In this document: positions 1 through 64,000 of the stretch, in pieces
How the letters are laid out: each line of letters begins with the position of its first letter
Position numbering within the stretch: the stretch's first letter is position 1
NCBI RefSeq assembly: GCF_000195315.1
Contig: NC_015389.1
Location: 124,001 to 188,000 of the forward strand
Direction: 5' to 3'
Origin: Coriobacterium glomerans PW2
GTDB lineage: Bacteria; Actinomycetota; Coriobacteriia; Coriobacteriales; Coriobacteriaceae
Length of the DNA stretch: 64,000 nucleotides
Notes under the pieces: generated by a model
Told to the model about the DNA's origin: nothing
Databases searched by the model: none
The model's input: the letters and a program-made list of their open reading frames with translations, nothing else
Program-made: the position numbers and the translations under genes

Positions 1-1
1 T

Positions 2-145
2 GCATACAGAAAGACCAACAGCGAGACAGTGCTGAAGCGTGGACTGGATTTGACGCATGTTCGGCTCTATGTTGGACTGGAGGACCCATCGGACATAGTC
101 TCTGATCTGAGTTATGCTCTCGATCAGGCGTACGGCAGTCTTTGA
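2..145 (+). CDS. Cys/Met metabolism PLP-dependent enzyme, C-terminal fragment
   Basis: Only the last 47 codons are in the window. The fragment reads in one open frame to TGA and ends with RLYVGLEDPSDIVSDL followed by a short helix. This is the typical C-terminal signature of the cystathionine gamma-synthase / O-acetylhomoserine sulfhydrylase / methionine gamma-lyase family, which commonly ends R-L-S-x-G-x-E-D-x-x-D-L-I-x-D-L. These cytosolic PLP enzymes act on sulfur amino acids or their O-acyl precursors. The catalytic lysine and substrate-specificity residues lie upstream of the window, so the exact reaction cannot be told. No clear terminator follows the stop. Confidence 0.75.
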   Translation, partial: AYRKTNSETVLKRGLDLTHVRLYVGLEDPSDIVSDLSYALDQAYGSL

Positions 146-615
146 GATCGATCCTTCGTTCAGTACTCAAGATTTAAGAGATGTAAAGAGTTAGATAATT
201 CAACATATGATATAGCTTGTCTTCGAACAGAATATCCATCGATGCATCCCCTGAAGGCCTTTACGGTCCTGAATTTCAAAACAAGAAAGAAAAGATGAAA
301 TATGGGGATCAGAATCAATAGAAAGACACCGGAGACTGACGCAGCATGCCTGCTCTGCTCCTTGCATGAACACATAACAGGGGGGGGGGCTCCTAGAAAA
401 GGCTCTATAGAAACAACCTCTGAACCACTTGATGCATTTGTCGCGTGGGCACGCAGCTCCACATTCTCTCTCAACGTAGAAATAACACCATATGAACCTC
501 GGGATGTCTCACCCGAGACCGGCTTTTGCTGCGCGCGAATCGTGTTCAGCTCTCACGCTCCCAGCGCAAAAGATGCCTATCAATCGCTTGCAGCATGCCG
601 GCATGGAGGTATCTC
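146..615. other. Intergenic region with a ten-G homopolymer
   Basis: No convincing gene is present here. Short open frames on both strands lack Shine-Dalgarno sequences and recognisable domains. The stretch contains an uninterrupted run of ten G residues at 380-389 and a short imperfect hairpin (CTCGGG/CCCGAG, 498-517). Its base composition is lower in GC than that of the flanking genes. It is probably the 5' regulatory region of the surface-protein gene that starts at 616, but I see no confident -35/-10 pair. Confidence 0.5.
380..389. repeat. Poly-G tract (G10), possible slippage site
   Basis: Ten consecutive G residues lie about 226 bp upstream of the start of an LRR surface-protein gene. 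Tracts of this length are prone to slipped-strand mispairing and drive phase variation of surface proteins in several pathogens. Here the tract is not in a convincing reading frame, so any effect would be on transcription or on an unrecognised leader. Confidence 0.6.
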
Positions 616-2811
616 ATGAGCCGCCTCCGAGGAGTACGGCCTCTTTTGCGAGCGATATCAGCTGTTTGCCTCGTTCTATGGTTTCTGCTCGCGACCCCGA
701 TCGTCTCATGGGCGGATGATGCCGGTGACGGAAAATCGGCAGGCGAGATCAACGGCTCTTCGGTCAAGCCCTCGCACGGGGATGACGTTCAGGACAATAC
801 GCGTTGAGACCAAGAAAAGGTTTCTGAGACTCTTTCTGTCGTCAAACCAGCCTCGGTACTTCATGTCTCAAAGGCGGGCGACAGGTTCACAGGATTAATC
901 CTAGTAGATGGCACGCCAACAACCTGCACATTTGGAATCACGAGCACTGATCCGAATCATCGCACGGCAGAGATAGGAAGCGGCGTGCGCCTTCAGGCGG
1001 CAATCGACACATCGTCCAGAGGAGAGCTTGAACTGCCCAGCCATATCATAAATAAAAATGATGGATTGGAATATGAGGTGAACGAGGTTGGCATGGATGC
1101 GTTCTATGGCTGCAAGTACCTCAAATCAACAGGTCTCGCCGGAAATACCAGCATCACGATTCTAAGCTGGGAATGCTATGACGGATGTACTGCCCTGACG
1201 TCAACCGGGCTCGAGGACAACGCGTCGATCACGACCATCTTGGGGACCGCGTTTGCTGATTGCACCGACCTGCAGATGACTGGGCTTGCACGGAACAAGA
1301 CGCTGACAAGTCTGGGTGGTTACACGTTTTGGCGCTGTCCGCATATCAAGTCAACCGGTCTCGATGGGAACACCTCGGTGTCCACCATCGGTGCGCTGGC
1401 GTTCAACGGTTGTTTTGATCTGGGCACCGAGAGCACGAAGACGGCGAACGCGCGTGATCTTGTGATCAATCAACCGATGCATGGGGACAAGCCCGTAGGT
1501 CTCGTGCTGGGCACGCATCCCGACCCGGAGGTCTCGGACGGCAATGTCTTCTCCGGAACCGCTTTCACGTCGCTCTATCTGCTTTGCGACAAGAGTCTTC
1601 TCACCATTACGGATAACGCTTTGGAGGGATCTGCAATCACAAGGATCTTCGTCAACTCCTCATGGCTCGGAACGGAGGAATTTTCCAACGGGGGTAGGAC
1701 GTACCGGATCTCCGACGGTACGCTCGTCATCATGGATCCGCTGCAATCTGTGAGCGCTGCACGGACCACGGGGACCTCTGACGGAGCGACTGCAATTGTT
1801 TGCACGAGCAGATCGGCTGTCGTAGAGATTGTCGATTCCGGTGGTGTTCGTCTTGCATCCCGTGAGATCAGCATCGACGAGACGGCACCTCCTCAGCGCA
1901 GCGCTCTTGATATTCCATCCGGATCCGGTCTCTCGCCATCAGCCGACCGCTTGAGTGCGCATCTCATCTCGTCTGGACCATTCGCCTATCCGACTGACGT
2001 CGACCGCCGGCTGCCCTACAACACGGTCGAGGCCGCGGAGCGCTCGTGTGAGCTGCCTGCTGTGAGCTACACCGTCGCCTTCGACGGAAATGGCGCGACG
2101 GCGGGAGCGACCCCGAGTACGACCATGGTGTATGACGTGCCCAGCCGCCTCACCATGAACGGCTTCAGTTGGGCCCATCGCGCGTTTGCGGGCTGGACCT
2201 CTGAGAAGGACGGCACGGGGCCCGGCTTCGCCGATGGCCAGAGCGTCACAAATCTCACCGACGTGCAGGATGCCACGGTCACGCTCTATGCAAAATGGAC
2301 CTCGACGATCTCGATAGCGCTCGAGGTGCGGAGCCAGGAGGCCGACGCGGGCACCCTGCTTCCCGGCGCGGGCTACGTGATCAGCCGCGATAGAGATGTC
2401 TCACGTCGAGACCTATGGGTTACGGGGCTGTTCGTGGACCCCGAGAAGAAAACCGAGGCGACTTGGCCCCAGATGTCGGGCGTCGACGGCGAGGTTCGCC
2501 TCTACGGTTTGCCGATGGGGACGTTCTACCTGCTCAACAGCTCGGCTCCGGCTGGTTACCAAGATTCGGCAAAAGCGACCTCGATTGCGATCGATGAGGA
2601 CGGGGGCATCATCGTGGACGACAAACCCTACACCCCTACGACACCGGACTCCATCTCGGTGGCCGTCGCCTTCGGCCGCGCTCCGCGGCTGCCCGGGACC
2701 GGTGCGGCCACCGCGGACGGCCTGCGGGCGGCAGGTGTCGCGGCTGCGGCGCTGTCTGCTGCGGTCCCGGTCGGGCTTCTGCTTGTCGGCCGCGCGCGCC
2801 GAGCCGGCTAG
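616..2811 (+). pseudogene. LPGTG-anchored BspA-like LRR surface protein, interrupted by in-frame TGA
   Basis: The frame starts with ATG at 616 behind GGAGGT (605-610) and encodes a signal peptide with basic residues, a hydrophobic core (VCLVLWFLLATPIVSWA) and an alanine cleavage site. Codon 64 is TGA (805-807). The same frame then runs open for 667 more codons. The body carries about four BspA-type leucine-rich repeats of roughly 33 residues (pattern C-x2-L-x-STGL-x2-N-xS-I), one Flg_new/InlB B-type repeat (YTVAFDGNG to LYAKW), a SpaA/Cna-B-like prealbumin domain (GTFYLLNSSAPAGYQ), the sortase signal LPGTG, a hydrophobic helix and an RARRAG tail. The protein would be covalently wall-anchored. 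As read, it cannot be exported: either the gene is inactivated by a nonsense change (CGA to TGA is possible), the TGA is read through, or the TGA is a sequence error. GTG at 985 could start a cytoplasmic fragment, but no Shine-Dalgarno supports it. Confidence 0.75.
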
Positions 2812-3070
2812 TCGTGGGACGGCGAGACCGACACCGTCCGCCGCTCGTATCCGACCGCTCAGTCCGTCGGCGCAGCAAGATGACTGACCCATCGTGCACA
2901 GATGCGCGTATTTTTACCATAAAATAGGGTGTTATTCATTTTATTCTGTACAAAAAGCGCGCGTTTGAGGTATAAGAAACCCATCGCCCCCGAGAAGAGG
3001 TTGATAAAGACGATGCAGCGGCGTCGCATCGACCGGTATCTATCCGCATACGCCACGAACGGCGCTCACT
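2812..3070. other. Intergenic region, no gene seen
   Basis: Just after the LPGTG gene there is a GGACGG/CCGTCC hairpin (about 2818-2851) without a T-tract, so its role as terminator is weak. The next 100 bases are AT-rich. No open frame with a Shine-Dalgarno sequence or recognisable product is visible on either strand. Confidence 0.5.
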
Positions 3071-3100
3071 TTGACGGAGAGGGCCTTTGCATGGTATAAC
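3071..3100 (+). promoter_or_regulatory. Sigma-70-type promoter of the DHA2 exporter
   Basis: TTGACG (3071-3076) and TATAAC (3095-3100) are separated by 18 bp, a good match to a housekeeping promoter. Transcription would begin near 3107. This leaves a leader of about 95 nt before the GTG start at 3201, and most of that leader is one hairpin. Confidence 0.65.
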
Positions 3101-3131
3101 TCTGAACCAGACATAAGAACCCCAAAAGCGA

Positions 3132-3184
3132 GGGCGGGTTCCCAGCTCAGCAGCTGCTATGAGGCCGGGATTCCGCCCTTTTTT
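3132..3184 (+). terminator. Leader terminator / attenuator hairpin upstream of the exporter gene
   Basis: The arm GGGCGGGTTCCC (3132-3143) pairs with GGGATTCCGCCC (3167-3178), with one T-T mismatch and one G-T pair. It is followed at once by six T (3179-3184). The 23-nt loop contains further self-complementary sequence (AGCAGCTGCT). It lies between a promoter and the exporter's start, not after a gene, so it looks like a conditional terminator. The signal that would relieve it cannot be read from the sequence. Confidence 0.7.
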
Positions 3185-3200
3185 CGTGACTGGAGGCGAT

Positions 3201-4712
3201 GTGAGAACCGAGGCGAAAACGAATCTCCCCCCTGAGGGCTCCGATGTCGAGCCGAGCGCGAGAGCCGCAGTGGAGGGCGATACGCACGGCAGGAACAAAT
3301 GGGCGATCCTCATCACCGTGCTCGTGATGACATTCATGAGCACGCTGGATTCGAGCATCGTCAACGTGGCCCTGCCGGTGATGCAGAAGGCGCTCGGAGT
3401 CGGTCTCGATTCCATACAATGGGTCGCCTCGATCTATCTGGTGGCAACCTGTGCGACCCTGCTCGTATTCGGCCGTCTCGGTGATCTCGCGGGCAAGGTC
3501 CGTGTATTCCAAGCGGGCGTTGCCGTATTTGCCGCCGGATCGCTGCTGTGCGGTCTTTCGGGAACCTTCGTCGCGCTCATGGCCTCGCGCACGCTGCAGG
3601 GGATCGGTGCGGCGGCGGGCATGGCGACGGGCATGGGCATCATCACCGAGTCCTTTCCTGCTCGCGAGCGGGGGCGCGCGCTCGGTGTGCTTGCGAGCTT
3701 CGTGGCACTCGGTATGATGTGCGGACCGGTGCTCGGGGGGCTCATCGTTTCTACTCTGCGATGGGAGGACATCTTTCTGATCAACGTGCCGGTCGGTGCG
3801 ATCTCGCTCGCGGTCGGCTTCAAGACGCTGCCGCGGGTCCGCGCCGAGCGCCGCGAGCGCTTCGATATGCTCGGGGCGCTCATGCTGGTCCCGGGAGTGG
3901 CGATCACGCTCAGCTGCGTGACGCTCATCGGCGATGGGCTTTCTTGGCGGCTCGGTCTCGCGCTCGGAGCGGGCGCGGGACTGCTCGCCGGTTTCATCGT
4001 CTGGGAGCGCCGAGCGCCGCAACCCTTGGCTCAGCTCTCGATATTTCGCAGCGCCCAGTTCGATCTCAATGCGATGCTCACGCTCATCAGCTTCGTCGCG
4101 ATCGGCGCGACCGAGATCGTGCTGCCGTTCTATCTGCAGGATGCCCGCGGCTTTGATCCGAGCACGGCAGGACTGCTGTTCGCGGTGATCCCGCTTGTGA
4201 ATGCCGTGGTCGGTCCGCTGTCCGGCGCGGCTTCAGACCGTATCGGCGCCCACGGTCCCACGACAGCGGGTCTCGCGATCTATGCAATCGGGATCTTCAG
4301 CGTGGGAGCCCTCACGCAGGGCAGCCCGCTTTCGCAGATCGTCGGGTTCATCGCGCTCATGTCTCTGGGCACCTCCATGTTTCAATCGCCGAACAACTCG
4401 TTGCTGATGGGCAGCGCGCCTCCCGATGCTCTGGGTTTCGTCGGCAGCGTTGCGAGCCTTGCTCAAAACACCGGCATGGCCCTGGGCATATCCGGTGGAA
4501 TGGCTGTTCTCTACGGGCAGATGAGTGCTCGGGCAGGCAGGCGCGTGACGAGCTATCTGGCTGATCGACCCGACTTGTTCTTCTACGGGTATCGCTGGAC
4601 GTATACGCTGACCGCTGCGCTCGTCGCGCTCGGCTTCGCATTGGCGCTTCTGAGGTGGTGCATGAGCACAAGAGAGGGCCGGCGCTCGAGTGATCGTCGT
4701 TCGCCCCGGTAA
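3201..4712 (+). CDS. MFS drug exporter, DHA2 (EmrB/QacA) family, 14 TM
   Basis: The predicted protein of 503 residues is an inner-membrane proton-coupled antiporter of the 14-helix DHA2 type. After a 35-residue cytosolic N-terminus, the first helix carries the family motif MSTLDSSIVNVALPVM (motif D1). The loop 2-3 motif A is FGRLGDLAGKVRVF, and motif C (GMMCGPVLGGLI) follows in helix 5. GTG at 3201 is chosen because GGAGG lies just upstream at 3192-3196 and because an upstream in-frame ATG (3159) falls in the loop of the leader hairpin. Substrates are likely drugs, dyes or bile-acid-like amphiphiles, but specificity cannot be read. It is a single gene; a weak GCAGC/GCTGC hairpin with T6 follows (4720-4753). 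Confidence 0.85.
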   Translation: MRTEAKTNLPPEGSDVEPSARAAVEGDTHGRNKWAILITVLVMTFMSTLDSSIVNVALPVMQKALGVGLDSIQWVASIYLVATCATLLVFGRLGDLAGKVRVFQAGVAVFAAGSLLCGLSGTFVALMASRTLQGIGAAAGMATGMGIITESFPARERGRALGVLASFVALGMMCGPVLGGLIVSTLRWEDIFLINVPVGAISLAVGFKTLPRVRAERRERFDMLGALMLVPGVAITLSCVTLIGDGLSWRLGLALGAGAGLLAGFIVWERRAPQPLAQLSIFRSAQFDLNAMLTLISFVAIGATEIVLPFYLQDARGFDPSTAGLLFAVIPLVNAVVGPLSGAASDRIGAHGPTTAGLAIYAIGIFSVGALTQGSPLSQIVGFIALMSLGTSMFQSPNNSLLMGSAPPDALGFVGSVASLAQNTGMALGISGGMAVLYGQMSARAGRRVTSYLADRPDLFFYGYRWTYTLTAALVALGFALALLRWCMSTREGRRSSDRRSPR

Positions 4713-4719
4713 GGCCGGT

Positions 4720-4753
4720 GCAGCCGAACGACCGTGAGCTGCTATCGTTTTTT
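4720..4753 (+). terminator. Weak Rho-independent terminator after the DHA2 exporter
   Basis: GCAGC (4720-4724) can pair with GCTGC (4738-4742), and TTTTTT follows at 4748-4753. The stem is only five base pairs with a 13-nt loop and there is a gap before the T-run, so the call is tentative. Its position just after the stop codon supports it. Confidence 0.4.
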
Positions 4754-4838
4754 CTCGGTGCATTGTGAGCATCTTTCTATGAACGGTAGAATTCCGCCGG
4801 CAGCCGGGAAATCGAGCAAGTTTCTGCTGCGCGCATTA

Positions 4839-4876
4839 AATATACGTATATTCTGATATTATAACAATCGATTGTT
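4839..4876 (+). promoter_or_regulatory. Two perfect palindromic operators flanking the PTS operon -10 box
   Basis: AATATACGTATATT (4839-4852) and AACAATCGATTGTT (4863-4876) are both perfect 14-bp palindromes. Between them sits an extended -10 element, TGATATTAT (TG at 4854-4855, hexamer TATTAT 4857-4862). Bound protein on either palindrome would block RNA polymerase. The likeliest ligand is the GntR/UTRA regulator encoded at the end of the same operon (10028). The first site resembles AT-rich HutC/TreR-type operators, but the assignment is inference. Confidence 0.6.
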
Positions 4877-4909
4877 TTATGTGCGTCGTTTTGCATGTGC
4901 GGGCGACTG

Positions 4910-4929
4910 GAAACGGGGCCCTTGCCCCA
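4910..4929 (+). promoter_or_regulatory. Leader hairpin GAAACGGGGC-N4-GCCCCA, copy 1
   Basis: GGGGC (4915-4919) pairs with GCCCC (4924-4928) around a CCTT loop, preceded by GAAAC and followed by A. An almost identical element is found at 6296-6315. Both copies end 18-19 nt upstream of the start codon, directly before the Shine-Dalgarno sequence, so they may modulate translation or mark an RNA-processing or stability site. Confidence 0.6.
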
Positions 4930-4946
4930 TGAGTATGGAGGAGAAG

Positions 4947-5828
4947 ATGTACGTAACCCTGCGAGAGGTGCTGGCTGAGGCGACCCGGTTGAACATGGCA
5001 ATCGGGTCGTTCAACACGCACAATATCGAGATGCTGCCTGCGATCATCCGGGCTGCCGCAAATCAGAAGACCCCCGTGATCATCCAGACGAGTGAAGGGA
5101 CGGCTAGCTACATCGGTCAGCGCAATCTGGTCGCCGTCTGCCGGTCCATGGCCGAAGAATATGGGGTCGACGTCGTGCTTCATCTGGATCACGCCAAGGA
5201 TTTCGCTGAAATCCGCAAGGCGGTTGATGCGGGATTCAGCTCTGTCATGTTCGACGGGTCCGCATTGCCTTTCAAGGAGAATATCTTGGGAACGAAGCGT
5301 GTGGTCGCCTATGCTCGTGGCGGGGGAGCGTCAGTCGAAGGGGAGCTGGGCACCGTCGGAGGGACAGAGGATGGTATCTGCATATCAAAGCAACAGGTTT
5401 GCTACACCGACCCGGATCAGGCATCTGAGTTCATAGAGCTGACCGGCATCGATGCGCTCGCAGTTGCCATCGGTACGAATCATGGTCAGTACCGATCGAA
5501 GACGAGTATCAATTTCGATCAGCTTGAGCGCATCCGTGACGCTGTTCACGGGTTCCCTCTTGTCATCCATGGCGGGACCGGTGTCAGAGATGAGGATGTC
5601 AGGCGAGTGATCGATCTCGGAATACGCAAATTCAATGTCGGTACCGATCTTCTCGTGCACTGGAATCGCGCTTCGTTGGCTGCCTATGAGGCAAACAAAG
5701 AGAATACATCCAATCGAGAAGACGTCCTGCCGGCGCTGGACGCGGTCGCGGCGGTCGTCGAGCATAGGATCGAATTGTTCAAGAACATCTCCTCTGCGCA
5801 AAGCGGTGAGTCACATGCGGCTGAGTGA
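4947..5828 (+). CDS. Class II (zinc) fructose-bisphosphate aldolase family, GatY/KbaY-like
   Basis: The predicted protein of 293 residues is a cytosolic TIM-barrel class II aldolase. It shows the early GSFNTHN motif, the DVVLHLDHA zinc/catalytic region (Asp and His), VEGELGTVGG, the NHGQY segment in place of the usual H-G-x-Y/F, and the phosphate-binding LVIHGGTGV with RKFNVGTD. ATG at 4947 is chosen for its GGAGGAG Shine-Dalgarno (4937-4943). It is the first gene of a PTS operon, so it probably cleaves a ketose (bis)phosphate formed from the imported sugar by the PfkB kinase at 9030, giving DHAP and an aldehyde. The exact substrate (fructose-, tagatose- or another sugar phosphate) cannot be told. 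Its 3' end overlaps the EIIA gene by 14 bp. Confidence 0.85.
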   Translation: MYVTLREVLAEATRLNMAIGSFNTHNIEMLPAIIRAAANQKTPVIIQTSEGTASYIGQRNLVAVCRSMAEEYGVDVVLHLDHAKDFAEIRKAVDAGFSSVMFDGSALPFKENILGTKRVVAYARGGGASVEGELGTVGGTEDGICISKQQVCYTDPDQASEFIELTGIDALAVAIGTNHGQYRSKTSINFDQLERIRDAVHGFPLVIHGGTGVRDEDVRRVIDLGIRKFNVGTDLLVHWNRASLAAYEANKENTSNREDVLPALDAVAAVVEHRIELFKNISSAQSGESHAAE

Positions 5829-6276
5829 CATGCTCAGAGTTGAGAATGTCCGTGTGGCCGAGAAACCCGACCGCTGGCAGGATGCCATTCGCCTGGCGAT
5901 TCATCCGCTTCTCGAAAGCGGCTGCGTCGAAGCGCGATATGCTGAGGCGATTATCCGCGCGACCGAACAAGTCGGCCCCTATTACGTGCTCACCGAAGAG
6001 GTTGCACTCATTCATGGTCGCCCTGAAGACGGCGTGATCAAAGAACAGCTCGCCGTTACCGTCCTCCGAGATCCCATCCGATTCTCTGCAGACGGTTTCG
6101 ATGTGCGATTGCTTGTGGCTCTCGCTGCGCGGGATTCGCGATCCCACATCGACGCGATGAAAGTGCTAGCCGGCATATTCATGGATAAAAGGCAGATCGA
6201 CGGTATCGTCGCGCTTGAGGATGCAGAGGCGATCTACCGGGCGTTCATCGACGCCGATCCGGCATCTCAAAGTTGA
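5815..6276 (+). CDS. PTS EIIA domain protein, fructose/mannitol/ascorbate (type 2) family
   Basis: The predicted protein of 153 residues matches PTS_EIIA type-2 proteins in length and order: an N-terminal helix pair (AIRLAIHPLLESGCV), the segment VGPYYVLTEEVALIHGRPEDG with the probable phospho-histidine H67, and the C-terminal IDAMKVLAGIF/IYRAF helices. It receives phosphate from HPr and passes it to the EIIB encoded next. The start ATG at 5815 lies inside the aldolase gene, suggesting translational coupling; ATG at 5830 is an alternative with no better ribosome site. The pairing with UlaA/SgaT-type EIIB and EIIC places it in the ascorbate-type (AG) PTS family. Confidence 0.8.
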   Translation: MRLSDMLRVENVRVAEKPDRWQDAIRLAIHPLLESGCVEARYAEAIIRATEQVGPYYVLTEEVALIHGRPEDGVIKEQLAVTVLRDPIRFSADGFDVRLLVALAARDSRSHIDAMKVLAGIFMDKRQIDGIVALEDAEAIYRAFIDADPASQS

Positions 6277-6295
6277 AAGGGAGACATGCGTCTCT

Positions 6296-6315
6296 GAAAC
6301 GGGGCACCCGCCCCA
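6296..6315 (+). promoter_or_regulatory. Leader hairpin GAAACGGGGC-N4-GCCCCA, copy 2
   Basis: GGGGC (6301-6305) pairs with GCCCC (6310-6314) around an ACCC loop, with the same GAAAC prefix and A suffix as copy 1 at 4910. It lies between the EIIA stop and the EIIB Shine-Dalgarno. The loop sequences differ while the stem is kept, which suggests that the structure, or the flanking GAAAC, is what matters. Confidence 0.6.
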
Positions 6316-6334
6316 ACCAGGGAAAGGAATGCTC

Positions 6335-6631
6335 ATGGTCAGGATCCTCACAGTCTGCGGAAATGGTCTGGGAAGCAGTTTCGCGTGTCAGATGGCTATC
6401 GAATCCGTTCTCAAGAAACTCGATGTTTCGTGCAAACTAGATCACGACGGGGTCTCAAGCGTTGCGGGCACAGCGAGAAACTTCGACATGATCGTGGCGG
6501 CGGAGAACTTCAAGACGCAGATCGAGCGCTATGACACGGGCCTGCCGTGCGTGTACTTGAAGCGGCTCGTCGATAAACATGAGATCGAAGAGAAGCTGGT
6601 TGCCGTACTCAAAGAGATGGGAGAACTCTAA
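6335..6631 (+). CDS. PTS EIIB, ascorbate/SgaB type
   Basis: The predicted protein of 98 residues starts MVRILTVCGNGLGSS, the P-loop of lactose/ascorbate-type EIIB proteins, with phospho-cysteine C8. The rest has the four-strand Rossmann-like pattern of the family and no membrane segment, so it is a soluble cytosolic phosphocarrier. ATG at 6335 is chosen over ATG at 6329 because the GGAAAGG site at 6321 is then seven bases away. It takes phosphate from the EIIA at 5815 and passes it to the sugar bound by the EIIC at 6686. The leader hairpin at 6296 precedes it. Confidence 0.87.
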   Translation: MVRILTVCGNGLGSSFACQMAIESVLKKLDVSCKLDHDGVSSVAGTARNFDMIVAAENFKTQIERYDTGLPCVYLKRLVDKHEIEEKLVAVLKEMGEL

Positions 6632-6685
6632 GAAGCGCTGATTTTCATCCTTTTGAGCTCTACTACCTGAAAGAGGTGTGTACTC

Positions 6686-7978
6686 ATGGCATTGCTCGAG
6701 TTCATCATTCAAAATGTCCTGACACAGGCCGCCGTCATAATCGGATTGATAGCATGTCTGGGTCTTGTGCTGCAGCGAAAATCATTGAACGATATCGTAT
6801 CCGGCACGTTCAAGACGATACTCGGATTTCTTGTGCTGGCCGCTGGTTCATCGGTCATGCAGAGCTCCTTGGCGTACTTCGGGGAGATGTTCAACAAGGC
6901 ATTCGGTCTGCAGGGTCTTGTCGCGTCCATCGAGGGCATAAACGGGCAAGCGATGAACGAGCTCGGCTTGGGTTCCGAGATCGCTCTCGCGCTCGCCGGC
7001 ATCTTTATCGTGAACATCATTCTTGCGCGCGTGACGCCGTTCAAGTACATATTTCTGACCGGGCAGGCGCTGCTTTGGGAGGCGACGCTGGCGATCGTAT
7101 TTGCGTGGTACCTGGGGTTGCGAGGGGTCACGCTGATTGTGTCCGCCTCTGTTGTCGGCGGTGCCTTCGCCACGTTCATGCCGGCGATAGCACAGCCATT
7201 CGTCCGCAGGATCACCGGTGATGACGACATCGCGCTCGGTCACTTCTGCACGCTCGGTTACATCTTCACTGCGGGCGTCTCATATCTCACGAGCAGGATC
7301 GGCAGCAAAAGCAGGTCTGCTGAGGATCTCGAGCTTCCACAGGGTCTGGCGTTTCTGCAGGATACCTATATGGCAGTAGGCTGCGTCATGATACCGCTCT
7401 ATCTGATCATCGCTGCAGTGGCCGGTCCCGCAGCAGCCGCGCGCTACGCGGGCAGCACGAACTACATGGTCTTTGCGTTTCTGCAGGCGATGCAGTTCGT
7501 AGTTGGACTGTATGTGCTGCTCGCCGGTGTTCGCCTCCTTCTCGCCGAGATAGTCCCGGCCTTTCAAGGGATCTCGATGAAGCTCGTGCCCGAGGCCAAA
7601 CCAGCGCTCGACTGTCCCGTCCTGTTCGCGTTCGCGCCCAATTCGGTGATCTTGGGATTCATCTTCACAACCTTGGGCTCGATCATCGGCATGTTCCTGA
7701 CACCGTTTCTCGGCCTGCCGATGATCCTGCCCGGTGTCATGTCGAACTTCTTCGCCGGTGGCACGGCGGGAATCTTTGCGAACGCGATGGGCGGTCGCCG
7801 CGGGGTGGTCATAGGCTGCATCCTGCATGGGATCTTCATCATGATCGTGCCCGCTCTGCTGGCGCCGATGCTTTTGGATGCGGGTTTCGTCAATATGACC
7901 GTGACTGATGTGGACACCGCCTTCACCGGATTCTTCTTTATGCTCATTCGAGCGATCATGGGTCTTTTCGGCATGTAG
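6686..7978 (+). CDS. PTS EIIC permease, UlaA/SgaT family
   Basis: The predicted protein of 430 residues is an integral membrane permease with about eleven hydrophobic segments. The N-terminal block FIIQNVLTQAAVIIGLIACLGLVLQRKS, the segment TILGFLVLAAG, and the C-terminal ILPGVMSNFFAGGTAGIFANA block are typical of UlaA-type EIIC. The family imports ascorbate in Enterobacteria; many homologues in gut anaerobes carry unknown sugars or sugar acids. The start is ATG after AGAGGTG. It completes a three-protein EII (A, B, C as separate chains). The partners here are an aldolase and a PfkB kinase, not the ulaDEF decarboxylase/epimerase genes, which argues against ascorbate as substrate. Confidence 0.87.
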   Translation: MALLEFIIQNVLTQAAVIIGLIACLGLVLQRKSLNDIVSGTFKTILGFLVLAAGSSVMQSSLAYFGEMFNKAFGLQGLVASIEGINGQAMNELGLGSEIALALAGIFIVNIILARVTPFKYIFLTGQALLWEATLAIVFAWYLGLRGVTLIVSASVVGGAFATFMPAIAQPFVRRITGDDDIALGHFCTLGYIFTAGVSYLTSRIGSKSRSAEDLELPQGLAFLQDTYMAVGCVMIPLYLIIAAVAGPAAAARYAGSTNYMVFAFLQAMQFVVGLYVLLAGVRLLLAEIVPAFQGISMKLVPEAKPALDCPVLFAFAPNSVILGFIFTTLGSIIGMFLTPFLGLPMILPGVMSNFFAGGTAGIFANAMGGRRGVVIGCILHGIFIMIVPALLAPMLLDAGFVNMTVTDVDTAFTGFFFMLIRAIMGLFGM

Positions 7979-8019
7979 GGGATCCTTTGGAGGGATTGCA
8001 AGTCCACAGGAGGTGTTTC

Positions 8020-8421
8020 ATGGGGCTGTTCAGTTTGAAGAGAAGGCGGAACGAGGAAACGAAACCTGTCGAGCGGGGTCGAGGCGACGACTCAGGTGAG
8101 GTCGGTGCGGCAAGCGAGCTTTCAGCAAAAGTGCTCGAATCTGCGACCTCACTTGGAGATGATCCGTCGATCTCGCAGCTCAACGAGGTTGCTGATCTCT
8201 ATATGCAAATCGGTGACACAGATCGCGCCATCGAATTGTTCGAGCGCAGCATGGCCAAAGAGAAGCAGCTGGGCAAGGTTTCAACCTCTCTCGTGAAGCT
8301 CTACAACGTCAAGCGCGCTGCGGCAGCCAGAGCCGGAGATGATGAGGCGATCGCGTATTGGATGAAACGGTCGCAAGCGATGCTGCAGTTATCGAAGGAC
8401 ATGCTGAGGGGCAATGTCTAG
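8020..8421 (+). CDS. Small tetratricopeptide-repeat protein of the PTS operon
   Basis: The predicted soluble protein of 133 residues has a basic N-terminus (LKRRRNEE), a charged low-complexity linker to about residue 45, and then a TPR-like unit, ISQLNEVADLYMQIGDTD followed by RAIELFERSM, plus a second less regular helical pair. ATG at 8020 is supported by a near-perfect AGGAGGTG Shine-Dalgarno (8008-8015). The stop overlaps the next gene by 8 bp. No enzymatic motif is visible. TPR proteins of this size usually mediate protein-protein contacts, so it may scaffold the kinases or the EII. No name is given because I do not recognise the family. Confidence 0.7.
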   Translation: MGLFSLKRRRNEETKPVERGRGDDSGEVGAASELSAKVLESATSLGDDPSISQLNEVADLYMQIGDTDRAIELFERSMAKEKQLGKVSTSLVKLYNVKRAAAARAGDDEAIAYWMKRSQAMLQLSKDMLRGNV

Positions 8422-9028
8422 CGCGCTCATACTGCTGGCCGGTTATCCTGCGACAGGTAAGAGCTATTTGCTGTCCAAGTTGGTCGAACGGCATCCGCAT
8501 ACGTTCTCGGCGATCGCACCGGATGATATAAAGGAGGAGGTCTGGGACGCGTGTGGATTCGACGGCGCTGAGCAGAAGGCGGCCCTTGAGTTCCGGGTGT
8601 GGCAGCTGTACTTCAGCAGACTCGATGAGCTTCTGAGCCATGAGGGAAAGGTGATCAGCGACTATCCGTTCTCCGATAAGCAAAAGGGGCGGCTTGTCAA
8701 AACGTGCGCGCGGCACGGTTGCCGCGTACTGACCGTGCGGCTCGTCGGGGATCCACATGTGATCTATGCGCGTTCCCGGAAACGCGACCTGTCGGGTTCA
8801 CGTCATCTTGGCCATCTCGTGACTCGCTATCATGCAGGGGATGTTCTTTCGGATCGCACTCAGGCAGATGACCTCGTTGACCTTGAGACCTTTCTAGATC
8901 GATGCGCGAGCAAGGGATATGATCGTTTCAAGCTGGGCCGGCTCATCGAGATCGATGCCACGTATGTGGACCGCATCGATTATCCGGCGTTGCTTTGCGA
9001 TATCGACAGCTTTTTGGAGGGGATATGA
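8414..9028 (+). CDS. P-loop kinase-like ATPase (AAA_33 / zeta-toxin-like fold)
   Basis: The predicted protein of 204 residues has a Walker A motif at residues 10-17 (GYPATGKS), a KVISDYPF segment that could serve as the Walker B-like strand, and RSRKRD/RYHAGD arginine-rich motifs of a lid, as in small-molecule P-loop kinases of the AAA_33/zeta-toxin/chloramphenicol phosphotransferase group. It is cytosolic. It overlaps the TPR gene by 8 bp and is followed after one base by the PfkB kinase gene, so all three are likely translated together. It may phosphorylate a sugar or sugar-alcohol intermediate. A toxin role is unlikely because no antitoxin gene is adjacent. Confidence 0.7.
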   Translation: MSSALILLAGYPATGKSYLLSKLVERHPHTFSAIAPDDIKEEVWDACGFDGAEQKAALEFRVWQLYFSRLDELLSHEGKVISDYPFSDKQKGRLVKTCARHGCRVLTVRLVGDPHVIYARSRKRDLSGSRHLGHLVTRYHAGDVLSDRTQADDLVDLETFLDRCASKGYDRFKLGRLIEIDATYVDRIDYPALLCDIDSFLEGI

Positions 9029-9029
9029 G

Positions 9030-9995
9030 ATGGAGGGTATCTTCTGCATCGGTCAGGCCGTCTTCGATGTGACGCTGCCCTACAGCGGCCCCCTCAAGTC
9101 GAATGGTAAGTACCGCGTGAGGCGTCCTCACGGGTGCTCGGGAGCTCCTGCGCTCAACGCTGCCTGCCTGTGCGCGCTATGGGGGGCACCGACAGAGCTC
9201 GTCGCGCGCGTCGGCCGCGATCGTTATGGACAGCTGATCGAGGCTGATCTCGTCAGGTGCGGTGTGGGCACGCGCTATCTCTTGCGAACCGAATGCGCTC
9301 CGACTTCCTACAGCATTATTGCCGTGGATGATCAAAGCGGTGACCGCGCGATCTTCAATGTTGTTGAAAAAGATTCCGAGTATGGTTGCGGAATGCGGGC
9401 GCAGAGGGCCTGTGTGGCCGAGTCATGTATGTCATATGCTGAAGTTTGCGATTTTCCGATCCCCACCGAGGCACCTGATGTGATCCTCGCCGACGGGCAT
9501 GAGGCCAAGGCCGCTCTTTCATATCTGAGAGCGCATCCGAGTGCCATATCGGTGGTTGACGCAGGAACCTTCCGACAGGATACCTACGAGGTCGCGCAAC
9601 ATGTCGATTACCTCGTCTGCTCCGAGGACTTCGCCAAGCAGTATCGAGGAGCCCGTCTTATCGATCCGAATGATCTCTTCGAGATCGATGCGCTACTCAC
9701 GCAGATCGAGCAGATCAACTCAGGAGTCGCCGTGATCACGCTTGGCGATCGCGGGCTCATATACAGGGATCGAGCAGGCGATCCGCACCATCTTCCGGCG
9801 CATCCCGCTGTCGCGGTGGATACGACCGGAGCAGGCGATGTGTTCCACGGGGCTTTTGCCCATGGGCTCTTAAGCGGCATGTCACTTGAGAGCAATCTCG
9901 TCCGCGCTTCGATGGCGGCTTCGATAGCGGTCAGATCGATAGGAGGGCTTTCTTCTATTCCGGCGCTTGAGGCCGTGATGGAAGAGCTAAGCTAG
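9030..9995 (+). CDS. PfkB-family carbohydrate kinase
   Basis: The predicted protein of 321 residues is a cytosolic ribokinase-superfamily enzyme. It has the N-terminal strand IFCIGQAVFDVTLPYSG, a sugar-binding GCSGAPALNAACLCALWGA block (normally G-G-x-x-x-N), the nucleotide-proximal VITLGDRGLIY, and the PfkB signature 2 DTTGAGDVFHGAFAHGL with the catalytic base Asp of GAGD. ATG at 9030 is preceded by GGAGGGG (9016-9022). Within the operon it most likely phosphorylates the PTS-delivered sugar phosphate to a bisphosphate that the aldolase at 4947 cleaves. 1-phosphofructokinase or tagatose-6-phosphate kinase roles are possible. The motif GCSG in place of GG is slightly unusual. Confidence 0.82.
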   Translation: MEGIFCIGQAVFDVTLPYSGPLKSNGKYRVRRPHGCSGAPALNAACLCALWGAPTELVARVGRDRYGQLIEADLVRCGVGTRYLLRTECAPTSYSIIAVDDQSGDRAIFNVVEKDSEYGCGMRAQRACVAESCMSYAEVCDFPIPTEAPDVILADGHEAKAALSYLRAHPSAISVVDAGTFRQDTYEVAQHVDYLVCSEDFAKQYRGARLIDPNDLFEIDALLTQIEQINSGVAVITLGDRGLIYRDRAGDPHHLPAHPAVAVDTTGAGDVFHGAFAHGLLSGMSLESNLVRASMAASIAVRSIGGLSSIPALEAVMEELS

Positions 9996-10027
9996 ATATC
10001 ACGATCTGGCAAGCGAAAGGGGTATCG

Positions 10028-10759
10028 ATGGCCTCCCTCGATTTCAGTGGAAAGGAACAGCTGTATTATCAGTTGTACGATATTCTTTTCCAAGACATCC
10101 TCAGCGGCGCGTACGCGGTCGGCGAGCTCATTCCATCGGAAAGCGAGCTGATGAGGCGCTATGGAATCTCGCGCGCCACAGCGCGTAAGGCGATGGAGAT
10201 GCTTGCGGCGAACGGGCTGATCAACAAGAGGCGCGGCCATGGTTCCGAGGTGGTGTCGAATCATCCGAGCTCGGCACTTCAGCACGTGAAAAGCTACCTT
10301 AAGAAAAACGTCGTCGACAAGTCGACATCAGAGAAGCGTCTCATCGATGCGACCATCATGCCCGCGGGAAAGGAGATCGCTGCGGCTCTCGACACCGATC
10401 CGGGCACGGAACTCTATCGTCTGCGCCGTGTTCGCTATTCCGGCGAGCAGCCGTTCTATCTTGAGATGAACTACTACGAGAGATCATTCGTGCCCCATGC
10501 GATCGAACATGACTTCTCACGGGAATCTCTGCGCGCGTATTTCAGCAGCGAACTCGATGTGCATTGGCGGCGCGCCGTCCAGCAGATCTATTCCATTGCG
10601 GCCGATCGAGAGACGGCTCCGCTGCTGCAGCTTGCTTTCGGTGCACCGTTGCTCTACATCAGACGCATCTCCTTCGATGCCGAGAACAGGCCTCGTGAGT
10701 GCGTCATGACCTACTATCGCGCCGATCTGTACCACTTGGAGATCGAGCTGGATTCATAG
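10028..10759 (+). CDS. GntR-family regulator, HutC/UTRA type
   Basis: The predicted protein of 243 residues has an N-terminal winged helix (YQLYDILFQDILSGAYAVG, then LIPSESELMRRYGISRATARKAME) and a C-terminal UTRA ligand-binding domain (from about residue 100, including LYRLRRVRYSGEQPFYLEMNYY). The ligand is expected to be a phosphorylated sugar. It is the last gene of the PTS operon and the probable repressor acting at the two palindromes at 4839-4876. The start ATG follows AAAGGGG. A strong hairpin without T-tract follows in the convergent intergenic region. Confidence 0.88.
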   Translation: MASLDFSGKEQLYYQLYDILFQDILSGAYAVGELIPSESELMRRYGISRATARKAMEMLAANGLINKRRGHGSEVVSNHPSSALQHVKSYLKKNVVDKSTSEKRLIDATIMPAGKEIAAALDTDPGTELYRLRRVRYSGEQPFYLEMNYYERSFVPHAIEHDFSRESLRAYFSSELDVHWRRAVQQIYSIAADRETAPLLQLAFGAPLLYIRRISFDAENRPRECVMTYYRADLYHLEIELDS

Positions 10760-10832
10760 TCCGAAGATCTGAACGCGCTCCATGCATCGCTCGATGGTCA
10801 CCCATCGGGCGCAGCGAACCACCATGTCGCGG

Positions 10833-10873
10833 GCGCACAGCTTGCTCGCGACCGAGTCGAGCAAGCTGTGCGC
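10833..10873. terminator. 16-bp perfect inverted repeat between convergent genes
   Basis: GCGCACAGCTTGCTCG (10833-10848) and its exact complement at 10858-10873 flank a nine-base loop. It sits between the ends of the GntR gene (+) and the ABC exporter gene (-), where a bidirectional terminator is expected. No T-run follows on either side, so it may act as an RNA 3'-end stabiliser or Rho-linked terminator rather than a classical intrinsic one. Confidence 0.55.
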
Positions 10874-10912
10874 AACGGGCTTGAATTAGCACGCTCTCCG
10901 AGCTCTTTCGGT

Positions 10913-12901
10913 CTACTCCAGTTCGAATGCTCCGGTGTAGAGCTGGTAGTAGGTTCCTCGTTTCTGAATCAGCTCATCGTGGCTGCCGCGTTCGATGATC
11001 CGACCGTGGTCGAGCACGATGATCGCGTCGGCGTTGCGCACGGTTGACAGGCGGTGGGCGATCACGAACGTGGTGCGTCCCTTCATGAGGGCGTCCATGC
11101 CCTGCTGCACGATCACCTCGGTACGCGTATCGATGCTCGAGGTCGCCTCATCGAGGATCATGACCGGCGGGTCGGCGACCGCTGCCCGCGCGATGGAGAG
11201 CAGCTGCCGCTGGCCCTGTGAGAGGTTCGCACCGTTGTCCGTCAGCATGCTGTTGTAGCCCTCGGGCATCCTGCGCACGTAGCCGTCGGCACCGGCGAGC
11301 TTCGAGGCGGCGATGCACTCCTCGTCGGTCGCGTCGAGCCGGCCGTAGCGGATGTTGTCCATGACGGTGCCGGTGAACAGGTTCACATCCTGCAGCACCA
11401 TGCCGAGCGACGTTCGCAGATCGTCTTTCTTGATCTTCGTGATGTTGATGCCATCGTAGCGGATCTTGCCCTCGGTGATGTCGTAGAACCGGTTGATCAG
11501 ATTGGTTATCGTGGTCTTTCCGGCTCCGGTCGCACCAACGAATGCGATCTTCTGGCCCGGCTTGGCCCAAGCGGTCACATCGTGCAAGACGGTGTTGCCG
11601 GGCGCGTAACCGAAGTCCACATCGCACAGGCGCACATCTCCGCGCAGGGGTACGAGACTCGTCGTGCCGTCCGCATGGGGATGCTTCCAAGCCCAGCTGC
11701 CGGTGCGAGCGTCGCTCTCCTCGAGTTCACCGTTCTCGTGCTCCCTCACGTTGACCAGCGTCACGTATCCGCTGTCGTGCTCGGGTTCCTCGTCCAGAAG
11801 CTCGAAGATGCGCTCCGCACCGGCGATGCCCATGACCACGGCGTTGATCTGCTGTGAGATCTGACCGATCTGGCCGGCGAACTGGCGCGTCATATTCAGG
11901 AAGGGCACCGTGACCGCGATGGAGAACGCCAGACCGGAGATGGAGACGTTGGGAACGCTGAGCGAGATGAACAGCCCGCCGGCGAGCGCGACGATGACGT
12001 AGGAGAGGTTGCCGAGGTTGATGAGGATCGGCATGAGCGTGTTGGTGTACATGTTCGCCGCGCGCGATGCTCGAAACAGGCGCTCGTTGCGCGCGTCGAA
12101 GTCCGCCTGCGCCGCGTCCTCATGACAGAACACCTTGACGACGCGCTGGCCGTTCATGATCTCTTCGACATGTCCCTCCACGACAGCGAGTTCGTGCTGC
12201 TGCTCGACGAAGTTGCGTGCGGAGCGGCCGCCGAGGACCTTTGTTATGTAGGCCATGAACGCGGTGGCGATCACGACGATCGCAGCCATCCAGAAGCTGT
12301 AGTAGAGCATGACGCACAAAACGGAGCACAGCGTCACGAGCGTGAGCAGAATGTTGGGCATGGACTGAGAGATCATCTGACGCAGCGTGTCGATATCATT
12401 GGTGTAGTGACTCATGATGTCGCCGCGCTGATGCGTGTCGAAATAGCCGATCGGAAGACTCTGCATATGGTCGAACAGCATCTCGCGGAACTTCTTGAGC
12501 GAGCCCTGCGTGATGATGGCCATGAGCCGTGTGAAGGTGAACGCGCAGATGAGCGAAACGGCGTAGAGCGCGATAAGGACCAATACGAGGCCGCTTATCT
12601 CTCCGGAGACATCGGACCACTGACCGTCTCTCCAGACCCTTGAGACGATGGCCAGGGCTTGCTGCATGAATACGGGAGGCAGCGCGCCGATGATCGCCGA
12701 TATGATGATGCATGCGATCACAATAGGAAGAAGTCTCGGATTGAAGGTGAACAGCATGCGGATGAGTCGAAGCAGCGTGTCCGCCCGGTTGCCCCGCTCG
12801 GGCAGACGCGGTGCCTGATGGCCGGCAACATCGGGGCGGCTCTCGCACAGCTCTCTTGGATCCTGGGCGCTGCCATCCGTTCTCACGGTCTCAGTGCGCA
12901 T
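10913..12901 (-). CDS. ABC exporter half-transporter, catalytic subunit of a heterodimer
   Basis: The predicted protein of 662 residues has an N-terminal ABC transmembrane domain of six helices (about 60-360), an inserted acidic linker, and a C-terminal ATPase domain. Visible motifs are Walker A GATGAGKTT, the non-canonical signature LSQGQRQLL, Walker B VMILDEATSS with the catalytic glutamate, and the H-loop VIAHRLST. This pattern matches the TM288/BmrD-type partner of heterodimeric multidrug exporters. It overlaps the upstream partner gene by 11 bp, so the two are co-translated. The long polar N-terminus (about 50 residues) before the first helix may be over-extended. Substrates are unknown; the MarR regulator at 14722 suggests drug or phenolic efflux. 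Confidence 0.85.
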   Translation of the reverse strand: MRTETVRTDGSAQDPRELCESRPDVAGHQAPRLPERGNRADTLLRLIRMLFTFNPRLLPIVIACIIISAIIGALPPVFMQQALAIVSRVWRDGQWSDVSGEISGLVLVLIALYAVSLICAFTFTRLMAIITQGSLKKFREMLFDHMQSLPIGYFDTHQRGDIMSHYTNDIDTLRQMISQSMPNILLTLVTLCSVLCVMLYYSFWMAAIVVIATAFMAYITKVLGGRSARNFVEQQHELAVVEGHVEEIMNGQRVVKVFCHEDAAQADFDARNERLFRASRAANMYTNTLMPILINLGNLSYVIVALAGGLFISLSVPNVSISGLAFSIAVTVPFLNMTRQFAGQIGQISQQINAVVMGIAGAERIFELLDEEPEHDSGYVTLVNVREHENGELEESDARTGSWAWKHPHADGTTSLVPLRGDVRLCDVDFGYAPGNTVLHDVTAWAKPGQKIAFVGATGAGKTTITNLINRFYDITEGKIRYDGINITKIKKDDLRTSLGMVLQDVNLFTGTVMDNIRYGRLDATDEECIAASKLAGADGYVRRMPEGYNSMLTDNGANLSQGQRQLLSIARAAVADPPVMILDEATSSIDTRTEVIVQQGMDALMKGRTTFVIAHRLSTVRNADAIIVLDHGRIIERGSHDELIQKRGTYYQLYTGAFELE

Positions 12902-14729
12902 CGACCTCGCCCCCTTTCAGGGTCTTCGCTTGCTTCTCGGTTTGCGTCTCCAGATTCTGCTCAAACTCCACCAAAGCATCCTCTGCAAGCCCCTCGACCT
13001 CGCCGGTGCGGTTCTGCGAGAGATAGGTGTCTCGGTATATCTCGCAGTCCGCCATCAGCTCATCATGGGTGCCGAGACCGGCTATGTGCCCGTTGTCGAG
13101 CACCAGGATTCGATCGGCGTGCTCGACCGAGGCGGTGCGCTGCGCGATGATGATCTTTGTGGCATCGGGCAGATAGTTTGAGAGACCCTGTCGGATCAGC
13201 GCATCGGTCCTTGTGTCCACAGCCGAGGTCGAGTCGTCGAATATCAGCACGCGCGGATGCTTGAGCAGAGCGCGGGCGATGCACAGCCGTTGCTTCTGGC
13301 CCCCGGAGACATTCGTGCCGCCCTGCTCTATATAGGTGTCGTACTTGTCCGGGAAGCCCTGGATGAATTCGTCTGCCTGCGCGAGCTTGCAGACCTCAAA
13401 GATCTCGTCGTCGGTGGCGTCCTCCTTGCCCCAGCGGAGGTTCTCCTTGATGGTTCCAGAGAACAAGACGTTCTTCTGAAGCACGACCGCGACCTGGTTG
13501 CGCAGAAACTCGAGATCGTAGTCGCGGACGTCCACGCCGCCGACGCGCACGGTTCCCTCGGTCGTATCATACAGGCGAGGAATGAGCTGGATGAGCGAGG
13601 TCTTCGCCGAACCCGTGCCCCCCATGATCCCCAGGGTCTCACCGGCTTTGATGTGCAGGTCGATCTCAGCGAGGGCTCTGTGCTCGGCCTTTTCCGAGTA
13701 CATGAACGTCACGTCATCAAAATCGATAGATCCGTCGCGCAGCTCGCGGATCGGTTTCTCCGGATTCTCGATAGTGGGTTCGCTCTCGATGACCTCGACG
13801 ATGCGATGCGCCCCCTCCTGTGCGATCGCGATCAGCGCGAAGACCATCGAGAGCATCATGAGACTCATCAGGATCATGAAGCCGTATACAGTCAGGGCGG
13901 AGAACTGCCCGACATTCAGGGCGGCCCCATGGGTGGAGACGATGAGCCAGGATCCGAACTGGACGATGACGGTGAACACCACGAATACCGCAAGATACAT
14001 CATCGGCGCGTTGAGCGCGAGGATCTTCTCCACGCGGGTGAAGTCGCGGCACACGTCCTCGGCTGCGGCACCGAATTTCTTTCGCTCGAAATCCTGTCGA
14101 ACATAGGACTTCACGTCGCGCATCCCGGTGACGTTCTCCTCGACCGACTCATTGAGCGCGTCATACTTGTGAAACACGCTGCGGAAGATCGGGATGGCCT
14201 TGCGGATGACCATGACCAACCCGAAACCCAGCAGCGGTACGATGGCGACGAACACGATGGCGAGCGGCCCGCCCATGACGAAGCCCATGACGATGCCGCA
14301 GATCATCGTCAGCGGGCAGCGGACCGCCGTGCGGATGATCATCATATACGCCATCTGAACGTTTGTGACATCGGTCGTCATGCGCGTCACGAGCGAGGAC
14401 GAAGCGAACTGGTCGATGTTGGCGAACGAGAAGCGCTGCACGCTTTGGAACAGGTCGTGCCTGAGGTTCTTGGCGAAGCCACATGACGCGTCCGAGCAGG
14501 TGATTCCCGCACCGATGCCGAAGGCGAGCGAGGCCAGGGCCATCAGAATCAGCACCGCGGCGTAGCCGAGCAGCTGCTGCAGGGTTGCGCCCGCCTGAAT
14601 GGTGTTGATGAGCTGGGCGGTGGTGAAGGGTATCGCCACCTCCATCACCACCTCGCCCGTGACGATGATCGGTGTTGCGATGGATGCCCGCCTGTACTCT
14701 CTGATGCTGCCCATAAGCGTTTTAATCAT
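12891..14729 (-). CDS. ABC exporter half-transporter, degenerate-site subunit of a heterodimer
   Basis: The predicted protein of 612 residues has six helices (about 15-310) fused to an ATPase domain. Walker A is GGTGSAKTS, with Ala in place of the usual Gly before Lys. The signature is canonical (VSGGQKQRL). Walker B reads VLIFDDSTSA, so the catalytic Glu is Asp. That is the hallmark of the non-catalytic nucleotide site in heterodimeric exporters such as TM287/288, LmrCD and BmrCD. ATG at 14729 is chosen for the GGGAGGAG site just before it; it overlaps the MarR stop (ATGATTAA). The pair probably forms one multidrug exporter in the cytoplasmic membrane. Confidence 0.87.
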   Translation of the reverse strand: MIKTLMGSIREYRRASIATPIIVTGEVVMEVAIPFTTAQLINTIQAGATLQQLLGYAAVLILMALASLAFGIGAGITCSDASCGFAKNLRHDLFQSVQRFSFANIDQFASSSLVTRMTTDVTNVQMAYMMIIRTAVRCPLTMICGIVMGFVMGGPLAIVFVAIVPLLGFGLVMVIRKAIPIFRSVFHKYDALNESVEENVTGMRDVKSYVRQDFERKKFGAAAEDVCRDFTRVEKILALNAPMMYLAVFVVFTVIVQFGSWLIVSTHGAALNVGQFSALTVYGFMILMSLMMLSMVFALIAIAQEGAHRIVEVIESEPTIENPEKPIRELRDGSIDFDDVTFMYSEKAEHRALAEIDLHIKAGETLGIMGGTGSAKTSLIQLIPRLYDTTEGTVRVGGVDVRDYDLEFLRNQVAVVLQKNVLFSGTIKENLRWGKEDATDDEIFEVCKLAQADEFIQGFPDKYDTYIEQGGTNVSGGQKQRLCIARALLKHPRVLIFDDSTSAVDTRTDALIRQGLSNYLPDATKIIIAQRTASVEHADRILVLDNGHIAGLGTHDELMADCEIYRDTYLSQNRTGEVEGLAEDALVEFEQNLETQTEKQAKTLKGGEVDAH

Positions 14730-15225
14730 CGAGCTCCTCCCATGCGGCTCGGATGGCTTCGAGCATCGCGCCGAGTTGCACCTGCTCGTGTTCACTCAGG
14801 TAGGAGAACGCCTCGCGCTTGAAGCGCTCTCGAGCGCAGCGTTCCTGCTCGGCCTGTTTAAAACCGGATTGCGTGAGCTGTATGGAGAGCTGACGGCGAT
14901 CCTGCCGGTCCCTTGTCCGCTCGATAAGGCCGTCAGCCTCTAGCTTCGCCAAGATCTCCGAGAGCGATCCGGGCTGGATGTCGAAGTGTCTCCCGATCTC
15001 CTGCTGAGCCATCTTTCCGCCGTATTTGGCGAGCAGGCACAGCATCGGCGCTCGGCCTGATCTGCCGCCGGCGTGGAAATGAAGAAAGTGACCGCAGTAA
15101 CCGAGTCCGTGCAGGATACGGTTTGCGCGGTCGAGCACCGGATCGCTCGAGGTTCTCGTCTGACTGCGGCCATGGGTCGACTCGCTGCGCGCCTCCTCCG
15201 GTGGCTCTGCGTCCCGTGCGCTCAT
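14722..15225 (-). CDS. MarR-family transcriptional regulator
   Basis: The predicted protein of 167 residues has a polar N-terminal tail of about 45 residues, then a winged-helix domain (APMLCLLAKYGGKMAQQEIG, then RHFDIQPGSLSEILAKLEADGLIERT and the wing RDRQDRRQLSIQLT). It ends with a dimerisation helix. It heads an operon with the two ABC exporter genes and overlaps the first by 8 bp, so it is likely an autoregulated repressor of the exporter. The upstream region carries TTGACA/TAGAAT and an inverted repeat GGACCA-N10-TGGTCC (15316-15337) that could be its operator. Confidence 0.87.
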   Translation of the reverse strand: MSARDAEPPEEARSESTHGRSQTRTSSDPVLDRANRILHGLGYCGHFLHFHAGGRSGRAPMLCLLAKYGGKMAQQEIGRHFDIQPGSLSEILAKLEADGLIERTRDRQDRRQLSIQLTQSGFKQAEQERCARERFKREAFSYLSEHEQVQLGAMLEAIRAAWEELDD

Positions 15226-15271
15226 GATTTCTCTTGCTCCCCATAGAAGTCGCGTTCAAATAACATAGAGG

Positions 15272-15337
15272 ATTCTACTACGGAGTCAATCAATGTCAAG
15301 GTACCAAAATATAAAGGACCATGATCAAAGGTGGTCC
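15272..15337 (-). promoter_or_regulatory. Promoter and candidate operator of the marR-ABC operon
   Basis: On the minus strand TTGACA (complement of 15294-15299) and TAGAAT (complement of 15272-15277) are spaced 16 bp, giving a near-consensus promoter. Just upstream of the -35 box lies GGACCA-N10-TGGTCC (15316-15337), an inverted repeat that could bind the MarR dimer. The operator role is inference from position and symmetry. Confidence 0.55.
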
Positions 15338-15496
15338 GAAGCAGCGCGATCATCCCGCTTGATACGCGGCTCCTGACCTCTATTCCTGTTGCTCGCCTCG
15401 TGTCGCGTAGCCCCCGATCGGGTCTGAGTTCGCTTGACTGTATAGTTGGTATATGGGACAACATGGCAACCGAGATGAGAGGGCGAGGAGGTTGTC

Positions 15497-16465
15497 ATGC
15501 ATACGAAGGTGCTTGCTGTCGGCAACGGCCGGTTCGCGCTTGATGCGGCGATCACGGTGACACCGGCGGGGATCGCAGTGGTCGCCTGCTCCTCCGGTCA
15601 CGCCCACATCGGTGCGACGGCGCAGGCTATCCCGCGACCGGAGGCCGATCGAAGCGCGACCGTCAGCATTTTGGCCGTTCCCTGTCATCGCGATGAGATC
15701 CCGGCGCATGATATCGCCTCGTCGCTCGCCACCCGCTTTCGCGTGCCCGTGGTCGCGTCTTGCGGGCTGCACATCGACAACGCAACCGGCGAGGATATAG
15801 ACAGGCTGCTGGCCGCAACACAGGATCTCATACATGAGATTGCTGATTATATCGACCGGCTGCGACGTTCGGCGTGGGACGATGAGGAAGACGTCGTAAC
15901 CGTGACGCGCGACGGCATCGCGACCGGAATCGTCTCGCGCTCGCGAGCGCATGCGGGCTCCGGCATGCTTCACAGGGCCTTCGCAACCGTTATCGTTCAA
16001 ACCGGTGCGCGGGGCCCTCACGTCATGTTGTGCCGCCGCTCGCCTGCAAAGCAGCTGTGGCCAAGCGTGCTCTCTGACAGCTGCGCCGGTCATACGCGTC
16101 CATCGGAGACCCTTGAGAGCGCTGTGCAGCGCAGGCTGCAAGAGGAGATCGGACTTTCGCGCGATGCCGTCTCCCTTGTACAGCTCGGCCATGTCGTATA
16201 CAGACAGAACCACGGAGACGGTCGCTGCGAATGCGAATGGTGCGCCGTTTTCGGCGGACTGATCAGCGAGGAGGATGCGCAGGAGCTGTCCGGCGGTTGC
16301 TCCCCTCAGGTGAACACCGAAGAGGTCTCCGAGGTCAGATTCGTGCCCTTCGACGAGATCGAAGGCTATCTCGATGGGGATCCGGAGCACCTGACACCCT
16401 GGCTTGCGCTTGCGTTGCGCGACCCCTCTATCTGGGGCGCTCTTCGCTCCCTTGCCGGAACCTGA
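15497..16465 (+). CDS. LpdD-like domain fused to an IDI-type Nudix domain
   Basis: The predicted cytosolic protein has 322 residues. Residues 1-113 resemble the LpdD-type prenylated-flavin chaperone-like domain found with gallate decarboxylases, including GHAHIGATAQA, ILAVPCHRDEIPAHDIA and CGLHIDNATGEDID. Residues 150-322 resemble type 1 isopentenyl-diphosphate isomerase: H152 and H159 (HAGSGMLH), H199 in SCAGHTRPSE, the Nudix helix SAVQRRLQEEIG, and E245/E247 in ECEWCAVF align with the metal ligands H25, H32, H69, E114 and E116 of E. coli Idi. The residue matching catalytic C67 is A197, with C196 just before it. IDI activity is therefore doubtful; DMAPP/IPP hydrolysis to the monophosphate used by UbiX is an attractive alternative. 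It lies 162 bp before the LpdC-type decarboxylase. The start follows GAGGAGG. Confidence 0.75.
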   Translation: MHTKVLAVGNGRFALDAAITVTPAGIAVVACSSGHAHIGATAQAIPRPEADRSATVSILAVPCHRDEIPAHDIASSLATRFRVPVVASCGLHIDNATGEDIDRLLAATQDLIHEIADYIDRLRRSAWDDEEDVVTVTRDGIATGIVSRSRAHAGSGMLHRAFATVIVQTGARGPHVMLCRRSPAKQLWPSVLSDSCAGHTRPSETLESAVQRRLQEEIGLSRDAVSLVQLGHVVYRQNHGDGRCECEWCAVFGGLISEEDAQELSGGCSPQVNTEEVSEVRFVPFDEIEGYLDGDPEHLTPWLALALRDPSIWGALRSLAGT

Positions 16466-16627
16466 GGCCGGATCGGCCGCGTCAGGTCGAGATGCGCCCC
16501 GCTCGCCGAATCTTTCGACGCCGGCGGTTGACCGTATTGCGGCAACATAGCGGAGCATGCGAGATGTATCAAAGATGCGCCCGGGTATCAGTCGCGGGCG
16601 TCAGGAGAAATGGGAAGCGGAGGAATC

Positions 16628-18106
16628 ATGGCAGACAGTATCACCGATCTGAGAAGTGCCATCGAGATGCTCGGCGAGATCGACGGGCAGATCATCGAAA
16701 CCGATGTCGAGGTTGATCCTTTGGCAGAGCTTTCGGGAGTGTACCGTCATATCGGCGCAGGCGGGACGGTGCAGCGTCCCACACGAGAAGGCCCCGCGAT
16801 GATCTTCAACAACATCTTGGGCCACCCGGATGCGCGGGTCATCATCGGTCTGCTCGCGAGCCGCAGGCGCGTCGGGTATCTTTTGGGTTGCGAGCCGAAG
16901 CGCCTGGGATTCCTGCTGAACGAGGCCGTCGCACATCCGGTCGCACCGGTCGAGGTCGAGGCGGATCAGGCGCTCTGCCAGCAAATAGTGCATCGAGCTG
17001 ATGAGCTCGGGTTCGATGTCCGAAAACTGGTGCCCGCTCCCACCAATACGTCCGAGGATGCCGGTCCCTATATCACGATGGGCATGTGCTATGCGCACGA
17101 TAGCCAGACCGGCGAGAGCGATGTGACCATCCACCGCCTCTGTCTTCAGGGGCCAGACACGATCTCGATGTACTTCGTGCCCGGTGCGCGGCACCTGGGG
17201 GTGATGCGCGAGAGAGCAGAGGCGCTCGGCAAGCCGCTGCCGATATCCATCTCAATCGGTGTCGACCCCGCGATCGAGATCGGTGCATGCTTCGAGCCGC
17301 CGACCACGCCGTTTGGCTACAATGAGCTCGGGGTTGCCGGAGCGATCAGAAACGAGCCGGTCAAACTGGCTCGCTGCCTCACCATCGATGAGCGCTGCAT
17401 CGCGAACGCCGAATACGTCATCGAAGGGGAGCTCCTTCCGAACACCTACGTAGAGGAAGACCAGAACACCGGAACGGGGAAGGCCATGCCGGAGTTCCCC
17501 GGCTACACCGGTGTCGCACCCAAGCGGGTGCCGGTCATCCGGGTCAAAGCGGTCACGACACGCCGGGACCCCATCATGCAGACAGTCATCGGTCCTTCCG
17601 AGGAGCACGTCTCCATGGCGGGCATCCCCACCGAGGCCTCGATCCTGTCGATGGTCGGCAAAGCTATGCCCGGGCGCGTGCTAAACGTGTACGCCGCCTC
17701 TTCAGGTGGCGGCAAGTACATGGCGGTCATCCAGTTCAAAAAATCCATGCCATCTGACGAGGGGCGCCAGAGACAGGCCGCTATCATCGCCTTCACAGCG
17801 TTTCCTGAGCTCAAGCATGTGTTTCTGGTCGACGAGGATGTGGATCCCTTCGATATGAACGACGTGATCTGGGCTATGAACACGCGCTTTCAGGGAGATG
17901 CCGACATCATCACCATCCCCGGGGTCCGCTGTCATCCGCTCGATCCTTCCGCAGACCCCTCCTGCGATTCGAGCATTCGCGATCATGGCATCTCTTGCAA
18001 GACGATATTCGATTGCACGGTGCCCTACGATCAGAAGGAGCGCTTCCGTCGCTCTCAATTCATGGATGTCGATCCCGCCAAATGGGTTCCCGGCTTCACG
18101 GATTGA
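16628..18106 (+). CDS. lpdC: UbiD-family non-oxidative hydroxyarylic acid decarboxylase, gallate-type (LpdC)
   Basis: The predicted protein of 492 residues has the full length of LpdC-type enzymes. Characteristic segments are VEVDPLAELSGVYRHIGAGG, VQRPTREGPAMIFNN, VPAPTNTSEDAGPYIT, PPTTPFGYNELGVAGAIRN, GPSEEHVSMAGIPTEAS, VDEDVDPFDMNDVIWAMNTR and RCHPLDPSADPS. From memory these closely resemble Lactiplantibacillus plantarum gallate decarboxylase LpdC. The family uses prenylated FMN and a divalent metal to decarboxylate gallate or protocatechuate (to pyrogallol or catechol). ATG at 16628 is preferred over 16610 because GGAGG (16619-16623) is well placed. Neighbours supply the cofactor (UbiX at 19001) and an LpdD-like protein (15497). 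Substrate identity is inferred, not shown. Confidence 0.85.
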   Translation: MADSITDLRSAIEMLGEIDGQIIETDVEVDPLAELSGVYRHIGAGGTVQRPTREGPAMIFNNILGHPDARVIIGLLASRRRVGYLLGCEPKRLGFLLNEAVAHPVAPVEVEADQALCQQIVHRADELGFDVRKLVPAPTNTSEDAGPYITMGMCYAHDSQTGESDVTIHRLCLQGPDTISMYFVPGARHLGVMRERAEALGKPLPISISIGVDPAIEIGACFEPPTTPFGYNELGVAGAIRNEPVKLARCLTIDERCIANAEYVIEGELLPNTYVEEDQNTGTGKAMPEFPGYTGVAPKRVPVIRVKAVTTRRDPIMQTVIGPSEEHVSMAGIPTEASILSMVGKAMPGRVLNVYAASSGGGKYMAVIQFKKSMPSDEGRQRQAAIIAFTAFPELKHVFLVDEDVDPFDMNDVIWAMNTRFQGDADIITIPGVRCHPLDPSADPSCDSSIRDHGISCKTIFDCTVPYDQKERFRRSQFMDVDPAKWVPGFTD

Positions 18107-18250
18107 TGCATGCCGTCCCAATTGAGGGGCAGACCTGCATTTGATATCGGTGACGGCGACAGCTCGGCCGGGTTGCTCTGTCTGAGCCCCGGCTGGGATA
18201 GTCGCCGTTTCCGTGTTGCGCTACACACATCTCAAGAGAGGATCTCTGCT

Positions 18251-18994
18251 ATGCAGTTCTTTCCGATCGGCATCATCATCAACGTCTCCGCAGTCGTGCT
18301 GGGCGGTCTGGCAGGAGCTTTGCTCGGCCCTTGGCTTCCCAAGGATCTGCGGAGCACGCTGAACCTCATATTCGGCGCATGCTCCATGACGATGGGGATC
18401 TCCTACATCGTCAAGCTGCAGACCCTCCCGGCGATCATGCTCACGGTTATCGTGGGCACGGCCATCGGGCACCTGATCCATCTCGAGGGGGGCATCTCAG
18501 CTGTCGCCCGGAGGCTTCAGGGCCCCGTTTCCGTGCTGGTGAAGTCCGAGCCCGCGGGCGATATGTCCGAGGATCAGTGGATGAACCGCTACATCGCGGC
18601 CGTCGTGTTGTTCTGCGCATCGGGAACAGGCATCTTCGGCGCGCTGCAATCGGGTCTCAGCGGCGACCAGTCCATCTTGATCTCGAAGGCCATACTCGAT
18701 TTCTTCACGGCCGCGATCTTTGCGGCCGACCTCGGATTCATGACACCGCTCATCGGCGTGCCGCAGCTGGTGGTCATGATGGTCCTGTTCATGCTCGCGG
18801 GCGTCATCATGCCGTACACCAATGAGATCATGGTATCTGATTTTCGCGCCTGCGGCGGCATACTCATGCTCTGTACGGGTATGCGCATCTGCGGTATCAA
18901 GAATTTTCCGATCGCGAACATGCTGCCCGCCATGATTCTCATCATGCCGATCAGTCATCTGTTCGCCGATGTGATCCTACCGCTTATCGGATAG
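18251..18994 (+). CDS. DUF554-family membrane protein
   Basis: The predicted protein of 247 residues has about seven hydrophobic segments and begins IGIIINVSAVVLGGLAGALLG, the start typical of DUF554 (YqgA/YdfK-like) inner-membrane proteins. A cytosolic loop around residues 85-115 carries charged residues (KSEPAGDMSEDQW). ATG at 18251 follows GAGAGGA. The function of the family is not established. Here it sits between the UbiD decarboxylase and its UbiX partner, with six bases to ubiX, so a role in moving the aromatic acid or phenol product is possible but unproven. Confidence 0.8.
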   Translation: MQFFPIGIIINVSAVVLGGLAGALLGPWLPKDLRSTLNLIFGACSMTMGISYIVKLQTLPAIMLTVIVGTAIGHLIHLEGGISAVARRLQGPVSVLVKSEPAGDMSEDQWMNRYIAAVVLFCASGTGIFGALQSGLSGDQSILISKAILDFFTAAIFAADLGFMTPLIGVPQLVVMMVLFMLAGVIMPYTNEIMVSDFRACGGILMLCTGMRICGIKNFPIANMLPAMILIMPISHLFADVILPLIG

Positions 18995-19000
18995 GGGCCC

Positions 19001-19570
19001 ATGATGAGCAGCGGCGCGCGCGTAGTTGTAGGGGTATCGGGTGCAAGCGGGGCGGCGCTCGCCTTGGAGTGTCTGAGGTGCCTCGCTGAGACCGAAGTCG
19101 AGAGCTGCCTCGTTCTCTCCTCGAATGCAGAGCTCACGATCAACCAGGAGCTCGGTATGAGCGTCGAGGAGTTCTCAGGACACGCCGATCGCGTCTTCGA
19201 CAACCGGAACATCGGCGCCTCGATCGCGAGCGGCACATTCAGAACGGATGGCATGATCGTGGCGCCTTGCTCGATGAAGACGCTGTCCGGGGTCGCCAAC
19301 GGTTTCTCGGAGAATCTGCTGCTGCGGGCAGCCGATGTCACGCTCAAGGAACAGCGTCCGCTCGTTCTCATGGTCAGGGAATCTCCGCTGAGCGCGATCC
19401 ATGTCGACAACATGGCCAAGCTCGCCCGTATTCCGGGTGTGGTTTTGATGCCGCCCCTGTTGACATTTTATAACGAGCCTACCAGCGTGGACGATATGGT
19501 GCACCATATCGTCTGCAAAGCTCTGCAGGTGTTCGATATCGAGTGCTCGGGTTTTCATCGCTGGTCGTAG
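19001..19570 (+). CDS. Flavin prenyltransferase, UbiX/LpdB family
   Basis: The predicted cytosolic protein of 189 residues starts with a Rossmann-like FMN site (VVVGVSGASGAALALE) and has the family blocks VAPCSMKTLSGVANGFSENL, LRAADVTLKEQRPLVLMVRE and PLSAIHVDNMAKL. UbiX-type enzymes attach a dimethylallyl group from DMAP (or DMAPP) to reduced FMN, making the prenylated FMN needed by UbiD enzymes such as the LpdC-type protein at 16628. It corresponds to LpdB of lactic acid bacteria. It follows the DUF554 gene by six bases with only a weak ribosome site (GGGG), suggesting coupling. ATG at 19004 is an alternative start. Confidence 0.87.
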   Translation: MMSSGARVVVGVSGASGAALALECLRCLAETEVESCLVLSSNAELTINQELGMSVEEFSGHADRVFDNRNIGASIASGTFRTDGMIVAPCSMKTLSGVANGFSENLLLRAADVTLKEQRPLVLMVRESPLSAIHVDNMAKLARIPGVVLMPPLLTFYNEPTSVDDMVHHIVCKALQVFDIECSGFHRWS

Positions 19571-19670
19571 AATCCGCGTGCGTTTGAGGCGGGTCTCATT
19601 CAAGCTCTTGAAAAATCACTCGGCATCGTCTGATTCGCGCGCGCAGCATTGTAGATGGAGGGGGGCTGCC

Positions 19671-20504
19671 ATGCACGGATTATATGAGATCAGCGAGATG
19701 GCGAGACTGTTCGATATCACGCGGCAGACGTTGATCTTCTACGACAAGATAGGCCTGTTCAGACCCGCGCGGGTAAATGGGCGCGGCTACCGATTCTACG
19801 CTCCGACTCAGATTCCCCGCCTGAGACTCATCTGCATCTTCAGGGATCTCGGTCTTGAGCTGAAGGAGATCAAACGCATAATGGGAGTCTGCGACACCCG
19901 CGCCATCTCGGATCACCTCCATGAGAGGCTCGATGTCATCGATGACCAGATCGCACGGCTCACGGCTCAGAGATCCTGCGTCGCTGAGAGGCTCTCCTTT
20001 TACAGCGAGGTCGAACGGTGGCGCAACCAGATCGATTCTCCGAAGCTTATGCATTTTCCCGAACGATACGTGGTTTTTGTTCCCTTTGAGACCGATGAGG
20101 TCGATCGCGGAGAGCTCCACGTGAATCTGATGCTCGCTGTGTCCAAGATGAAGGAGGCCGCTGGGATAGGTCCGGTTCGGGGGTGGGGAACCATGCTGTT
20201 GCAGGAATCGCTGCATCTTGAGACTCCCCTCGCCGGTGCGGGCACCTTCGTCGTGGTCCCTTCCGATATCGATCCTTCTGTTCTGACGAACGTCAAGATG
20301 TGTCCCGAGGGAACCTATCTGTGCATGTGCCGCTGGGGGATGCCCTTCGATGCATTTGGCATAAAACAGGCTGTCGAAGAGCTCGACAAACGCGGCCTGA
20401 AGGCGGTCGGCAACGCCTTTGACTTCTGTCTACTCGACACGACCTCATATAATGAGTTTCATGACGAGGACTTCTGCTGCATACAGATCCCCGTTGAGCT
20501 CTGA
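19671..20504 (+). CDS. MerR-family regulator with C-terminal effector domain
   Basis: The predicted protein of 277 residues has an N-terminal MerR winged helix (LYEISEMARLFDITRQTLIFYD, then KIGLFRPARVNGRGYRFYA), a coiled-coil dimerisation helix (residues about 75-115) and a C-terminal domain of about 150 residues with the alternating strand pattern of GyrI-like ligand-binding domains. ATG at 19671 follows a strong GGAGGGGGG site. It is on the same strand just after the ubiX gene, so it may sense an aromatic acid and control the decarboxylase locus. Such regulators often act on promoters with long 19-20-bp spacers. Confidence 0.85.
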   Translation: MHGLYEISEMARLFDITRQTLIFYDKIGLFRPARVNGRGYRFYAPTQIPRLRLICIFRDLGLELKEIKRIMGVCDTRAISDHLHERLDVIDDQIARLTAQRSCVAERLSFYSEVERWRNQIDSPKLMHFPERYVVFVPFETDEVDRGELHVNLMLAVSKMKEAAGIGPVRGWGTMLLQESLHLETPLAGAGTFVVVPSDIDPSVLTNVKMCPEGTYLCMCRWGMPFDAFGIKQAVEELDKRGLKAVGNAFDFCLLDTTSYNEFHDEDFCCIQIPVEL

Positions 20505-20602
20505 TGCGTATCGCGGCGATCGCCGATGCGAGCCGGATAGGGTAGTATAGCGGTGCGCGCCGCTCGATGCGCGCCGCAGCGCGAAGCGAGAGGAAGCCAC
20601 GT

Positions 20603-21496
20603 ATGCCATCGTCGATCACCATCACCAGAGGAAGACTCACAGCGACGATCAGCGCCCTGGGTGCCCAGCTCATGAGTCTCGAACTTGATGGGCGCGAGTA
20701 TCTCTGGCAGGGAGATCGGCGCTGGTGGGGCAAGCGCGCCCCCATCCTCTTTCCGATCGTGGGCTCCCTGCGCGCAGACCACGCGCTCTCGAGGAGCGGT
20801 CCGGTGTCTCTGGGCAGGCACGGATTCGCTCGCGATCTCGAGCATCATCTCGCGGGGACAAGCGATGACGGTCGCTCCGTCACATTCGAGCTTTGCGATA
20901 CCTCCGAGACCAGAAAGCTGTTTCCATACGCTTTTCGCCTGCGGACGAGCTACGCGCTCACCGGTCCCGCGAGCCTCACGCAGACTTTCTCGGTCACCAA
21001 TACCGGATCGGTGACGTTGCCGTTCTCGGTCGGAGGGCACCCGGCCTTCAACGTGCCCGTCCCGAGTGCCGCAGGCGAGCGCTTCGAGGATTTCAAGCTC
21101 GAGTTCAGTCGAGCGTGGAGCGCACGATCTCCCGTCATCGCCGAGGGCGGACTGCTCAGCTGCGAGCGAGAGCGCGCCGTGCTCGACGATGCGGATGCCC
21201 TCCCTCTCACGCACGAGCTGTTCGCCTCCGATGCCATCATGCTGACCGATGTCCCCGATCGCGTCCTTCGGCTGAGGAGCGCCAGGAGCGGGCACGGCAT
21301 CAGCATCGAGTTTCCCGACTTTCGCCATATCGGAATCTGGTCGGCTGCCGGCGAGGCGCCCTTCGTCGCGCTTGAACCCTGGACCGGGCATGCGACGCTC
21401 ACGTGCGAGGACGATGTTTTTGAACACAAACGCGACATCATCGAGCTCCCTGCGGGGCATACCGATGAACGATCGTTCACCGTGGGACTGTTCTGA
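20603..21496 (+). CDS. Aldose 1-epimerase family protein (LacX-like)
   Basis: The predicted cytosolic protein of 297 residues has the galactose-mutarotase-like beta-sandwich pattern: ISALGAQLMSLELDGREYLWQGD, PILFPIVGSL with GRHGFARD, FSVGGHPAFNVP (His of the active site) and FVALEPWTG. It lacks the classical GalM N-terminal and fits the shorter LacX/YihR-like group that acts on aldoses or glucose-6-phosphate. ATG at 20603 is chosen for GAGAGGAA upstream. It appears monocistronic. A small AGACCG/CGGTCT hairpin lies downstream at about 21541-21560. Confidence 0.82.
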   Translation: MPSSITITRGRLTATISALGAQLMSLELDGREYLWQGDRRWWGKRAPILFPIVGSLRADHALSRSGPVSLGRHGFARDLEHHLAGTSDDGRSVTFELCDTSETRKLFPYAFRLRTSYALTGPASLTQTFSVTNTGSVTLPFSVGGHPAFNVPVPSAAGERFEDFKLEFSRAWSARSPVIAEGGLLSCERERAVLDDADALPLTHELFASDAIMLTDVPDRVLRLRSARSGHGISIEFPDFRHIGIWSAAGEAPFVALEPWTGHATLTCEDDVFEHKRDIIELPAGHTDERSFTVGLF

Positions 21497-21567
21497 TCTG
21501 CTCATCACCCATCCGTGGTCGTTTTGCGGACGCGGCCTCAGAGACCGCCGCACGACGGTCTGCATCT

Positions 21568-21596
21568 GTTGGCGCAGGTCTGCTGCGGAGGTATCA
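21568..21596 (+). promoter_or_regulatory. Promoter of the prfA leader transcript
   Basis: TTGGCG (21568-21573) and TATCAT (21591-21596) have an ideal 17-bp spacing. The transcript would begin near 21603, just before the Shine-Dalgarno of a 10-codon open frame (21619) and about 155 nt before prfA. Confidence 0.6.
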
Positions 21597-21618
21597 TAGG
21601 GATGATCAAAAGGAGAAC

Positions 21619-21651
21619 ATGCAGATGATTCGCAGATTCGACATGCTTTAA
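21619..21651 (+). CDS. Putative 10-residue leader peptide of prfA
   Basis: The frame reads MQMIRRFDML followed by TAA. It has a strong AAGGAG Shine-Dalgarno (21610-21615 region) five bases before ATG and follows a good promoter at once. The stop codon directly abuts a GC-rich hairpin (21652-21676), so a ribosome held at the stop would unfold it. Since the downstream gene encodes RF1, which reads UAA, control by slow termination is conceivable. No homologue is known to me. Confidence 0.55.
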   Translation: MQMIRRFDML

Positions 21652-21676
21652 CCGGGCCGACGCGCAACGGCCTCGG
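21652..21676 (+). promoter_or_regulatory. Hairpin immediately after the prfA leader ORF
   Basis: CCG-GGCCG (21652-21659) can pair with CGGCC-T-CGG (21668-21676) around an eight-base loop, with one bulged T. There is no T-run, so it is not a classical terminator. Its first base follows the leader stop codon. Confidence 0.5.
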
Positions 21677-21758
21677 GTCGTTTCACCGATTCTGTCTCAT
21701 ATCGTCGATCCGCTCGCGCGGAGAGCGTCCCCGCAGCGACGCCAGCAAAGGATGCACC

Positions 21759-22826
21759 ATGCTTGACAAGTTGAAAAAGCTGATCAAAGCCTATGAAGAT
21801 CTCGAAAAGAAGCTTTCGGACCCCGCGGTGATGGGAGACCAGAAGGAGTACACGCGATTGGCGAAGGAACATGCCAACCAAGCTGATCTTGTCGCGATGG
21901 CGCGTGCCTACGTAACCGCATACGATGACATCGAAGCAGCCAAGGAGATGCTGCATGAAGAAACAGATGCCCAATCAAAGGCGATGCTGCTCGCGGACAT
22001 TTCAGAAAACGAGGCCAAGATTCCCGGTCTTGAAAACGAGATCAAGGTCATGCTGATTCCCGGTGATCCAAACGACGAGAAGAACACCATCATGGAGATC
22101 AGATCCGCTGCCGGTGGAGATGAGGCGGCTATCTTCGCCGGTGATCTCTTCAAGATGTACGAGCGCTTTTTCGAGGCGCATCGATGGAAGATGGAGCTTC
22201 TCTCGGCGAGCCCGAGCGAAGCGGGCGGATTCAAGAGCATCGAGTTCAAGGTGAGCGGCGACAAGGTTTACTCTCTCATGAAATACGAGAGCGGGGTCCA
22301 CAGAGTCCAGCGCATTCCGAAGACGGAGAGTCAGGGGCGCATTCAGACTTCCACGGCGACCGTCGCCGTGCTGCCGGAGGCCGACGAGATCGATATCAAG
22401 ATCGATCAGGGTGACCTGCGCATCGACACGTACTGCGCCTCGGGTCCGGGTGGACAGTGCGTGAACACGACGTACTCCGCGGTGCGCATCACCCATCTGC
22501 CGACAAACACCGTCGTTCAGTCCCAGGAGCAGCGCTCTCAGATCCAGAATCGCGAGGTGTGCATGCAGATGCTGCGCGCTCGCCTCTATGAGCGCGAGCT
22601 GGAGCAGCAGCAGGCCGAACTCGGTGCCGAGCGCCAAAGCCAGATCGGTCGAGGAAACCGATCCGAGAAGATTCGAACCTACAACCAACCGCAGGATCGC
22701 GTGACCGACCACCGCATCGGATTCAGCTCGACGTACAACGGGGTGCTGCTCGGCGATCAGCTCGCGACGGTGATCAATGCTCTGAGCGCAGCGGACCGCG
22801 CCGAGAAGCTCGCACAAGCCGTCTGA
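21759..22826 (+). CDS. prfA: Peptide chain release factor 1
   Basis: The predicted protein of 355 residues is a full-length class I release factor: N-terminal helical domain, the tripeptide region with PKTESQGRIQTSTATV (the PxT-type stop-codon recognition area of RF1), the peptidyl-hydrolysis motif GPGGQ at residues 229-233, and the conserved TYNQPQDRVTDHRI C-terminal block. It ends translation at UAA and UAG. ATG at 21759 has a modest AAGGAT site. The usual partner prmC (GGQ methyltransferase) is not next to it. A promoter, leader ORF and hairpin precede it. Confidence 0.97.
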   Translation: MLDKLKKLIKAYEDLEKKLSDPAVMGDQKEYTRLAKEHANQADLVAMARAYVTAYDDIEAAKEMLHEETDAQSKAMLLADISENEAKIPGLENEIKVMLIPGDPNDEKNTIMEIRSAAGGDEAAIFAGDLFKMYERFFEAHRWKMELLSASPSEAGGFKSIEFKVSGDKVYSLMKYESGVHRVQRIPKTESQGRIQTSTATVAVLPEADEIDIKIDQGDLRIDTYCASGPGGQCVNTTYSAVRITHLPTNTVVQSQEQRSQIQNREVCMQMLRARLYERELEQQQAELGAERQSQIGRGNRSEKIRTYNQPQDRVTDHRIGFSSTYNGVLLGDQLATVINALSAADRAEKLAQAV

Positions 22827-22851
22827 GTGGTTTCTGAACCAGTGGCGGAAA

Positions 22852-24930
22852 TCAGGGTTCAGCCAATTCGGTCCCGAATGCATCCAGGGCATCTTTTGCA
22901 GCGGCGTAGCTCGGATCGCTGGCAAGATCCTCCTCATGTGCCGGTAGATCGCCCTTGATCTGGTCATAGACCAGATCGACGTATGCCTTGGCACCGGCTT
23001 CCGACAGATGGGTGCCGTCGCCATCGAACAGATCCCCCTTGCCGGCGCTGTATCCGAACCAGTCGATGACGCGCACGTTGGGATAGCGCTCCCTGGCTTT
23101 GGAGATCGCCTCGTTTGTCGGAGCGACCCACGGCTGCCGACTGCGCGTGTTGACGAATACGACGACGCGATCCTTCCCGACATCTGACATGAGCGCGTCG
23201 ATCTGCTCGTCGCTCACGAGGCCGTTCGTCCCGAGCGCGAACACCGCGATCTTTCCCGCGAGCTTCTGGGCGACGTAGGACTCGTACTGGGTGGTCCCGA
23301 CTTCGAAGCGGCGGTTCTTCGCAGCGTCGATATGCCCATGCGGAAAGCGCTGTTGGAACTGGGGCACGCAGCGCAGCGACACGGAGTCGCCGATCATGAG
23401 GACGTCGTAGGCACCCACCGGAAATCCATCGGCGTCCTCGGCCGCACCGCCTGAAGGATTGTTCGCGGCTTCCGGCGGGGGAGCCCCATCCGCCTCGGCG
23501 GGCGCATCGAGCGCGGCCGCGCCCTCATCGCTCAGTGCCGAGGTGTTCGGCACGAACGCCACTCCGCCGACAGCGACGAGCAGCGTGAGTCCCGCTGCGG
23601 CGAGCATCGGTGCATGCGCGTGCCCCCATTCGGGAAGCGAGAGCGCGCCGCAGCGAAGCTCGCGAACGAGTGAGCCGAACGCCCCGATGCGGAAGGGCGT
23701 CTCGATGAGACGATATGAGATCTGAGCCGCCGCGATGACGACACAAACCTGGGCGACCATGAGCCACCAGGGCGCCGCCTCGATGCTCGACGAGGGATTC
23801 ATGAGCACAAGCAGGGGAAAGTGCCACAGATAGATCCCGTAGGATCGCTTGCCGATCCAAACAAGGGGCGACAGCGAGAGACAGGCGCCCAGCAAGCTCT
23901 TCGGCTGTGCGCACGCCGCTATGAGCGCAACCGCGAGAACGGAGCACAGCAACGTACCCCCTCGATATTGAAATGCTGTATAGCCGTTGGTATACGCGAG
24001 CATGAACGCGAGCCCTGCCAGGCTCGCCAGTCCCATGAGATCGAGCATCCCGTCTCTTCGCGTCGCCTGAGTCCGGACTCGGGGTGCTTCGTGCGCGGAG
24101 CGTCCGTCCCCGCGCTTCCGAATCAGGTGGAGCGCGCGCAAGAGACCGGTGAAGCGCATCTCCGTCTCGGGAAGGAATGCGAGCCAGGCGCCGAGCAGCA
24201 ACGAGAAGGCGCGCGTGTCCGTGCCATAGTAGACGCGGCTCGGATCCACCGAGGGATTGTACAGAGCGATCATGGCCACAGCGGAGACGAGTGAGAGACA
24301 CAGCACCATCCGTCTGATGATCCGGCGGCTCACACCCAATCTGAGCATGATGAGCAGCAAGGGAGGCCAGACGAGATAGAACTGCTCCTCGATGGCGAGC
24401 GACCAGAAATGCGTGAGAGGGGAGGGATCTCCCAGCGCGTTGAAGTACGAGATGTTATGAGCTATCTGCCACCAGTTGTTGAAAAACAGAAGAGAGGGGA
24501 GGATATCGGGGCGCATCTTCGTGAGCATGACATGGTTGAACGCCGTGCACAGCGCGATGGTCACCACGATGACGGTTGCAATCGCGGGAACCAGACGTCG
24601 AATGCGGCGCAGCCAGAACCTTGGAAGATCGATCTGGCCGGTGCCTGCGTATTCACTTAGGAGCAAACGTGTGATCAGATAGCCTGACAGAACGAAAAAC
24701 ACGGTGACACCGAGCATGCCGCCTTGCGCCCAAGGCAGATTCAAATGGTAGAGAATGACCGCGAGGACCGCAAGCGTCCGGATGCCATCGAGTGCGGGAA
24801 TATAGCGCGATCGATGCGCTGCGGAGGTGGAGTCGGGTTTGATGACGGACGCACCTGCGCGCGTGCCGCTCACCGTCTTGGCTCTGCTGTCGATACCTCT
24901 TGTTCGCTCCATAGTCATCCCAAGTTGCAT
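22852..24930 (-). CDS. Acyltransferase-3 / SGNH fusion, OatA-like O-acetyltransferase
   Basis: The predicted membrane protein of 692 residues has an N-terminal acyltransferase-3 domain (RYIPALDGIRTLAVLAVILY, about ten helices up to residue 450), then a proline/alanine linker and an extracytoplasmic SGNH domain with the block I motif MIGDSVSLRC and block V motif DGDGTHLSEAG (catalytic Asp-x-x-His). Such fusions move acetyl groups across the membrane and O-acetylate peptidoglycan muramic acid (OatA) or other wall polymers, giving lysozyme resistance. It is convergent with prfA, 25 bp apart. Starts at the second or third Met (24918, 24912) are equally plausible. Confidence 0.85.
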   Translation of the reverse strand: MQLGMTMERTRGIDSRAKTVSGTRAGASVIKPDSTSAAHRSRYIPALDGIRTLAVLAVILYHLNLPWAQGGMLGVTVFFVLSGYLITRLLLSEYAGTGQIDLPRFWLRRIRRLVPAIATVIVVTIALCTAFNHVMLTKMRPDILPSLLFFNNWWQIAHNISYFNALGDPSPLTHFWSLAIEEQFYLVWPPLLLIMLRLGVSRRIIRRMVLCLSLVSAVAMIALYNPSVDPSRVYYGTDTRAFSLLLGAWLAFLPETEMRFTGLLRALHLIRKRGDGRSAHEAPRVRTQATRRDGMLDLMGLASLAGLAFMLAYTNGYTAFQYRGGTLLCSVLAVALIAACAQPKSLLGACLSLSPLVWIGKRSYGIYLWHFPLLVLMNPSSSIEAAPWWLMVAQVCVVIAAAQISYRLIETPFRIGAFGSLVRELRCGALSLPEWGHAHAPMLAAAGLTLLVAVGGVAFVPNTSALSDEGAAALDAPAEADGAPPPEAANNPSGGAAEDADGFPVGAYDVLMIGDSVSLRCVPQFQQRFPHGHIDAAKNRRFEVGTTQYESYVAQKLAGKIAVFALGTNGLVSDEQIDALMSDVGKDRVVVFVNTRSRQPWVAPTNEAISKARERYPNVRVIDWFGYSAGKGDLFDGDGTHLSEAGAKAYVDLVYDQIKGDLPAHEEDLASDPSYAAAKDALDAFGTELAEP

Positions 24931-25010
24931 GTCGTGCGATTCTATAGACGCAAAAGACCGAGTCTGATTGTAGCGCTCAGAGATTGGAACACAATTGAGA
25001 TGGCCATCTT

Positions 25011-25688
25011 CTACGCGCTCTTTCCCTGTGCTCCGAGTGCGGACGACAACTCGTTGCGCCAGCTGCTGTCCTGCATCTGCCAGCCGCCTCCCGCGTCGTG
25101 GTGGTACGCGATGGTGAGCACATGATCTTCCGGCTCGGTGTCTTTTGCGGCCTGAAGCAGGCTTTTGCCGGCCAAGGTCGCGGATTGTTCGGGATCGGGA
25201 GCCTGGTCGAGCGACCTGACCTCCCTTTGGTAATCGGTGCTGAAGGCGGACAGCACGCTGCTCAGGCGTCTCGTGGTCACAGTCACCTTGGCTGTCGCGT
25301 TATCTCCATCGATATCGATATCACCGATGCGGTAGTCGAAGTCCGCAAGATATGCTTTCGCGAACTCGGTGGAATCCACTCCGATCGTTTTGAATCTCTC
25401 CGCCGAGGCGCTTTCGATCCTATCCATGATATCGGAGTCCGCGCTTTCAAGCTTGTCAAGTCGCGCGCTCAGGTCCTCGGTGATGAGCTTGCGCGCCGAG
25501 GGTGCGCTGAGCAACGTGAACAGGATCAGCCCGACCGCGCAGACTGCGAGCGCTGCGATCAAGCGAACAACAAAAACGCCTCTCCTGGGTGGGTTGAGCT
25601 GTCCGCTCAAACGGTGCGAGCGCCTCGGCGAGCGGTGCCGCACGCGCATGGCGCTGCGCGAACTTCGATGTCGGATCTCATGTGTCAT
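25011..25688 (-). CDS. Hypothetical membrane-anchored protein
   Basis: The predicted protein of 225 residues has a strongly basic N-terminal 40 residues (many Arg/Ser), one transmembrane helix (about 42-64, LIAALAVCAVGLILFTLL) and an extracytoplasmic domain of about 160 residues with alternating strands (DFDYRIGDIDIDGDNATAKVTVTTRRL), similar in outline to NTF2-like DUF4878-type lipoprotein domains. It follows pyrE on the same strand with a 14-bp gap, so the two may be cotranscribed. No function is assigned. Confidence 0.65.
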   Translation of the reverse strand: MTHEIRHRSSRSAMRVRHRSPRRSHRLSGQLNPPRRGVFVVRLIAALAVCAVGLILFTLLSAPSARKLITEDLSARLDKLESADSDIMDRIESASAERFKTIGVDSTEFAKAYLADFDYRIGDIDIDGDNATAKVTVTTRRLSSVLSAFSTDYQREVRSLDQAPDPEQSATLAGKSLLQAAKDTEPEDHVLTIAYHHDAGGGWQMQDSSWRNELSSALGAQGKSA

Positions 25689-25702
25689 AGCATATCGCCA
25701 CC

Positions 25703-26389
25703 TTAGCGCTTGGCACAGCCGTATTCGAGATAGTATGCCTCGAGCGCCCGGCGACGCTCCTCGTCGATGATGATGCGGCCGCAGACCTCGCGATTCGATA
25801 GGTACGCTATGACCTCGTTCATATCGACGATAGAGGTGACGGGAAAGCCGTAGCGCTTCTCGATCTCGCGCTGCGCGCTGATCCCACCTTCCCGTCCGAC
25901 CTCCATGCGATCGAGCGATACGATGAGTCCGCGGATCTCCACATCGGCGGCGGCGGCGATGATGGGCTGGGTCTCCTCGATAGAGCGACCCGAGGTGGTC
26001 ACATCTTCAACTATGATCACGCGATCCTTGTCTCTGAGCGCCGATCCCAACAGTTCACCAGCGTCGGCACCATGATCTTTTGTCTCCTTTCGGTTGGCGC
26101 ACCAACGCACCTCGATTCCATAGAGGTCATGCAGGGCTGTCGCGGTTGTGACAGCGAGTGGAATTCCCTTGTATGCTGGTCCGAACAGAACGTCGAACTC
26201 AAGACCGAAGCGTTCGCGGATGGCCTTGGCGTAATACTGACCCAGACGTTTGAGCTGCCCTCCTGTCACATAGGCTCCCGTATTCAGAAAAAAGGGCGAT
26301 CTCCGTCCGCTTTTCAGCAAAAAATCGCCGAATCTGAGCGCATCGCATTCGATCATCAGCTCAATGAATTCGCGCTTGTACGCCTCCAT
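25703..26389 (-). CDS. pyrE: Orotate phosphoribosyltransferase
   Basis: The predicted cytosolic protein of 228 residues contains the PRPP-binding motif VIIVEDVTTSGRS, the substrate loop LKSGRRSPFFLNTG and the catalytic-loop segment ETKDHGADAGELLG. It joins orotate and PRPP to orotidine monophosphate in pyrimidine synthesis. ATG at 26389 (MEAYKRE) is chosen because AAAGGAG then lies six bases away; an ATG six bases earlier touches the ribosome site. No other pyr genes are nearby. I see no clear PyrR-type attenuator in the 200-nt upstream region. Confidence 0.93.
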   Translation of the reverse strand: MEAYKREFIELMIECDALRFGDFLLKSGRRSPFFLNTGAYVTGGQLKRLGQYYAKAIRERFGLEFDVLFGPAYKGIPLAVTTATALHDLYGIEVRWCANRKETKDHGADAGELLGSALRDKDRVIIVEDVTTSGRSIEETQPIIAAAADVEIRGLIVSLDRMEVGREGGISAQREIEKRYGFPVTSIVDMNEVIAYLSNREVCGRIIIDEERRRALEAYYLEYGCAKR

Positions 26390-26755
26390 AGGCATCTCCT
26401 TTCGCCGGGTTCGGTCCTCCGGGTTCCACTCGTGCATATCGCCAACAGCTTAGCAGGGATTTGCATCGATTGGGTCGCCGCGCCCGAAAGACATGCGACA
26501 GATCGCGCTGACGGGGGCGAGAGGCAGATGCTCCCTTATGCATGGTGGTTGAATCTCGCGATGAGAGCGTTCTCTGTCTCCTCTCGATCTTCGATACGGT
26601 AGAATAGCCAAGGTTCATTGCATTCGTATCGTCTCGGCGCGAAGTTCGCTTCGGGCCGATCCGCAGGCCTGGGCCGAAGACGCGCGGGCTGCGTTGACAC
26701 CTTGCGCAACGGGTACAACACGATTGGTCGCAACGATGCGACTGAAAGCAGATTG

Positions 26756-26787
26756 AAGGAGGTGAGACATGGACGGAAGTCCATGTC
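26756..26787 (+). promoter_or_regulatory. Strong SD and GNRA-capped hairpin in the mgtA leader
   Basis: AAGGAGGTGA (26756-26765) matches the 16S anti-Shine-Dalgarno almost perfectly. Immediately after it, GACATGGAC (26766-26774) pairs perfectly with GTCCATGTC (26779-26787) around a GGAA tetraloop. The left arm contains the ATG of an upstream ORF (26769), so folding would hide the start codon. Confidence 0.6.
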
Positions 26788-26876
26788 GAGACGTCTGTGA
26801 TCCAGCCGTATCGATGCTTGCCCATGGCTTGATAGCTGGATGGGAGGTGCGTCATGATGATGCTCAAGACGAGTGA
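26769..26876 (+). CDS. Putative 35-residue upstream ORF overlapping mgtA start
   Basis: The frame begins MDGSPCRDVCDPAVSMLAHG and ends at TGA 26874-26876, overlapping the mgtA start at 26854 by 23 bp in a different frame. Its Shine-Dalgarno is far stronger than average. The layout recalls leader peptides of Mg2+ transporters in Enterobacteria (MgtL), but the sequence is unrelated as far as I can see. It could couple or attenuate mgtA translation. Confidence 0.5.
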   Translation: MDGSPCRDVCDPAVSMLAHGLIAGWEVRHDDAQDE

Positions 26877-29724
26877 CATTTTAAAAGAGCTCTCCCGGAC
26901 CCGTCGCGCCGCAGCAGGTAGGGATAGTCGCGGTCGCGTGCATAGCGCTCACGCGCAGAGAGCCGCCTCACGGGTCGCTCCTGTCGGGGAGCTTGATGAG
27001 CGCGTCGTTTTCGCGGCCCGTCACAGCGTCGTCGACACCCTGGCCCGCATGGGCACGAGCGCTCAGGGTCTGTCATCCGGTGACGTCGAGGTAGCTCGAG
27101 ATCTCTACGGCAAAAATTCCGTCACACACGCCAAAGAGGACAATTTGGCGAAGCGTCTGCTCGACGCATTCGTCAATCCCTTCACCGCGATCCTAGCCGT
27201 GTTGGCTCTGGTCTCGCTGTACACGAACGTGATCGCCGCCGCACCGACCGATAGGGATCCCTCGACGGTGATCATCATCGCGATCATGGTCATCATATCC
27301 GGCACGCTGCGCTTCACCCAAGAGACGAAAAGCGGAAACGCTGCAGCGAGCCTGCAGAAGATGATCACTACGACCTGCACCGTTCTTCGCGAGGGGAAGG
27401 AGCAGGAGGTACCCTTCAGCGATCTGGTCCCGGCCGACATCATCAGACTCTCCGCCGGGGATATGATTCCGGCCGATTCACGTGTCATGGAGGCGAAGGA
27501 TCTGTTTGTGAGCCAGTCCTCACTCACCGGAGAGAGCTCGGGGGTTGAGAAGACCTCTGCTGAGCTCCCACCCGTTCGCGGCCATCGAACCTCGCTGACC
27601 ATATCGGACTGCGACAACATCGTATTCACGGGCACCTCGGTTCAAAGCGGCAGCGCGACGGCGGTGGTGCTGGCCACCGGGAACCAGACGAGTCTCGGTC
27701 AGATGGCACGTGTGCTCGACGCCAAACCTCCGCAGACGAGTTTCGACCGGGGAGTGGCCGACGTCTCGCGCGTGCTCGTGCGCTTCATGCTCGTGATGGT
27801 GCCGATCGTGTTCGTGATCAACGTCATCACGAAACAGAACTGGATGGATGCCCTGCTGTTCTCCGTGTCGATCGCGGTGGGCATCACACCTCAGATGCTA
27901 CCGGTGATCGTGACCACCTGTCTGGCCAAGGGCGCGACATCGATGTCCAAGCAGAAAGTCATAATCAAGAACCTCTCGGCCATTCAGAACCTCGGAGCGA
28001 TGGACATCCTGTGCACCGACAAGACCGGGACGCTCACCGAGGATCACGTCGTGCTCGAGCGGCATCTCGATGTGCTTGGACATGATGACGACTCGGTGCT
28101 GGGGCTCGCCTTCCTCAACAGCTACTATCAGACCGGCCTCAAGAACCTCATCGACCGGGCCGTCATCGAGCGCACCGATGAGCTGGCTTATTGCCCGGTG
28201 ATCAGCGATGAGGAGGGCACAGTGGAAGCGGTTCCCGAGAACCCCATCGCGTGCCTGCGAGATCGCTATCACAAGGTCGATGAGATCCCGTTTGATTTCG
28301 ACCGACGTCGCATGAGCGTGGTGGTGGCTGATCGGGAGGGCAAGACGACGCTGGTCACGAAGGGTGCAGCTGAGGAGATCCTGTCAGTTTGCTCAAGCGC
28401 TCGCATACACGGGCAGAACCGCCCCCTCACCTCGAAGCTGCGCGCCGATATACGCGCCAGGGTCGCCGCACTCAACGCCGATGGCTTGCGCGTCATCGCG
28501 CTGGCGAGCAAGAAGGAGCCCAGACCCGTGGGCGAGTTCTCGACAGACGACGAGTGCGAGATGGTGCTCATGGGCTACCTCGCGTTTCTTGATCCTCCGA
28601 AAAGCACCGCGGCAGCGGCGATCGCTGCGCTTCACAGCCATGGTGTCGGCGTCAAGGTGCTCACCGGCGACAACGATCGCGTCGCCGCGGCCGTGTGCAA
28701 TAAAGTGGGCCTGTCACCGGACGATCTCATCCTCGGAAGCGAGATCGACGCCCTCTCCGACGAGGAGCTGGCAGAGCGCGCCGAGAAGACGCAGCTGTTC
28801 GCGAAGCTCTCGCCGCTTCAGAAGGCGCGCGTCGTCCGCGTGCTACGCGAGTGCTGCGGTCACACGGTGGGCTATATGGGCGATGGCATCAACGACGCTG
28901 CCTCGATGAGAGCGAGCGACTGCGGCGTCTCGGTGGACACGGCAGTCGATATCGCGAAGGAATCCGCTGACATCATTTTGCTCGAGAAGGATCTCATGGT
29001 CTTGGACCACGGCATATTGGAAGGTCGGCGCACATACGGCAACATGATCAAGTATATCAAGATGACGGCGAGCTCGAACTTCGGTAACGTCTTCTCCGTT
29101 TTGGTCGCGAGCGCGTTTCTGCCCTTTCTTCCCATGACGGCATTGCAGCTCGTTTTGCTCTCGCTCATCTACGAGATCTCATGCGCGGCGGTTCCCTGGG
29201 ACCATGTCGATTCGGAGTTCGTAGCTCGTCCGCGTACCTGGGAGGCGCGCTCCATCGTCAAGTTCATGGTCTGGTTCGGCCCGACCAGCTCCATCTTCGA
29301 CATCGTGACCTACGCTTTGCTATTCGGTGTGATATGTCCTGCGGTGATCGGTTCGAGCTGGGCTGCGCTGGCGGCATCAGCGGGCACCGCGGCCGCAGCG
29401 GGTCTCGCGTCCCTGTTCGCCGCAGTCTTTCAGAGCGGGTGGTTCATAGAATCGATGTGGACCCAGTCGCTGATCGTGCACACGCTGCGCACGCCCAAGA
29501 TCCCGTTCATTCAGAGTCGCGCCTCCGCACCGCTCATGGTGCTCACGTTCTCAGGCATCGCTATCGTGACCGCGCTGCCCTTCACGCCGCTCGCCCCATT
29601 TCTGGGTCTGGCACCGTTGCCTCTGTCCTTTTTTGGATGGTTGCTTCTGATCGTTGCGGGTTACCTTCTGCTCGCGAACACGGTCAAGATTCTCTATATT
29701 CGTCGCTTCGGCCAGTTGCTCTAG
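26854..29724 (+). CDS. mgtA: Magnesium-importing P-type ATPase
   Basis: The predicted membrane protein of 956 residues is a P3B-type ATPase. Motifs: TGES phosphatase loop (SLTGESSGVEK), phosphorylation site CTDKTGTLT (Asp near residue 389), KGAAEEI nucleotide-binding motif, TGDND and MGDGINDA hinge motifs. Ten helices are predicted, with the C-terminal MgtA/B-type cation domain. It imports Mg2+ when external levels are low. The N-terminus (about 45 residues) is basic. ATG at 26854 follows GGGAGGTG; two further ATG codons follow at once. The overlapping upstream ORF and hairpin suggest post-transcriptional control. It is convergent with the HAD gene. Confidence 0.92.
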   Translation: MMMLKTSDILKELSRTRRAAAGRDSRGRVHSAHAQRAASRVAPVGELDERVVFAARHSVVDTLARMGTSAQGLSSGDVEVARDLYGKNSVTHAKEDNLAKRLLDAFVNPFTAILAVLALVSLYTNVIAAAPTDRDPSTVIIIAIMVIISGTLRFTQETKSGNAAASLQKMITTTCTVLREGKEQEVPFSDLVPADIIRLSAGDMIPADSRVMEAKDLFVSQSSLTGESSGVEKTSAELPPVRGHRTSLTISDCDNIVFTGTSVQSGSATAVVLATGNQTSLGQMARVLDAKPPQTSFDRGVADVSRVLVRFMLVMVPIVFVINVITKQNWMDALLFSVSIAVGITPQMLPVIVTTCLAKGATSMSKQKVIIKNLSAIQNLGAMDILCTDKTGTLTEDHVVLERHLDVLGHDDDSVLGLAFLNSYYQTGLKNLIDRAVIERTDELAYCPVISDEEGTVEAVPENPIACLRDRYHKVDEIPFDFDRRRMSVVVADREGKTTLVTKGAAEEILSVCSSARIHGQNRPLTSKLRADIRARVAALNADGLRVIALASKKEPRPVGEFSTDDECEMVLMGYLAFLDPPKSTAAAAIAALHSHGVGVKVLTGDNDRVAAAVCNKVGLSPDDLILGSEIDALSDEELAERAEKTQLFAKLSPLQKARVVRVLRECCGHTVGYMGDGINDAASMRASDCGVSVDTAVDIAKESADIILLEKDLMVLDHGILEGRRTYGNMIKYIKMTASSNFGNVFSVLVASAFLPFLPMTALQLVLLSLIYEISCAAVPWDHVDSEFVARPRTWEARSIVKFMVWFGPTSSIFDIVTYALLFGVICPAVIGSSWAALAASAGTAAAAGLASLFAAVFQSGWFIESMWTQSLIVHTLRTPKIPFIQSRASAPLMVLTFSGIAIVTALPFTPLAPFLGLAPLPLSFFGWLLLIVAGYLLLANTVKILYIRRFGQLL

Positions 29725-29743
29725 GGCGGCTATCGCCCAGAGC

Positions 29744-30400
29744 TCAGCCGAGGGCGATGGCCGCAACCTCTCGAGGCTGCTCGACGATGAGATCGGCTCC
29801 GCTGGTCTCGAGTTCCACACGGCCGCGAAATCCCCATGCCGCTCCAGCGACGATGAGTCCGGCGTTATGGCCGGTGGCGACGTCGACATCGCTGTCGCCG
29901 ATATAGAGCGCATCGGAGGGCGCGGCGCCGAGCGCTCGAAGAACACCGAGCGTCGCGTCCGGGGCCGGTTTGGGGGAGATCCCTTCCCTCTGCCCTTGCA
30001 CCAGCGCGAAGCGGGACCCGAAATATCGCTCGACAAGCGGAACCGCCGCCGCGTGATCCTTGTTGGTCAAAACGGCCAGATCGACGCCTTCGGCGGCGAT
30101 GTCATCGAGCATCTCAAGGACTCCCGGATAGGGGCGCGTGCGCTCATCACCGTGATCCGCATACCAGGCGCGAAACTCCTCGAGCACCTCTTCCAGCACG
30201 TTCCGGTTTCCTGCGACTTCGGGTGGCATGAAGCGCTCTGCGAGCCTGCGCACGCCGTTGCCGACCATATGGCGATACGCGTCGACCGGAAACGTTGGCC
30301 ATCCATGGATGCGACAGACATGGTTCGCCGCTCCCGCAAGGTCCTCGAGAGTGTCGAGCAGGGTTCCGTCGAGATCGAAGATCACGTGAGAGAAGGTCAT
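29744..30400 (-). CDS. HAD-family hydrolase, phosphoglycolate phosphatase-like
   Basis: The predicted cytosolic protein of 218 residues has the HAD motif I FDLDGTLLD (D9 nucleophile, D11), motif II VLTNKD, motif III lysine within GISPKPAPD, and motif IV YIGDSDVD. The alpha-helical cap lies between motif I and II, as in Gph/PGP-type phosphatases. It probably dephosphorylates phosphoglycolate or a related small phosphate ester, but HAD specificities are hard to predict. It is convergent with mgtA; a small GGGCG/CGCCC hairpin (29724-29738) separates their stops. Confidence 0.85.
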   Translation of the reverse strand: MTFSHVIFDLDGTLLDTLEDLAGAANHVCRIHGWPTFPVDAYRHMVGNGVRRLAERFMPPEVAGNRNVLEEVLEEFRAWYADHGDERTRPYPGVLEMLDDIAAEGVDLAVLTNKDHAAAVPLVERYFGSRFALVQGQREGISPKPAPDATLGVLRALGAAPSDALYIGDSDVDVATGHNAGLIVAGAAWGFRGRVELETSGADLIVEQPREVAAIALG

Positions 30401-30534
30401 TGCGCATCCTTTGGACGATCCGGCTCGCCTGCATGAGCGAGCCCATGAGAGTTGATGTGCTCACATGGTAGCGCTATCGCGCTCGGATGCGCTTCTCGCA
30501 GTGCAACGAGCGCATTCGCTGGCATCCACGCATG

Positions 30535-30558
30535 AAAAAGCGGGCTGTTCAAGCCCGC
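30535..30558 (-). terminator. Rho-independent terminator of trxA
   Basis: On the minus strand the stem GCGGGCT/AGCCCGC (30540-30546 with 30552-30558) around a five-base loop is followed by TTTTT (30535-30539). It lies about 30 bases after the thioredoxin stop codon. Confidence 0.85.
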
Positions 30559-30584
30559 CCTCGTGATGACCATGATGCCGGCGG

Positions 30585-30908
30585 CTAGAGGTTCTTCTCG
30601 ATCTCAGCGACGAGTTTGGGCTTCGGCATCGCGCCGACGGTCCGCGATACCTCCGCGCCGTCCCTGAAGAGAACGAGCGTGGGAATAGACATGACGCCAT
30701 ATTTCATCGCGAGATCCTGATTCTCATCAACGTTGCACTTCGCGACAGTTATCCGTTCGGACATCTCCTCTGCGACCTGCTCCACGATAGGCGACAGGGT
30801 CCGGCAAGGACCGCACCAGGGAGCCCAGAAGTCGACCAGAACCGGAAGCTTTGACTGCATGACGAGATCGAAGTTATCGAGAGTCAGCTCAGGAATCGTT
30901 TTGCTCAT
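30585..30908 (-). CDS. trxA: Thioredoxin
   Basis: The predicted cytosolic protein of 107 residues has the classical thioredoxin fold and active site WCGPC (C32/C35), the cis-proline segment SIPTLVLF and the C-terminal helix. It reduces protein disulfides with electrons from thioredoxin reductase, which is not in the window. ATG at 30908 is chosen for the AAAGGAG ribosome site; a longer start is not supported. It is monocistronic with its own terminator. A TATAGAAT -10-like box lies upstream on the minus strand. Confidence 0.95.
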   Translation of the reverse strand: MSKTIPELTLDNFDLVMQSKLPVLVDFWAPWCGPCRTLSPIVEQVAEEMSERITVAKCNVDENQDLAMKYGVMSIPTLVLFRDGAEVSRTVGAMPKPKLVAEIEKNL

Positions 30909-31054
30909 GAGATCTCCTTTGTCCATCGAACGAGATGAGTTTCACATCGGCGAGGCGAGAACGCGCCCAGACCGATTCTATAGGCTAAACCTCTTCGCTA
31001 TATACCCATCTCGCCTTCGTCGTTTCGGCACGGGCCCCCATGATGTCATACCGA

Positions 31055-31083
31055 GTTCATACGAAGAAACCATAGCTATGAAC
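31055..31083. promoter_or_regulatory. Inverted repeat GTTCATA-N15-TATGAAC
   Basis: Two perfect seven-base half-sites (31055-31061 and 31077-31083) lie in the divergent region between trxA and the UDG-like gene; the inner right part also forms the palindrome CATAGCTATG. It could be an operator for either gene. No regulator can be named. Confidence 0.35.
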
Positions 31084-31227
31084 AGGTGTTTTCACTTATC
31101 ACGGGATTCGGGCGCTTGAGCAGAAATGAGGGGAAAATATGGAGATGCACCAGCGCGGATCCGCTGGGATATCGTGCGCTCAAACAGCCCCGGCCGCGTG
31201 CATCTGATTCATCGAGGGGACGCTACA

Positions 31228-31818
31228 ATGATAGCGATCGATGGTGAGGAGATCACCTTGGGTGTTTCTGAGAACAAGAGAAGAAATGCGCTCGTTGCCG
31301 CCGCAGAGGCCGAGTTCCATGATCTCGAGCGGCGCGGCGTGCAGGTAGCGGGAAACGTCTTCACCACGATACTGCTGGTGAAAGGTGAGCTCAACGAGCA
31401 GGAGCGCGCAGGTTCCAGACTGCTCGGAGGCCCGGACGGCACCGCGCTGCGATCAGCGCTGCTGAGACTCGGATACGCGCCCGAGAACTTTTGCGCTCTT
31501 TCTGCAGTCGATCCGGCGCATCCCTCAGCCACGTTGGACCATCGGCTGTTTCGCGAGGCTGTGGAAGCAATTGATCCGGAGGATATCATCCTGCTCGATG
31601 AAGTGGCAGCAGAAGCGATGCTCGAAGCCTATCCTGATTCGCTCGAGCGAAATAACGGTTCTCGACACGAGGGGCTCGAGCCCGGTCTCGTCGTTCGCGT
31701 GCTCGGTCGTCGGGTGATCGCGCTCGATGGATTCGAAAGGGCTCTTGCCACCCCCAGAGCGAAACAGCGGATGTGGGCCTATTTGAAGCAGCTCTCTCCG
31801 CTCGGTGCACCATACTAG
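31228..31818 (+). CDS. Uncharacterised protein resembling the uracil-DNA glycosylase superfamily
   Basis: The predicted cytosolic protein of 196 residues is not firmly recognised. The central segment VFTTILLVKGELNEQE, then AGSRLLGGPDGTALRSALLRLGYAPENFCALSA, follows the order of type 4/5 uracil-DNA glycosylases (hydrophobic strand, G-E-x-P-G-x-x-E loop, G-x-x-G-x-L helix, then a strand), but the catalytic-loop proline/glycine residues are changed. A later strand (DIILLDEVAAEAM) fits the Rossmann-like core. ATG at 31228 is preferred because GAGGGGA lies eight bases upstream; an in-frame ATG exists at 31126. It ends at a shared terminator with the ferredoxin gene. Confidence 0.6.
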   Translation: MIAIDGEEITLGVSENKRRNALVAAAEAEFHDLERRGVQVAGNVFTTILLVKGELNEQERAGSRLLGGPDGTALRSALLRLGYAPENFCALSAVDPAHPSATLDHRLFREAVEAIDPEDIILLDEVAAEAMLEAYPDSLERNNGSRHEGLEPGLVVRVLGRRVIALDGFERALATPRAKQRMWAYLKQLSPLGAPY

Positions 31819-31844
31819 AAAATCGCCTGCGCCCGGGCGACACG

Positions 31845-31876
31845 AAAAAAGGGGGCCCGTGATAAGCGCCCCCTTT
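31845..31876. terminator. Bidirectional terminator between UDG-like gene and ferredoxin gene
   Basis: GGGGGC (31851-31856) pairs with GCCCCC (31868-31873). AAAAAA precedes the stem, giving six U on the minus transcript of the ferredoxin gene, and TTT follows for the plus transcript. The convergent position fits a shared terminator, stronger on the minus strand. Confidence 0.8.
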
Positions 31877-31905
31877 GGATTCATGTCGGTCCGGTAATGC
31901 TTTCG

Positions 31906-32091
31906 CTAGTCCTCGATGATCTCGGTGATCGCCCCGACCGGGCAGGAGTCCAAGCAGGAACCGCATGCGGTGCAGGAATCCGCATCGGTTACCTGTGCGA
32001 TCTCAGCCACCTCGAGAATGCCCTGGGGGCACGAATCGACGCAGACGCCGCAAGCGATGCACTCATCGGCATCGATAACTGGATGTGACAT
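31906..32091 (-). CDS. 2[4Fe-4S] bacterial-type ferredoxin
   Basis: The predicted protein of 61 residues has two full CxxCxxCxxxCP cluster motifs: C11, C14, C17, C21 and C40, C43, C46, C50. It is a low-potential cytosolic electron carrier of the clostridial type, used by anaerobes with pyruvate:ferredoxin oxidoreductase and hydrogenases. That fits the hydrogenase-maturation genes at 44.2-48.2 kb. It is monocistronic with a terminator just downstream. Confidence 0.95.
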   Translation of the reverse strand: MSHPVIDADECIACGVCVDSCPQGILEVAEIAQVTDADSCTACGSCLDSCPVGAITEIIED

Positions 32092-32475
32092 GGTAGTTCC
32101 TCTCTACTGGATCCGATGCAACCGACGATTGCGCATCGGGTGCTTTTCGGGACAAACATACCACGAGCAACTTGGTTTGCAACATTTTTCTGCGCACCTC
32201 TTCACATCGTCATCGAGTCAACTTTGGCAAACATGAAAGGCGCCGGCGCGCGACTCCCGGGAGAACGTTTTCGACGGGGATGCCCACATGGGAAGATCTT
32301 AGATCTGAATCCTCGACGATCGCGACGGTTGTGAAGATGGATCGAGCGAACCGCGTCGCTTGATCGCGTTGGATATGGCCTTGTGACATCGGAGACAATA
32401 ATCAGAAGCATGACCGCATGCGGCAGAGATGCGCGAGGTGGCGCGCGAATTCAACCTACTTGCGTTGAAAGTAAG
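32092..32475. other. Intergenic region upstream of dnaK, no gene seen
   Basis: Open frames here are short and lack ribosome sites. The stretch separates the divergent ferredoxin and dnaK genes and must contain the ferredoxin promoter on the minus strand, which I cannot place with confidence. The last part leads into the dnaK promoter/operator region at 32476. Confidence 0.5.
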
Positions 32476-32502
32476 AAATCTTATATGGAATGACTTAGAT
32501 TT
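32476..32502 (+). promoter_or_regulatory. Probable HspR operator upstream of dnaK
   Basis: AAATCTTA (32476-32483) and TTAGATTT (32495-32502) form an inverted repeat with an 11-bp spacer and one mismatched step. The same arrangement, perfect in sequence, lies over the clpB promoter at 37143-37169. Seven of the 11 central positions also look alike (TATGGA core). The two genes share a regulator, HspR, encoded in this operon (36459). Confidence 0.65.
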
Positions 32503-32600
32503 TGTATATGAAGGCGCATAAGAGGATATAGTAGTCATCGGACGCGATACTATGCCTCTGCAAGACCGATTGCATTCGGCAACGGAAGAAGGGATTATCA

Positions 32601-34508
32601 ATGGGCAACAAGATTCTCGGCATCGACCTTGGTACGACGAATTCTGCGATGGCGGTCCTCGAGGGCGCTTCTCCCACGATCATCGTCAACGCCGAGGGCG
32701 ATCGGACCACACCGTCGGTTATCGGTTTCCGCGCTGATGGCGACCGAGTCGTTGGGAAGGCGGCCAAGAACCAGGCGGTCACCAATCCGAAAAACACGGT
32801 ATTCTCAATCAAGCGTTTCATGGGCAGGAAGTACTCCGAGGTGGGGTCGGAGATAAAAACCGTTCCTTATCAGGTAAAGGAGGGGCAAGGTGGTCGCGCC
32901 GTCGTGGACATCGAAGGCAAAGACTACACCCCCGAGCAGATCAGCGCGATGATCTTGCAGAAGATGAAGGCCGATGCCGAGAAATATCTCGGAGAAAGCG
33001 TCACTGATGCCGTCATCACCGTACCGGCCTATTTCAACGATTCGCAGCGTCAGGCAACAAAGGATGCCGGCAAGATCGCGGGCCTGAATGTCAAGCGCAT
33101 CGTGAATGAGCCAACGGCTGCGGCGCTTGCATACGGTCTGGATAAGAAGGGTTCCGACCAACGAATTTTGGTATTTGATCTCGGTGGCGGAACATTCGAT
33201 GTCTCCATCTTGGATCTCGCGGACGGCGTGTTCGAGGTCCTGTCCACCAACGGTGACAACCACCTTGGCGGCGATGACTGGGATCAGCGCGTCATCGACT
33301 GGCTCGCCGACAAGTTCAAGTCGGATAACGGGATCGATCTGAGACAGGATCCGATGGCGCTCCAGCGGCTCAAAGAGGCGGCGGAGAACGCCAAGAAGGA
33401 ACTGTCCTCAGCACAGCAGGCCACGATCAATCTCCCGTTCATCACCGCGGATGCGTCGGGCCCCAAGCATCTTGACTACACGCTCACCCGCACCGACTTC
33501 GAAAAGATCACACATGATCTGCTCGAGCGCTGCAAGAAACCGGTTTCAAGTGCTCTGCGCGACGCGAGCCTCAAGCTCTCCGATCTCACCGAGGTCATCC
33601 TGGTCGGCGGGTCGACGCGCATGCCCGCGGTGCAGGACCTGGTGAAGACCATGACCGGCAAGCAGCCGAATATGTCTGTGAACCCCGATGAGGTCGTCGC
33701 CGACGGCGCCGCGGTCCAGGGCGGCGTGCTCACGGGCGATGTCGAGGGCATTCTGCTGCTCGACGTCACACCGCTTTCTCTGGGTGTGGAGACGATGGGT
33801 GGCATCATGACCAAGATGATCGATCGCAACACCACCATTCCGACGTCCAAGACCGAGATCTACTCGACGGCTGCCGACAACCAGACCTCGGTTGAGATCA
33901 ATGTGCTGCAGGGCGAGCGTGAATTGGCGCGCGACAACAAGTCACTCGGCAAGTTTCAGCTGACCGGTATCCCGGCGGCCCGTCGCGGCATGCCGCAGAT
34001 CGAGGTCACCTTCGATATCGACGCCAACGGCATCGTGAAGGTTTCTGCAAAGGACAAGGGCACCGGCAAGGAGCAGCAGATCACCATCTCGGGCTCGACG
34101 GCGCTGTCCGATGACGAAGTCGACCGCATGGTCAAAGATGCCGAGGTTCACGCCGAGGAGGACAAGCGCCAGAAGGAGGAGGTCGAGGTCAGGAACCAGA
34201 CCGATTCACTGGCGTATTCCACTGAGCAGACGCTCACCGATCTGGGCGACAAGGTAGCCGCTGACGTCAAGGCCGAGGCGCAAAGCGCGATCGATGATGC
34301 GAAGAAGGCGCTTGACGGACAGGACATCGATGCGATCAAGGCCGCCGGCGACAAATTGAACGAGGTGGGCCACAAGCTCGCCGAGATCGTGTACTCGAGT
34401 GCTCAGCAGGATGCCGACACCAGCAGTGCCGATACCCCGGAAGACGATGTCGTCGATGCGGACTACGAAGTAGTAGACGATAACGATGAGAAGAAGGATG
34501 ACAAGTAG
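32601..34508 (+). CDS. dnaK: Molecular chaperone DnaK (Hsp70)
   Basis: The predicted cytosolic protein of 635 residues has the Hsp70 signatures [26 protein letters not shown] and [14 protein letters not shown], the interdomain linker region ([14 protein letters not shown]), the substrate-binding domain and an acidic C-terminal tail ending in DDDK-like residues. It binds unfolded peptides in an ATP-dependent cycle with GrpE and DnaJ, both encoded next. The gap to grpE is two bases after the stop. Control by HspR is likely through the inverted repeat at 32476. Confidence 0.98.
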
Positions 34509-34510
34509 CC

Positions 34511-35347
34511 ATGGCCATCCGAGATGTTCAAGCGGGGGCGGCGTCAGCCCCCGATGGCGCTGAGGAGAGGGAAGTGAAGATCCCCGTAGAGGCCGCGGGC
34601 GGCCAGGCGGACAAGCCGGAGACCGATCCGACTACCGGTGAGGCCCCCGCTCGGGCCGAGGCAGATTCCATGACCGAGGAAGAGATGGTCGAAGCTGCCA
34701 TCCAGGCAGGGGAGGATGCCGCCGAGAACGACTTCAAATTCAAGTACGAACGAGCCCGCTCCGAGCTCGCGGACGCGCACAAGGAGATCGACGCCTGCAA
34801 AACCGCCCAAAAGGAAGCAGAGGATCAGGCGCGGGAAGCCAAGGAGCGCATGGCTCGTCTGCAGGCGGACTGGGAGAACTATCGACGGCGCACCGCTGCC
34901 GAGCGGCTCAGCGAGAGAGAGCGCGCGACCGAGAAGCTGATCTGCGCACTGCTGCCGGTACTCGATGACATGGAGCGCGCTATCGAGCACGCGCGCGCTC
35001 AGGAGAATTCTGAAACCGGCAAGCAGCTCACTGACGGCGTGGATGCCGTGCATACCAAGATGCTCGACGTCCTCGCCCATGAGGGCGTCGAGGCGATCGA
35101 CCCCAAGGGCGAGGCGTTCGATCCCCTCGAGCATCAGGCCGTCGGCCGCGTGGAGGATAAGGACCTCTTTGATGAGACCGTCAAAGATGTGTACCAGAAA
35201 GGATATAGGATCGGGGGGCGCAGTCTGAGACCTGCAATGGTCACGGTGACCTACGGCGGCGAGAAGCGGCCGGCACCCGAGTCGGAGAAATCTGAGAAGG
35301 ATGAGTTGAAAGACGATTCCGAGAGTTCAGAGCCCAAGAAGAAGTGA
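34511..35347 (+). CDS. grpE: Nucleotide exchange factor GrpE
   Basis: The predicted protein of 278 residues is longer than typical GrpE (about 200) because of an acidic, low-complexity N-terminus of about 75 residues and a charged C-terminal tail. A long coiled-coil (about 75-135) leads to the family block RLQADWENYRRRT, and the beta domain contains HQAVGRVEDKD and YQKGYRIGGRSLRPAMV. It releases ADP from DnaK. It follows dnaK immediately; the start ATG has only a distant AAGGA, so coupled translation is likely. Confidence 0.94.
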   Translation: MAIRDVQAGAASAPDGAEEREVKIPVEAAGGQADKPETDPTTGEAPARAEADSMTEEEMVEAAIQAGEDAAENDFKFKYERARSELADAHKEIDACKTAQKEAEDQAREAKERMARLQADWENYRRRTAAERLSERERATEKLICALLPVLDDMERAIEHARAQENSETGKQLTDGVDAVHTKMLDVLAHEGVEAIDPKGEAFDPLEHQAVGRVEDKDLFDETVKDVYQKGYRIGGRSLRPAMVTVTYGGEKRPAPESEKSEKDELKDDSESSEPKKK

Positions 35348-35425
35348 TCGAGACAGCAGGTTCGAGGCACGCGGATCTGATAGTCAGCTGCGCGGCGGCC
35401 CGCGATCTATGAAAGGAGGCATGCG

Positions 35426-36379
35426 ATGCCCGAGGCAAAGAATTTCTACGATATCCTTGGTGTCCAGAAAGACGCCTCCCAAAAGCAGATCAAGAGCTCG
35501 TTTCGCAAGCTCGCGCAGAAGTATCATCCCGATGCCGGCGGTGACGAGGAGAAGTTCAAGGAGATAAGCGAAGCGTACGAGACTCTCTCCGACGAGAAGA
35601 AGCGCCGCGAGTACGATCAGATGCTTGCATTCGGCGGCATGCCATCAGCGGGCGGCCCGCAGGGCTCATACTCCTACACCCCGGGATCCGGTCCTCAGGG
35701 CTGGGGGGATATCTTCGATAGCATCTTCAACGGAGAAGGTGGATTTAACGGCGAGTGGACGTCGGGTCCCGGGGTCGGAGGCAACGGGGCCCGTACTCGC
35801 CCGCGGAAGGGCAGCGACCTGTCACTCACTGTCGACATCACGGCCGAGGATGCCTTCCGGGGGGTCACGCACAAGGTCACCTACCGCATACCCTCAACCG
35901 GAGAGCAGCAGACCATAACGGTTTCGGTCCCAGCGGGAGCGGTCGACGGCGGAAAGCTGCGCTACAAGCGGCGCGGCGAGTACGGGACCGCTGGAGGCGA
36001 GCGCGGCGACTTGGTGGTCACGACTCATGTCGAGGAGCACCCGCTGTTCAAGCGCAAGGGTGCCGATGTGACCATGACGGTGCCGATTTCCATGTACGAG
36101 GCCGCGCTCGGATGCCAAGTCGATGTGCCGACGCCCGGAGGTGCCACCGTTCGCCTCAAGGTGCCCGCGGGCACGCAGTCCGGCAAGAAGTTTCGGTTCA
36201 AAGAAATGGGCGCCCCTGATGTCAAACGACGGGGTCGCACAGGGTCTCTGCTGGTCACCATCAGCGTCAAGATTCCCACGAAGCTCACGGGCGAGGAAAA
36301 AGAGGCTCTCGAGAAACTGAGGGATGCCGACACGCGTCGCTACCGCGACCGCGTGATGCGCTATCGCGCCAAGATGTGA
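35426..36379 (+). CDS. dnaJ: DnaJ-type co-chaperone lacking the zinc finger (class B, CbpA-like)
   Basis: The predicted protein of 317 residues has a J domain (residues 1-70, HPD at 34-36), a Gly/Phe/Ser-rich linker (about 75-135) and the two C-terminal substrate-binding beta domains (DLSLTVDITAEDAFRG and LLVTISVKIPTKLTGEE). No CxxCxGxG zinc motifs are present between them, so it is class B (CbpA-like) even though it sits in the dnaK-grpE operon. It stimulates DnaK ATPase and delivers substrates. A strong GGAGG ribosome site precedes ATG. Confidence 0.92.
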   Translation: MPEAKNFYDILGVQKDASQKQIKSSFRKLAQKYHPDAGGDEEKFKEISEAYETLSDEKKRREYDQMLAFGGMPSAGGPQGSYSYTPGSGPQGWGDIFDSIFNGEGGFNGEWTSGPGVGGNGARTRPRKGSDLSLTVDITAEDAFRGVTHKVTYRIPSTGEQQTITVSVPAGAVDGGKLRYKRRGEYGTAGGERGDLVVTTHVEEHPLFKRKGADVTMTVPISMYEAALGCQVDVPTPGGATVRLKVPAGTQSGKKFRFKEMGAPDVKRRGRTGSLLVTISVKIPTKLTGEEKEALEKLRDADTRRYRDRVMRYRAKM

Positions 36380-36458
36380 ACGCTGCGCGAGCATCCGAAG
36401 GGATGCTCTCGGATGGTTTTCAACGAACCGGATAACTCACTAGCAGGGAAGGGAAGCA

Positions 36459-36863
36459 ATGGGCCAGCAAGAGCGAGACAAACCGCTTTACATGATCAGC
36501 GTTGCCGCCGAGCTCACCGGAATGCACCCGCAGACCCTGCGAGTGTACGAGTCCAAAGGGCTCGTGAACCCCAAGCGCTCAGGAGGCAACACGCGACTGT
36601 ACTCACGAGCCGATATCGAGCGACTGGAGCTCATCAGCCAGCTCACCGATGAGGGTATCAACCTTGCCGGCGTTGTACGCATTCTCGATATGAAGGAGCG
36701 CGCGGAGAGTCGCGAGCGAGAGAACGATCGCCTCAGGGAGCAGCTGCGCGAGAAGAAGGAAGAGCTCCACGAACTCAAGATGCAGAAGCGCATCACCGCG
36801 CTCGCGCCCTATAAGGACATGAGCCCCGAGCAGACGCTCAGAGGGTTGTTGGGGGCAAGCTGA
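36459..36863 (+). CDS. hspR: Heat-shock repressor HspR (MerR family)
   Basis: The predicted protein of 134 residues has a MerR-type HTH (LYMISVAAELTGMHPQTLRV, then YESKGLVNPKRSGGNTRLYS) and a coiled-coil with the AESRERENDRLREQL heptads. The order dnaK-grpE-dnaJ-hspR is the standard actinobacterial arrangement, where HspR with DnaK as corepressor shuts off dnaK and clpB transcription. Operators here are probably the 8-11-8 repeats at 32476 and 37143, not the CTTGAGT-N7-ACTCAAG HAIR element known from Streptomyces. Confidence 0.93.
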   Translation: MGQQERDKPLYMISVAAELTGMHPQTLRVYESKGLVNPKRSGGNTRLYSRADIERLELISQLTDEGINLAGVVRILDMKERAESRERENDRLREQLREKKEELHELKMQKRITALAPYKDMSPEQTLRGLLGAS

Positions 36864-37116
36864 TTCGAAGCGGCGTGGGGGTTCGGGACGGCCGGTTGCT
36901 CGTGACGGTTTTCGCTGCATAAGCGTATCGTTTACCATGCTATGACTATATGTCATCTTCATATGGTACATTTCGCCTATCTTGTGTCGCAAGGCGCACG
37001 CGCATGCGCGCCGGCCGCCCCGAGCCATCCGGCAAATCCGAGCGAAGCCCCCTCGATAAGGCGGAATCCCTGAACAGGGATACGGCTCCTGCGCTTGCAC
37101 CAACGATGCGATACCT
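36864..37116. other. Intergenic region hspR-clpB with an inverted repeat
   Basis: No gene is seen. TACCAT (36933-36938) and ATGGTA (36963-36968) enclose a second inverted repeat ATGAC-N5-GTCAT (36942-36956), forming an AT-rich nested palindrome. There is no T-run, so a terminator is unlikely; an operator or the 3' end of the hspR mRNA are possible. Confidence 0.45.
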
Positions 37117-37169
37117 TTGTTTCTCGAGCCCCGCACATGATAAAATCTAATATATGGAGACTTAGATTT
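37117..37169 (+). promoter_or_regulatory. clpB promoter overlapped by probable HspR operator
   Basis: TTGTTT (37117-37122) and TAAAAT (37141-37146) are spaced 18 bp. The perfect inverted repeat AAATCTAA (37143-37150) / TTAGATTT (37162-37169) with an 11-bp spacer overlaps the -10 box and the start point, so bound HspR would block the promoter. The same motif is found before dnaK. Confidence 0.7.
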
Positions 37170-37281
37170 TGTGATAGACACGCACGAAATCGGAAAGACT
37201 GGTAGCAAGATTGATGATGTGAAGAGACCCGATGGTATTCGTCCATACATGAGGTGCCGCCAATCAGAGAGGGGAACGCAT

Positions 37282-39900
37282 ATGAGAATCGACAAGCTGG
37301 CAATGACGTCCCGCGAGGCGCTGCAGACTGCCATGGGAATCGCAGCAGATGCCCAAGCAGGTTCCGTTGAATCCATCCATCTGCTCGCCGCCCTGCTCAT
37401 GGGAGGTGAACGTAACATCTCGGTCATCATCGAGCGCATCGGCGCAGAGCCGGCTCAGCTTGCCTCGGCCACCCAGCAGGCGATCGATGCGGCACCTAAG
37501 GTGTCGGGCACTGCACAGCAGCAGGGCCTGTCCGCCCAGCTCGTGCGGACCCTCGAGCGAGCTGAGAAGTTCGCTTCCAAGATGGGTGACAACTTCGTCA
37601 TCACCGAGCATCTGCTCATGGCGCTCGCCGAGGACAGAGGAGAGGCGGGAAGAATTCTGGCAGCATCAGGGGTGACGCGCGAGCGGATCGAGGAGGTCTA
37701 CCAGGAACTGCGCGGTGATGAGCGTGTCACCTCAGAGAACGATAAGTTGGAATTCGAGGCTCTTGAGCAGTACGGGCGCAACGTGTGCGATCTGGCGCGG
37801 GCCGGCGAACTCGACCCGGTCATCGGACGCACCGATGAGATCCGTCGCACCATCCAGGTTCTGTCACGGCGCACGAAAAACAATCCGGTGCTCATCGGCG
37901 AGCCTGGAGTGGGCAAGACCGCTATCGTCGAGGGCATCGCCCAGCGCATCGTCGCCGGTGACGTGCCGAGCACGCTGAAGGATCGCGACATCATCGAGCT
38001 CGACATGAGCGCGCTCATCGCCGGCGCCAAATACCGCGGAGAGTTCGAAGATCGCTTGAAAGCCGTTCTCAAAGAGGTCGAGAAGTCAGATGGCAAGGTC
38101 ATCCTGTTCATCGATGAGTTGCACACCATCGTGGGCGCCGGCGCGACCGAGGGCTCGATGGATGCCGGAAATATCCTGAAGCCGGCGCTGGCTCGCGGCG
38201 ATCTGCACGCCATCGGCGCGACCACGCTGGATGAGTATCGAAAGTACATCGAGAAGGACGCGGCGCTCGCGCGCCGGTTCCAGACGGTGCTCGTCTCGGA
38301 ACCCTCTGTAGAGGACACCATCTCGATTTTGCGGGGCATCAAGGAGAAGTACGAAATCTTTCATGGGGTCCACATCACCGATGGCGCGCTCGTCTCTGCT
38401 GCGGACCTCTCTGACCGTTATATCGCTGATCGCTTTTTGCCTGACAAGGCGATCGATCTGGTTGATGAGGCCGCGAGCCGTCTGCGCATGGAACTTGATT
38501 CCATGCCCGTTGAGATCGATGCGACCGAGCGGCAGCTGACGCAGATGCAGATTGAGGAACAGGCTCTCATGAAAGAGGCGGACGATGCCTCCAAAGATCG
38601 TCTCGGGAGTCTTCGCGAGGAGATCGCCGAAATTCAGGAGAAGCTGAACGTGCAAAAGGCTGGATGGTTGAACCAGAAGAACGCCATCGACGACGTTCAG
38701 AAGCTCAAGCAGCAGATCGATGATGCGCGTGGCGAGCTGGAGCGAGCGACGCGCGAGGGCGACCTGGAGCGAGCGGGCGAGTTGCGCTATTCACTCATTC
38801 CCGGTCTCGAACAGCAGCGGCAGGCTGCTGAGGACGAGCTGAAGGCCAAGCGGGAGACCGAGGGCGGCGGGTTGAATGAGCAGGTGACCCCCGATGAGAT
38901 CGCCGAGGTCGTATCGTCTTGGACAGGCGTTCCCGTCTCGAAGATGATGCAAGGCGAGCTTGAGAAGCTCAAAACCCTGGAGAGCGAGCTGCATCGACGC
39001 GTCATCGGCCAAGATGAGGCCGTGAGTGCGGTAGCTTCCGCCGTTCGCCGCAGTCGCGCGGGGCTATCCGATCCGAATCGTCCCATCGGCAGTTTCTTCT
39101 TTCTGGGGCCCACCGGCGTGGGCAAGACCGAGCTCGCCAAGGCGCTCGCCGAATGCCTGTTCGATGACGAGCGCGCGCTCGTGCGCATCGACATGTCCGA
39201 ATATATGGAGAAGTTCTCGGTTCAGCGGCTCATCGGTGCCCCGCCTGGTTACGTAGGCTACGACGAGGGGGGCCAGCTGACCGAGGCGATACGCCGTCGT
39301 CCATATTCGGTTATTCTTCTCGACGAGATGGAAAAGGCCCATCCGGATGTGTTCAACGTGTTGCTTCAGGTGCTCGATGACGGACGGCTGACCGATGGCC
39401 AGGGCAGACAGGTGAGCTTCAAGAACACGATCGTCATCATGACCTCGAATGTGGCGAGCACCGCGATCGCGGAGCTGTCCGGTCGCGACGACGAGGGGAT
39501 GCGTCGTGAAGTCGATGCGGCCATGCGCGCGACATTTCGTCCGGAGTTCTTGAACCGGATCGATGAGGTCGTCGTGTTCCATCCGCTGGGTATGGCGCAG
39601 ATCGAGAAAATCGTCGATATCCAGCTCGATGACGTCCGATCCCGACTGGCCAACGAGCGAATGACGCTGGCTGTGACCCCAGCGGCAAAGCAGATGCTTG
39701 CTGTCGGCGGTCTCGATCCGGTATACGGTGCGCGACCGCTCAAGCGCCTCATTCAAAGCGATGTGGTCGATGCTATCGCTCGGGCCATCATCGATGGCGC
39801 GGTGCATGAGGGCGATCAGGTCACCGTTGATGTGGACACGAGTGGTAACTTCTCAGTCGTGCAGGATGCCACGGCATCCTATGAGATGCCCGAGGATTAG
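37282..39900 (+). CDS. clpB: ATP-dependent disaggregase ClpB
   Basis: The predicted protein of 872 residues has the ClpB layout: Clp-N repeats (1-150), AAA1 with Walker A GEPGVGKT (about 206) and [12 protein letters not shown], the long coiled-coil M domain (about 400-525), AAA2 with GPTGVGKT (about 608) and [14 protein letters not shown], and the D2 C-terminal domain. It rescues aggregated proteins with DnaK/DnaJ/GrpE. ATG at 37282 follows AGAGAGGGG and gives the usual length. An HspR operator lies over its promoter, and a strong terminator follows at 39973. Confidence 0.97.
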
Positions 39901-39972
39901 GGATGTCAAAGAGCGCGCGCGCCCTGATCGCGCTCTGATCGCGTGGAAGCTCGTGGATCCAAGATGCGTTTC

Positions 39973-40003
39973 GGGACGGCAGATCATCTGCCGTCCCGTT
40001 TTT
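39973..40003 (+). terminator. Rho-independent terminator of clpB
   Basis: GGGACGGCAG (39973-39982) pairs perfectly with CTGCCGTCCC (39988-39997) around a five-base loop. After one G, TTTTT follows. A second, weaker AGAGCGCG/CGCGCTCT hairpin precedes it at about 39909-39936. Confidence 0.9.
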
Positions 40004-40150
40004 GCATCGCGATGCAGAAGCTGCTTCGATGCGCGTTGCTTCCAGAGGGTCAAACCTTACATCGGGCGATTTCAACTTGTGCTCTGGTGCGCGATGGCGG
40101 AGTATGTCATGTATGCTTTGTCTGGAAGACCACGTATCGGAGGGATTGAC

Positions 40151-40906
40151 ATGGCTTCTTTGGTGAGGAACCACAGAAGATTGGTGGCAGTCTGCGTCAT
40201 CATCTTCTTGCTCGAGTGCATATCTTATTTCATCGTCGGCACGATGTGTGGGATGTGGTGGGGAAAGGAGCATACGACCAACTTGATCTTCCCGCCCATT
40301 GACGCGCACATCCCTTGGATCACAGCGCTGTATCCGTATTACTATATCTGGCCGGTCGCATTCTTTGTGATCATACCTTTTGTGGTCTGGAAGGCGGGCG
40401 GTCGACGCGGGATCACGCTGTATGTGGTTACCTCGGTCGCGATGTATCTCATGGGCGGCATTATCTATGCCCTGTGGCCGACGACCTACACGCCTGCCGA
40501 TTTTGTCAACGGCACGTGGTCGACGTTGCCAAAGTCTGATCTCTTTTACGGAATTGTAATGATGACCTGCAATAACGTGGCGAATATCTGGGGCGCGTTT
40601 CCGTCATATCACAATTTCTGGGGCGCGCAGCTCGTGCTCATCCCGATCATCATCGCGTATCACCACAGTGGGAAAAGCACGGCGTGGACATGGATCTCGA
40701 TTCTGCTCGGAGTCATCATTTCAGCAGCGACGCTGTTTCTGCACCAGCATGCCATCGCGGATGTGATCTTGACGTATCTGATGACCTTTGCCATCTACTG
40801 GGTGTTTTCGAATATGCGCATCTTTGATAACAGCTGGAAGATCATGGACATCACCTACTACGACAAACTTGATAGATGGCTGTTCCCCGATCCTGACGAT
40901 CGATAA
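40151..40906 (+). CDS. PAP2-superfamily membrane protein (inositol phosphotransferase-like)
   Basis: The predicted membrane protein of 251 residues has about six helices. Motifs of the PAP2 phosphatase/phosphotransferase fold are degenerate but visible: WGAFPSYHNFWGAQL (C2-like P-S-x-H) and LFLHQHAIADVILTYL (C3-like H-x-x-x-D) before a final helix. This arrangement resembles the AUR1/inositol-phosphotransferase branch more than classic PAP2 phosphatases. It may act on lipid-linked phosphates at the outer membrane face. ATG at 40151 follows GGAGGG. It is monocistronic, downstream of the clpB terminator. Confidence 0.75.
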   Translation: MASLVRNHRRLVAVCVIIFLLECISYFIVGTMCGMWWGKEHTTNLIFPPIDAHIPWITALYPYYYIWPVAFFVIIPFVVWKAGGRRGITLYVVTSVAMYLMGGIIYALWPTTYTPADFVNGTWSTLPKSDLFYGIVMMTCNNVANIWGAFPSYHNFWGAQLVLIPIIIAYHHSGKSTAWTWISILLGVIISAATLFLHQHAIADVILTYLMTFAIYWVFSNMRIFDNSWKIMDITYYDKLDRWLFPDPDDR

Positions 40907-40961
40907 GATTCGGTTCCCTTGGCTTCGGGGTGCGCCGAATGCGAGCATCTGTCTGAACGCC

Positions 40962-41234
40962 ATGGTTCAGCCGAACAGCTTGTTTGAAGACCGCAAGAGA
41001 AGAGGCTCTGATTTGATCGCAGTTGCTGCCGCACCGCAGGGTGCGAACCCTGTACATGATGACGAATCTCTCGACGCGGTGAAAAGAAAAGCGAAAAGGA
41101 CGTCCTGTGATCCGCGATCTGAGGCGCGGGACCCGCTTGTGCGAGCCGAGAACGAGGACGACGACGGCTACGATCCCTATTCCGATCGCCGTCCCGAACC
41201 AGAGCCGCTGTTTGAGCCGGATCCCTGGGGATAA
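40962..41234 (+). CDS. Small acidic hypothetical protein (doubtful)
   Basis: The predicted 90-residue product is polar, and its tail (EDDDGYDPYSDRRPEPEPLF, then EPDPWG) has a protein-like, proline/acidic composition. No Shine-Dalgarno is visible before ATG at 40962, and no domain is recognised. It may be a real short gene starting at another codon or a chance frame. No function is given. Confidence 0.35.
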   Translation: MVQPNSLFEDRKRRGSDLIAVAAAPQGANPVHDDESLDAVKRKAKRTSCDPRSEARDPLVRAENEDDDGYDPYSDRRPEPEPLFEPDPWG

Positions 41235-41250
41235 ACCGGCGTTCCGTGAG

Positions 41251-41676
41251 CTAGCGGTCGAGCTCCCTGCGCACGCGACCGCCCACGATCAACGACGCGA
41301 TATGATAGAGGGCCAAAAGCACCGCGATGATCAGAGCGGGAATCGTTTCGAGACCGAAGGCGATAGCGCAGCAAACGAGGCCCAAGATCAAGCCGATCAG
41401 CGAGAGCGGCCGATGAGATCCCAGTGAACTCGGACGATTGGCTCCTCGAATTCCCGCCGCCGATGCCGCGATGGTGACGATGGCGAGCAATATCAGTGAG
41501 GCGTCACGCACCATCGCCCAGACGGATGCCGCGAGCTGCATGCCGAACACGCTGCTCGCGGCCTCGGCGGATTCCCCGCCGCGTGAGAATGAGATCACCG
41601 CGAACACGATCGCCACGATCGATACGATGATCTGGGCGAAGCTCAGAAGTTTCAAAATCTTGCGATTCAAAGACAT
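41251..41676 (-). CDS. Hypothetical four-helix membrane protein
   Basis: The predicted protein of 141 residues has four hydrophobic segments (about 5-27, 45-70, 80-105, 110-130) and a basic C-terminus (GGRVRRELDR). ATG at 41676 is chosen because GGAG lies six bases upstream; two earlier in-frame ATGs exist. It resembles small DUF-type membrane proteins that occur singly in actinobacteria. No function is assigned. It is convergent with the preceding small frame and divergent from the zincin gene. Confidence 0.6.
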   Translation of the reverse strand: MSLNRKILKLLSFAQIIVSIVAIVFAVISFSRGGESAEAASSVFGMQLAASVWAMVRDASLILLAIVTIAASAAGIRGANRPSSLGSHRPLSLIGLILGLVCCAIAFGLETIPALIIAVLLALYHIASLIVGGRVRRELDR

Positions 41677-41857
41677 ATACATCTCCATGTGTCGAATTGC
41701 CTTCCGGACCGCCTGCTTGCGATCGGTCCGCTGTCCGCCTCACAGTATACCGAACAGCATCCCGCGCGCGCTCTGCTATCCTGCATAGATGAAGCCACCG
41801 CCGATCCGGCGGTCCTCTGTCGGCGAGCGCATAATCCGTGCGGAGAGGGGTTCGAGC

Positions 41858-42274
41858 ATGTATGAGGTCGACGGTCGAGTGTTCGAGCTCCTGGTCGATG
41901 CGGCAATCGCCACCCTACCCGAGCGATTTCGAGATGATATCGAGAATCTGGCGTTTCTGGTGGAGGATGAGCCCTCGGCAGAGCAGCGGAGCGCGAGTGC
42001 GGAGGGCACGGTCGGCAGCGGTTACGATGTGCTGGGCATCTACAGCGGCGTGCCCCTGAACAGGCGCACGACCTCCTATCAGATGCACCCCTCAGACACC
42101 ATCACGATATTTCAGGGCGCTCACATGCGAGCGACTGACAGCTACGGCGCTCTGGCCGAGCGAGTGCGGCAGACCGTGGTCCACGAGGTGGGTCACTATT
42201 TCGGCATGGATGAACGGCGGCTCAGCGAGATGGGCTACGGTTCAGCGAGCTATCATCCGCGTTCGACACAATAA
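41858..42274 (+). CDS. Zincin-like minimal metallopeptidase family protein (DUF1025)
   Basis: The predicted cytosolic protein of 138 residues has the HExxH-type zinc site VVHEVGHYFGMDERRL near the C-terminus, preceded by the strand ITIFQGAHM, and a helical N-terminus (FELLVDAAIATLPERF). Length and order match the small zincin family PF06262 (DUF1025), whose members often lack a proven proteolytic function. ATG at 41858 follows GGAGAGGGG. It is transcribed towards a terminator that it shares with the minus-strand gene at 42371. Confidence 0.85.
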   Translation: MYEVDGRVFELLVDAAIATLPERFRDDIENLAFLVEDEPSAEQRSASAEGTVGSGYDVLGIYSGVPLNRRTTSYQMHPSDTITIFQGAHMRATDSYGALAERVRQTVVHEVGHYFGMDERRLSEMGYGSASYHPRSTQ

Positions 42275-42307
42275 AAAGACTCCCGCCACAGTCCGATGTG
42301 ACGGGAG
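42273..42307 (-). terminator. Rho-independent terminator for the minus-strand TetR/membrane-protein unit
   Basis: CTCCCG-C-CACA (42280-42290) pairs with TGTG-A-CGGGAG (42297-42307), with one mismatch and a six-base loop. On the minus strand the stem is followed by TTTTTATT (42270-42277). The stop codon of the zincin gene overlaps the A-tract. Confidence 0.82.
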
Positions 42308-42370
42308 CGCTGAAGTCAAGGTGGCGTCGAGGGCATTCAGCTCCAGTCGCGCACACAGTTCAGACCTTTT

Positions 42371-43348
42371 CTACGCCTCTCGACGCGCCATGGCCTTCTC
42401 GTAGTCGTTCGTTCCCTCGAACACGGGATGCTTATACGGGTTGACCCCGAGCTTCTTCGCGCGGTAGACGACGTAGACGAGCGCCGCGATGTTCACCCCG
42501 AGCGACACGAGCGACACCACCGTGTTGACGGTGACGCTGTTCACCGAGTCGGTCGTGAACACGCTGTAATCCATGAACCAGGGAATCACCTGTGCGAACA
42601 TGCACCACGTGCACAGCGTGAAGGCGCGGTTCTGGATCCAGCCGCCCTTGTTCCAGAAAAACGCCGCCACCGTGGGCGCGAACAGCAGCGCGATGCCGCA
42701 GTACCAGGCGTGCGTCGGCAGGCAGTTGTAGGTGTAGCAGAAGTTCCAGATGTCATAGGCGATGATGTAGACCCAGGTCATGTCGGGCCACAGCATGTCC
42801 TGCTGCTTCTTCGAGGAGAAGATGCCCCACCAGCCCGTCATGCAGAAGATGTTGATGATGCCGGCCATAGCGTTGAAAATGTTGAACCAGCCACCCATCA
42901 GGGTGATGCCCTCGGTGGAGACGTAGGTCGAATTCCATGCCATGACGGCGCTCTGCAGATCGGACACGACGGCGATCAGGATGTTGAATGCCACGATCGC
43001 GAATGGATAGGCCTTGAACCACGTCGACTTGCCCAGAGAGCCCCAGTGGTACTTCAGAACCATGAAGCCCAGACAGCCGGCCAGCGATGCATAGAGCTTC
43101 GCGTAGTGGAACCAGCTGTTCATGTGAACGTAGGTGGGATTGGCGAGCGCCCACGGCGCGCCCATCGCGACACCGGCGTAGATGGCGATGAAGTAGACGG
43201 TCAGAATCCCGGGGACGATCATGAAGAAGAAGATGCCGCCGGCCTTCGATCGACGTGCGATCTCGTTGGCGACGATCAGGCCGATGAACACGGAGATCAT
43301 GCCTATCCACTGATAGGCGGCGTGTTCACCGTAGACTTGGAACAACAT
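42371..43348 (-). CDS. Polytopic membrane protein (possibly DUF5692 family)
   Basis: The predicted protein of 325 residues has nine or ten helices rich in Trp, Tyr and aromatic motifs (TGWWGIFSSKKQQDMLWPDM, YDIWNFCYTYNCLPTHAWY). I think it belongs to DUF5692, but this is from memory. The short basic C-terminus faces the cytosol. ATG at 43348 follows AAGGGAG. Its start overlaps the end of the TetR gene by 23 bp, so it is the regulated partner of that repressor. The function is unknown; a transporter or membrane redox role is possible. Confidence 0.7.
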   Translation of the reverse strand: MLFQVYGEHAAYQWIGMISVFIGLIVANEIARRSKAGGIFFFMIVPGILTVYFIAIYAGVAMGAPWALANPTYVHMNSWFHYAKLYASLAGCLGFMVLKYHWGSLGKSTWFKAYPFAIVAFNILIAVVSDLQSAVMAWNSTYVSTEGITLMGGWFNIFNAMAGIINIFCMTGWWGIFSSKKQQDMLWPDMTWVYIIAYDIWNFCYTYNCLPTHAWYCGIALLFAPTVAAFFWNKGGWIQNRAFTLCTWCMFAQVIPWFMDYSVFTTDSVNSVTVNTVVSLVSLGVNIAALVYVVYRAKKLGVNPYKHPVFEGTNDYEKAMARREA

Positions 43349-44075
43349 CGCATACTCCCTTCTCGAGCCCGCCGTCTCTTGGATGGGCGACAGGCATTCC
43401 AACAAGTGACCTATCTTCAGCGCTCCGTTCCCCTGCATCACCGTGTGAGAGAGCACTGCCGGTGTACTTCGCGGTGAAGCGCTCGATGTGCAGGGTGCTC
43501 GCGATGATATCTCTGATGAGCTCCTCGGATGCGTCCGGATGCGTGCGTATGTACATGATGAGCCCGACGATGAGCACGTAGAGCGTCTCATGGATATGGT
43601 CGATTCGAATCTCGTGATAACGGGAGAAATCGACCACCGTCGAGCTGCAGATGTAGCTCGCGACGCGATCGGCGATGCGGTCGACGAAGTCGGTGTAGAG
43701 GGTCACGTCGTCGGTCAGCGAGATCGACCGAGGCAGATCGCGGGCGCCGAGCACCATGGATTTGAGCAGTCCGGAGACGTCATTCAGAGCGCCCTCGATG
43801 TCGCCGCGTTCGCGGTCGTGATCCCAGATGCGCACCTGTTCGATGAAATCATCTATCGCCGCCTCGAGGGCCGCTTCGAGCGCCGCCTCTTTGGTGGGAA
43901 AGTAGTGATAGAACAGCGAACGGGTGCAGCCGACGCGCTTGGCGACGCCTGAGACGGACAGACGGCTGATTCCCCGCTCCGAGCACGTTCGCCTGACCGC
44001 GTGCAGAATCTCCTCGCGTCGATCCTCGCGCGTGTGGCGCTCGCGAGGACGCGCAGTTGATCTGTCGCCTGTCAT
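43326..44075 (-). CDS. TetR-family transcriptional regulator
   Basis: The predicted protein of 249 residues has the TetR HTH at residues 20-65 (REEILHAVRRTCSERGISRL, then SVSGVAKRVGCTRSLFYHYFP) and an all-helical ligand-binding domain, plus a polar C-terminal tail of about 40 residues that is unusual for the family. It is transcribed with the membrane protein at 42371 (23-bp overlap) and divergently from hypB. A perfect inverted repeat in the shared promoter region (44126-44144) is the likely operator. Confidence 0.87.
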   Translation of the reverse strand: MTGDRSTARPRERHTREDRREEILHAVRRTCSERGISRLSVSGVAKRVGCTRSLFYHYFPTKEAALEAALEAAIDDFIEQVRIWDHDRERGDIEGALNDVSGLLKSMVLGARDLPRSISLTDDVTLYTDFVDRIADRVASYICSSTVVDFSRYHEIRIDHIHETLYVLIVGLIMYIRTHPDASEELIRDIIASTLHIERFTAKYTGSALSHGDAGERSAEDRSLVGMPVAHPRDGGLEKGVCDVVPSLR

Positions 44076-44125
44076 GACCGTCTCCCTGTCGATTTTCGTA
44101 ACTGAGCGATTACAGTCTTGATTAT

Positions 44126-44156
44126 TATTGACATTTCGTCAATATGTAATTTGATA
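44126..44156 (+). promoter_or_regulatory. hypB promoter with overlapping palindromic operator
   Basis: TTGACA (44128-44133) and TTGATA (44151-44156) are spaced exactly 17 bp. The perfect inverted repeat TATTGAC-N5-GTCAATA (44126-44144) covers the -35 box. The divergent TetR-family gene makes its product the likely binder, controlling both hypB and itself. Confidence 0.7.
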
Positions 44157-44201
44157 AAACGCTCGCATCATTCGACGAGCGGTTCCAACGGGAGGTTCCA
44201 T

Positions 44202-44909
44202 ATGTCCGATGTGCGCATACTTGAGGTGAAGCAGAGCATCTTCGAGGATAACGACCGCAAAGCCGATGAGGTTCGGGCCGGCCTCAGGCAGCGGGGGACC
44301 TATCTGCTCAACCTGATGTCGAGTCCGGGCTCCGGCAAGACCACGACGTTGCTGCGGACCATCGGAGCCCTGAGAGATGAGCTCTCCATCGCGGTGATGG
44401 AGGCGGATATCGATTCGGACATCGACGCTCAGGCGATCGCGCGCGCGGGCGTCAGAGCCATCCAGCTCCACACGGGGGGCATGTGCCACCTGGACGCGTA
44501 CATGACGGCGGAGGGTCTCCAGGGCATGGACGAGGACGAGCCGCATGCGAAACCGGTCGATCTGGCGTTCCTCGAGAACGTCGGCAACCTCGTGTGCCCG
44601 GCCGAGTTCGACACCGGGGCGAGCGGCAACGCCATGATCCTGTCGGTGCCGGAGGGTGACGACAAGCCGCTCAAGTATCCGCTCATGTTCAACATCTGCG
44701 ACGTCGTGCTCATCAACAAGATCGACACGCTGCCGATGTTCGACTTCGACATGGAGCGCGCGATCGATAACATCCGCATGCGCAACCCGCGGGCGACCGT
44801 CATTCCGGTGAGCGCGAAGACCGGCGAGGGCATCGACCAATGGTGCGCCTGGCTGCGTGAGCACCTCAGAGCATGGAGGGCCTCGTCCGGCGAGACGCAA
44901 GCGAGCTGA
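44202..44909 (+). CDS. hypB: Hydrogenase/urease nickel incorporation GTPase HypB
   Basis: The predicted cytosolic protein of 235 residues has the HypB G domain: Walker A LMSSPGSGKTT, the switch region MEADIDSDIDAQ, the metal-binding LHTGGMCHLDA with its conserved Cys and His, and the guanine motif LINKID. There is no N-terminal His-rich or CxxCGC storage motif. It delivers nickel to [NiFe]-hydrogenase (or another Ni enzyme) together with HypA. ATG at 44202 follows GGGAGG. The next gene starts 84 bases after the stop. Confidence 0.94.
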   Translation: MSDVRILEVKQSIFEDNDRKADEVRAGLRQRGTYLLNLMSSPGSGKTTTLLRTIGALRDELSIAVMEADIDSDIDAQAIARAGVRAIQLHTGGMCHLDAYMTAEGLQGMDEDEPHAKPVDLAFLENVGNLVCPAEFDTGASGNAMILSVPEGDDKPLKYPLMFNICDVVLINKIDTLPMFDFDMERAIDNIRMRNPRATVIPVSAKTGEGIDQWCAWLREHLRAWRASSGETQAS

Positions 44910-44992
44910 CCTGGCGGCATCCTTCTGAATCGGAACCGCCCGCAACGCCCGCGGAGGGTTCGGTTGATCAAACGCGCATGAGAGAGGATCGT

Positions 44993-47767
44993 ATGGATAT
45001 CAACGCACCCGGCATGTCCTATCTTGAGCCCGACATCGGCGCCGAGTTCGTCCCGCCCATCCCCGCCCATCCCCGGGAGCGGATCGTGGCGCTGTGCCGG
45101 CACTGCACGAACCGCCTGATCGGACGCGGCAACCTGCTGCCCTACGAGTACTGGTCGTTCGCGAGCGTCGCCACCGATGAGATGGCCGACGTCCTGCTCC
45201 AGATGAAGATGCGCCATCCCTACACCCTTTCCGAAGCCGTGCGCGAGACCGGCCTCGACGAAGAGCCCCTCGAGAGGCTGCTCGATGAGATGTCCTACAT
45301 CGGGCTGCTCGAGTACAACTGGGAGAATCCCACCCGTACGAAGCAGTGGGTGCTGCCCATGCTCGTGCCCGGCTCAGCGGAGTTTCTCAACATGCGGCTA
45401 AGCCAGATCGACGAGCATCCCATCGTCGCGAAGTTCTTCGAGCAATCGTCGAAGGGGCCGCTGTCGCGCGCCACGCCGATGGTGCCGCCCGGCGGCGCGG
45501 GCATCGGCATGCACGTCATCCCCGTGGAGCGCGCCATCGAGACGGAGAATCGCTCCGTGTCGGTCGAGCACATCGAGCACTGGCTCGACAAGTACGAGGG
45601 CAAGTACGCCGCCAGCCCCTGCAGCTGCCGCATGAGCAGAAACAAGCTCGGCGAGGGTTGCGGCGACGATCCGCGCGACTGGTGCATAGCGGTCGGCGAC
45701 ATGGCCGACTACATCGTCGAGACCGACCGCGGCCGCTACATAGACCGCGACGAGGTCATGGCGATCTTGAAGCGCGCTGAGGACAACGGCTTCGTGCATC
45801 AGATCACCAACATCGACGGCGAGAACAAGATCTTCGCGATCTGCAACTGCAACGTCAACGTCTGCTACGCGCTGCGCACCTCGCAGCTGTTCAACACGCC
45901 CAACCTGTCGCGATCGGCCTATGTGGCCCGCGTGGACGCGAGAGACTGCGTCGCGTGCGGGCGCTGCGTCGAGGTGTGTCCGGCCGGTGCGGTGAAGCTC
46001 GGCCAGAAGCTGTGTCTCGCGTCGACCGGCGCCGCACCGGACTACCCCAAGCAAGAGCTGCCCGATGCGGTGAAATGGGGCCCGGAGAGGTGGTCGCCCG
46101 ACTACCGCAACAGGAACCGGATCGAGACCTATGACACGGGAACCGCGCCGTGCAAGACGGCCTGCCCGGCCCATATCGCCGTGCAGGGCTATCTCAAGCT
46201 TGCCGCGCAGGGCAGATACCGCGAGGCGCTCGCGCTCATCAAGCGCGAGAATCCGCTGCCGGCCGTGTGCGGTCGCATCTGCAACCGCGCCTGCGAGGAC
46301 GCCTGCACGCGCGGCGGCGTCGATGCGGCGATCGCGATCGACGAGGTCAAGAAGTTCATCGCCCAGCAGGATCTCGATGCCTGCGCGCGCTTCATCCCGC
46401 CGACGGTCGCGCCTACGACCGGCGAGGGCTTCGAGGAGCGCGTCGCCATCGTGGGCGCCGGACCGGCCGGGCTGTCGTGCGCCTACTATCTGGCGGAGAA
46501 GGGCTACCACCCGGTCGTGTTCGAGCGCAGCGAGCGGCCCGGAGGCATGCTCACCTACGGCGTCCCCTCCTACAAGCTCGAGAAAGATGTCATCGCCGCC
46601 GAGGTCGACGTCATCCGCGAGATGGGCGCCGAGATCCGCTGCGGCGTCGAGGTCGGGCGCGATGTCAGTCTCGCCGATCTGCGCGCACAGGGCTTCAAGG
46701 CGTTCTATCTGGCGATCGGTTGCCAAGCCGGTCGCTCGGCGGGTATCGCCGGTGAGGACGCCGAGGGCGTCTCGACCGCCGTCGCGTTCCTGCGGTCCGT
46801 GTCGTCGGGGGAGCTCGACGCGCTCTCGGGTCGAACGGTCGTGGTCGGCGGCGGCAACGTCGCGATCGATGTCGCCCGCTCCGCGGCGCGGCTGGGATCG
46901 GCGTCCGTCTCGATGCTGTGTCTGGAGAGCGCCGAGGAGATGCCGGCCAGCGATGAGGAGGTCGCCTGCGCGCGCGCTGACGGCGTCGAGATCGCCTGCG
47001 GCTGGGGGCCCGCGGAGATTCTGACGGATGGCGACCGCGTTCGCGGTGTTCGCTTCAAGCGCTGCACGCGCGTCTTCGACGATGAGGGACGCTTCGCGCC
47101 GGTCTATGACGAGGCCGAGACCAAAGAACTCGAATGCGACCGGGTCGTGCTCTCCATCGGCCAGGCCATCGAATGGGGCGATCTGCTCGCGGACAGCGCC
47201 GTCAAGCTCGGACGCGGCCAGGGGCCGCTTTGCGATCCGAAGACCTATCAAACCGATGAGCCGGACATCTTTGTCGGCGGTGACGTTCACACGGGACCGA
47301 AGTTCGCGATCGACGCCATCGCCGCGGGGCACGAAGCGGCCATCTCGATCCATCGCTTCGTGCAGCACGCCACGCTCACGATCGGCCGCAATCCGCGCGT
47401 CTATCGCGAGCTGGACAAGGCGCGCGCCGACGTGGGGGAGTACGATCGCTCGACGCGTCAGGCGCCCGCGATCGATGGAGAGCGCGAACGCAGCGAGCCG
47501 TTTCGCGAGTACGTGCGGACCCTGAGCGAGGAGCAGGTGCGCATCGAGACCGCCCGCTGCTTGGGCTGCGGCGCGTCCGTTGTCGACGAGAACAAGTGCA
47601 TCGGCTGCGGCCTGTGCACGACGAAGTGCGATTTCGATGCCATCCATCTGCACCGCGAGCACCCCGAGGCGAGCCGCATGGTCAAGTACGAGAAGAAGCT
47701 GCCGACGCTTCTGAAGTACGCGATCAAGCGCGAGATCAAGATTCGCTTCGGTGCCAAGGCGAAGTAG
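44993..47767 (+). CDS. Large FAD/NAD(P) and Fe-S oxidoreductase (GltD/NfnB-like)
   Basis: The predicted cytosolic protein has 924 residues. Residues 1-310 form a helical, cysteine-containing domain (PCSCRMSRNKLGEGCGDDP, ICNCNVNVC) as in 4Fe-4S proteins of anaerobes. CVACGRCVEVCP near residue 319 is a ferredoxin motif. From about 387 a GltD-type Fe-S helical domain follows (CKTACPAHIAVQGYL, CGRICNRACEDAC), then an FAD/NAD(P)-binding Pyr_redox_2 domain (VAIVGAGPAGLSCAYYLAEK at about 484; VVVGGGNVAIDVARSA) and C-terminal ferredoxin cysteines (CLGCG, CIGCGLCTTKC). It could transfer electrons between NAD(P)H and ferredoxin or a hydrogenase. ATG at 44993 follows AGAGAGGA. It lies between hypB and hypA with a 9-base gap to hypA. 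Confidence 0.85.
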   Translation: MDINAPGMSYLEPDIGAEFVPPIPAHPRERIVALCRHCTNRLIGRGNLLPYEYWSFASVATDEMADVLLQMKMRHPYTLSEAVRETGLDEEPLERLLDEMSYIGLLEYNWENPTRTKQWVLPMLVPGSAEFLNMRLSQIDEHPIVAKFFEQSSKGPLSRATPMVPPGGAGIGMHVIPVERAIETENRSVSVEHIEHWLDKYEGKYAASPCSCRMSRNKLGEGCGDDPRDWCIAVGDMADYIVETDRGRYIDRDEVMAILKRAEDNGFVHQITNIDGENKIFAICNCNVNVCYALRTSQLFNTPNLSRSAYVARVDARDCVACGRCVEVCPAGAVKLGQKLCLASTGAAPDYPKQELPDAVKWGPERWSPDYRNRNRIETYDTGTAPCKTACPAHIAVQGYLKLAAQGRYREALALIKRENPLPAVCGRICNRACEDACTRGGVDAAIAIDEVKKFIAQQDLDACARFIPPTVAPTTGEGFEERVAIVGAGPAGLSCAYYLAEKGYHPVVFERSERPGGMLTYGVPSYKLEKDVIAAEVDVIREMGAEIRCGVEVGRDVSLADLRAQGFKAFYLAIGCQAGRSAGIAGEDAEGVSTAVAFLRSVSSGELDALSGRTVVVGGGNVAIDVARSAARLGSASVSMLCLESAEEMPASDEEVACARADGVEIACGWGPAEILTDGDRVRGVRFKRCTRVFDDEGRFAPVYDEAETKELECDRVVLSIGQAIEWGDLLADSAVKLGRGQGPLCDPKTYQTDEPDIFVGGDVHTGPKFAIDAIAAGHEAAISIHRFVQHATLTIGRNPRVYRELDKARADVGEYDRSTRQAPAIDGERERSEPFREYVRTLSEEQVRIETARCLGCGASVVDENKCIGCGLCTTKCDFDAIHLHREHPEASRMVKYEKKLPTLLKYAIKREIKIRFGAKAK

Positions 47768-47776
47768 GGACCGGTC

Positions 47777-48187
47777 GTGCACGAACTCGGCATCGTCTTC
47801 CATATGATCCGCACCGTCGAGGGCGTGGCGACCGATCGCGACATCGCGCGCGTCTCGGCCGTGACGCTCGAGCTCGGCGAGGTCTCGGGCATCATCCCGA
47901 GTTACCTCGAGAGCTGCTGGCGTTGGGCGTGCGACAGAAGCGAGCTCATGCGGGGCGCCGATCTGGTTGTCGAAGAGGTTCCGGCGATCACCTACTGCGA
48001 GGACTGCGAGCGGACCTATCCGACCGTCGAACACGGTCGCACCTGCCCGTACTGCGGAAGCGGACGAACGGTGCTCGCGCAAGGCGATGAGACCATCATC
48101 AAGGAGATCGCTGTGCCCGATGAGCGCCCCGGAGGGCTTGCCGGATCATCTGAGGTCGCAGATAGTGATTCTGCTATACGGGTTTGA
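47777..48187 (+). CDS. hypA: Hydrogenase nickel incorporation protein HypA
   Basis: The predicted protein of 136 residues starts MHELG, with the conserved His2 that binds nickel, and has a zinc domain with two CxxC motifs (CEDC and CPYC). The start codon is GTG at 47777, giving the conserved Met-His-Glu start. It works with HypB (44202) in nickel insertion. About 20 residues of the C-terminal tail after the last strand are polar and not conserved. No hydrogenase structural genes are in the window. Confidence 0.93.
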   Translation: MHELGIVFHMIRTVEGVATDRDIARVSAVTLELGEVSGIIPSYLESCWRWACDRSELMRGADLVVEEVPAITYCEDCERTYPTVEHGRTCPYCGSGRTVLAQGDETIIKEIAVPDERPGGLAGSSEVADSDSAIRV

Positions 48188-48308
48188 GCCCTGTGCCGAT
48201 CACATCGGGTAGGGCTTGCAGACGCCATGCCAGAGCGCGCCCGGTGCGACGAATCGACCAGTGGGTATGCTACAATTTGACGCGCGCTGACACGGGTAGC
48301 GCGTCATC

Positions 48309-48384
48309 GCCTCCGTAGCTCAGGGGATAGAGCACCGCTCTCCTAAAGCGGGTGTCGACAGTTCGAATCTGCCCGGGGGCACCA
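48309..48384 (+). tRNA. tRNA-Arg (anticodon CCU)
   Basis: The 76-nt sequence folds as a full cloverleaf: acceptor stem GCCTCCG with CGGGGGC, a D-arm with GCTC/GAGC, anticodon stem CCGCT/AGCGG with loop CTCCTAA giving anticodon CCU, and a TTCGAAT T-loop. CCA is encoded at 48382-48384. It decodes AGG. The region 3' of it lacks ordinary genes for 1.5 kb, which suggests use as an integration site. A terminator follows at 48393. Confidence 0.95.
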
Positions 48385-48392
48385 GAAAAAAC

Positions 48393-48428
48393 GCAGGTCA
48401 AATGATATGTTTCATTGGCCTGCTTTTT
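48393..48428 (+). terminator. Rho-independent terminator of tRNA-Arg
   Basis: GCAGG-T-CAAATGA and TCATTGG-CCTGC form an imperfect stem of about 11 pairs, ending at 48423. TTTTT follows at 48424-48428. It lies nine bases after the tRNA CCA end. Confidence 0.8.
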
Positions 48429-48512
48429 CTTATTCAAAAGCCGAAGAAACAAAATGGGGTGAAATAGGGGTGAAAGAATTTTCTATGGAGAATGCGCCGA
48501 ACTTGTGAGATC

Positions 48513-48587
48513 GCGGTTTTCAACCCTTTCCACAGCCTGCGGGCTAGGCAGCGGAACCCTCCGGCTATGGAAAGCATTGGAAACCGC
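48513..48587. repeat. Imperfect 20-bp inverted repeat downstream of tRNA-Arg
   Basis: The arms at 48513-48532 and 48568-48587 match at 17 of 20 positions (outer GCGGTTT / AAACCGC and inner CTTTCCA / TGGAAAG perfect). They enclose 35 bases. They could be the ends of a small mobile element or the stem of a structured RNA, the first of a run of hairpins to 48979. Confidence 0.6.
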
Positions 48588-48593
48588 TGGACT

Positions 48594-48979
48594 CTGATCG
48601 CCGGCCCGTCGGGCCGGCGATCAGCCCTCGGGAGCGCCCGCCCCCGCCATGGCCGCCATGGCCATCACGCCTCGCAGCGCGACGCTCCGGTCCCGCTGCG
48701 CGGAACCTGCGCCCGGTCGCAGGGGCGGAATCCCCGCCGGGGATGTCCGTCCCCGCTCCCTCTCGCTCCCTCTGCTCGGAGTCCCCGCCGGGGACGTCCT
48801 CGCGCCGCTCGCTCACCGTGCTTGCAAGATATGGATTCGTCCTCACAAACCGTCGTTCCTCCGGTTTGCGAGGACGAATCAATCTTGTCCTGCGCGAATG
48901 CGCAGGAAGGGGAGAACCGCTCGCTACGGCTCGCTCTCTCCAAGAGAAGAGGGCCGATCGGCTCGCACGCCGTCGGCCC
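48594..48979. repeat. Cluster of strong hairpins and direct repeats, possible structured element
   Basis: Within 390 bp there are: a 14-bp perfect stem with a three-base loop (48594-48624); two 18-base direct repeats (48731-48748 and 48782-48799, 17 of 18 identical) each holding TCCCCGCCGGGGA; a long stem of about 24 pairs (48825-48852 with 48862-48887); an 8-bp stem TCCTGCGC/GCGCAGGA (48888-48907); and GGGCCGA/TCGGCCC (48951-48979). No convincing protein is encoded. It may be a structured RNA or a genome-specific repeat element. Confidence 0.6.
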
Positions 48980-48992
48980 GCCGGTCGCCTCG

Positions 48993-49511
48993 TCACCTCT
49001 CGAAGCCGTCATCCGCCGCTCGCTCCGCGTCTCGCTCCAGGAGCCTGGCGATGGAGAGAGAGCGCGACATGCTCCCGAGATCGAGCCTCAGCTCTCTGCC
49101 CGATCGGCTCACGGCGCGACCGAGGGTCGCCCCGTTCACCCTGCGCTCGGTGCCCCTCCCGCTGCGCTCGAGGCTCTTCGACCTGAAGCGGAATTGCAGG
49201 TCCCCCGACTTCGCGCGCGTCATCTCGATCCCATCGCCCCTGAGCCTCCGGGCGAGCTCGCGCGGTCGGTTGTCGCAGATCGCCATGCGGGCGACCTCGC
49301 CTGCGCGCTTGGCGACGCATGCGCGCACGCGATCGTTCTCCGAGCGGTGCGAGGCGTCGCGCCGTCGCCATTCCCTCTCGCACCTCGATGGCTGACGAGC
49401 ATGGGAGCGGAAGTTGCTCCTGTGCTCAAACTGTCTGGGACCGCAGAGATCATCGAGTTCACGGGCGGTTCTGATTGCTCGTCGCCGCCGCGTGGGCCCG
49501 ACCCACATCAA
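48993..49511 (-). pseudogene. Arg-rich minus-strand frame, possible mobilisation-gene remnant
   Basis: The frame of 172 codons is rich in Arg and Ser. A few segments (RELARRLRGDGIEMTRAKSG, then RFRSKSLERSGRGTERR and VNGATLGRAVSRSG) loosely recall the C-terminal part of relaxase/mobilisation proteins, but no catalytic motif is present and no ribosome site is seen. High GC alone can produce such a frame. It is listed as a doubtful remnant because the flanks have mobile-element traits. Confidence 0.25.
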
Positions 49512-49690
49512 GCTTGCAGCCGGTCTGCAAATTGGTGCGACTGATCGCCATGCGGGTGCCAGAGCACCACTTTAACAACGCCCTGTATGTCATCTTTCTT
49601 GACAGGGTCTAAAGAACGCGGTTGGAAACCGTACAACCATTTGTGCCAGCAGTATGACCGTGCTGTGAATAGTCTCAGTGAGTTTTTCAT

Positions 49691-49728
49691 GCCTGATAGT
49701 TCAATGGGTAGAACCCCCTCCAAGGTTG
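49691..49728 (+). other. tRNA-Gly-like fragment (D-arm), possible integration scar
   Basis: The stretch contains ATAGTTCAATGG and TAGAACCCC, the D-arm and following bases of a bacterial tRNA-Gly, but the anticodon and T-arms are missing. A GTTGTT/AACAAC hairpin follows (49725-49740). A partial tRNA of this kind is often left by integration or recombination at tRNA genes. Confidence 0.45.
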
Positions 49729-49796
49729 TTTGAGAACAACATACACGCCGGACTGTCTGAAAGACAATCACTGCGTATCGCTTTCCCTCACTTATT

Positions 49797-49830
49797 CGGG
49801 ACCTTGTTCACAAGGTCCCGAAGGCTTTTT
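49797..49830 (+). terminator. Terminator-like hairpin ahead of the pilin gene
   Basis: CGGGACCTTG (49797-49806) pairs perfectly with CAAGGTCCCG (49811-49820) around a TTCA loop, and TTTTT follows at 49826-49830. It lies 140 bases before the pilin start, so it either ends an upstream transcript or attenuates the pilus operon. Confidence 0.75.
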
Positions 49831-49970
49831 GAAACCCTGTATTCACCAGCTGGGGAGCCTCGGAATGAAGTCGCGCCAACCCATCGCGCCGCCTCGGAGG
49901 TCGATTCGAAGAGAAAGCGATGAAGCGTGCTGTAAAAAACAACGAAGATGCACCGTACAAGGAGGTAGAC

Positions 49971-51422
49971 ATGAACAGATCGAAACGCACGAACAGATTC
50001 AGACCACCCATCAAAATTATTCTCTCGCTTCTCGCCGCCGCGCTGTTTGCGTTGGCGATCGGCCCGAGCGTCGCGCAGGCGGCACCGCAGCCTTTCGCCG
50101 GCAACAAGCTGACCGTAACGAACCTTCACAAATTCGACACCGTGAGCATTTACAGGATCGTCACGATCTCGGTCGACCCGCAGACCAACGTCCAATCCTA
50201 CGAGTTCACCGCAGATTTCGGCATAACGAAAGCCCAGTGGGAGCGCGATGCCAAGGATGCGACGAACCTGCAGGCGGATGCGAACAAGATCGCACAGTAC
50301 GTGCATGACAACGACGGGTCGCAGGCCCTCGATAAGAAATCGAAGAACTCACCGGGTGAAAGCGTCGAGTTCGATGGGCTCTATGCGGGGCAGTATCTGG
50401 TCGTCGTCACGAACGAAGATGATTTGACGCGCGTCTTTCAGAACACCGTCGTCTCCGTGCTGCCCGCCAAACAGGCCGACGGCTCCTTCGCGCCCGCAAA
50501 CGTCTCGGCTGCTATCAAGTTTACGGATTTGTCGGGCACGGGCGTCAACAAGCTCGTCAACGGCAAAAAATGGGAGGACCGGATTGATAACGGCGACACC
50601 GCAAAATTCACGATCACCAGCGTGATTCCCCAGTACGCCGACCCCTCGACGCGCACCTTCATGTTCTCGGACTCGATGACCATGGGCTTAGACTACCAGC
50701 ACGATCTCAAGGTCGCAGCGGGCACGACCGAGTTGACGCTCGGTACCGACTATGCGATCGGCGACAAGGTCAATTTCTTCCACACGATCACGATTCTGCC
50801 CAGCGCGCTCGGAAAATACGCCAATCAGCCGATCACCATCACCTATTCGGCAAAGTTTGTCACCACCGGAAATCGTCCGGTATATGCCAGAGCAGAATCG
50901 AATACGGTTTATCTGAAATTCTCACCGAACTCGGTGGGAGCGAACGCGGATGATGAGATAAAGATCGTGAGCAGCAATGTCAGCATCACCATTTACGGTC
51001 TCCATCTCAAGAAGATATCAAGCACGGACGGCCACGCGCTCGCCGGTGCGGAGTTCTCGGTCCGAGCTCCCGGAGGCGCAGAGGTCGCTACCGCGAAAAC
51101 AGATGCCCAGGGCAACGTGAACATCGTCGGTGCCCTCGCTGCGCAAAAGGACTACACGCTGAAGGAGACGAAAGCTCCGGCCGGGTACGCGCCGGTAGCG
51201 GATATGCACTTCACCATTGAGAGCAGATTGGTTCAAGATTACAAAGGCTACCAGTATGATCTGGGCAACATCAAGGACACGCCAACCGGCTTCGATACGC
51301 TGCTGCCCACCACGGGAGGGCCGGGAACGATCGCTGTGACCGCTGTCGGCGTGTTCATCGTCGCGGGCACCGCCGCATGGATCATCCGGTCGCGTCGACG
51401 TCGAGATGTGCCGACGGCCTAG
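49971..51422 (+). CDS. LPXTG-anchored fimbrial major pilin subunit
   Basis: The predicted protein of 483 residues has a signal peptide (ILSLLAAALFALAIGPSVAQA), a D2-like N-terminal pilin domain, a middle isopeptide-type domain, a C-terminal SpaA/Cna-B domain with the E-box LKETKAPAGY, the sorting signal LPTTG at 445-449, a hydrophobic helix and an RSRRRRD tail. It is likely the backbone of a sortase-assembled pilus. ATG at 49971 follows AGGAGGT. The class C sortase gene starts 8 bases after the stop. No tip or minor pilin gene is adjacent, so the pilus may be a homopolymer. Confidence 0.9.
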   Translation: MNRSKRTNRFRPPIKIILSLLAAALFALAIGPSVAQAAPQPFAGNKLTVTNLHKFDTVSIYRIVTISVDPQTNVQSYEFTADFGITKAQWERDAKDATNLQADANKIAQYVHDNDGSQALDKKSKNSPGESVEFDGLYAGQYLVVVTNEDDLTRVFQNTVVSVLPAKQADGSFAPANVSAAIKFTDLSGTGVNKLVNGKKWEDRIDNGDTAKFTITSVIPQYADPSTRTFMFSDSMTMGLDYQHDLKVAAGTTELTLGTDYAIGDKVNFFHTITILPSALGKYANQPITITYSAKFVTTGNRPVYARAESNTVYLKFSPNSVGANADDEIKIVSSNVSITIYGLHLKKISSTDGHALAGAEFSVRAPGGAEVATAKTDAQGNVNIVGALAAQKDYTLKETKAPAGYAPVADMHFTIESRLVQDYKGYQYDLGNIKDTPTGFDTLLPTTGGPGTIAVTAVGVFIVAGTAAWIIRSRRRRDVPTA

Positions 51423-51429
51423 ATCTGAT

Positions 51430-52305
51430 ATGGGCCGCAAACGCGCTGCGAGCATCTGCCTTGCCGCGTTCGGACTGTTGATCGGAGCGGCGATGATCGC
51501 CTACCCGGCGATGAGCTCGTGGCTGCATCAGCAGGCGCAGAATCGCGTCGTCCAGCAGCAGGGAGCTGAGATCCGAAGGAATTCAGATACCAAACTCGTT
51601 GAGGAACGCGCGCGGGCCATCGCGTACAATGAACGACTGCGCGCCGGTGGCCCGTCCGTGTCCGATTCCTTTGGGAGCTCAGCCGCGCGTTCGACTGACG
51701 CGGAATACGACGCGATCATGAATCTGAGCGGTGACGGCGTCATGGGCACGCTCATCATACCGGCGATCGACTTCACGATGCCGATCTACCATGGCGTCGC
51801 AAAGACTACGCTTCAGCAAGGTGTCGGTCATCTTCCGGGTACGTCGCTGCCGATCGGCGGCCCGTCGACCCATGCCGTGCTCTCCGGCCACACCGGCCTG
51901 CCGTCCGCCAGGATCTTCGATGACCTCGACCGCGTGCGGGTCGGCGATTATTTCGTCGTAGCGGCTCTCGGTGAGGACCATGCGTATCGCATCACGTCGA
52001 TCGAAGTCGTGCGCCCCGATGAGACCGACAGTCTGCGCGTGCGCGAGGGCGCCGATCTCGTCACACTGGTGACCTGCACGCCCTACGGTGTCAATACGCA
52101 TCGCCTTCTCGTGCACGGGGAGCGCTGCCCCGTCCCCGATGAGTGGGGCAGGCACGAGCGGAGCGAAGCGTCTCGTGCAGGTCGTGGCGCATCGCTCGAT
52201 GCAGAGCTGCTGCGATCGATGGCGATCGGGGCTGCGGCTGCGGTCATCATCAGTCTGTTCCTCATCTTCTGGTCGCGCCGGCGCTCTCGGCGCCATCGTA
52301 GCTAG
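51430..52305 (+). CDS. Class C (pilin-polymerising) sortase
   Basis: The predicted membrane protein of 291 residues has an N-terminal helix (ASICLAAFGLLIGAAMIAYP), a sortase domain with catalytic His in LSGHTGLP, Cys in TLVTCTPYGVNTHR and the following Arg, and a C-terminal helix plus basic tail (FWSRRRSRRHRS). The two helices and the position after a pilin mark a class C enzyme that links pilin subunits. ATG at 51430 lacks a clear ribosome site; an in-frame ATG at 51406 that overlaps the pilin stop is an equal alternative. Genes of the operon are just these two. Confidence 0.9.
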   Translation: MGRKRAASICLAAFGLLIGAAMIAYPAMSSWLHQQAQNRVVQQQGAEIRRNSDTKLVEERARAIAYNERLRAGGPSVSDSFGSSAARSTDAEYDAIMNLSGDGVMGTLIIPAIDFTMPIYHGVAKTTLQQGVGHLPGTSLPIGGPSTHAVLSGHTGLPSARIFDDLDRVRVGDYFVVAALGEDHAYRITSIEVVRPDETDSLRVREGADLVTLVTCTPYGVNTHRLLVHGERCPVPDEWGRHERSEASRAGRGASLDAELLRSMAIGAAAAVIISLFLIFWSRRRSRRHRS

Positions 52306-52531
52306 ATTCACGGGTCTCTTGAGCCTTTCCCCATAAAATAGATCGCTTCATTACCATTTTGTTTCCAAATACGCTTTTCGGAGCAGTTGGTGCTCTGTCG
52401 TACTAAAGTTCATCCACACGTATTGACGATCATCTCGCTCATGCGAGGTGCTCCGGATCGATTGCGTACGGCGGTGCGGCAACGCAGCCGCCTCGTCTGA
52501 TCGCCGAATTCGGAGGAAAGGGGATGCCACT
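52306..52531. other. Intergenic region, no gene seen
   Basis: The stretch between the sortase and the importer genes has short frames only. A TTGACG hexamer occurs near 52424, but no good -10 box is spaced from it, so I do not call the importer promoter. The last bases contain the GGAGGAAAGGGG ribosome site of the next gene. Confidence 0.45.
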
Positions 52532-54172
52532 ATGCCTGGAAGCAGAAACATGTTCAGCAGGCGGCGGTTCATCGAGATGCTCGGCATCTCCGCTGCCGGG
52601 TTTGGCCTCATAGGGGTTGCCGGCTGCGGTGGAGATGCCGGCGGGGACGGACGGGGCGGTTCGAGCGGTGCTGCCGGCAGCGGGGGTGCACTCGCGGACT
52701 CGCTGGTGTACGGGCAGGGAGCCGAGCCCCGCTCGCTCGATCCGGCATATTATGATGACGGCGAGTCGGCGAAGATCGCTTGCAACATCTACGATGGGCT
52801 GTACTGCTACGGCGCCAAGGACGCGAAGGTCGCTCCGGCGCTGGCAGAGGCGCTCCCTGAGATCAGCGACGACGGTCTCGTGTACACCATCAAGCTCAAA
52901 AAGGGGATCAAATTCCATGACGGGACCGACTTCAACGCCGAGGCCGTGAAGAAGTCCATTGAGCGCCAGCTGGCCCCCAACGCAGATTCCGATATGCCCT
53001 ATGCCACCTTCGTCTACGGCGAGGAGTCAATCGGTACGGGTGTGGAGAAGGTCGAGGCACCGGATGATGCCACGGTGAAGATCACGCTTCGTGCGCCCTC
53101 GACCCCGTTCCTGAAAAACCTTGCTATGTCAATCGCCGCGCCGATCGTGTCACCTGCAGCCGTCGAGAAGGCAACGGGGGGCAATATCGGAGAGGCACCC
53201 TGTGGCACCGGTCCGTACAAGTTCGTGAAGTGGACGAAATCCGACTCCATCACGCTCGAGGCCAATCCCGACTACTGGGGCGATGCGCCCAAGACGAAAA
53301 ACGTGGTGTTCAAATTCATCCTCGAGAACAACACGCGGGTGACGTCGCTGCTCAATGGCGAGTGCGACGTCATCGACGGCATCGACCTGTCGAGCACCAC
53401 CACGATCACCGATGGAGGCTACGATCTGTTCGCCGAAGACGGCATGACGCTCAACTACATGGCGTTCAATACCGAGAGCGGCAAGTGCGTCGACCGGGAT
53501 GTCCGCCGCGCCATCGCCCAGGCGATCAACGTTTCCGAGATCGTCCAGGCCGTCTACGGCAAGTACGCCACGGTCGCAAACTCTGTGATGCCGACTTGGA
53601 TGGCATCCTATGACAAGGATATCAAGCAGACCGCGTTCGACGCCGATGCGGCCAAGAAGACGCTCAAGGACAAGGGCATCACCGAGCTGAATTGCATCAC
53701 CTACTCCAATCCGCGTCCCTACAACGCCAAGGGCGGCCAGGTTCTCGCCGAGACCATCCAGGGCTATCTGGAGAAGGTCGGCGTGAAGCTGAATATCACC
53801 ACCTATGATTGGACGACCTACAAGAACAAAGTCGCGACCGATCCGTTCGACGTGTGCTTCTACGGATGGCAGGGCGACAACGGTGACCCGGACAACTTCA
53901 TGAACCTGTTGGCGGACTCCAACTGGTCAATGAATGTTTCGCGCTTCAATGATGCGGACTACAGGGCTCTCATCGCCAAGGGGCTCGAGACGCCCGACGG
54001 TGAGGAGCGCGATGAGATCTACCGGCGGTGCGAGCAGATGGTTGCGGACGAACAGATCTGGTTGCTCATCTCCCATGCGCAGAATCTGTGCGGCGTGAGC
54101 CCCAAGGTGAAGGACTTCTACTACCATCCCACAGGCGCGGTGTTCCTCAAAGACGTGAGCAAGCAGGCCTGA
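52532..54172 (+). CDS. ABC importer substrate-binding lipoprotein, family 5 (Opp/Dpp/Nik)
   Basis: The predicted protein of 546 residues has a twin-arginine-like signal (SRRRFIEMLGISAAGF) ending in a lipobox VAG-Cys32, then the family-5 binding protein fold (LVYGQGAEPRSLDPAYYDDG, IKFHDGTDFNAEAVKKS). It would be lipid-anchored outside the membrane and bind peptides, nickel or other solutes. The Tat-like motif is unusual for this family but does occur in actinobacteria. The five genes from here to 58526 form one importer. Confidence 0.9.
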   Translation: MPGSRNMFSRRRFIEMLGISAAGFGLIGVAGCGGDAGGDGRGGSSGAAGSGGALADSLVYGQGAEPRSLDPAYYDDGESAKIACNIYDGLYCYGAKDAKVAPALAEALPEISDDGLVYTIKLKKGIKFHDGTDFNAEAVKKSIERQLAPNADSDMPYATFVYGEESIGTGVEKVEAPDDATVKITLRAPSTPFLKNLAMSIAAPIVSPAAVEKATGGNIGEAPCGTGPYKFVKWTKSDSITLEANPDYWGDAPKTKNVVFKFILENNTRVTSLLNGECDVIDGIDLSSTTTITDGGYDLFAEDGMTLNYMAFNTESGKCVDRDVRRAIAQAINVSEIVQAVYGKYATVANSVMPTWMASYDKDIKQTAFDADAAKKTLKDKGITELNCITYSNPRPYNAKGGQVLAETIQGYLEKVGVKLNITTYDWTTYKNKVATDPFDVCFYGWQGDNGDPDNFMNLLADSNWSMNVSRFNDADYRALIAKGLETPDGEERDEIYRRCEQMVADEQIWLLISHAQNLCGVSPKVKDFYYHPTGAVFLKDVSKQA

Positions 54173-54326
54173 GGGCGCGGAGCTCCCACCAGCTGAAGAG
54201 CTGTCCAGAAGATGTAGCGATCCGCCTCGGGCGGCTGGCGAGCGGGTATCGGACGCGTCCGTCGCTGCGGTGCGAACGCGCTTCGCCATCGATCGCATCC
54301 GAGCATCGCATGAGAAGGGAATCGTC

Positions 54327-55346
54327 GTGTTCAACTATGTTCTCAAGCGAATCCTCATGGTGATTCCGGTTCTTCTCGGTGTGACGGTCATCATCTTTCT
54401 CATCACGCGCGTACTCGCCCCCGACCCGGCTCCGGTGGTTTTGGGCGAGCACGCCACCGAGGCGGCGATGGCGGCATGGCGCACCGACAACGGACTGAGC
54501 GATCCGATCTGGATGCAATTCATCAATTTCGTCTCCGGTGCGATCCGCGGCGATCTTGGCATGTCCTATTACACGCATCAGTCGGTGACCGCCGAGATAG
54601 GTTCGCGCTTCCCGGCGACCGCCGAGCTCGCCGTCTGCGCCATCATCTTCGCATCCATCATCGGAGTGGCGCTCGGCGTGATCTCAGCGGTCAGGAAGAA
54701 CAGGGCGGCAGATCATATCAGCATGATCATCGCTCTCATCGGCGTCTCCATGCCTATATTCTGGTCGGGTATCCTGCTCATCCTGCTTTTTGCCGGCATG
54801 CTGCACGTGCTGCCCTCGAGCGGGCGCATATCCCCGCTGCTGCAGCCGACCGGGGGGACCGGGTTTTTCCTCATCGACGCACTCATCCAGGGTAGATGGT
54901 CCTCTCTGGCCGATGCACTCGTCCATCTCATCATGCCCACGATCGCCCTGTCGCTGTACTCCATGGCGATCATCACCCGTATGACCCGCTCGAGTATGCT
55001 CGATACCTTGGGCGAGGACTATGTGCGCACCGCACAGGCGAAGGGTCTGACACGGGGTCGCGTCAACATCAGGCACGCGCTGCGCTGCGCGATGCTCCCG
55101 GTTTCAACGGTCATAGGCTTGCAGTTCGGCAGTCTGCTCGGAGGCGCGCTGCTCACCGAGACGGTTTTCTCATGGCCCGGGATCGGCAAATTTGCGGTTG
55201 ATAGCGTGCTCAAGAGCGACTTTCCCTGCGTCCAGGGCATCGTCTTGCTGATCGCTGTGATCTTCGTGTTCATGAATCTTCTGGTGGACATCATCTACGC
55301 CTATCTGGATCCCCGTATCAAATACGGCGCGTCAAAGGAGGCGTGA
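54327..55346 (+). CDS. ABC importer permease, DppB/OppB family
   Basis: The predicted protein of 339 residues has six helices. The N-terminal FNYVLKRILMVIPVLLGVTV and the EAA-type loop DYVRTAQAKGLTRGRVNIRH (permease motif) are typical for OppB/DppB. The start GTG at 54327 is favoured by AAGGGA six bases upstream. It forms the channel with the DppC-type protein encoded next. The reading frame ends four bases after the next GTG codon, but the next gene is called at ATG 55352. Confidence 0.9.
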   Translation: MFNYVLKRILMVIPVLLGVTVIIFLITRVLAPDPAPVVLGEHATEAAMAAWRTDNGLSDPIWMQFINFVSGAIRGDLGMSYYTHQSVTAEIGSRFPATAELAVCAIIFASIIGVALGVISAVRKNRAADHISMIIALIGVSMPIFWSGILLILLFAGMLHVLPSSGRISPLLQPTGGTGFFLIDALIQGRWSSLADALVHLIMPTIALSLYSMAIITRMTRSSMLDTLGEDYVRTAQAKGLTRGRVNIRHALRCAMLPVSTVIGLQFGSLLGGALLTETVFSWPGIGKFAVDSVLKSDFPCVQGIVLLIAVIFVFMNLLVDIIYAYLDPRIKYGASKEA

Positions 55347-55351
55347 TCGGA

Positions 55352-56368
55352 ATGGAGAGAAGTGAGATGGTCGCTTCGACTGTCCAGTCGGCATCTGCCA
55401 GCCAAGCTGCCGTCAGGGCGGCAGATTCAGACGACGCGGAATCGGCGGTTGGGCTCGGAGCTGGCGGGGTCCGCGCCGCGCTCGGACCGACCGGCGTCGG
55501 TGAGCGCGAGGTGCGAGAAAGCATCTGGAAGGACGTCGCGACGGGCATCATATCGAACCGAGCATCGCTTGCGAGCGGAATCTTCATCGCCCTCTTGGCG
55601 CTCGTCGCCATCGTGACCAAGCTGTTCCCCCAGATCCTACCCTTTGATCCGAACGTGCAGGATCTCAGCCTTTCGCTGCAAGCACCTAGTGCGGCTCACC
55701 TGTTCGGGACCGATCTGCAGGGCCGCGATATCTTCTGCCGCGTGCTCGTCGGCACGCAGATCACGCTGAGCGTCGGTGTCGCTGCGGTCGCGTTCTCCCT
55801 TTCCGCGGGTGTGCTCCTGGGGGCGGTGGCGGGCTACAAGGGTGGTCGCGTCGACACCATCATCATGCGTGTCATGGATATGATGCTCGCTATCCCCTCG
55901 ATCCTGCTCGCTATCGCCATCATGGCTGCGCTCGGTCCGGGCATCGAGAAGGCTGTGATCGCGATCGGGCTGGTGTCCATCCCAGAGTACGCGCGCATCG
56001 TGCGATCCGAGATCCTCTCGATCAAAGAGCATGACTATATCGCCGCAGCGCGCGTGATCGGCGATTCGAACTTCGAAATAGTGTTCAGACACGTCCTGCC
56101 CAACGTTATGCAGTCCATCATCGTGCGCGCGACTCTCGGCATATCCTCGGCCGTGCTCGATGCGGCAGCGCTGGGATTTCTCGGGCTCGGTGTCCAGCCG
56201 CCCTGCGCCGAGTGGGGCGATATGCTCGGGCGCGGTCGCAACGATCTGCTTCGTGCATCTTGGCTCATGTTGTATCCCGGGCTTGCGATCACGTTGAGCG
56301 TCCTTGCGTTCAACCTGCTGGGCGACGGGATCAGGGATGGCTTGGATCCCAAGGCGAGGAAGAGGTGA
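55352..56368 (+). CDS. ABC importer permease, DppC/OppC family
   Basis: The predicted protein of 338 residues has a longer-than-usual N-terminal cytosolic part (about 75 residues, Ala/Ser/Gly-rich), then six helices with the EAA-like [20 protein letters not shown] motif. ATG at 55352 is chosen because AGGAGG at 55336 is then about ten bases away; GTG at 55343 overlaps the previous stop and has only one base of spacing. It pairs with the DppB-type permease. Confidence 0.89.
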
Positions 56369-56373
56369 GGCAG

Positions 56374-57492
56374 ATGCTGCTATCGGTCGAAAACCTTTCC
56401 ACCGATTTCCCGACGAAGCGAGGCGTCGTTCATGCGGTCGAAAACGTGAGCTTCACGGTGGGGGAGAGCGAGATCGTCGCTATCGTGGGAGAGTCCGGCT
56501 CGGGCAAATCGGTCATGAGCCTGTCGATCATGGGTCTTCTCTCCGACCCCGGCCGCGTTGCCGCGGGGACGATCGATTTCATGGGTGCAGATCTTGCGAC
56601 CGTCTCCGAACGGGAATACCGCGGCCTGCGCGGTCGCGATATCGCTATGATCTTTCAAGAGCCCATGACGTCGCTCAACCCCGTGTATCGCGTTGGGGAC
56701 CAGATCATCGAGGCCATCCGCGCTCATGAGCGGCTGAGCAGGAAAGAGGCTCTGGAGCGAGCGATCGAGCTGCTGGACAAGGTCGGGATCCCCTGTCCCC
56801 AGCAGCGAGTGCGCGACTATCCGCATCAGATGTCGGGTGGCATGCGTCAGCGCGTCATGATCGCCATGGCCCTCGCCTGCAACCCCAAGCTGCTCATCGC
56901 AGATGAGCCGACCACGGCGCTCGATGTGACGATCCAGGCTCAGATTCTCGATCTTCTGCGGCGGCTGCGCGAGCAGACCGGCATGGCGGTTCTTCTGATC
57001 ACCCACGATCTGGGCGTGGTATCCGAGACGGCCGACCGCGTGGTGGTCATGTACTGCGCTCAGGTCGTTGAAGAGGCCCCCGTGCGAGAGCTGTTCGATC
57101 GGCCCTTGCATCCCTATACTCTGGGATTGCTGAGATCCATCCCGCGGCTTCAAGATGACGATGCGAAGCGTCTCTACATGATCCGCGGCACCGTACCCAA
57201 TCCGCTTGAGATGCCTGCAGGATGCCACTTCTCAGATCGCTGCGATTCATGCATGGAGATCTGTCGCCAGCGGGTGCCGGATCTCGTGGAAGTCGACGGT
57301 CATAAGGTGCGCTGCTTTCTGTATGAGGATTCCGACGGCGCGCGCAAAGACGATGACGGCATCGCCGCAGGCGAGGCCCGAGCTCTCGCCGATGCCGAGA
57401 CGGCGCGTCAGATCGCTGCGGCCGATGCCCTGCTGGAGGCCGAGGATATCCGAGAGACCGAGATAGAGGAACATGAGGGCGTGAAGCGATGA
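56374..57492 (+). CDS. ABC importer ATPase, DppD/OppD family
   Basis: The predicted protein of 372 residues has Walker A GESGSGKS, signature [12 protein letters not shown], Walker [13 protein letters not shown] and the C-terminal oligopeptide/dipeptide transporter segment with cysteines ([17 protein letters not shown], then VRCF), which may hold an Fe-S cluster as reported for DppD. After it an acidic tail of about 50 residues is not typical of the family. It powers the importer together with the DppF-type ATPase, whose gene overlaps by 4 bp (ATGA). Confidence 0.93.
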
Positions 57493-58526
57493 GCGATATC
57501 AGACAGACAGAGGTTCCTGCGTCGGCTTCGGATCGAGATATCCTTCTTGAGGTCCAGCATCTGACGAAGCGCTTCGTGGGGAAGTCGAGCTTTCTGGGCA
57601 AGACGCTCTCACACGTTCACGCCGTTGACGATGTGAGCTTTCGCATCCGTCGCGGAGAGGCGTTCGGCCTCGTGGGGGAATCGGGCTGCGGGAAGACGAC
57701 AGTGGGCAAGCTCCTCGTCAATCTGCTCGAGCCCACATCGGGCAAGATCATCTTCGAGGGCCGGGACCTCACAGCGATGGGCTCCCGACAGCGCACCGCT
57801 CTGTGTCGCGACATCCAACTGATTTTTCAAGATCCCTACTCGTCGCTCGACCCCCGCATGCGCATCGGAGATATCATAGCGGAACCGATCATCACCAACC
57901 GGATCCTGCCGCGCGAGAAGGTTGAGGAGCGGGTGTGCGAGCTGCTGGAGTGCGTAGGGCTGGCGAACTATATGCGCAACCGCTATCCACATGAGTTCTC
58001 CGGCGGTCAGCGTCAGCGGGTTGGCATCGCGCGCGCTCTAGCCGTGAGGCCGAAGCTCATTGTCTGCGATGAGCCGGTGAGCGCACTCGACGTCTCCATT
58101 CAGGCGCAGGTGCTGAATCTGCTGGCCGATCTGAAAGAGCAGTTCGGGCTCACCTATCTGTTCATCGCGCACGGCCTGAACGTGGTCAAGCACGTCTCTG
58201 ACCGCGTAGGCGTCATGTATCTGGGAAAGATGATGGAGATCGCACCGAAGCGAGATCTCTATGCCGAGCCGCTGTCCCCCTACACGCAGGCGCTGCTCTC
58301 GGCTATCCCCTCTGTCGACCCGGCTTCCAAGCGCCAGCGCATCATCTTGGAGGGCGATGTCCCATCGCCGATCGACCCGCCCGCCGGCTGTCGTTTCGCC
58401 AGCAGATGCTTCGCCAAGGTCGACCGCTGCGGTAGCGTCATGCCGGCGCTCACGCAGATTCGTCCTGGGCACTGGGCGGCATGCCATCGCTTTTGCGATT
58501 CCCCATTGTGCGACGCGAACTCTTGA
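57489..58526 (+). CDS. ABC importer ATPase, DppF/OppF family
   Basis: The predicted protein of 345 residues has Walker [10 protein letters not shown], signature [12 protein letters not shown], Walker [13 protein letters not shown] and the oligopeptide transporter C-terminal region with [14 protein letters not shown]. The first 35 residues carry a basic, loop-rich insertion between the first strand and Walker A ([12 protein letters not shown]). It is the last gene of the importer operon. No terminator is obvious after it; the following 360 bases change to lower GC. Confidence 0.93.
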
Positions 58527-58890
58527 CATCGAGGCAAGTCCAATGGGTTGTCCGAGGTCGTTCTAGGGATATGAAGTAGGGGATACGACTTGATCTCCTA
58601 TCTCACAGTTGGGGAGCTGAACTGCCTTGCGCAGTGCGACTATAAGCGCAAGCGGGACTGCATTTAAGGTGATATTATCGTTTATCGCGGCTCTCGCCAA
58701 CATTTGATCTCGTGACAGCGTTCATACATCATGCAAAGTTCAGCGGTATGCGGATACCCCATGAGAGATACAAGAGGTGGATTATCGGCCGATCAGTTAA
58801 GTCAATATATTTGCCTGTCAAAGAGTTGCAAAGGAGGCTTGCATTCTCAATCAGTCTTTTTATCCTTTAGGCTGTCTGAAGGAGTGCAAC
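58527..58890. other. Intergenic boundary: GC drop at the edge of the beta-glucoside module
   Basis: Base composition changes from GC-rich to AT-rich over this stretch, and codon use in the three genes that follow (58891-62967) is clearly more AT-rich. No gene, att site or insertion sequence is visible. ATCGGCCGAT (about 58783-58792) is a short palindrome of uncertain meaning. Confidence 0.5.
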
Positions 58891-59802
58891 ATGCTTATTA
58901 TTGAGAAGCTCAAGGTAACAGAAGAGATGTCCGAGGCGGAAGCGGCGATCGCCGCTTATCTTTTGGAACATGGTAGAGATCTGAAAAGATACTCGATTCG
59001 CGATCTTGCTGACTCCGCGTATGCCTCTCCTGCCACGGTAGTGCGGTTATGCAAGAAGCTTGGTCTGTCTGGGTTTACGGAGCTGAAAAGTCGCCTTTTG
59101 GACGAACTTGCCTATTTTGAACAGAAACAAGACGAAGTCGATGCAAACTTTCCCTTTTCTCGCGAAGATTCACTAATGAGGACTGCTAATCGTATTTCCC
59201 AGCTCCATATGCAGACAGTTGCGGACACCATGAAACTCTTGCGATTTGGGGATCTTCAAAAGGCAATTCGTTTACTGCAGCAGAGCAGGCGTGTTTACGT
59301 TTTTTCGTTTGGAACATCATTAAATCAAGCAGAGTCATTCTTAGAGAATATGTTGAAAATCGGTCGGGAAGTTGTAATCCAGAGCAATCTGAATTATCAG
59401 ATTTATCAGGCAAAATGTATGTCTGCACGTGACTTGGCGATAGCGATATCCTATTCAGGTGAGACAGAAAAAATTCTATTTATTGCCCAGATTTGTCATA
59501 AGAATCACGTACCTTTGATTGCCATTTCATCGTATGGCGAGAACACACTTACTTCGTATTCAGATTGTAAGCTGACTATATCAACCAAGGAGCATCTATT
59601 CGATAATATGGCTAACTTCAGTATGCATGTTTCTATTAACCTGCTACTTGATGTTTTATACTCAGGTCTATTTTTAGTTGATTATGACACAAATTACAGG
59701 CATAAGATCGATGTGACTAAGCAATTTGAATTCAACAGACATTCGCAAACCGATGCTTTAATGCGCGGCGATCTATGGAATCCGGAACGAAAAACTTGCT
59801 GA
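58891..59802 (+). CDS. RpiR-family regulator with SIS domain
   Basis: The predicted protein of 303 residues has an N-terminal HTH_6 (LADSAYASPATVVRLCKKLG, then LSGFTELKSRL) and a C-terminal SIS sugar-phosphate-isomerase-like domain (RVYVFSFGTSLNQAESFLEN, AIAISYSGETEKI) that senses a phosphosugar. Codons are much more AT-rich than in neighbours to the left. It heads a beta-glucoside module and probably controls the GH1 gene that follows; a 10-bp inverted repeat (59927-59950) lies between them. Confidence 0.9.
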   Translation: MLIIEKLKVTEEMSEAEAAIAAYLLEHGRDLKRYSIRDLADSAYASPATVVRLCKKLGLSGFTELKSRLLDELAYFEQKQDEVDANFPFSREDSLMRTANRISQLHMQTVADTMKLLRFGDLQKAIRLLQQSRRVYVFSFGTSLNQAESFLENMLKIGREVVIQSNLNYQIYQAKCMSARDLAIAISYSGETEKILFIAQICHKNHVPLIAISSYGENTLTSYSDCKLTISTKEHLFDNMANFSMHVSINLLLDVLYSGLFLVDYDTNYRHKIDVTKQFEFNRHSQTDALMRGDLWNPERKTC

Positions 59803-59926
59803 ATGTATTAATTGCAGGACCGAACTTAAGAGCCGCTATGGAGTAATGTATCGAACTTCGTTTTGCTTACCGTTCAGCGGAGAATTGAGCCTTTCGTCTT
59901 ATCTGGAACTTGCTTTCCGATATCCA

Positions 59927-61447
<1,521 letters not shown>

Positions 61448-61560
61448 GCACAGCCTCTGCATTCATATAGTTTTAAGTATGTCCGACTTGATAAAACAAA
61501 TAAATCTCTGACCGGATCGATCACACATTTCGGGCCTTTCAATGCGCAAAAGGAGTACTC

Positions 61561-62967
61561 ATGAATACACGAGAAACTGCACTGTGCATACTTCGAGAAA
61601 TCGGCGGAAAAGATAATATCAAAAGTCTGACACATTGTGTTACACGATTGCGCTTCTCGCTCAATTCATTCGCCCCAGCAAGCGAAGCGCGTGTAAAGCA
61701 GATACCTGGCGTATTGGGCGTCGTGAGACAAGGCGGCCAGTTTCAAGTTATCATCGGTCAAAGCGTCGAAGTGGTATACAACGAAATCATTAATGACATA
61801 CCAGATCTTTCCCCTTCAGCTCAAGAGGTTGATCACAGGAGAAATCCGACACAGGGTGGAATTATCAACAAGGCACTTGATACGATTGCGGGCATTTTTA
61901 CACCGATTATGCCGGTTGTCGCGGGTTCGGGAATGATCAAGGCGCTATTATCAATTCTCGTACTGGCTAAACTCATCGATCTTGATGGTCGTACCTATTA
62001 CTTTTTGAATTTTATCGCCGACGCAGGGTATTACTTTCTTCCGATTTATCTAGCGGCTTCAGCTGCAAGGAAATTCCGCTGTAACATGTATATGGCAATG
62101 TTTTTAGGCGGGATTCTTCTGCACCCAAGCTTTTCAGCACTTGGAAAGTCCGGAGACTTCATATCGGTCTTAAATCTCCCCGTTCGTGTTGTGACATATT
62201 CATCTTCTGTGATTCCAATTGTGATGATAGTGTTTACATATTCCTTCGTAGAGCAGTTTCTCGAAAAAAGACTGCCATCAGCGATCAAATTTATCGCAAA
62301 ACCACTTTGCTCGTTGATGATAATGGCTCCTTTGTCATTTCTAGTCCTCGGCCCGCTTGGCAGCTTTTTAGGTGATGTAATCGTAGGAGGACTTCTTGCT
62401 ATTCAACAAATTGCACCTTGGATTTTACCAATGGTCATTGGTGCATTCATGCCATTTTTAGTGATGACTGGAATGCATTACAGTCTGCTTCCGGCTTATG
62501 TCAGTTCTTTGTCATCGCTCGGCTACGAAACCGTCATAGGGCCGGGAAACCTGCCTTCAAATATCGCACAAGGTGCCGCTTGCCTATGCGTGTCCCTTAA
62601 ATCTAGAAATCGGGAATTCAAACAACTTTCCATTACTTCTGGAATATCAGCCTTACTCGGAATCACTGAACCAGCCTTGTTCGGAGTGAATCTCAGACTG
62701 AAGAAACCCCTGATAGCAATTGCCATCGGCGGCGGAATGGGTGGCTTGTATGCTGGCATTACAGGCGTGATGCGCTTCGGAGGTGGAGGTGCTGGATTAG
62801 CAGCGCTTGGTCTTTATGTGGGCGAGAATCCTTTAAATATTCTGAATGCTCTTGTTTCATGCGTGATTGCCTTCCTCGTGACTTTTCTTTTGACATGGTT
62901 CATTGGGTTCGATGATATTTCGACTGAGGTATCAGACGAAGGGTCCAAGACAGCCGTTGCTTCCTAA
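61561..62967 (+). CDS. PTS beta-glucoside EIIBC (no EIIA domain)
   Basis: The predicted membrane protein of 468 residues has an N-terminal EIIB domain with the phospho-cysteine C26 in HCVTRLRF and an EIIC domain of about ten helices (from IINKALDTIAGIFTPIMPVV, including FLVMTGMHYSLLP and GITEPALFGVNL). The C-terminal EIIA (Crr-like) domain that many BglP-type proteins carry is absent, so phosphate must come from another EIIA encoded elsewhere. It imports beta-glucosides as 6-phosphates for the GH1 enzyme. The ribosome site AAAGGAG precedes ATG. Confidence 0.93.
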   Translation: MNTRETALCILREIGGKDNIKSLTHCVTRLRFSLNSFAPASEARVKQIPGVLGVVRQGGQFQVIIGQSVEVVYNEIINDIPDLSPSAQEVDHRRNPTQGGIINKALDTIAGIFTPIMPVVAGSGMIKALLSILVLAKLIDLDGRTYYFLNFIADAGYYFLPIYLAASAARKFRCNMYMAMFLGGILLHPSFSALGKSGDFISVLNLPVRVVTYSSSVIPIVMIVFTYSFVEQFLEKRLPSAIKFIAKPLCSLMIMAPLSFLVLGPLGSFLGDVIVGGLLAIQQIAPWILPMVIGAFMPFLVMTGMHYSLLPAYVSSLSSLGYETVIGPGNLPSNIAQGAACLCVSLKSRNREFKQLSITSGISALLGITEPALFGVNLRLKKPLIAIAIGGGMGGLYAGITGVMRFGGGGAGLAALGLYVGENPLNILNALVSCVIAFLVTFLLTWFIGFDDISTEVSDEGSKTAVAS

Positions 62968-63156
62968 CCGGAATTTAAGGGGAGATGCATTATAGTGGTC
63001 GCGCGCCTTTTCTTGTCAGGCAATAACGACCCTGCTGGAGATCGCGCGCAGGTCCGATCTTGGGCGCGCAAACGTGCTACAGTTTTTCGGTACGCGTCGG
63101 CAGAGTGTTTCCCCGTCTTTCCCGCCATGCGGACACGGGTGCAGGAAGGATTTCCC

Positions 63157-64000
63157 ATGTGCGGATTCGTCGGATTCACCGGCACGCTCGATATGGAGCA
63201 GGATGCGAGAGCCGAGGTTCTCGAGGCTATGATGAACCGCATCATCCACCGCGGCCCCGATATGGGCGGCCAATACTTCTCAGACGATGTCGCACTCGGC
63301 TTCCGCCGACTTTCGATCTTGGATCTCTCCGAGGCCGGAGCCCAGCCGATGGGCAACGAGGAGGGCACGGTCCAAGTTGTGTTCAACGGCGAGATCTACA
63401 ACTTCCGGGAGCTGCGCGCCGAGCTCGAGGCCGCCGGATACGTCTTTCACAGCAACACGGACACCGAAGTGCTCGTCCACGGTTACGAGGCGTGGAGCGA
63501 GACTCTCGTCGATCACCTGCGCGGCATGTACAGCTTCGTCGTGTACGACAGCAGGCGCCGTCGCCTGTTCGGCGCGCGCGACATCTTCGGCATCAAGCCG
63601 TTCTACTGGTACCGCACGCCCGGTGAAAACGAGCTGCTGTTCGGAAGCGAGATCAAGGGTTTTCTCGAGCACCCTCACTTCGTGAAAGCGGTGAATCGCG
63701 CGGCGTTGCGCCCCTATCTCACGCTGCAGTATCCCGCGACCGAGGAGACGTTCTTCGCTGGAGTGTTCAAGCTTCCGGCGGCGCACTGTTTCACGTTTGA
63801 GCTTGAAACAGGCGCGATGAACATCCGTCGTTACTGGGACTGTGATTTCTCTGAGGTCGACAAGCCGTTCGAGCGCTACGTCGAGGAGCTCGACGCGCAG
63901 GTTCGCGAGAGCGTGTCCGCGCACCGCATCGCCGATGTCAAGGTGGGATCGTTCCTGTCAGGGGGCGTGGATTCCAGCTACATCACCGCGTGCCTCATGC
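63157..64000 (+). CDS. asnB: Asparagine synthase (glutamine-hydrolysing), truncated by window end
   Basis: The start MCGFVGFTG exposes Cys2, the N-terminal nucleophile of class II glutamine amidotransferases, and the frame is open to the last base. IIHRGPDMGG, FNGEIYNF and FARDIFGIKPFYW-like (ARDIFGIKPFYW) blocks mark the glutaminase domain, and SGGVDSS (about residue 270) the ATP pyrophosphatase domain of asparagine synthetase. The protein makes asparagine from aspartate, glutamine and ATP, or a related wall-modifying amidation cannot be excluded. GC content is again high, unlike the module to its left. AAGGA lies about ten bases upstream of ATG. Confidence 0.92.
   Translation, partial: MCGFVGFTGTLDMEQDARAEVLEAMMNRIIHRGPDMGGQYFSDDVALGFRRLSILDLSEAGAQPMGNEEGTVQVVFNGEIYNFRELRAELEAAGYVFHSNTDTEVLVHGYEAWSETLVDHLRGMYSFVVYDSRRRRLFGARDIFGIKPFYWYRTPGENELLFGSEIKGFLEHPHFVKAVNRAALRPYLTLQYPATEETFFAGVFKLPAAHCFTFELETGAMNIRRYWDCDFSEVDKPFERYVEELDAQVRESVSAHRIADVKVGSFLSGGVDSSYITACLM

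Follow-up and report, generated by a model that had tools for sequence, protein, structure and literature searches.

UbiX takes DMAP as its prenyl donor (PMC10865409, PMC13040415), and the bacterial sources of DMAP that are named in the papers we found are all broad-range enzymes, namely NudB, NudF, NudI and NudJ of E. coli, and ThiM. According to PMC12359138, which cites Wang et al. 2018, these four Nud proteins carry out the reaction DMAPP to DMAP for prFMN, the same reaction as proposed below for the protein described here; the papers found do not present any of them as resembling IDI, as linked to UbiX or as part of a chaperone fusion. At the other end of the route, LpdD of L. plantarum binds prFMNH2 and aids the activation of UbiD (PMC10865409). 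The prFMN maturase PhdC (PMC13040415) is likewise a helper encoded, as a third gene, together with UbiD and UbiX in one operon, but it is an oxidase with a flavin-reductase fold and belongs to an unlike family. A UbiD-UbiX-NUDIX co-transcript of a benzene-degrading consortium has been interpreted as a hydroxylase candidate (PMC5852087), and its Nudix protein may be another UbiX-linked one. Our literature searches returned no paper that brings an IDI-like Nudix protein together with either LpdD or UbiX.

The window (the whole stretch of DNA that was analysed, 64,000 nucleotides) is part of the genome of Coriobacterium glomerans PW2, which consists of one contig of 2,115,681 bases. The genes and domains of interest are the following:

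15497..16465, + strand: LpdD-Nudix (IDI-like) fusion gene, a single open frame of 322 amino acids, first gene of the operon
15524..15853, + strand: LpdD/PAC_bac domain, residues 10-119 (PF21758, Foldseek 8po5), probable prFMNH2-binding chaperone
15881..16423, + strand: IDI-like Nudix domain, residues 129-309 (NF002995, PDB 1ow2 and further E. coli Idi entries, Foldseek E. coli Idi)
16076..16093, + strand: motif D194-S-C-A197-G-H199, with Idi N64 changed to D, C67 to A and H69 retained (tally of 24+3+73 sequences)
16610..18106, + strand: ubiD-family decarboxylase (Pfam UbiD), nearest solved relative the protocatechuate decarboxylase AroY (PDB 5o3n, E 2e-193)
18251..18994, + strand: DUF554 membrane protein (PF04474, E 6e-59), open reading frame from 18110 with a likely start near 18251
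19001..19570, + strand: ubiX flavin prenyltransferase (TIGR00421 and NF004685 above cut-off; PDB 1sbz, Pad1 6qlg)
19578..20504, + strand: MerR-family regulator (PF13411, E 4e-18), likely start near 19668, downstream position conserved in relatives

The same-strand order is thus fusion, UbiD, DUF554, UbiX and MerR, that is, a UbiX-UbiD prFMN operon, with the two cofactor genes, which the original prediction had next to the fusion, lying downstream of it. Upstream, on the opposite strand, lie a MarR-like gene and two ABC transporter genes. A DUF554 gene is likewise found between ubiD and ubiX in the operons of Collinsella vaginalis and C. tanakaei; the DUF554 protein is perhaps an aromatic-acid transporter.

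That the first gene joins an LpdD-like part to a type 1 IDI-like part had been proposed from the letters of the DNA, and profile, sequence and structure comparisons bear this out for both halves. The N-terminal half matches the PAC_bac/LpdD model PF21758 over residues 10-119 (E 1.4e-23, 83.2 bits against a gathering cut-off of 27), and in a profile search against the PDB the L. plantarum LpdD structures 8po5, 8pzh and 8p4w occupied ranks 1-3 (E 0.004-0.007). Residues 158-303 match the Pfam NUDIX model (E 1.8e-15, 57.6 bits against a cut-off of 21.1), which places the C-terminal half within the superfamily. The curated IDI models match it as well, although the scores stay under both thresholds: NF002995 covers residues 129-309 with 118.6 bits (E 2.3e-34), slightly below the cut-off of 127, and TIGR02150 yields 69.0 bits against a cut-off of 105.8. 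By sequence, the protein comes closest in the PDB to 1ow2, a chain of E. coli Idi that carries Ala67. An AlphaFold model, built on a 14-sequence alignment, had a mean pLDDT of 84 and a pTM of 0.62, and in Foldseek comparisons it matched E. coli Idi over one half, with TMt values of at most 0.85, and LpdD 8po5 over the other (TMt 0.77).

The LpdD half resembles its L. plantarum counterpart in fold, in its association with a UbiD decarboxylase and in the metal site. H37, H64 and D66, which are invariant among 14 sequences, align with H35, H61 and D63, the residues named for the Mn-site of LpdD (PMC10865409). On the basis of these similarities the half is a probable prFMNH2-binding chaperone. It differs from LpdD, which is a free protein of around 14 kDa, in that a Nudix domain of around 190 residues has been added.

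The Nudix half shares with the type 1 IDI of E. coli the fold, the metal and diphosphate ligands, Tyr104 and Trp161, and differs from it in having Ala, Asp and Arg where Idi has Cys67, Asn64 and Lys21. The metal ligands H25, H32, H69, E114 and E116 of Idi correspond to H152, H159, H199, E245 and E247, precisely the residue numbers put forward initially. The catalytic Cys67 corresponds to Ala197. Further equivalent positions are R148 (Idi K21), D194 (N64), E217 (E87), R181 (R51), K185 (K55), R213 (R83), Y235 (Y104) and W302 (W161). The clade to which the protein belongs was tallied as 24 sequences, including one broken copy (from Collinsella genome G232) without the last three of the tallied columns. 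K21R and N64D occur in 24/24, as does the replacement of Cys67 (23 Ala, one Ser), whereas position 67 is Cys in all 73 comparison IDIs. The clade retains H25 (23/24), H32, H69, E87, E114 and E116, and also R51, K55, R83 (23/24), Y104 and W161, as in the 73 Cys67-containing IDIs. Judged by these alignments, the Nudix domain is not simply an IDI minus its cysteine, as three residues have been altered together. E. coli YfcD, a relative and putative Nudix hydrolase, has the trio of the fusion protein, with R at Idi position 21, D at 64 and A at 67. YfcD, however, is without several of the Idi-type ligands, and its signature reads REAEEELG; the fusion protein scores 28.8 bits with the YfcD family model, far below the 118.6 bits that it reaches with the IDI model.

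The possibility that the catalytic cysteine is merely shifted was considered and rejected. The neighbouring C196 sits at Idi position 66, as the first Cys of a CC pair; it is Cys in 24/24 clade members and in 62/73 Cys67-containing IDIs; E. coli Idi has Val there. A cysteine that accompanies Cys67 in most IDIs and is absent from the E. coli enzyme is not a catalytic one. This bears on the view that the protein is still an isomerase, in which Cys196 or Asp194 took over the proton transfer so that the DMAPP pool for UbiX is enlarged. The invariance of Cys196 within the clade and the genuine Idi in the equivalent neighbourhood of Atopobiaceae (see below) would fit such a role, but we regard it as improbable, given that adjacent residues of a strand usually point to opposite faces and that IspH, which is encoded in the genome, already supplies DMAPP. 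Neither a type 2 IDI nor a second or housekeeping IDI was found in this genome. It encodes two further Nudix proteins, one of them ADP-ribose-pyrophosphatase-like and the other a fusion of MutT with Vsr. The fusion protein is therefore the only IDI-like protein of the genome, with DMAPP available from IspH. The MutT-Vsr protein, in which a MutT-like Nudix domain (NUDIX, E 3e-17) is joined to a Vsr mismatch endonuclease (E 1e-19), is encoded near position 1849616 (locus L019:1438-2385, + strand).

The Nudix signature GX5EX7REUXEEXGU is incomplete, in that Arg213 stands where REUXEE has its first Glu, a feature shared with IDI; the other positions are present. Hydrolysis would therefore have to rely on a metal site of the IDI type, and the absence of Cys67 is no guarantee of it. 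A regained EE in the Nudix box was discarded as a mark of hydrolysis, as the Glu there also occurs in 49/73 Cys67-containing IDIs. Together with the missing cysteine, the incomplete signature would suit a non-catalytic domain that binds DMAPP, DMAP or prFMN and serves UbiX and LpdD as a module for docking or delivery, and fusion to a chaperone would agree with such a scaffold. Considering that the metal ligands and the equivalents of E87 and E116 are retained, that the domain is under purifying selection, and that the standalone members in f11 and f12 genomes are encoded by unfused genes, this explanation is quite unlikely.

The domain make-up, the residue changes, the clade, the genomic linkage and the selection are matters of observation; the function has to be read from them. 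On balance we favour a dedicated phosphohydrolase that would convert DMAPP to DMAP, feed UbiX, and be coupled to a prFMNH2 chaperone. The IDI-like Nudix domain would bind DMAPP in the former isomerase pocket via the retained diphosphate and metal ligands, would no longer be able to isomerise it, and would most likely hydrolyse the terminal phosphate, which yields the prenyl donor of UbiX. The LpdD domain would then bind the UbiX product prFMNH2 and hand it over to the adjacent AroY-like UbiD; channelling, if any, would take place between the LpdD and Nudix domains. The fuller version of this proposal stands at about even chances: a dedicated DMAP synthase for prFMN, in which an IDI lineage was turned into a DMAPP phosphohydrolase by three linked substitutions and fused to the chaperone, so that donor supply and hand-over are united in one protein. 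DMAPP itself may serve as the substrate of some UbiX/Pad1 enzymes, which counts against a role in DMAP supply.

A Nudix hydrolase could also act on another substrate, for example by splitting FAD into FMN and AMP and so providing the FMN for UbiX, or by nucleotide clean-up. Promiscuity is frequent among Nudix enzymes, FMN is the other substrate of UbiX, and TubG, the Nudix protein of a UbiD-containing tubercidin cluster, acts on a nucleotide (PMC6112128). TubG was reported with a full Nudix motif, though, which the fusion protein lacks, and the prenyl-diphosphate pocket of Idi (R51, K55, R83, Y104 and W161) has been retained almost throughout the clade. Atopobiaceae, moreover, recruited a Cys-containing Idi into the same neighbourhood. 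Activity on a substrate other than DMAPP is thus unlikely. If the DMAPP phosphohydrolase reading is correct, the question of prFMN supply reduces to a simple enzyme assay, and the protein could help to make UbiD enzymes active in engineered strains. Since the papers found name none but broad-range enzymes as bacterial sources of DMAP, a linked and often fused IDI-like Nudix protein would be a dedicated one. It would also be a case in nature of an isomerase lineage that gave up its catalytic residue yet was maintained by selection, with a neighbouring reaction as the probable reason. Among the genomes with the gene are several Collinsella of the human gut; decarboxylation of catechols or gallate from the diet may be one of their activities.

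To specify the genomic association, a survey confined to the Actinomycetota was made, comprising 398 Coriobacteriia genomes (including 67 Coriobacteriaceae) and a 376-genome sample of the phylum. Within the Coriobacteriia, 52 genomes had PF21758 and 76 had IDI-like Nudix proteins. Every one of the 25 intact Cys-less members came from an lpdD-bearing genome (25/0/27/346 among the 398; p ~1e-25, uncorrected for kinship). Eighteen of them were fused to lpdD, and the other seven (including those of the f11 and f12 genomes) were standalone proteins whose genes adjoin ubiX/ubiD, around 1.3-3.0 kb away from lpdD. The fusion is present in many Collinsella genomes. The fusion was found in 16/17 UbiX-bearing against 2/50 UbiX-less Coriobacteriaceae (n=67; Fisher p 2e-12, kinship uncorrected), so that the expected tie of homologues to UbiX/UbiD neighbourhoods proved to be strong. 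The UbiX-bearing exception was C. tanakaei (G048), where the operon is the same but encodes a bare LpdD in place of the fusion. Outside the Coriobacteriaceae, PF21758 was absent from the 376-genome Actinomycetota sample, and among the plasmid matches listed the similarity was to the IDI-like region only.

Two Collinsella genomes (G108, and G235 with loci L010/L090) carried an intact fusion and neither UbiX nor a VdcC-type UbiD, which indicates that the fusion protein can persist, at least temporarily, without UbiX. These two genomes and the bare LpdD in the C. tanakaei operon speak against a strict dependence. A third, Collinsella G232 (L153), initially appeared to hold a Cys-less Nudix protein without lpdD; this was rejected, as the locus holds a disrupted copy of the fusion, with a truncated Nudix part and, in a different reading frame, a remnant of lpdD. 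This genome lacks UbiX and UbiD. The genes kept without UbiD/UbiX and the pseudogene in G232 are what one would expect of chance neighbours or of a decaying fusion with no specific role. Among close Collinsella copies, however, dN/dS was low (around 0.06-0.20 for the Nudix part and 0-0.31 for the LpdD part), and both halves are thus under purifying selection. With values near 0.1, a linkage that is repeated in several families and two separate recruitments, a role-less relic is highly improbable.

The second recruitment became clear from a tree of the IDI family that was built without the trait columns. The Cys-less, lpdD-linked proteins form one clade (support 97/86), with a group that has Ser instead of Cys67 as its sister (99/89). 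This Ser67 group (L095-L097, L149-L151), from other Actinomycetota (G481, G501 and G617), had no ubiX, ubiD or lpdD inside around 5-8 kb, and loss of the cysteine alone therefore does not amount to UbiX linkage. In six genomes of the Atopobiaceae (L066, L068, L069, L071, L079 and L076; the family label for this group, f2, is inferred from Olsenella porci falling within it), a genuine Cys67-containing Idi adjoins lpdD, with ubiX close by; the Idi of G338 (L076), one of the six, is fused to LpdD. Of the initial interpretation, the fusion, the loss of the cysteine, the kept ligands and the context stand, and do so in many genomes, and the suggested conversion of DMAPP to DMAP for UbiX is the reading with the best support; the three joint substitutions, the Cys-containing Idi recruited elsewhere and the two genomes without UbiX/UbiD qualify it. 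The Atopobiaceae proteins nest deep among the Cys67-containing IDIs and apart from the Cys-less clade, and so two IDI-family lineages joined one cofactor neighbourhood, each yielding a fusion.

Follow-up and report, generated by a model that had tools for sequence, protein, structure and literature searches.

A probable translated leader ORF in cis-control of mgtA: a compact member of a leader family found before Mg2+ pump genes in Coriobacteriia and Bacillota

The leader ORF and its RNA structure at the mgtA locus

The window, i.e. the whole 64-kb stretch of DNA that was analysed (G000:C1:124001-188000 of a single-contig genome of 2,115,681 bases), carries at 26854-29724 a gene that passes the NCBIfam models TIGR01524 and NF011702 and is thus a Mg-translocating P-type ATPase gene, mgtA. 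Its start could be at 26854, 26857 or 26860, where three ATGs follow one another. Since the upstream neighbour, pyrE (25703-26437, minus strand), is divergent from mgtA, the 5' end of the mgtA mRNA must lie within about 330 nt; a promoter scan returned two sites against 1.4 expected, none of them usable. The features considered below are the following, with the basis of each call in brackets.

26756..26765, plus strand: Shine-Dalgarno (SD) sequence of the leader ORF, AAGGAGGTGA (10-mer present once in the window)
26769..26876, plus strand: leader ORF, 35 codons plus stop, with GAC2, AGT4 and CGA7 (ORF call and family conservation)
26766..26787, plus strand: hairpin 1, 9 bp with a GGAA loop, pairing the leader ribosome-binding site (RBS) with codons 4-7 and covering the leader start codon (fold, stem scan and synonymous recoding)
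26790..26853, plus strand: predicted hairpin 2, in which the mgtA SD is paired with leader codons 8 on; core ATCCAGC 26800-26806 with GCTGGAT 26835-26841 (fold)
26842..26849, plus strand: mgtA SD, GGGAGGTG (sequence)
26854..29724 (start at 26854, 26857 or 26860), plus strand: mgtA, Mg2+-translocating P-type ATPase, 956 aa (NCBIfam models)

An earlier note on this DNA had pointed to a near-perfect SD in front of a 35-codon ORF overlapping mgtA by 23 nt, and both are indeed present. The SD lies 3 nt from the ATG and its 10-mer is single-copy in the window, both strands considered; the ORF (MDGSPCRDVCDPAVSMLAHGLIAGWEVRHDDAQDE) stops 23 nt inside mgtA when the gene is counted from the first of its three ATGs. 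The 9-bp GNRA-capped hairpin with the start codon in its stem was also found as described (GACATGGAC-GGAA-GTCCATGTC). Perfect stems of at least 9 bp with loops of 3-8 nt occur at six sites in the window (13 rows when alternative registers are included), versus 0-4 rows in each of 10 dinucleotide shuffles of the window: a 9-bp hairpin is therefore uncommon, yet not unique in the window. The five remaining sites, whose perfect stems measure 9-14 bp, are 19490-19513, 22957-22977, 39972-39998, 48594-48624 and 49795-49822; the one starting at 48594 follows the single Rfam tRNA of the window (48309-48381) at a distance of about 210 nt.

The contribution of codon choice was assessed on 1000 versions of the leader in which the protein was fixed and the codons were sampled anew according to their usage in mgtA. 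The start-codon hairpin was equalled in 2 of the 1000 recodings, and the minimum free energy of the leader region (-56.3 versus a mean of -48.2) in 7. The fold of 26740-26890 has a z-score of -3.1 and contains, besides hairpin 1, the predicted hairpin 2, which was absent from the earlier note and which stops one base before the first mgtA ATG. With five different 5' ends, the probability of hairpin 1 was always 1.00; that of hairpin 2 ranged from 0.04 to 0.99 depending on the end chosen. Pairing of the window leader codons with the mgtA RBS was better than in the synonymous controls (p = 0.03), and pairing of the leader RBS with leader codons 8 on showed no excess over them (p = 0.38): the window leader hides its own start with the adjacent codons 4-7, in hairpin 1, and not with later codons. 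A ribosome-footprint calculation on the window leader showed no clear sign of the mgtA SD being opened.

The absence of an M-box core, also claimed before, held. The Rfam search at the window locus gave no M-box or other match at the gathering score and, with E up to 10, a chance miRNA match only, i.e. nothing credible.

Conservation of the frame and of the early codons in relatives

MgtA matches at E <= 1e-200 were obtained in 27 of 65 genomes of the family, in 99 of 396 genomes of the class and in 64 of 140 genomes of the family of G189, which we take to be the Atopobiaceae. The upstream DNA was examined for 99 Coriobacteriia mgtA loci and for the 80 loci of a second collection, mostly Bacillota; the partial matches (G211, G344, G116, G095 and G269) and the genomes found only in the search of the G189 family were excluded from these sets. 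Leaders were selected in two ways. A fixed rule took the first ATG located 40-420 nt upstream of mgtA and preceded by a strong SD, whatever the peptide. A set of 125 loci was compiled by eye among SD-led ORFs, partly from the appearance of the N-terminus; because this choice biases the counts of acidic residues, those given here come from the fixed rule.

The fixed-rule leader was present in 75/99 Coriobacteriia and 45/80 other mgtA loci, and missing from the remaining 24 and 35. Among distinct ORFs (de-duplication removes relatedness only in part), an Asp or a Glu was found at positions 2-4 in 48/52 for Coriobacteriia and 37/38 for the others, and AGT was present as an in-frame serine codon among codons 3-8 in 38/52 and 30/38, respectively, versus 0-1 in the other frames. 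The earlier note had proposed to follow the reading frame in relatives, and there it is kept: at 71 of 72 Coriobacteriia ATG starts, picked by a similar rule, the frame is open for at least 18 codons, versus 38 for the +1 frame and 14 for the +2 frame. The leader closest to that of the window is from Collinsella (MDGSPCRDVC versus MEGSPSRKTC, with 32/43 nt identical from the SD on), and the two have M-[DE]-G-S-P-x-R-x-x-C in common. The window leader carries the marks of the family: strong SD, acidic residue at 2-4, AGT at 3-8 and open frame. The same genome has a second mgtA (L002, G000:C1:511973-517630), 56% identical and with the same SD-start block; the two copies of the pattern AGGAGGTGRGACATGGAYG in the genome are each at an mgtA leader, that of the window and that of the paralogue.

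Codon usage indicates constraint on more than the peptide. AGT makes up 46/91 of the serine codons at leader codons 2-12 in Bacillota and 78/141 in Coriobacteriia; later in the leader its share drops to 10/76 and 10/58, and at codons 2-12 of mgtA to 0/11 and 1/39, respectively. The shift towards T is peculiar to AGY: at codons 2-8 of the Coriobacteriia leaders, the T-ending share is 75/98 for AGY, 22/65 for Asp and 5/14 for Cys. TCC is avoided in leaders, and TCG as well in Coriobacteriia. Likewise, CGA accounts for 25/52 of the arginine codons at codons 2-12 of the Coriobacteriia leaders versus 1/83 at mgtA codons 2-12. Over-use at these positions is not confined to AGT: in 61 distinct Coriobacteriia leaders it is also strong for GAA (Glu), AAA (Lys) and, again, CGA (Arg), all three of them rare in the mgtA genes of those genomes. 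A CGAAGT hexamer was considered as an RNA motif and dropped as too rare (2 and 7 cases). Serine represents 21-22% of the residues at leader codons 2-12, where V, L, I, F and M are under-represented. Among distinct Coriobacteriia leaders, Ser2 is encoded by AGY in 19 cases and by TCN in 6. The passage from one to the other takes two substitutions, which, together with the open frame and the conserved early residues, argues that the reading frame and the first residues are both under selection. Related leaders also differ by in-frame length changes (L157/L159 and L146/L149).

Beyond their first codons the leaders are diverse: lengths vary from 10 to 60 codons, the C-terminal halves differ, and the 8 leaders tried against Pfam and NCBIfam gave no match. 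The median gap between leader and mgtA is 69-146 nt in the three groups of the compiled set; 5 of its 125 leaders overlap mgtA (L001, L138, L053, L055 and L070), and the window leader is therefore an unusual, compact form. The idea that its exact hairpin would be conserved in relatives did not survive: a perfect start-codon hairpin of at least 6 bp is present in 6/125 leaders, and one of 9 bp in the window leader alone.

Of the 16 Bacillota loci scanned, 14 have an M-box (RF00380) ahead of the leader (the exceptions being L064 and L076). An M-box was also found in 6 of 17 further loci picked mostly for showing no clear leader, and in 2 of the 42 Coriobacteriia loci scanned: the paralogue L002 and L038, the mgtA locus of a Coriobacteriia MAG. 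Since leaders occur with and without it, leader and M-box are separable, and most Coriobacteriia scanned retain the leader without a recognisable M-box. In L002 the M-box (L002:979-1137) precedes a leader of the same family, and between them lies a terminator-like hairpin with its T run; this mgtA paralogue would have two Mg2+ controls in series.

Pairing between leader, spacer and mgtA

The pairing tests were run on the by-eye leader set, in the choice of which pairing was not a criterion. The first test compared, with synonymous recodings, the pairing of the leader RBS with leader codons 8 to the end (p <= 0.05): it was passed by 21/40 Bacillota and 30/67 non-Collinsella Coriobacteriia leaders, and by 0/17 Collinsella leaders. 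In the second one, a swap test, the partner of each locus was compared with those of other loci after removal of row and column means, the leaders being de-duplicated on 8 residues. For the leader RBS and the distal leader codons it gave 0/2000 permutations in 38 Bacillota as well as in 58 Coriobacteriia, and this co-variation indicates a tendency of the leader, in either phylum, to cover its own start with later codons. Most relatives thus cover by longer-range pairing the start that is closed by hairpin 1 in the window.

The swap test supported two more helices in 29 Bacillota, between a spacer anti-SD and the mgtA RBS (0/2000) and between leader codons 2-12 and the spacer (0/2000); the negative control, in which the distal leader of Bacillota was set against the mgtA RBS, gave 1164/2000. 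With both spacer helices supported, leader codons and mgtA SD appear to compete in Bacillota for one anti-SD (e.g. L054 and L096): judged from co-variation, and in Bacillota only, the anti-SD has two alternative partners, the mgtA SD and leader codons of roughly 4-11. Two of the helices in Bacillota cross, and the polarity of the switch therefore hinges on whether these are mutually exclusive. For 56 Coriobacteriia loci, pairing of the spacer with the mgtA RBS was unsupported (184/2000), as was that of leader codons 2-12 with the spacer (swap 1407/2000 in 56 loci; mean z -0.03 in 65 loci), so that a link from leader to mgtA by pairing is unsupported there. The AGU codon is able to pair with the anti-SD (ACUUCC) in Bacillota; no pairing partner was found for it in Coriobacteriia, and therefore the codon itself may matter in that class.

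Two candidates were discarded. Pairing of the Atopobiaceae leader-hairpin loop with a conserved UCCCGG before the mgtA SD was convincing by eye, and the swap test gave 1500/2000. Intrinsic terminators in the leader-mgtA spacer, noted in 20/82 Coriobacteriia loci by a loose scan with no shuffled control, were not kept as a general rule. Collinsella has features of its own: a long stem pairs leader codons 6-13 with a T-rich stretch, and counts as one observation since the 17 loci are near identical. In L012 and other Collinsella the leader-mgtA spacer contains a long inverted repeat, ACCACCACAAAGG ... CCTTTGTGGTGGT; similar copies, REP-like in look, are present elsewhere in L011 and L014.

A probable leader ORF controlling mgtA, its alternatives and known systems

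A strong SD, and relatives in front of the same pump gene in many gut bacteria from two phyla, make 26769-26876 probably a translated switch that sets the level of the pump. We consider it likely, with due reserve, that it is a cis-acting leader ORF controlling mgtA, and a divergent and compact member of a Coriobacteriia/Bacillota family of Mg2+ P-type ATPase leaders. On comparative grounds the conservation of the leader is well supported, be it for the ORF family, the frame, the early acidic residue, the early AGU serine codon or the pairing of the leader RBS. Family conservation also lends support to the proposal of the earlier note, a leader-ORF switch for a Mg2+ transport gene lacking an M-box. 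From these features we infer ribosome drop-off, Mg2+ as the signal and the polarity of the switch.

The constraint could bear on the RNA only, the element being a riboswitch, for Mg2+ or another ligand, in which the ORF is incidental or tolerated. Pairing within the leader does exceed that of the synonymous controls, and the window fold is stable (z of -3.1). However, an RNA element would account neither for the restriction of AGT to frame 0 (38 and 30 versus 0-1) nor for a frame open in 71/72 cases, and the use of two codon families at Ser2, the in-frame length changes, the near-perfect SD and the lack of an Rfam match at the window locus all argue against it, which makes it quite unlikely. 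A product that works as a small protein, as MgtS, MgtR and MgtU do, would fit an N-terminus conserved across two phyla. It is very improbable given the depletion of V, L, I, F and M at codons 2-12, the dissimilar C-terminal halves and lengths, the absence of any Pfam or NCBIfam match for 8 leaders, and constraints that act within the ORF at the codon and RNA levels. The abundance of serine at codons 2-12 evokes an attenuator in which ribosomes stall at Ser codons under shortage of serine (or of another amino acid). Yet AGT alone is favoured, TCC, and TCG in Coriobacteriia, being avoided, and the target is a Mg2+ pump; moreover, in the available extract of a B. subtilis study, it is the TCN codons that respond and not AGC or AGT (PMC3862929). 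Such an attenuator is scarcely credible.

A switch of the opposite sense is a more serious contender, though we regard it as rather unlikely: ribosomes paused late in the leader, or finishing it, would free the mgtA SD by coupling or re-initiation, and leader translation would activate mgtA. At the window locus, pairing between leader codons 8 on and the mgtA SD is predicted, and a leader stop 23 nt past the mgtA start permits opening and re-initiation; in Bacillota, a ribosome on the end of the leader would block the leader-RBS helix and leave codons 4-11 free. Against it, overlap with mgtA is confined to 5/125 leaders, and the median gaps of 69-146 nt make re-initiation unlikely as a common mechanism.

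In the leader-ORF reading that we favour, the strong SD would load ribosomes onto the leader, whose first 4-12 codons (acidic, AGU, often Pro or CGA) would be hard to translate, more so in low Mg2+. An abort or a pause at these codons would let the downstream codons shut the leader start; the freed leader codons would then capture the anti-SD, and mgtA would be translated. Were the leader read through to its end, the mgtA start would be kept hidden. In the window form, hairpin 1 would cover the leader start and the predicted hairpin 2, formed by codons 8 on, the mgtA SD; because the leader overlaps mgtA, a ribosome completing it would cross the SD and start of mgtA and terminate 23 nt into it. 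For the sign of the Mg2+ response we rely here on analogy with MgtL and MgtQ. A bolder proposal, tentative and somewhat doubtful, is that of a phylum-spanning leader class sensing Mg2+, or the state of the ribosome, through codon-specific failure of early elongation: after an acidic residue at 2-4 and an AGU mostly at 4-6, ribosomes carrying a very short chain would drop off in low Mg2+, the leader start would then be shut, and the leader alone, without M-box, would be the main Mg2+ control of mgtA in Coriobacteriia. If true, codon-specific sensing by AGU and not AGC would introduce a new principle among metal leaders. A leader family shared by Coriobacteriia and Bacillota, and often placed in series with an M-box, would by itself make ribosome-based control of mgtA far wider than the riboswitch picture suggests. 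The AGU at codons 4-6 is a directly testable codon signature.

Control of Mg2+ pumps by leader ORFs is familiar from Enterobacterales and similar bacteria; to our knowledge, translated leaders resembling MgtQ or MgtL have not been met before in Coriobacteriia or Bacillota. No description of the present leaders was found in open-licence PMC papers, and one may exist elsewhere. With the M-box they would share a cis-acting Mg2+ control located upstream of mgtA, but a covariance-model match is lacking at the window mgtA. The E. coli MgtL leader is also placed before mgtA, a Mg2+ transporter gene, and has early acidic residues; the part of its description available reports drop-off at EPDP in low Mg2+ and Rho-dependent termination (PMC11282234). 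As the earlier note had stated, no homology to MgtL is apparent: by eye there is no sequence likeness to the portion at hand, and the window ORF (MDGSPCRDVCDP) has no EPDP or other dense acidic/Pro motif of that kind, only scattered S-P and D-P.

The Salmonella mgtQ leader is closer. According to the accessible part of its report, it is an ORF of 8 codons between mgtC and mgtB in one operon, with a strong SD, Asp2 and Glu5, and alternative stems by which the mgtB SD is hidden or freed; when the ribosome is destabilised early, more mgtB is translated (PMC8092293). Given this close mechanistic precedent, the suggestion of a new type of Mg2+ leader is right only in part. As far as that partial account goes, the likeness covers a short ORF that is led by a strong SD and precedes the gene of a Mg2+ P-type ATPase, an Asp2, a proposed action on translation, and alternative stems with an anti-RBS covering the downstream SD, such stems being supported here in Bacillota and not in Coriobacteriia; in the window a single sequestering hairpin is predicted. 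Set against the same account, the second acidic residue of mgtQ is at 5, whereas in the window leader Asp2 is followed by Asp8, and the AGU signature does not figure in it; the present family differs further in that the leader RBS is itself sequestered by leader codons, and in that the ORF often stands behind an M-box, in Bacillota, or alone, in Coriobacteriia.
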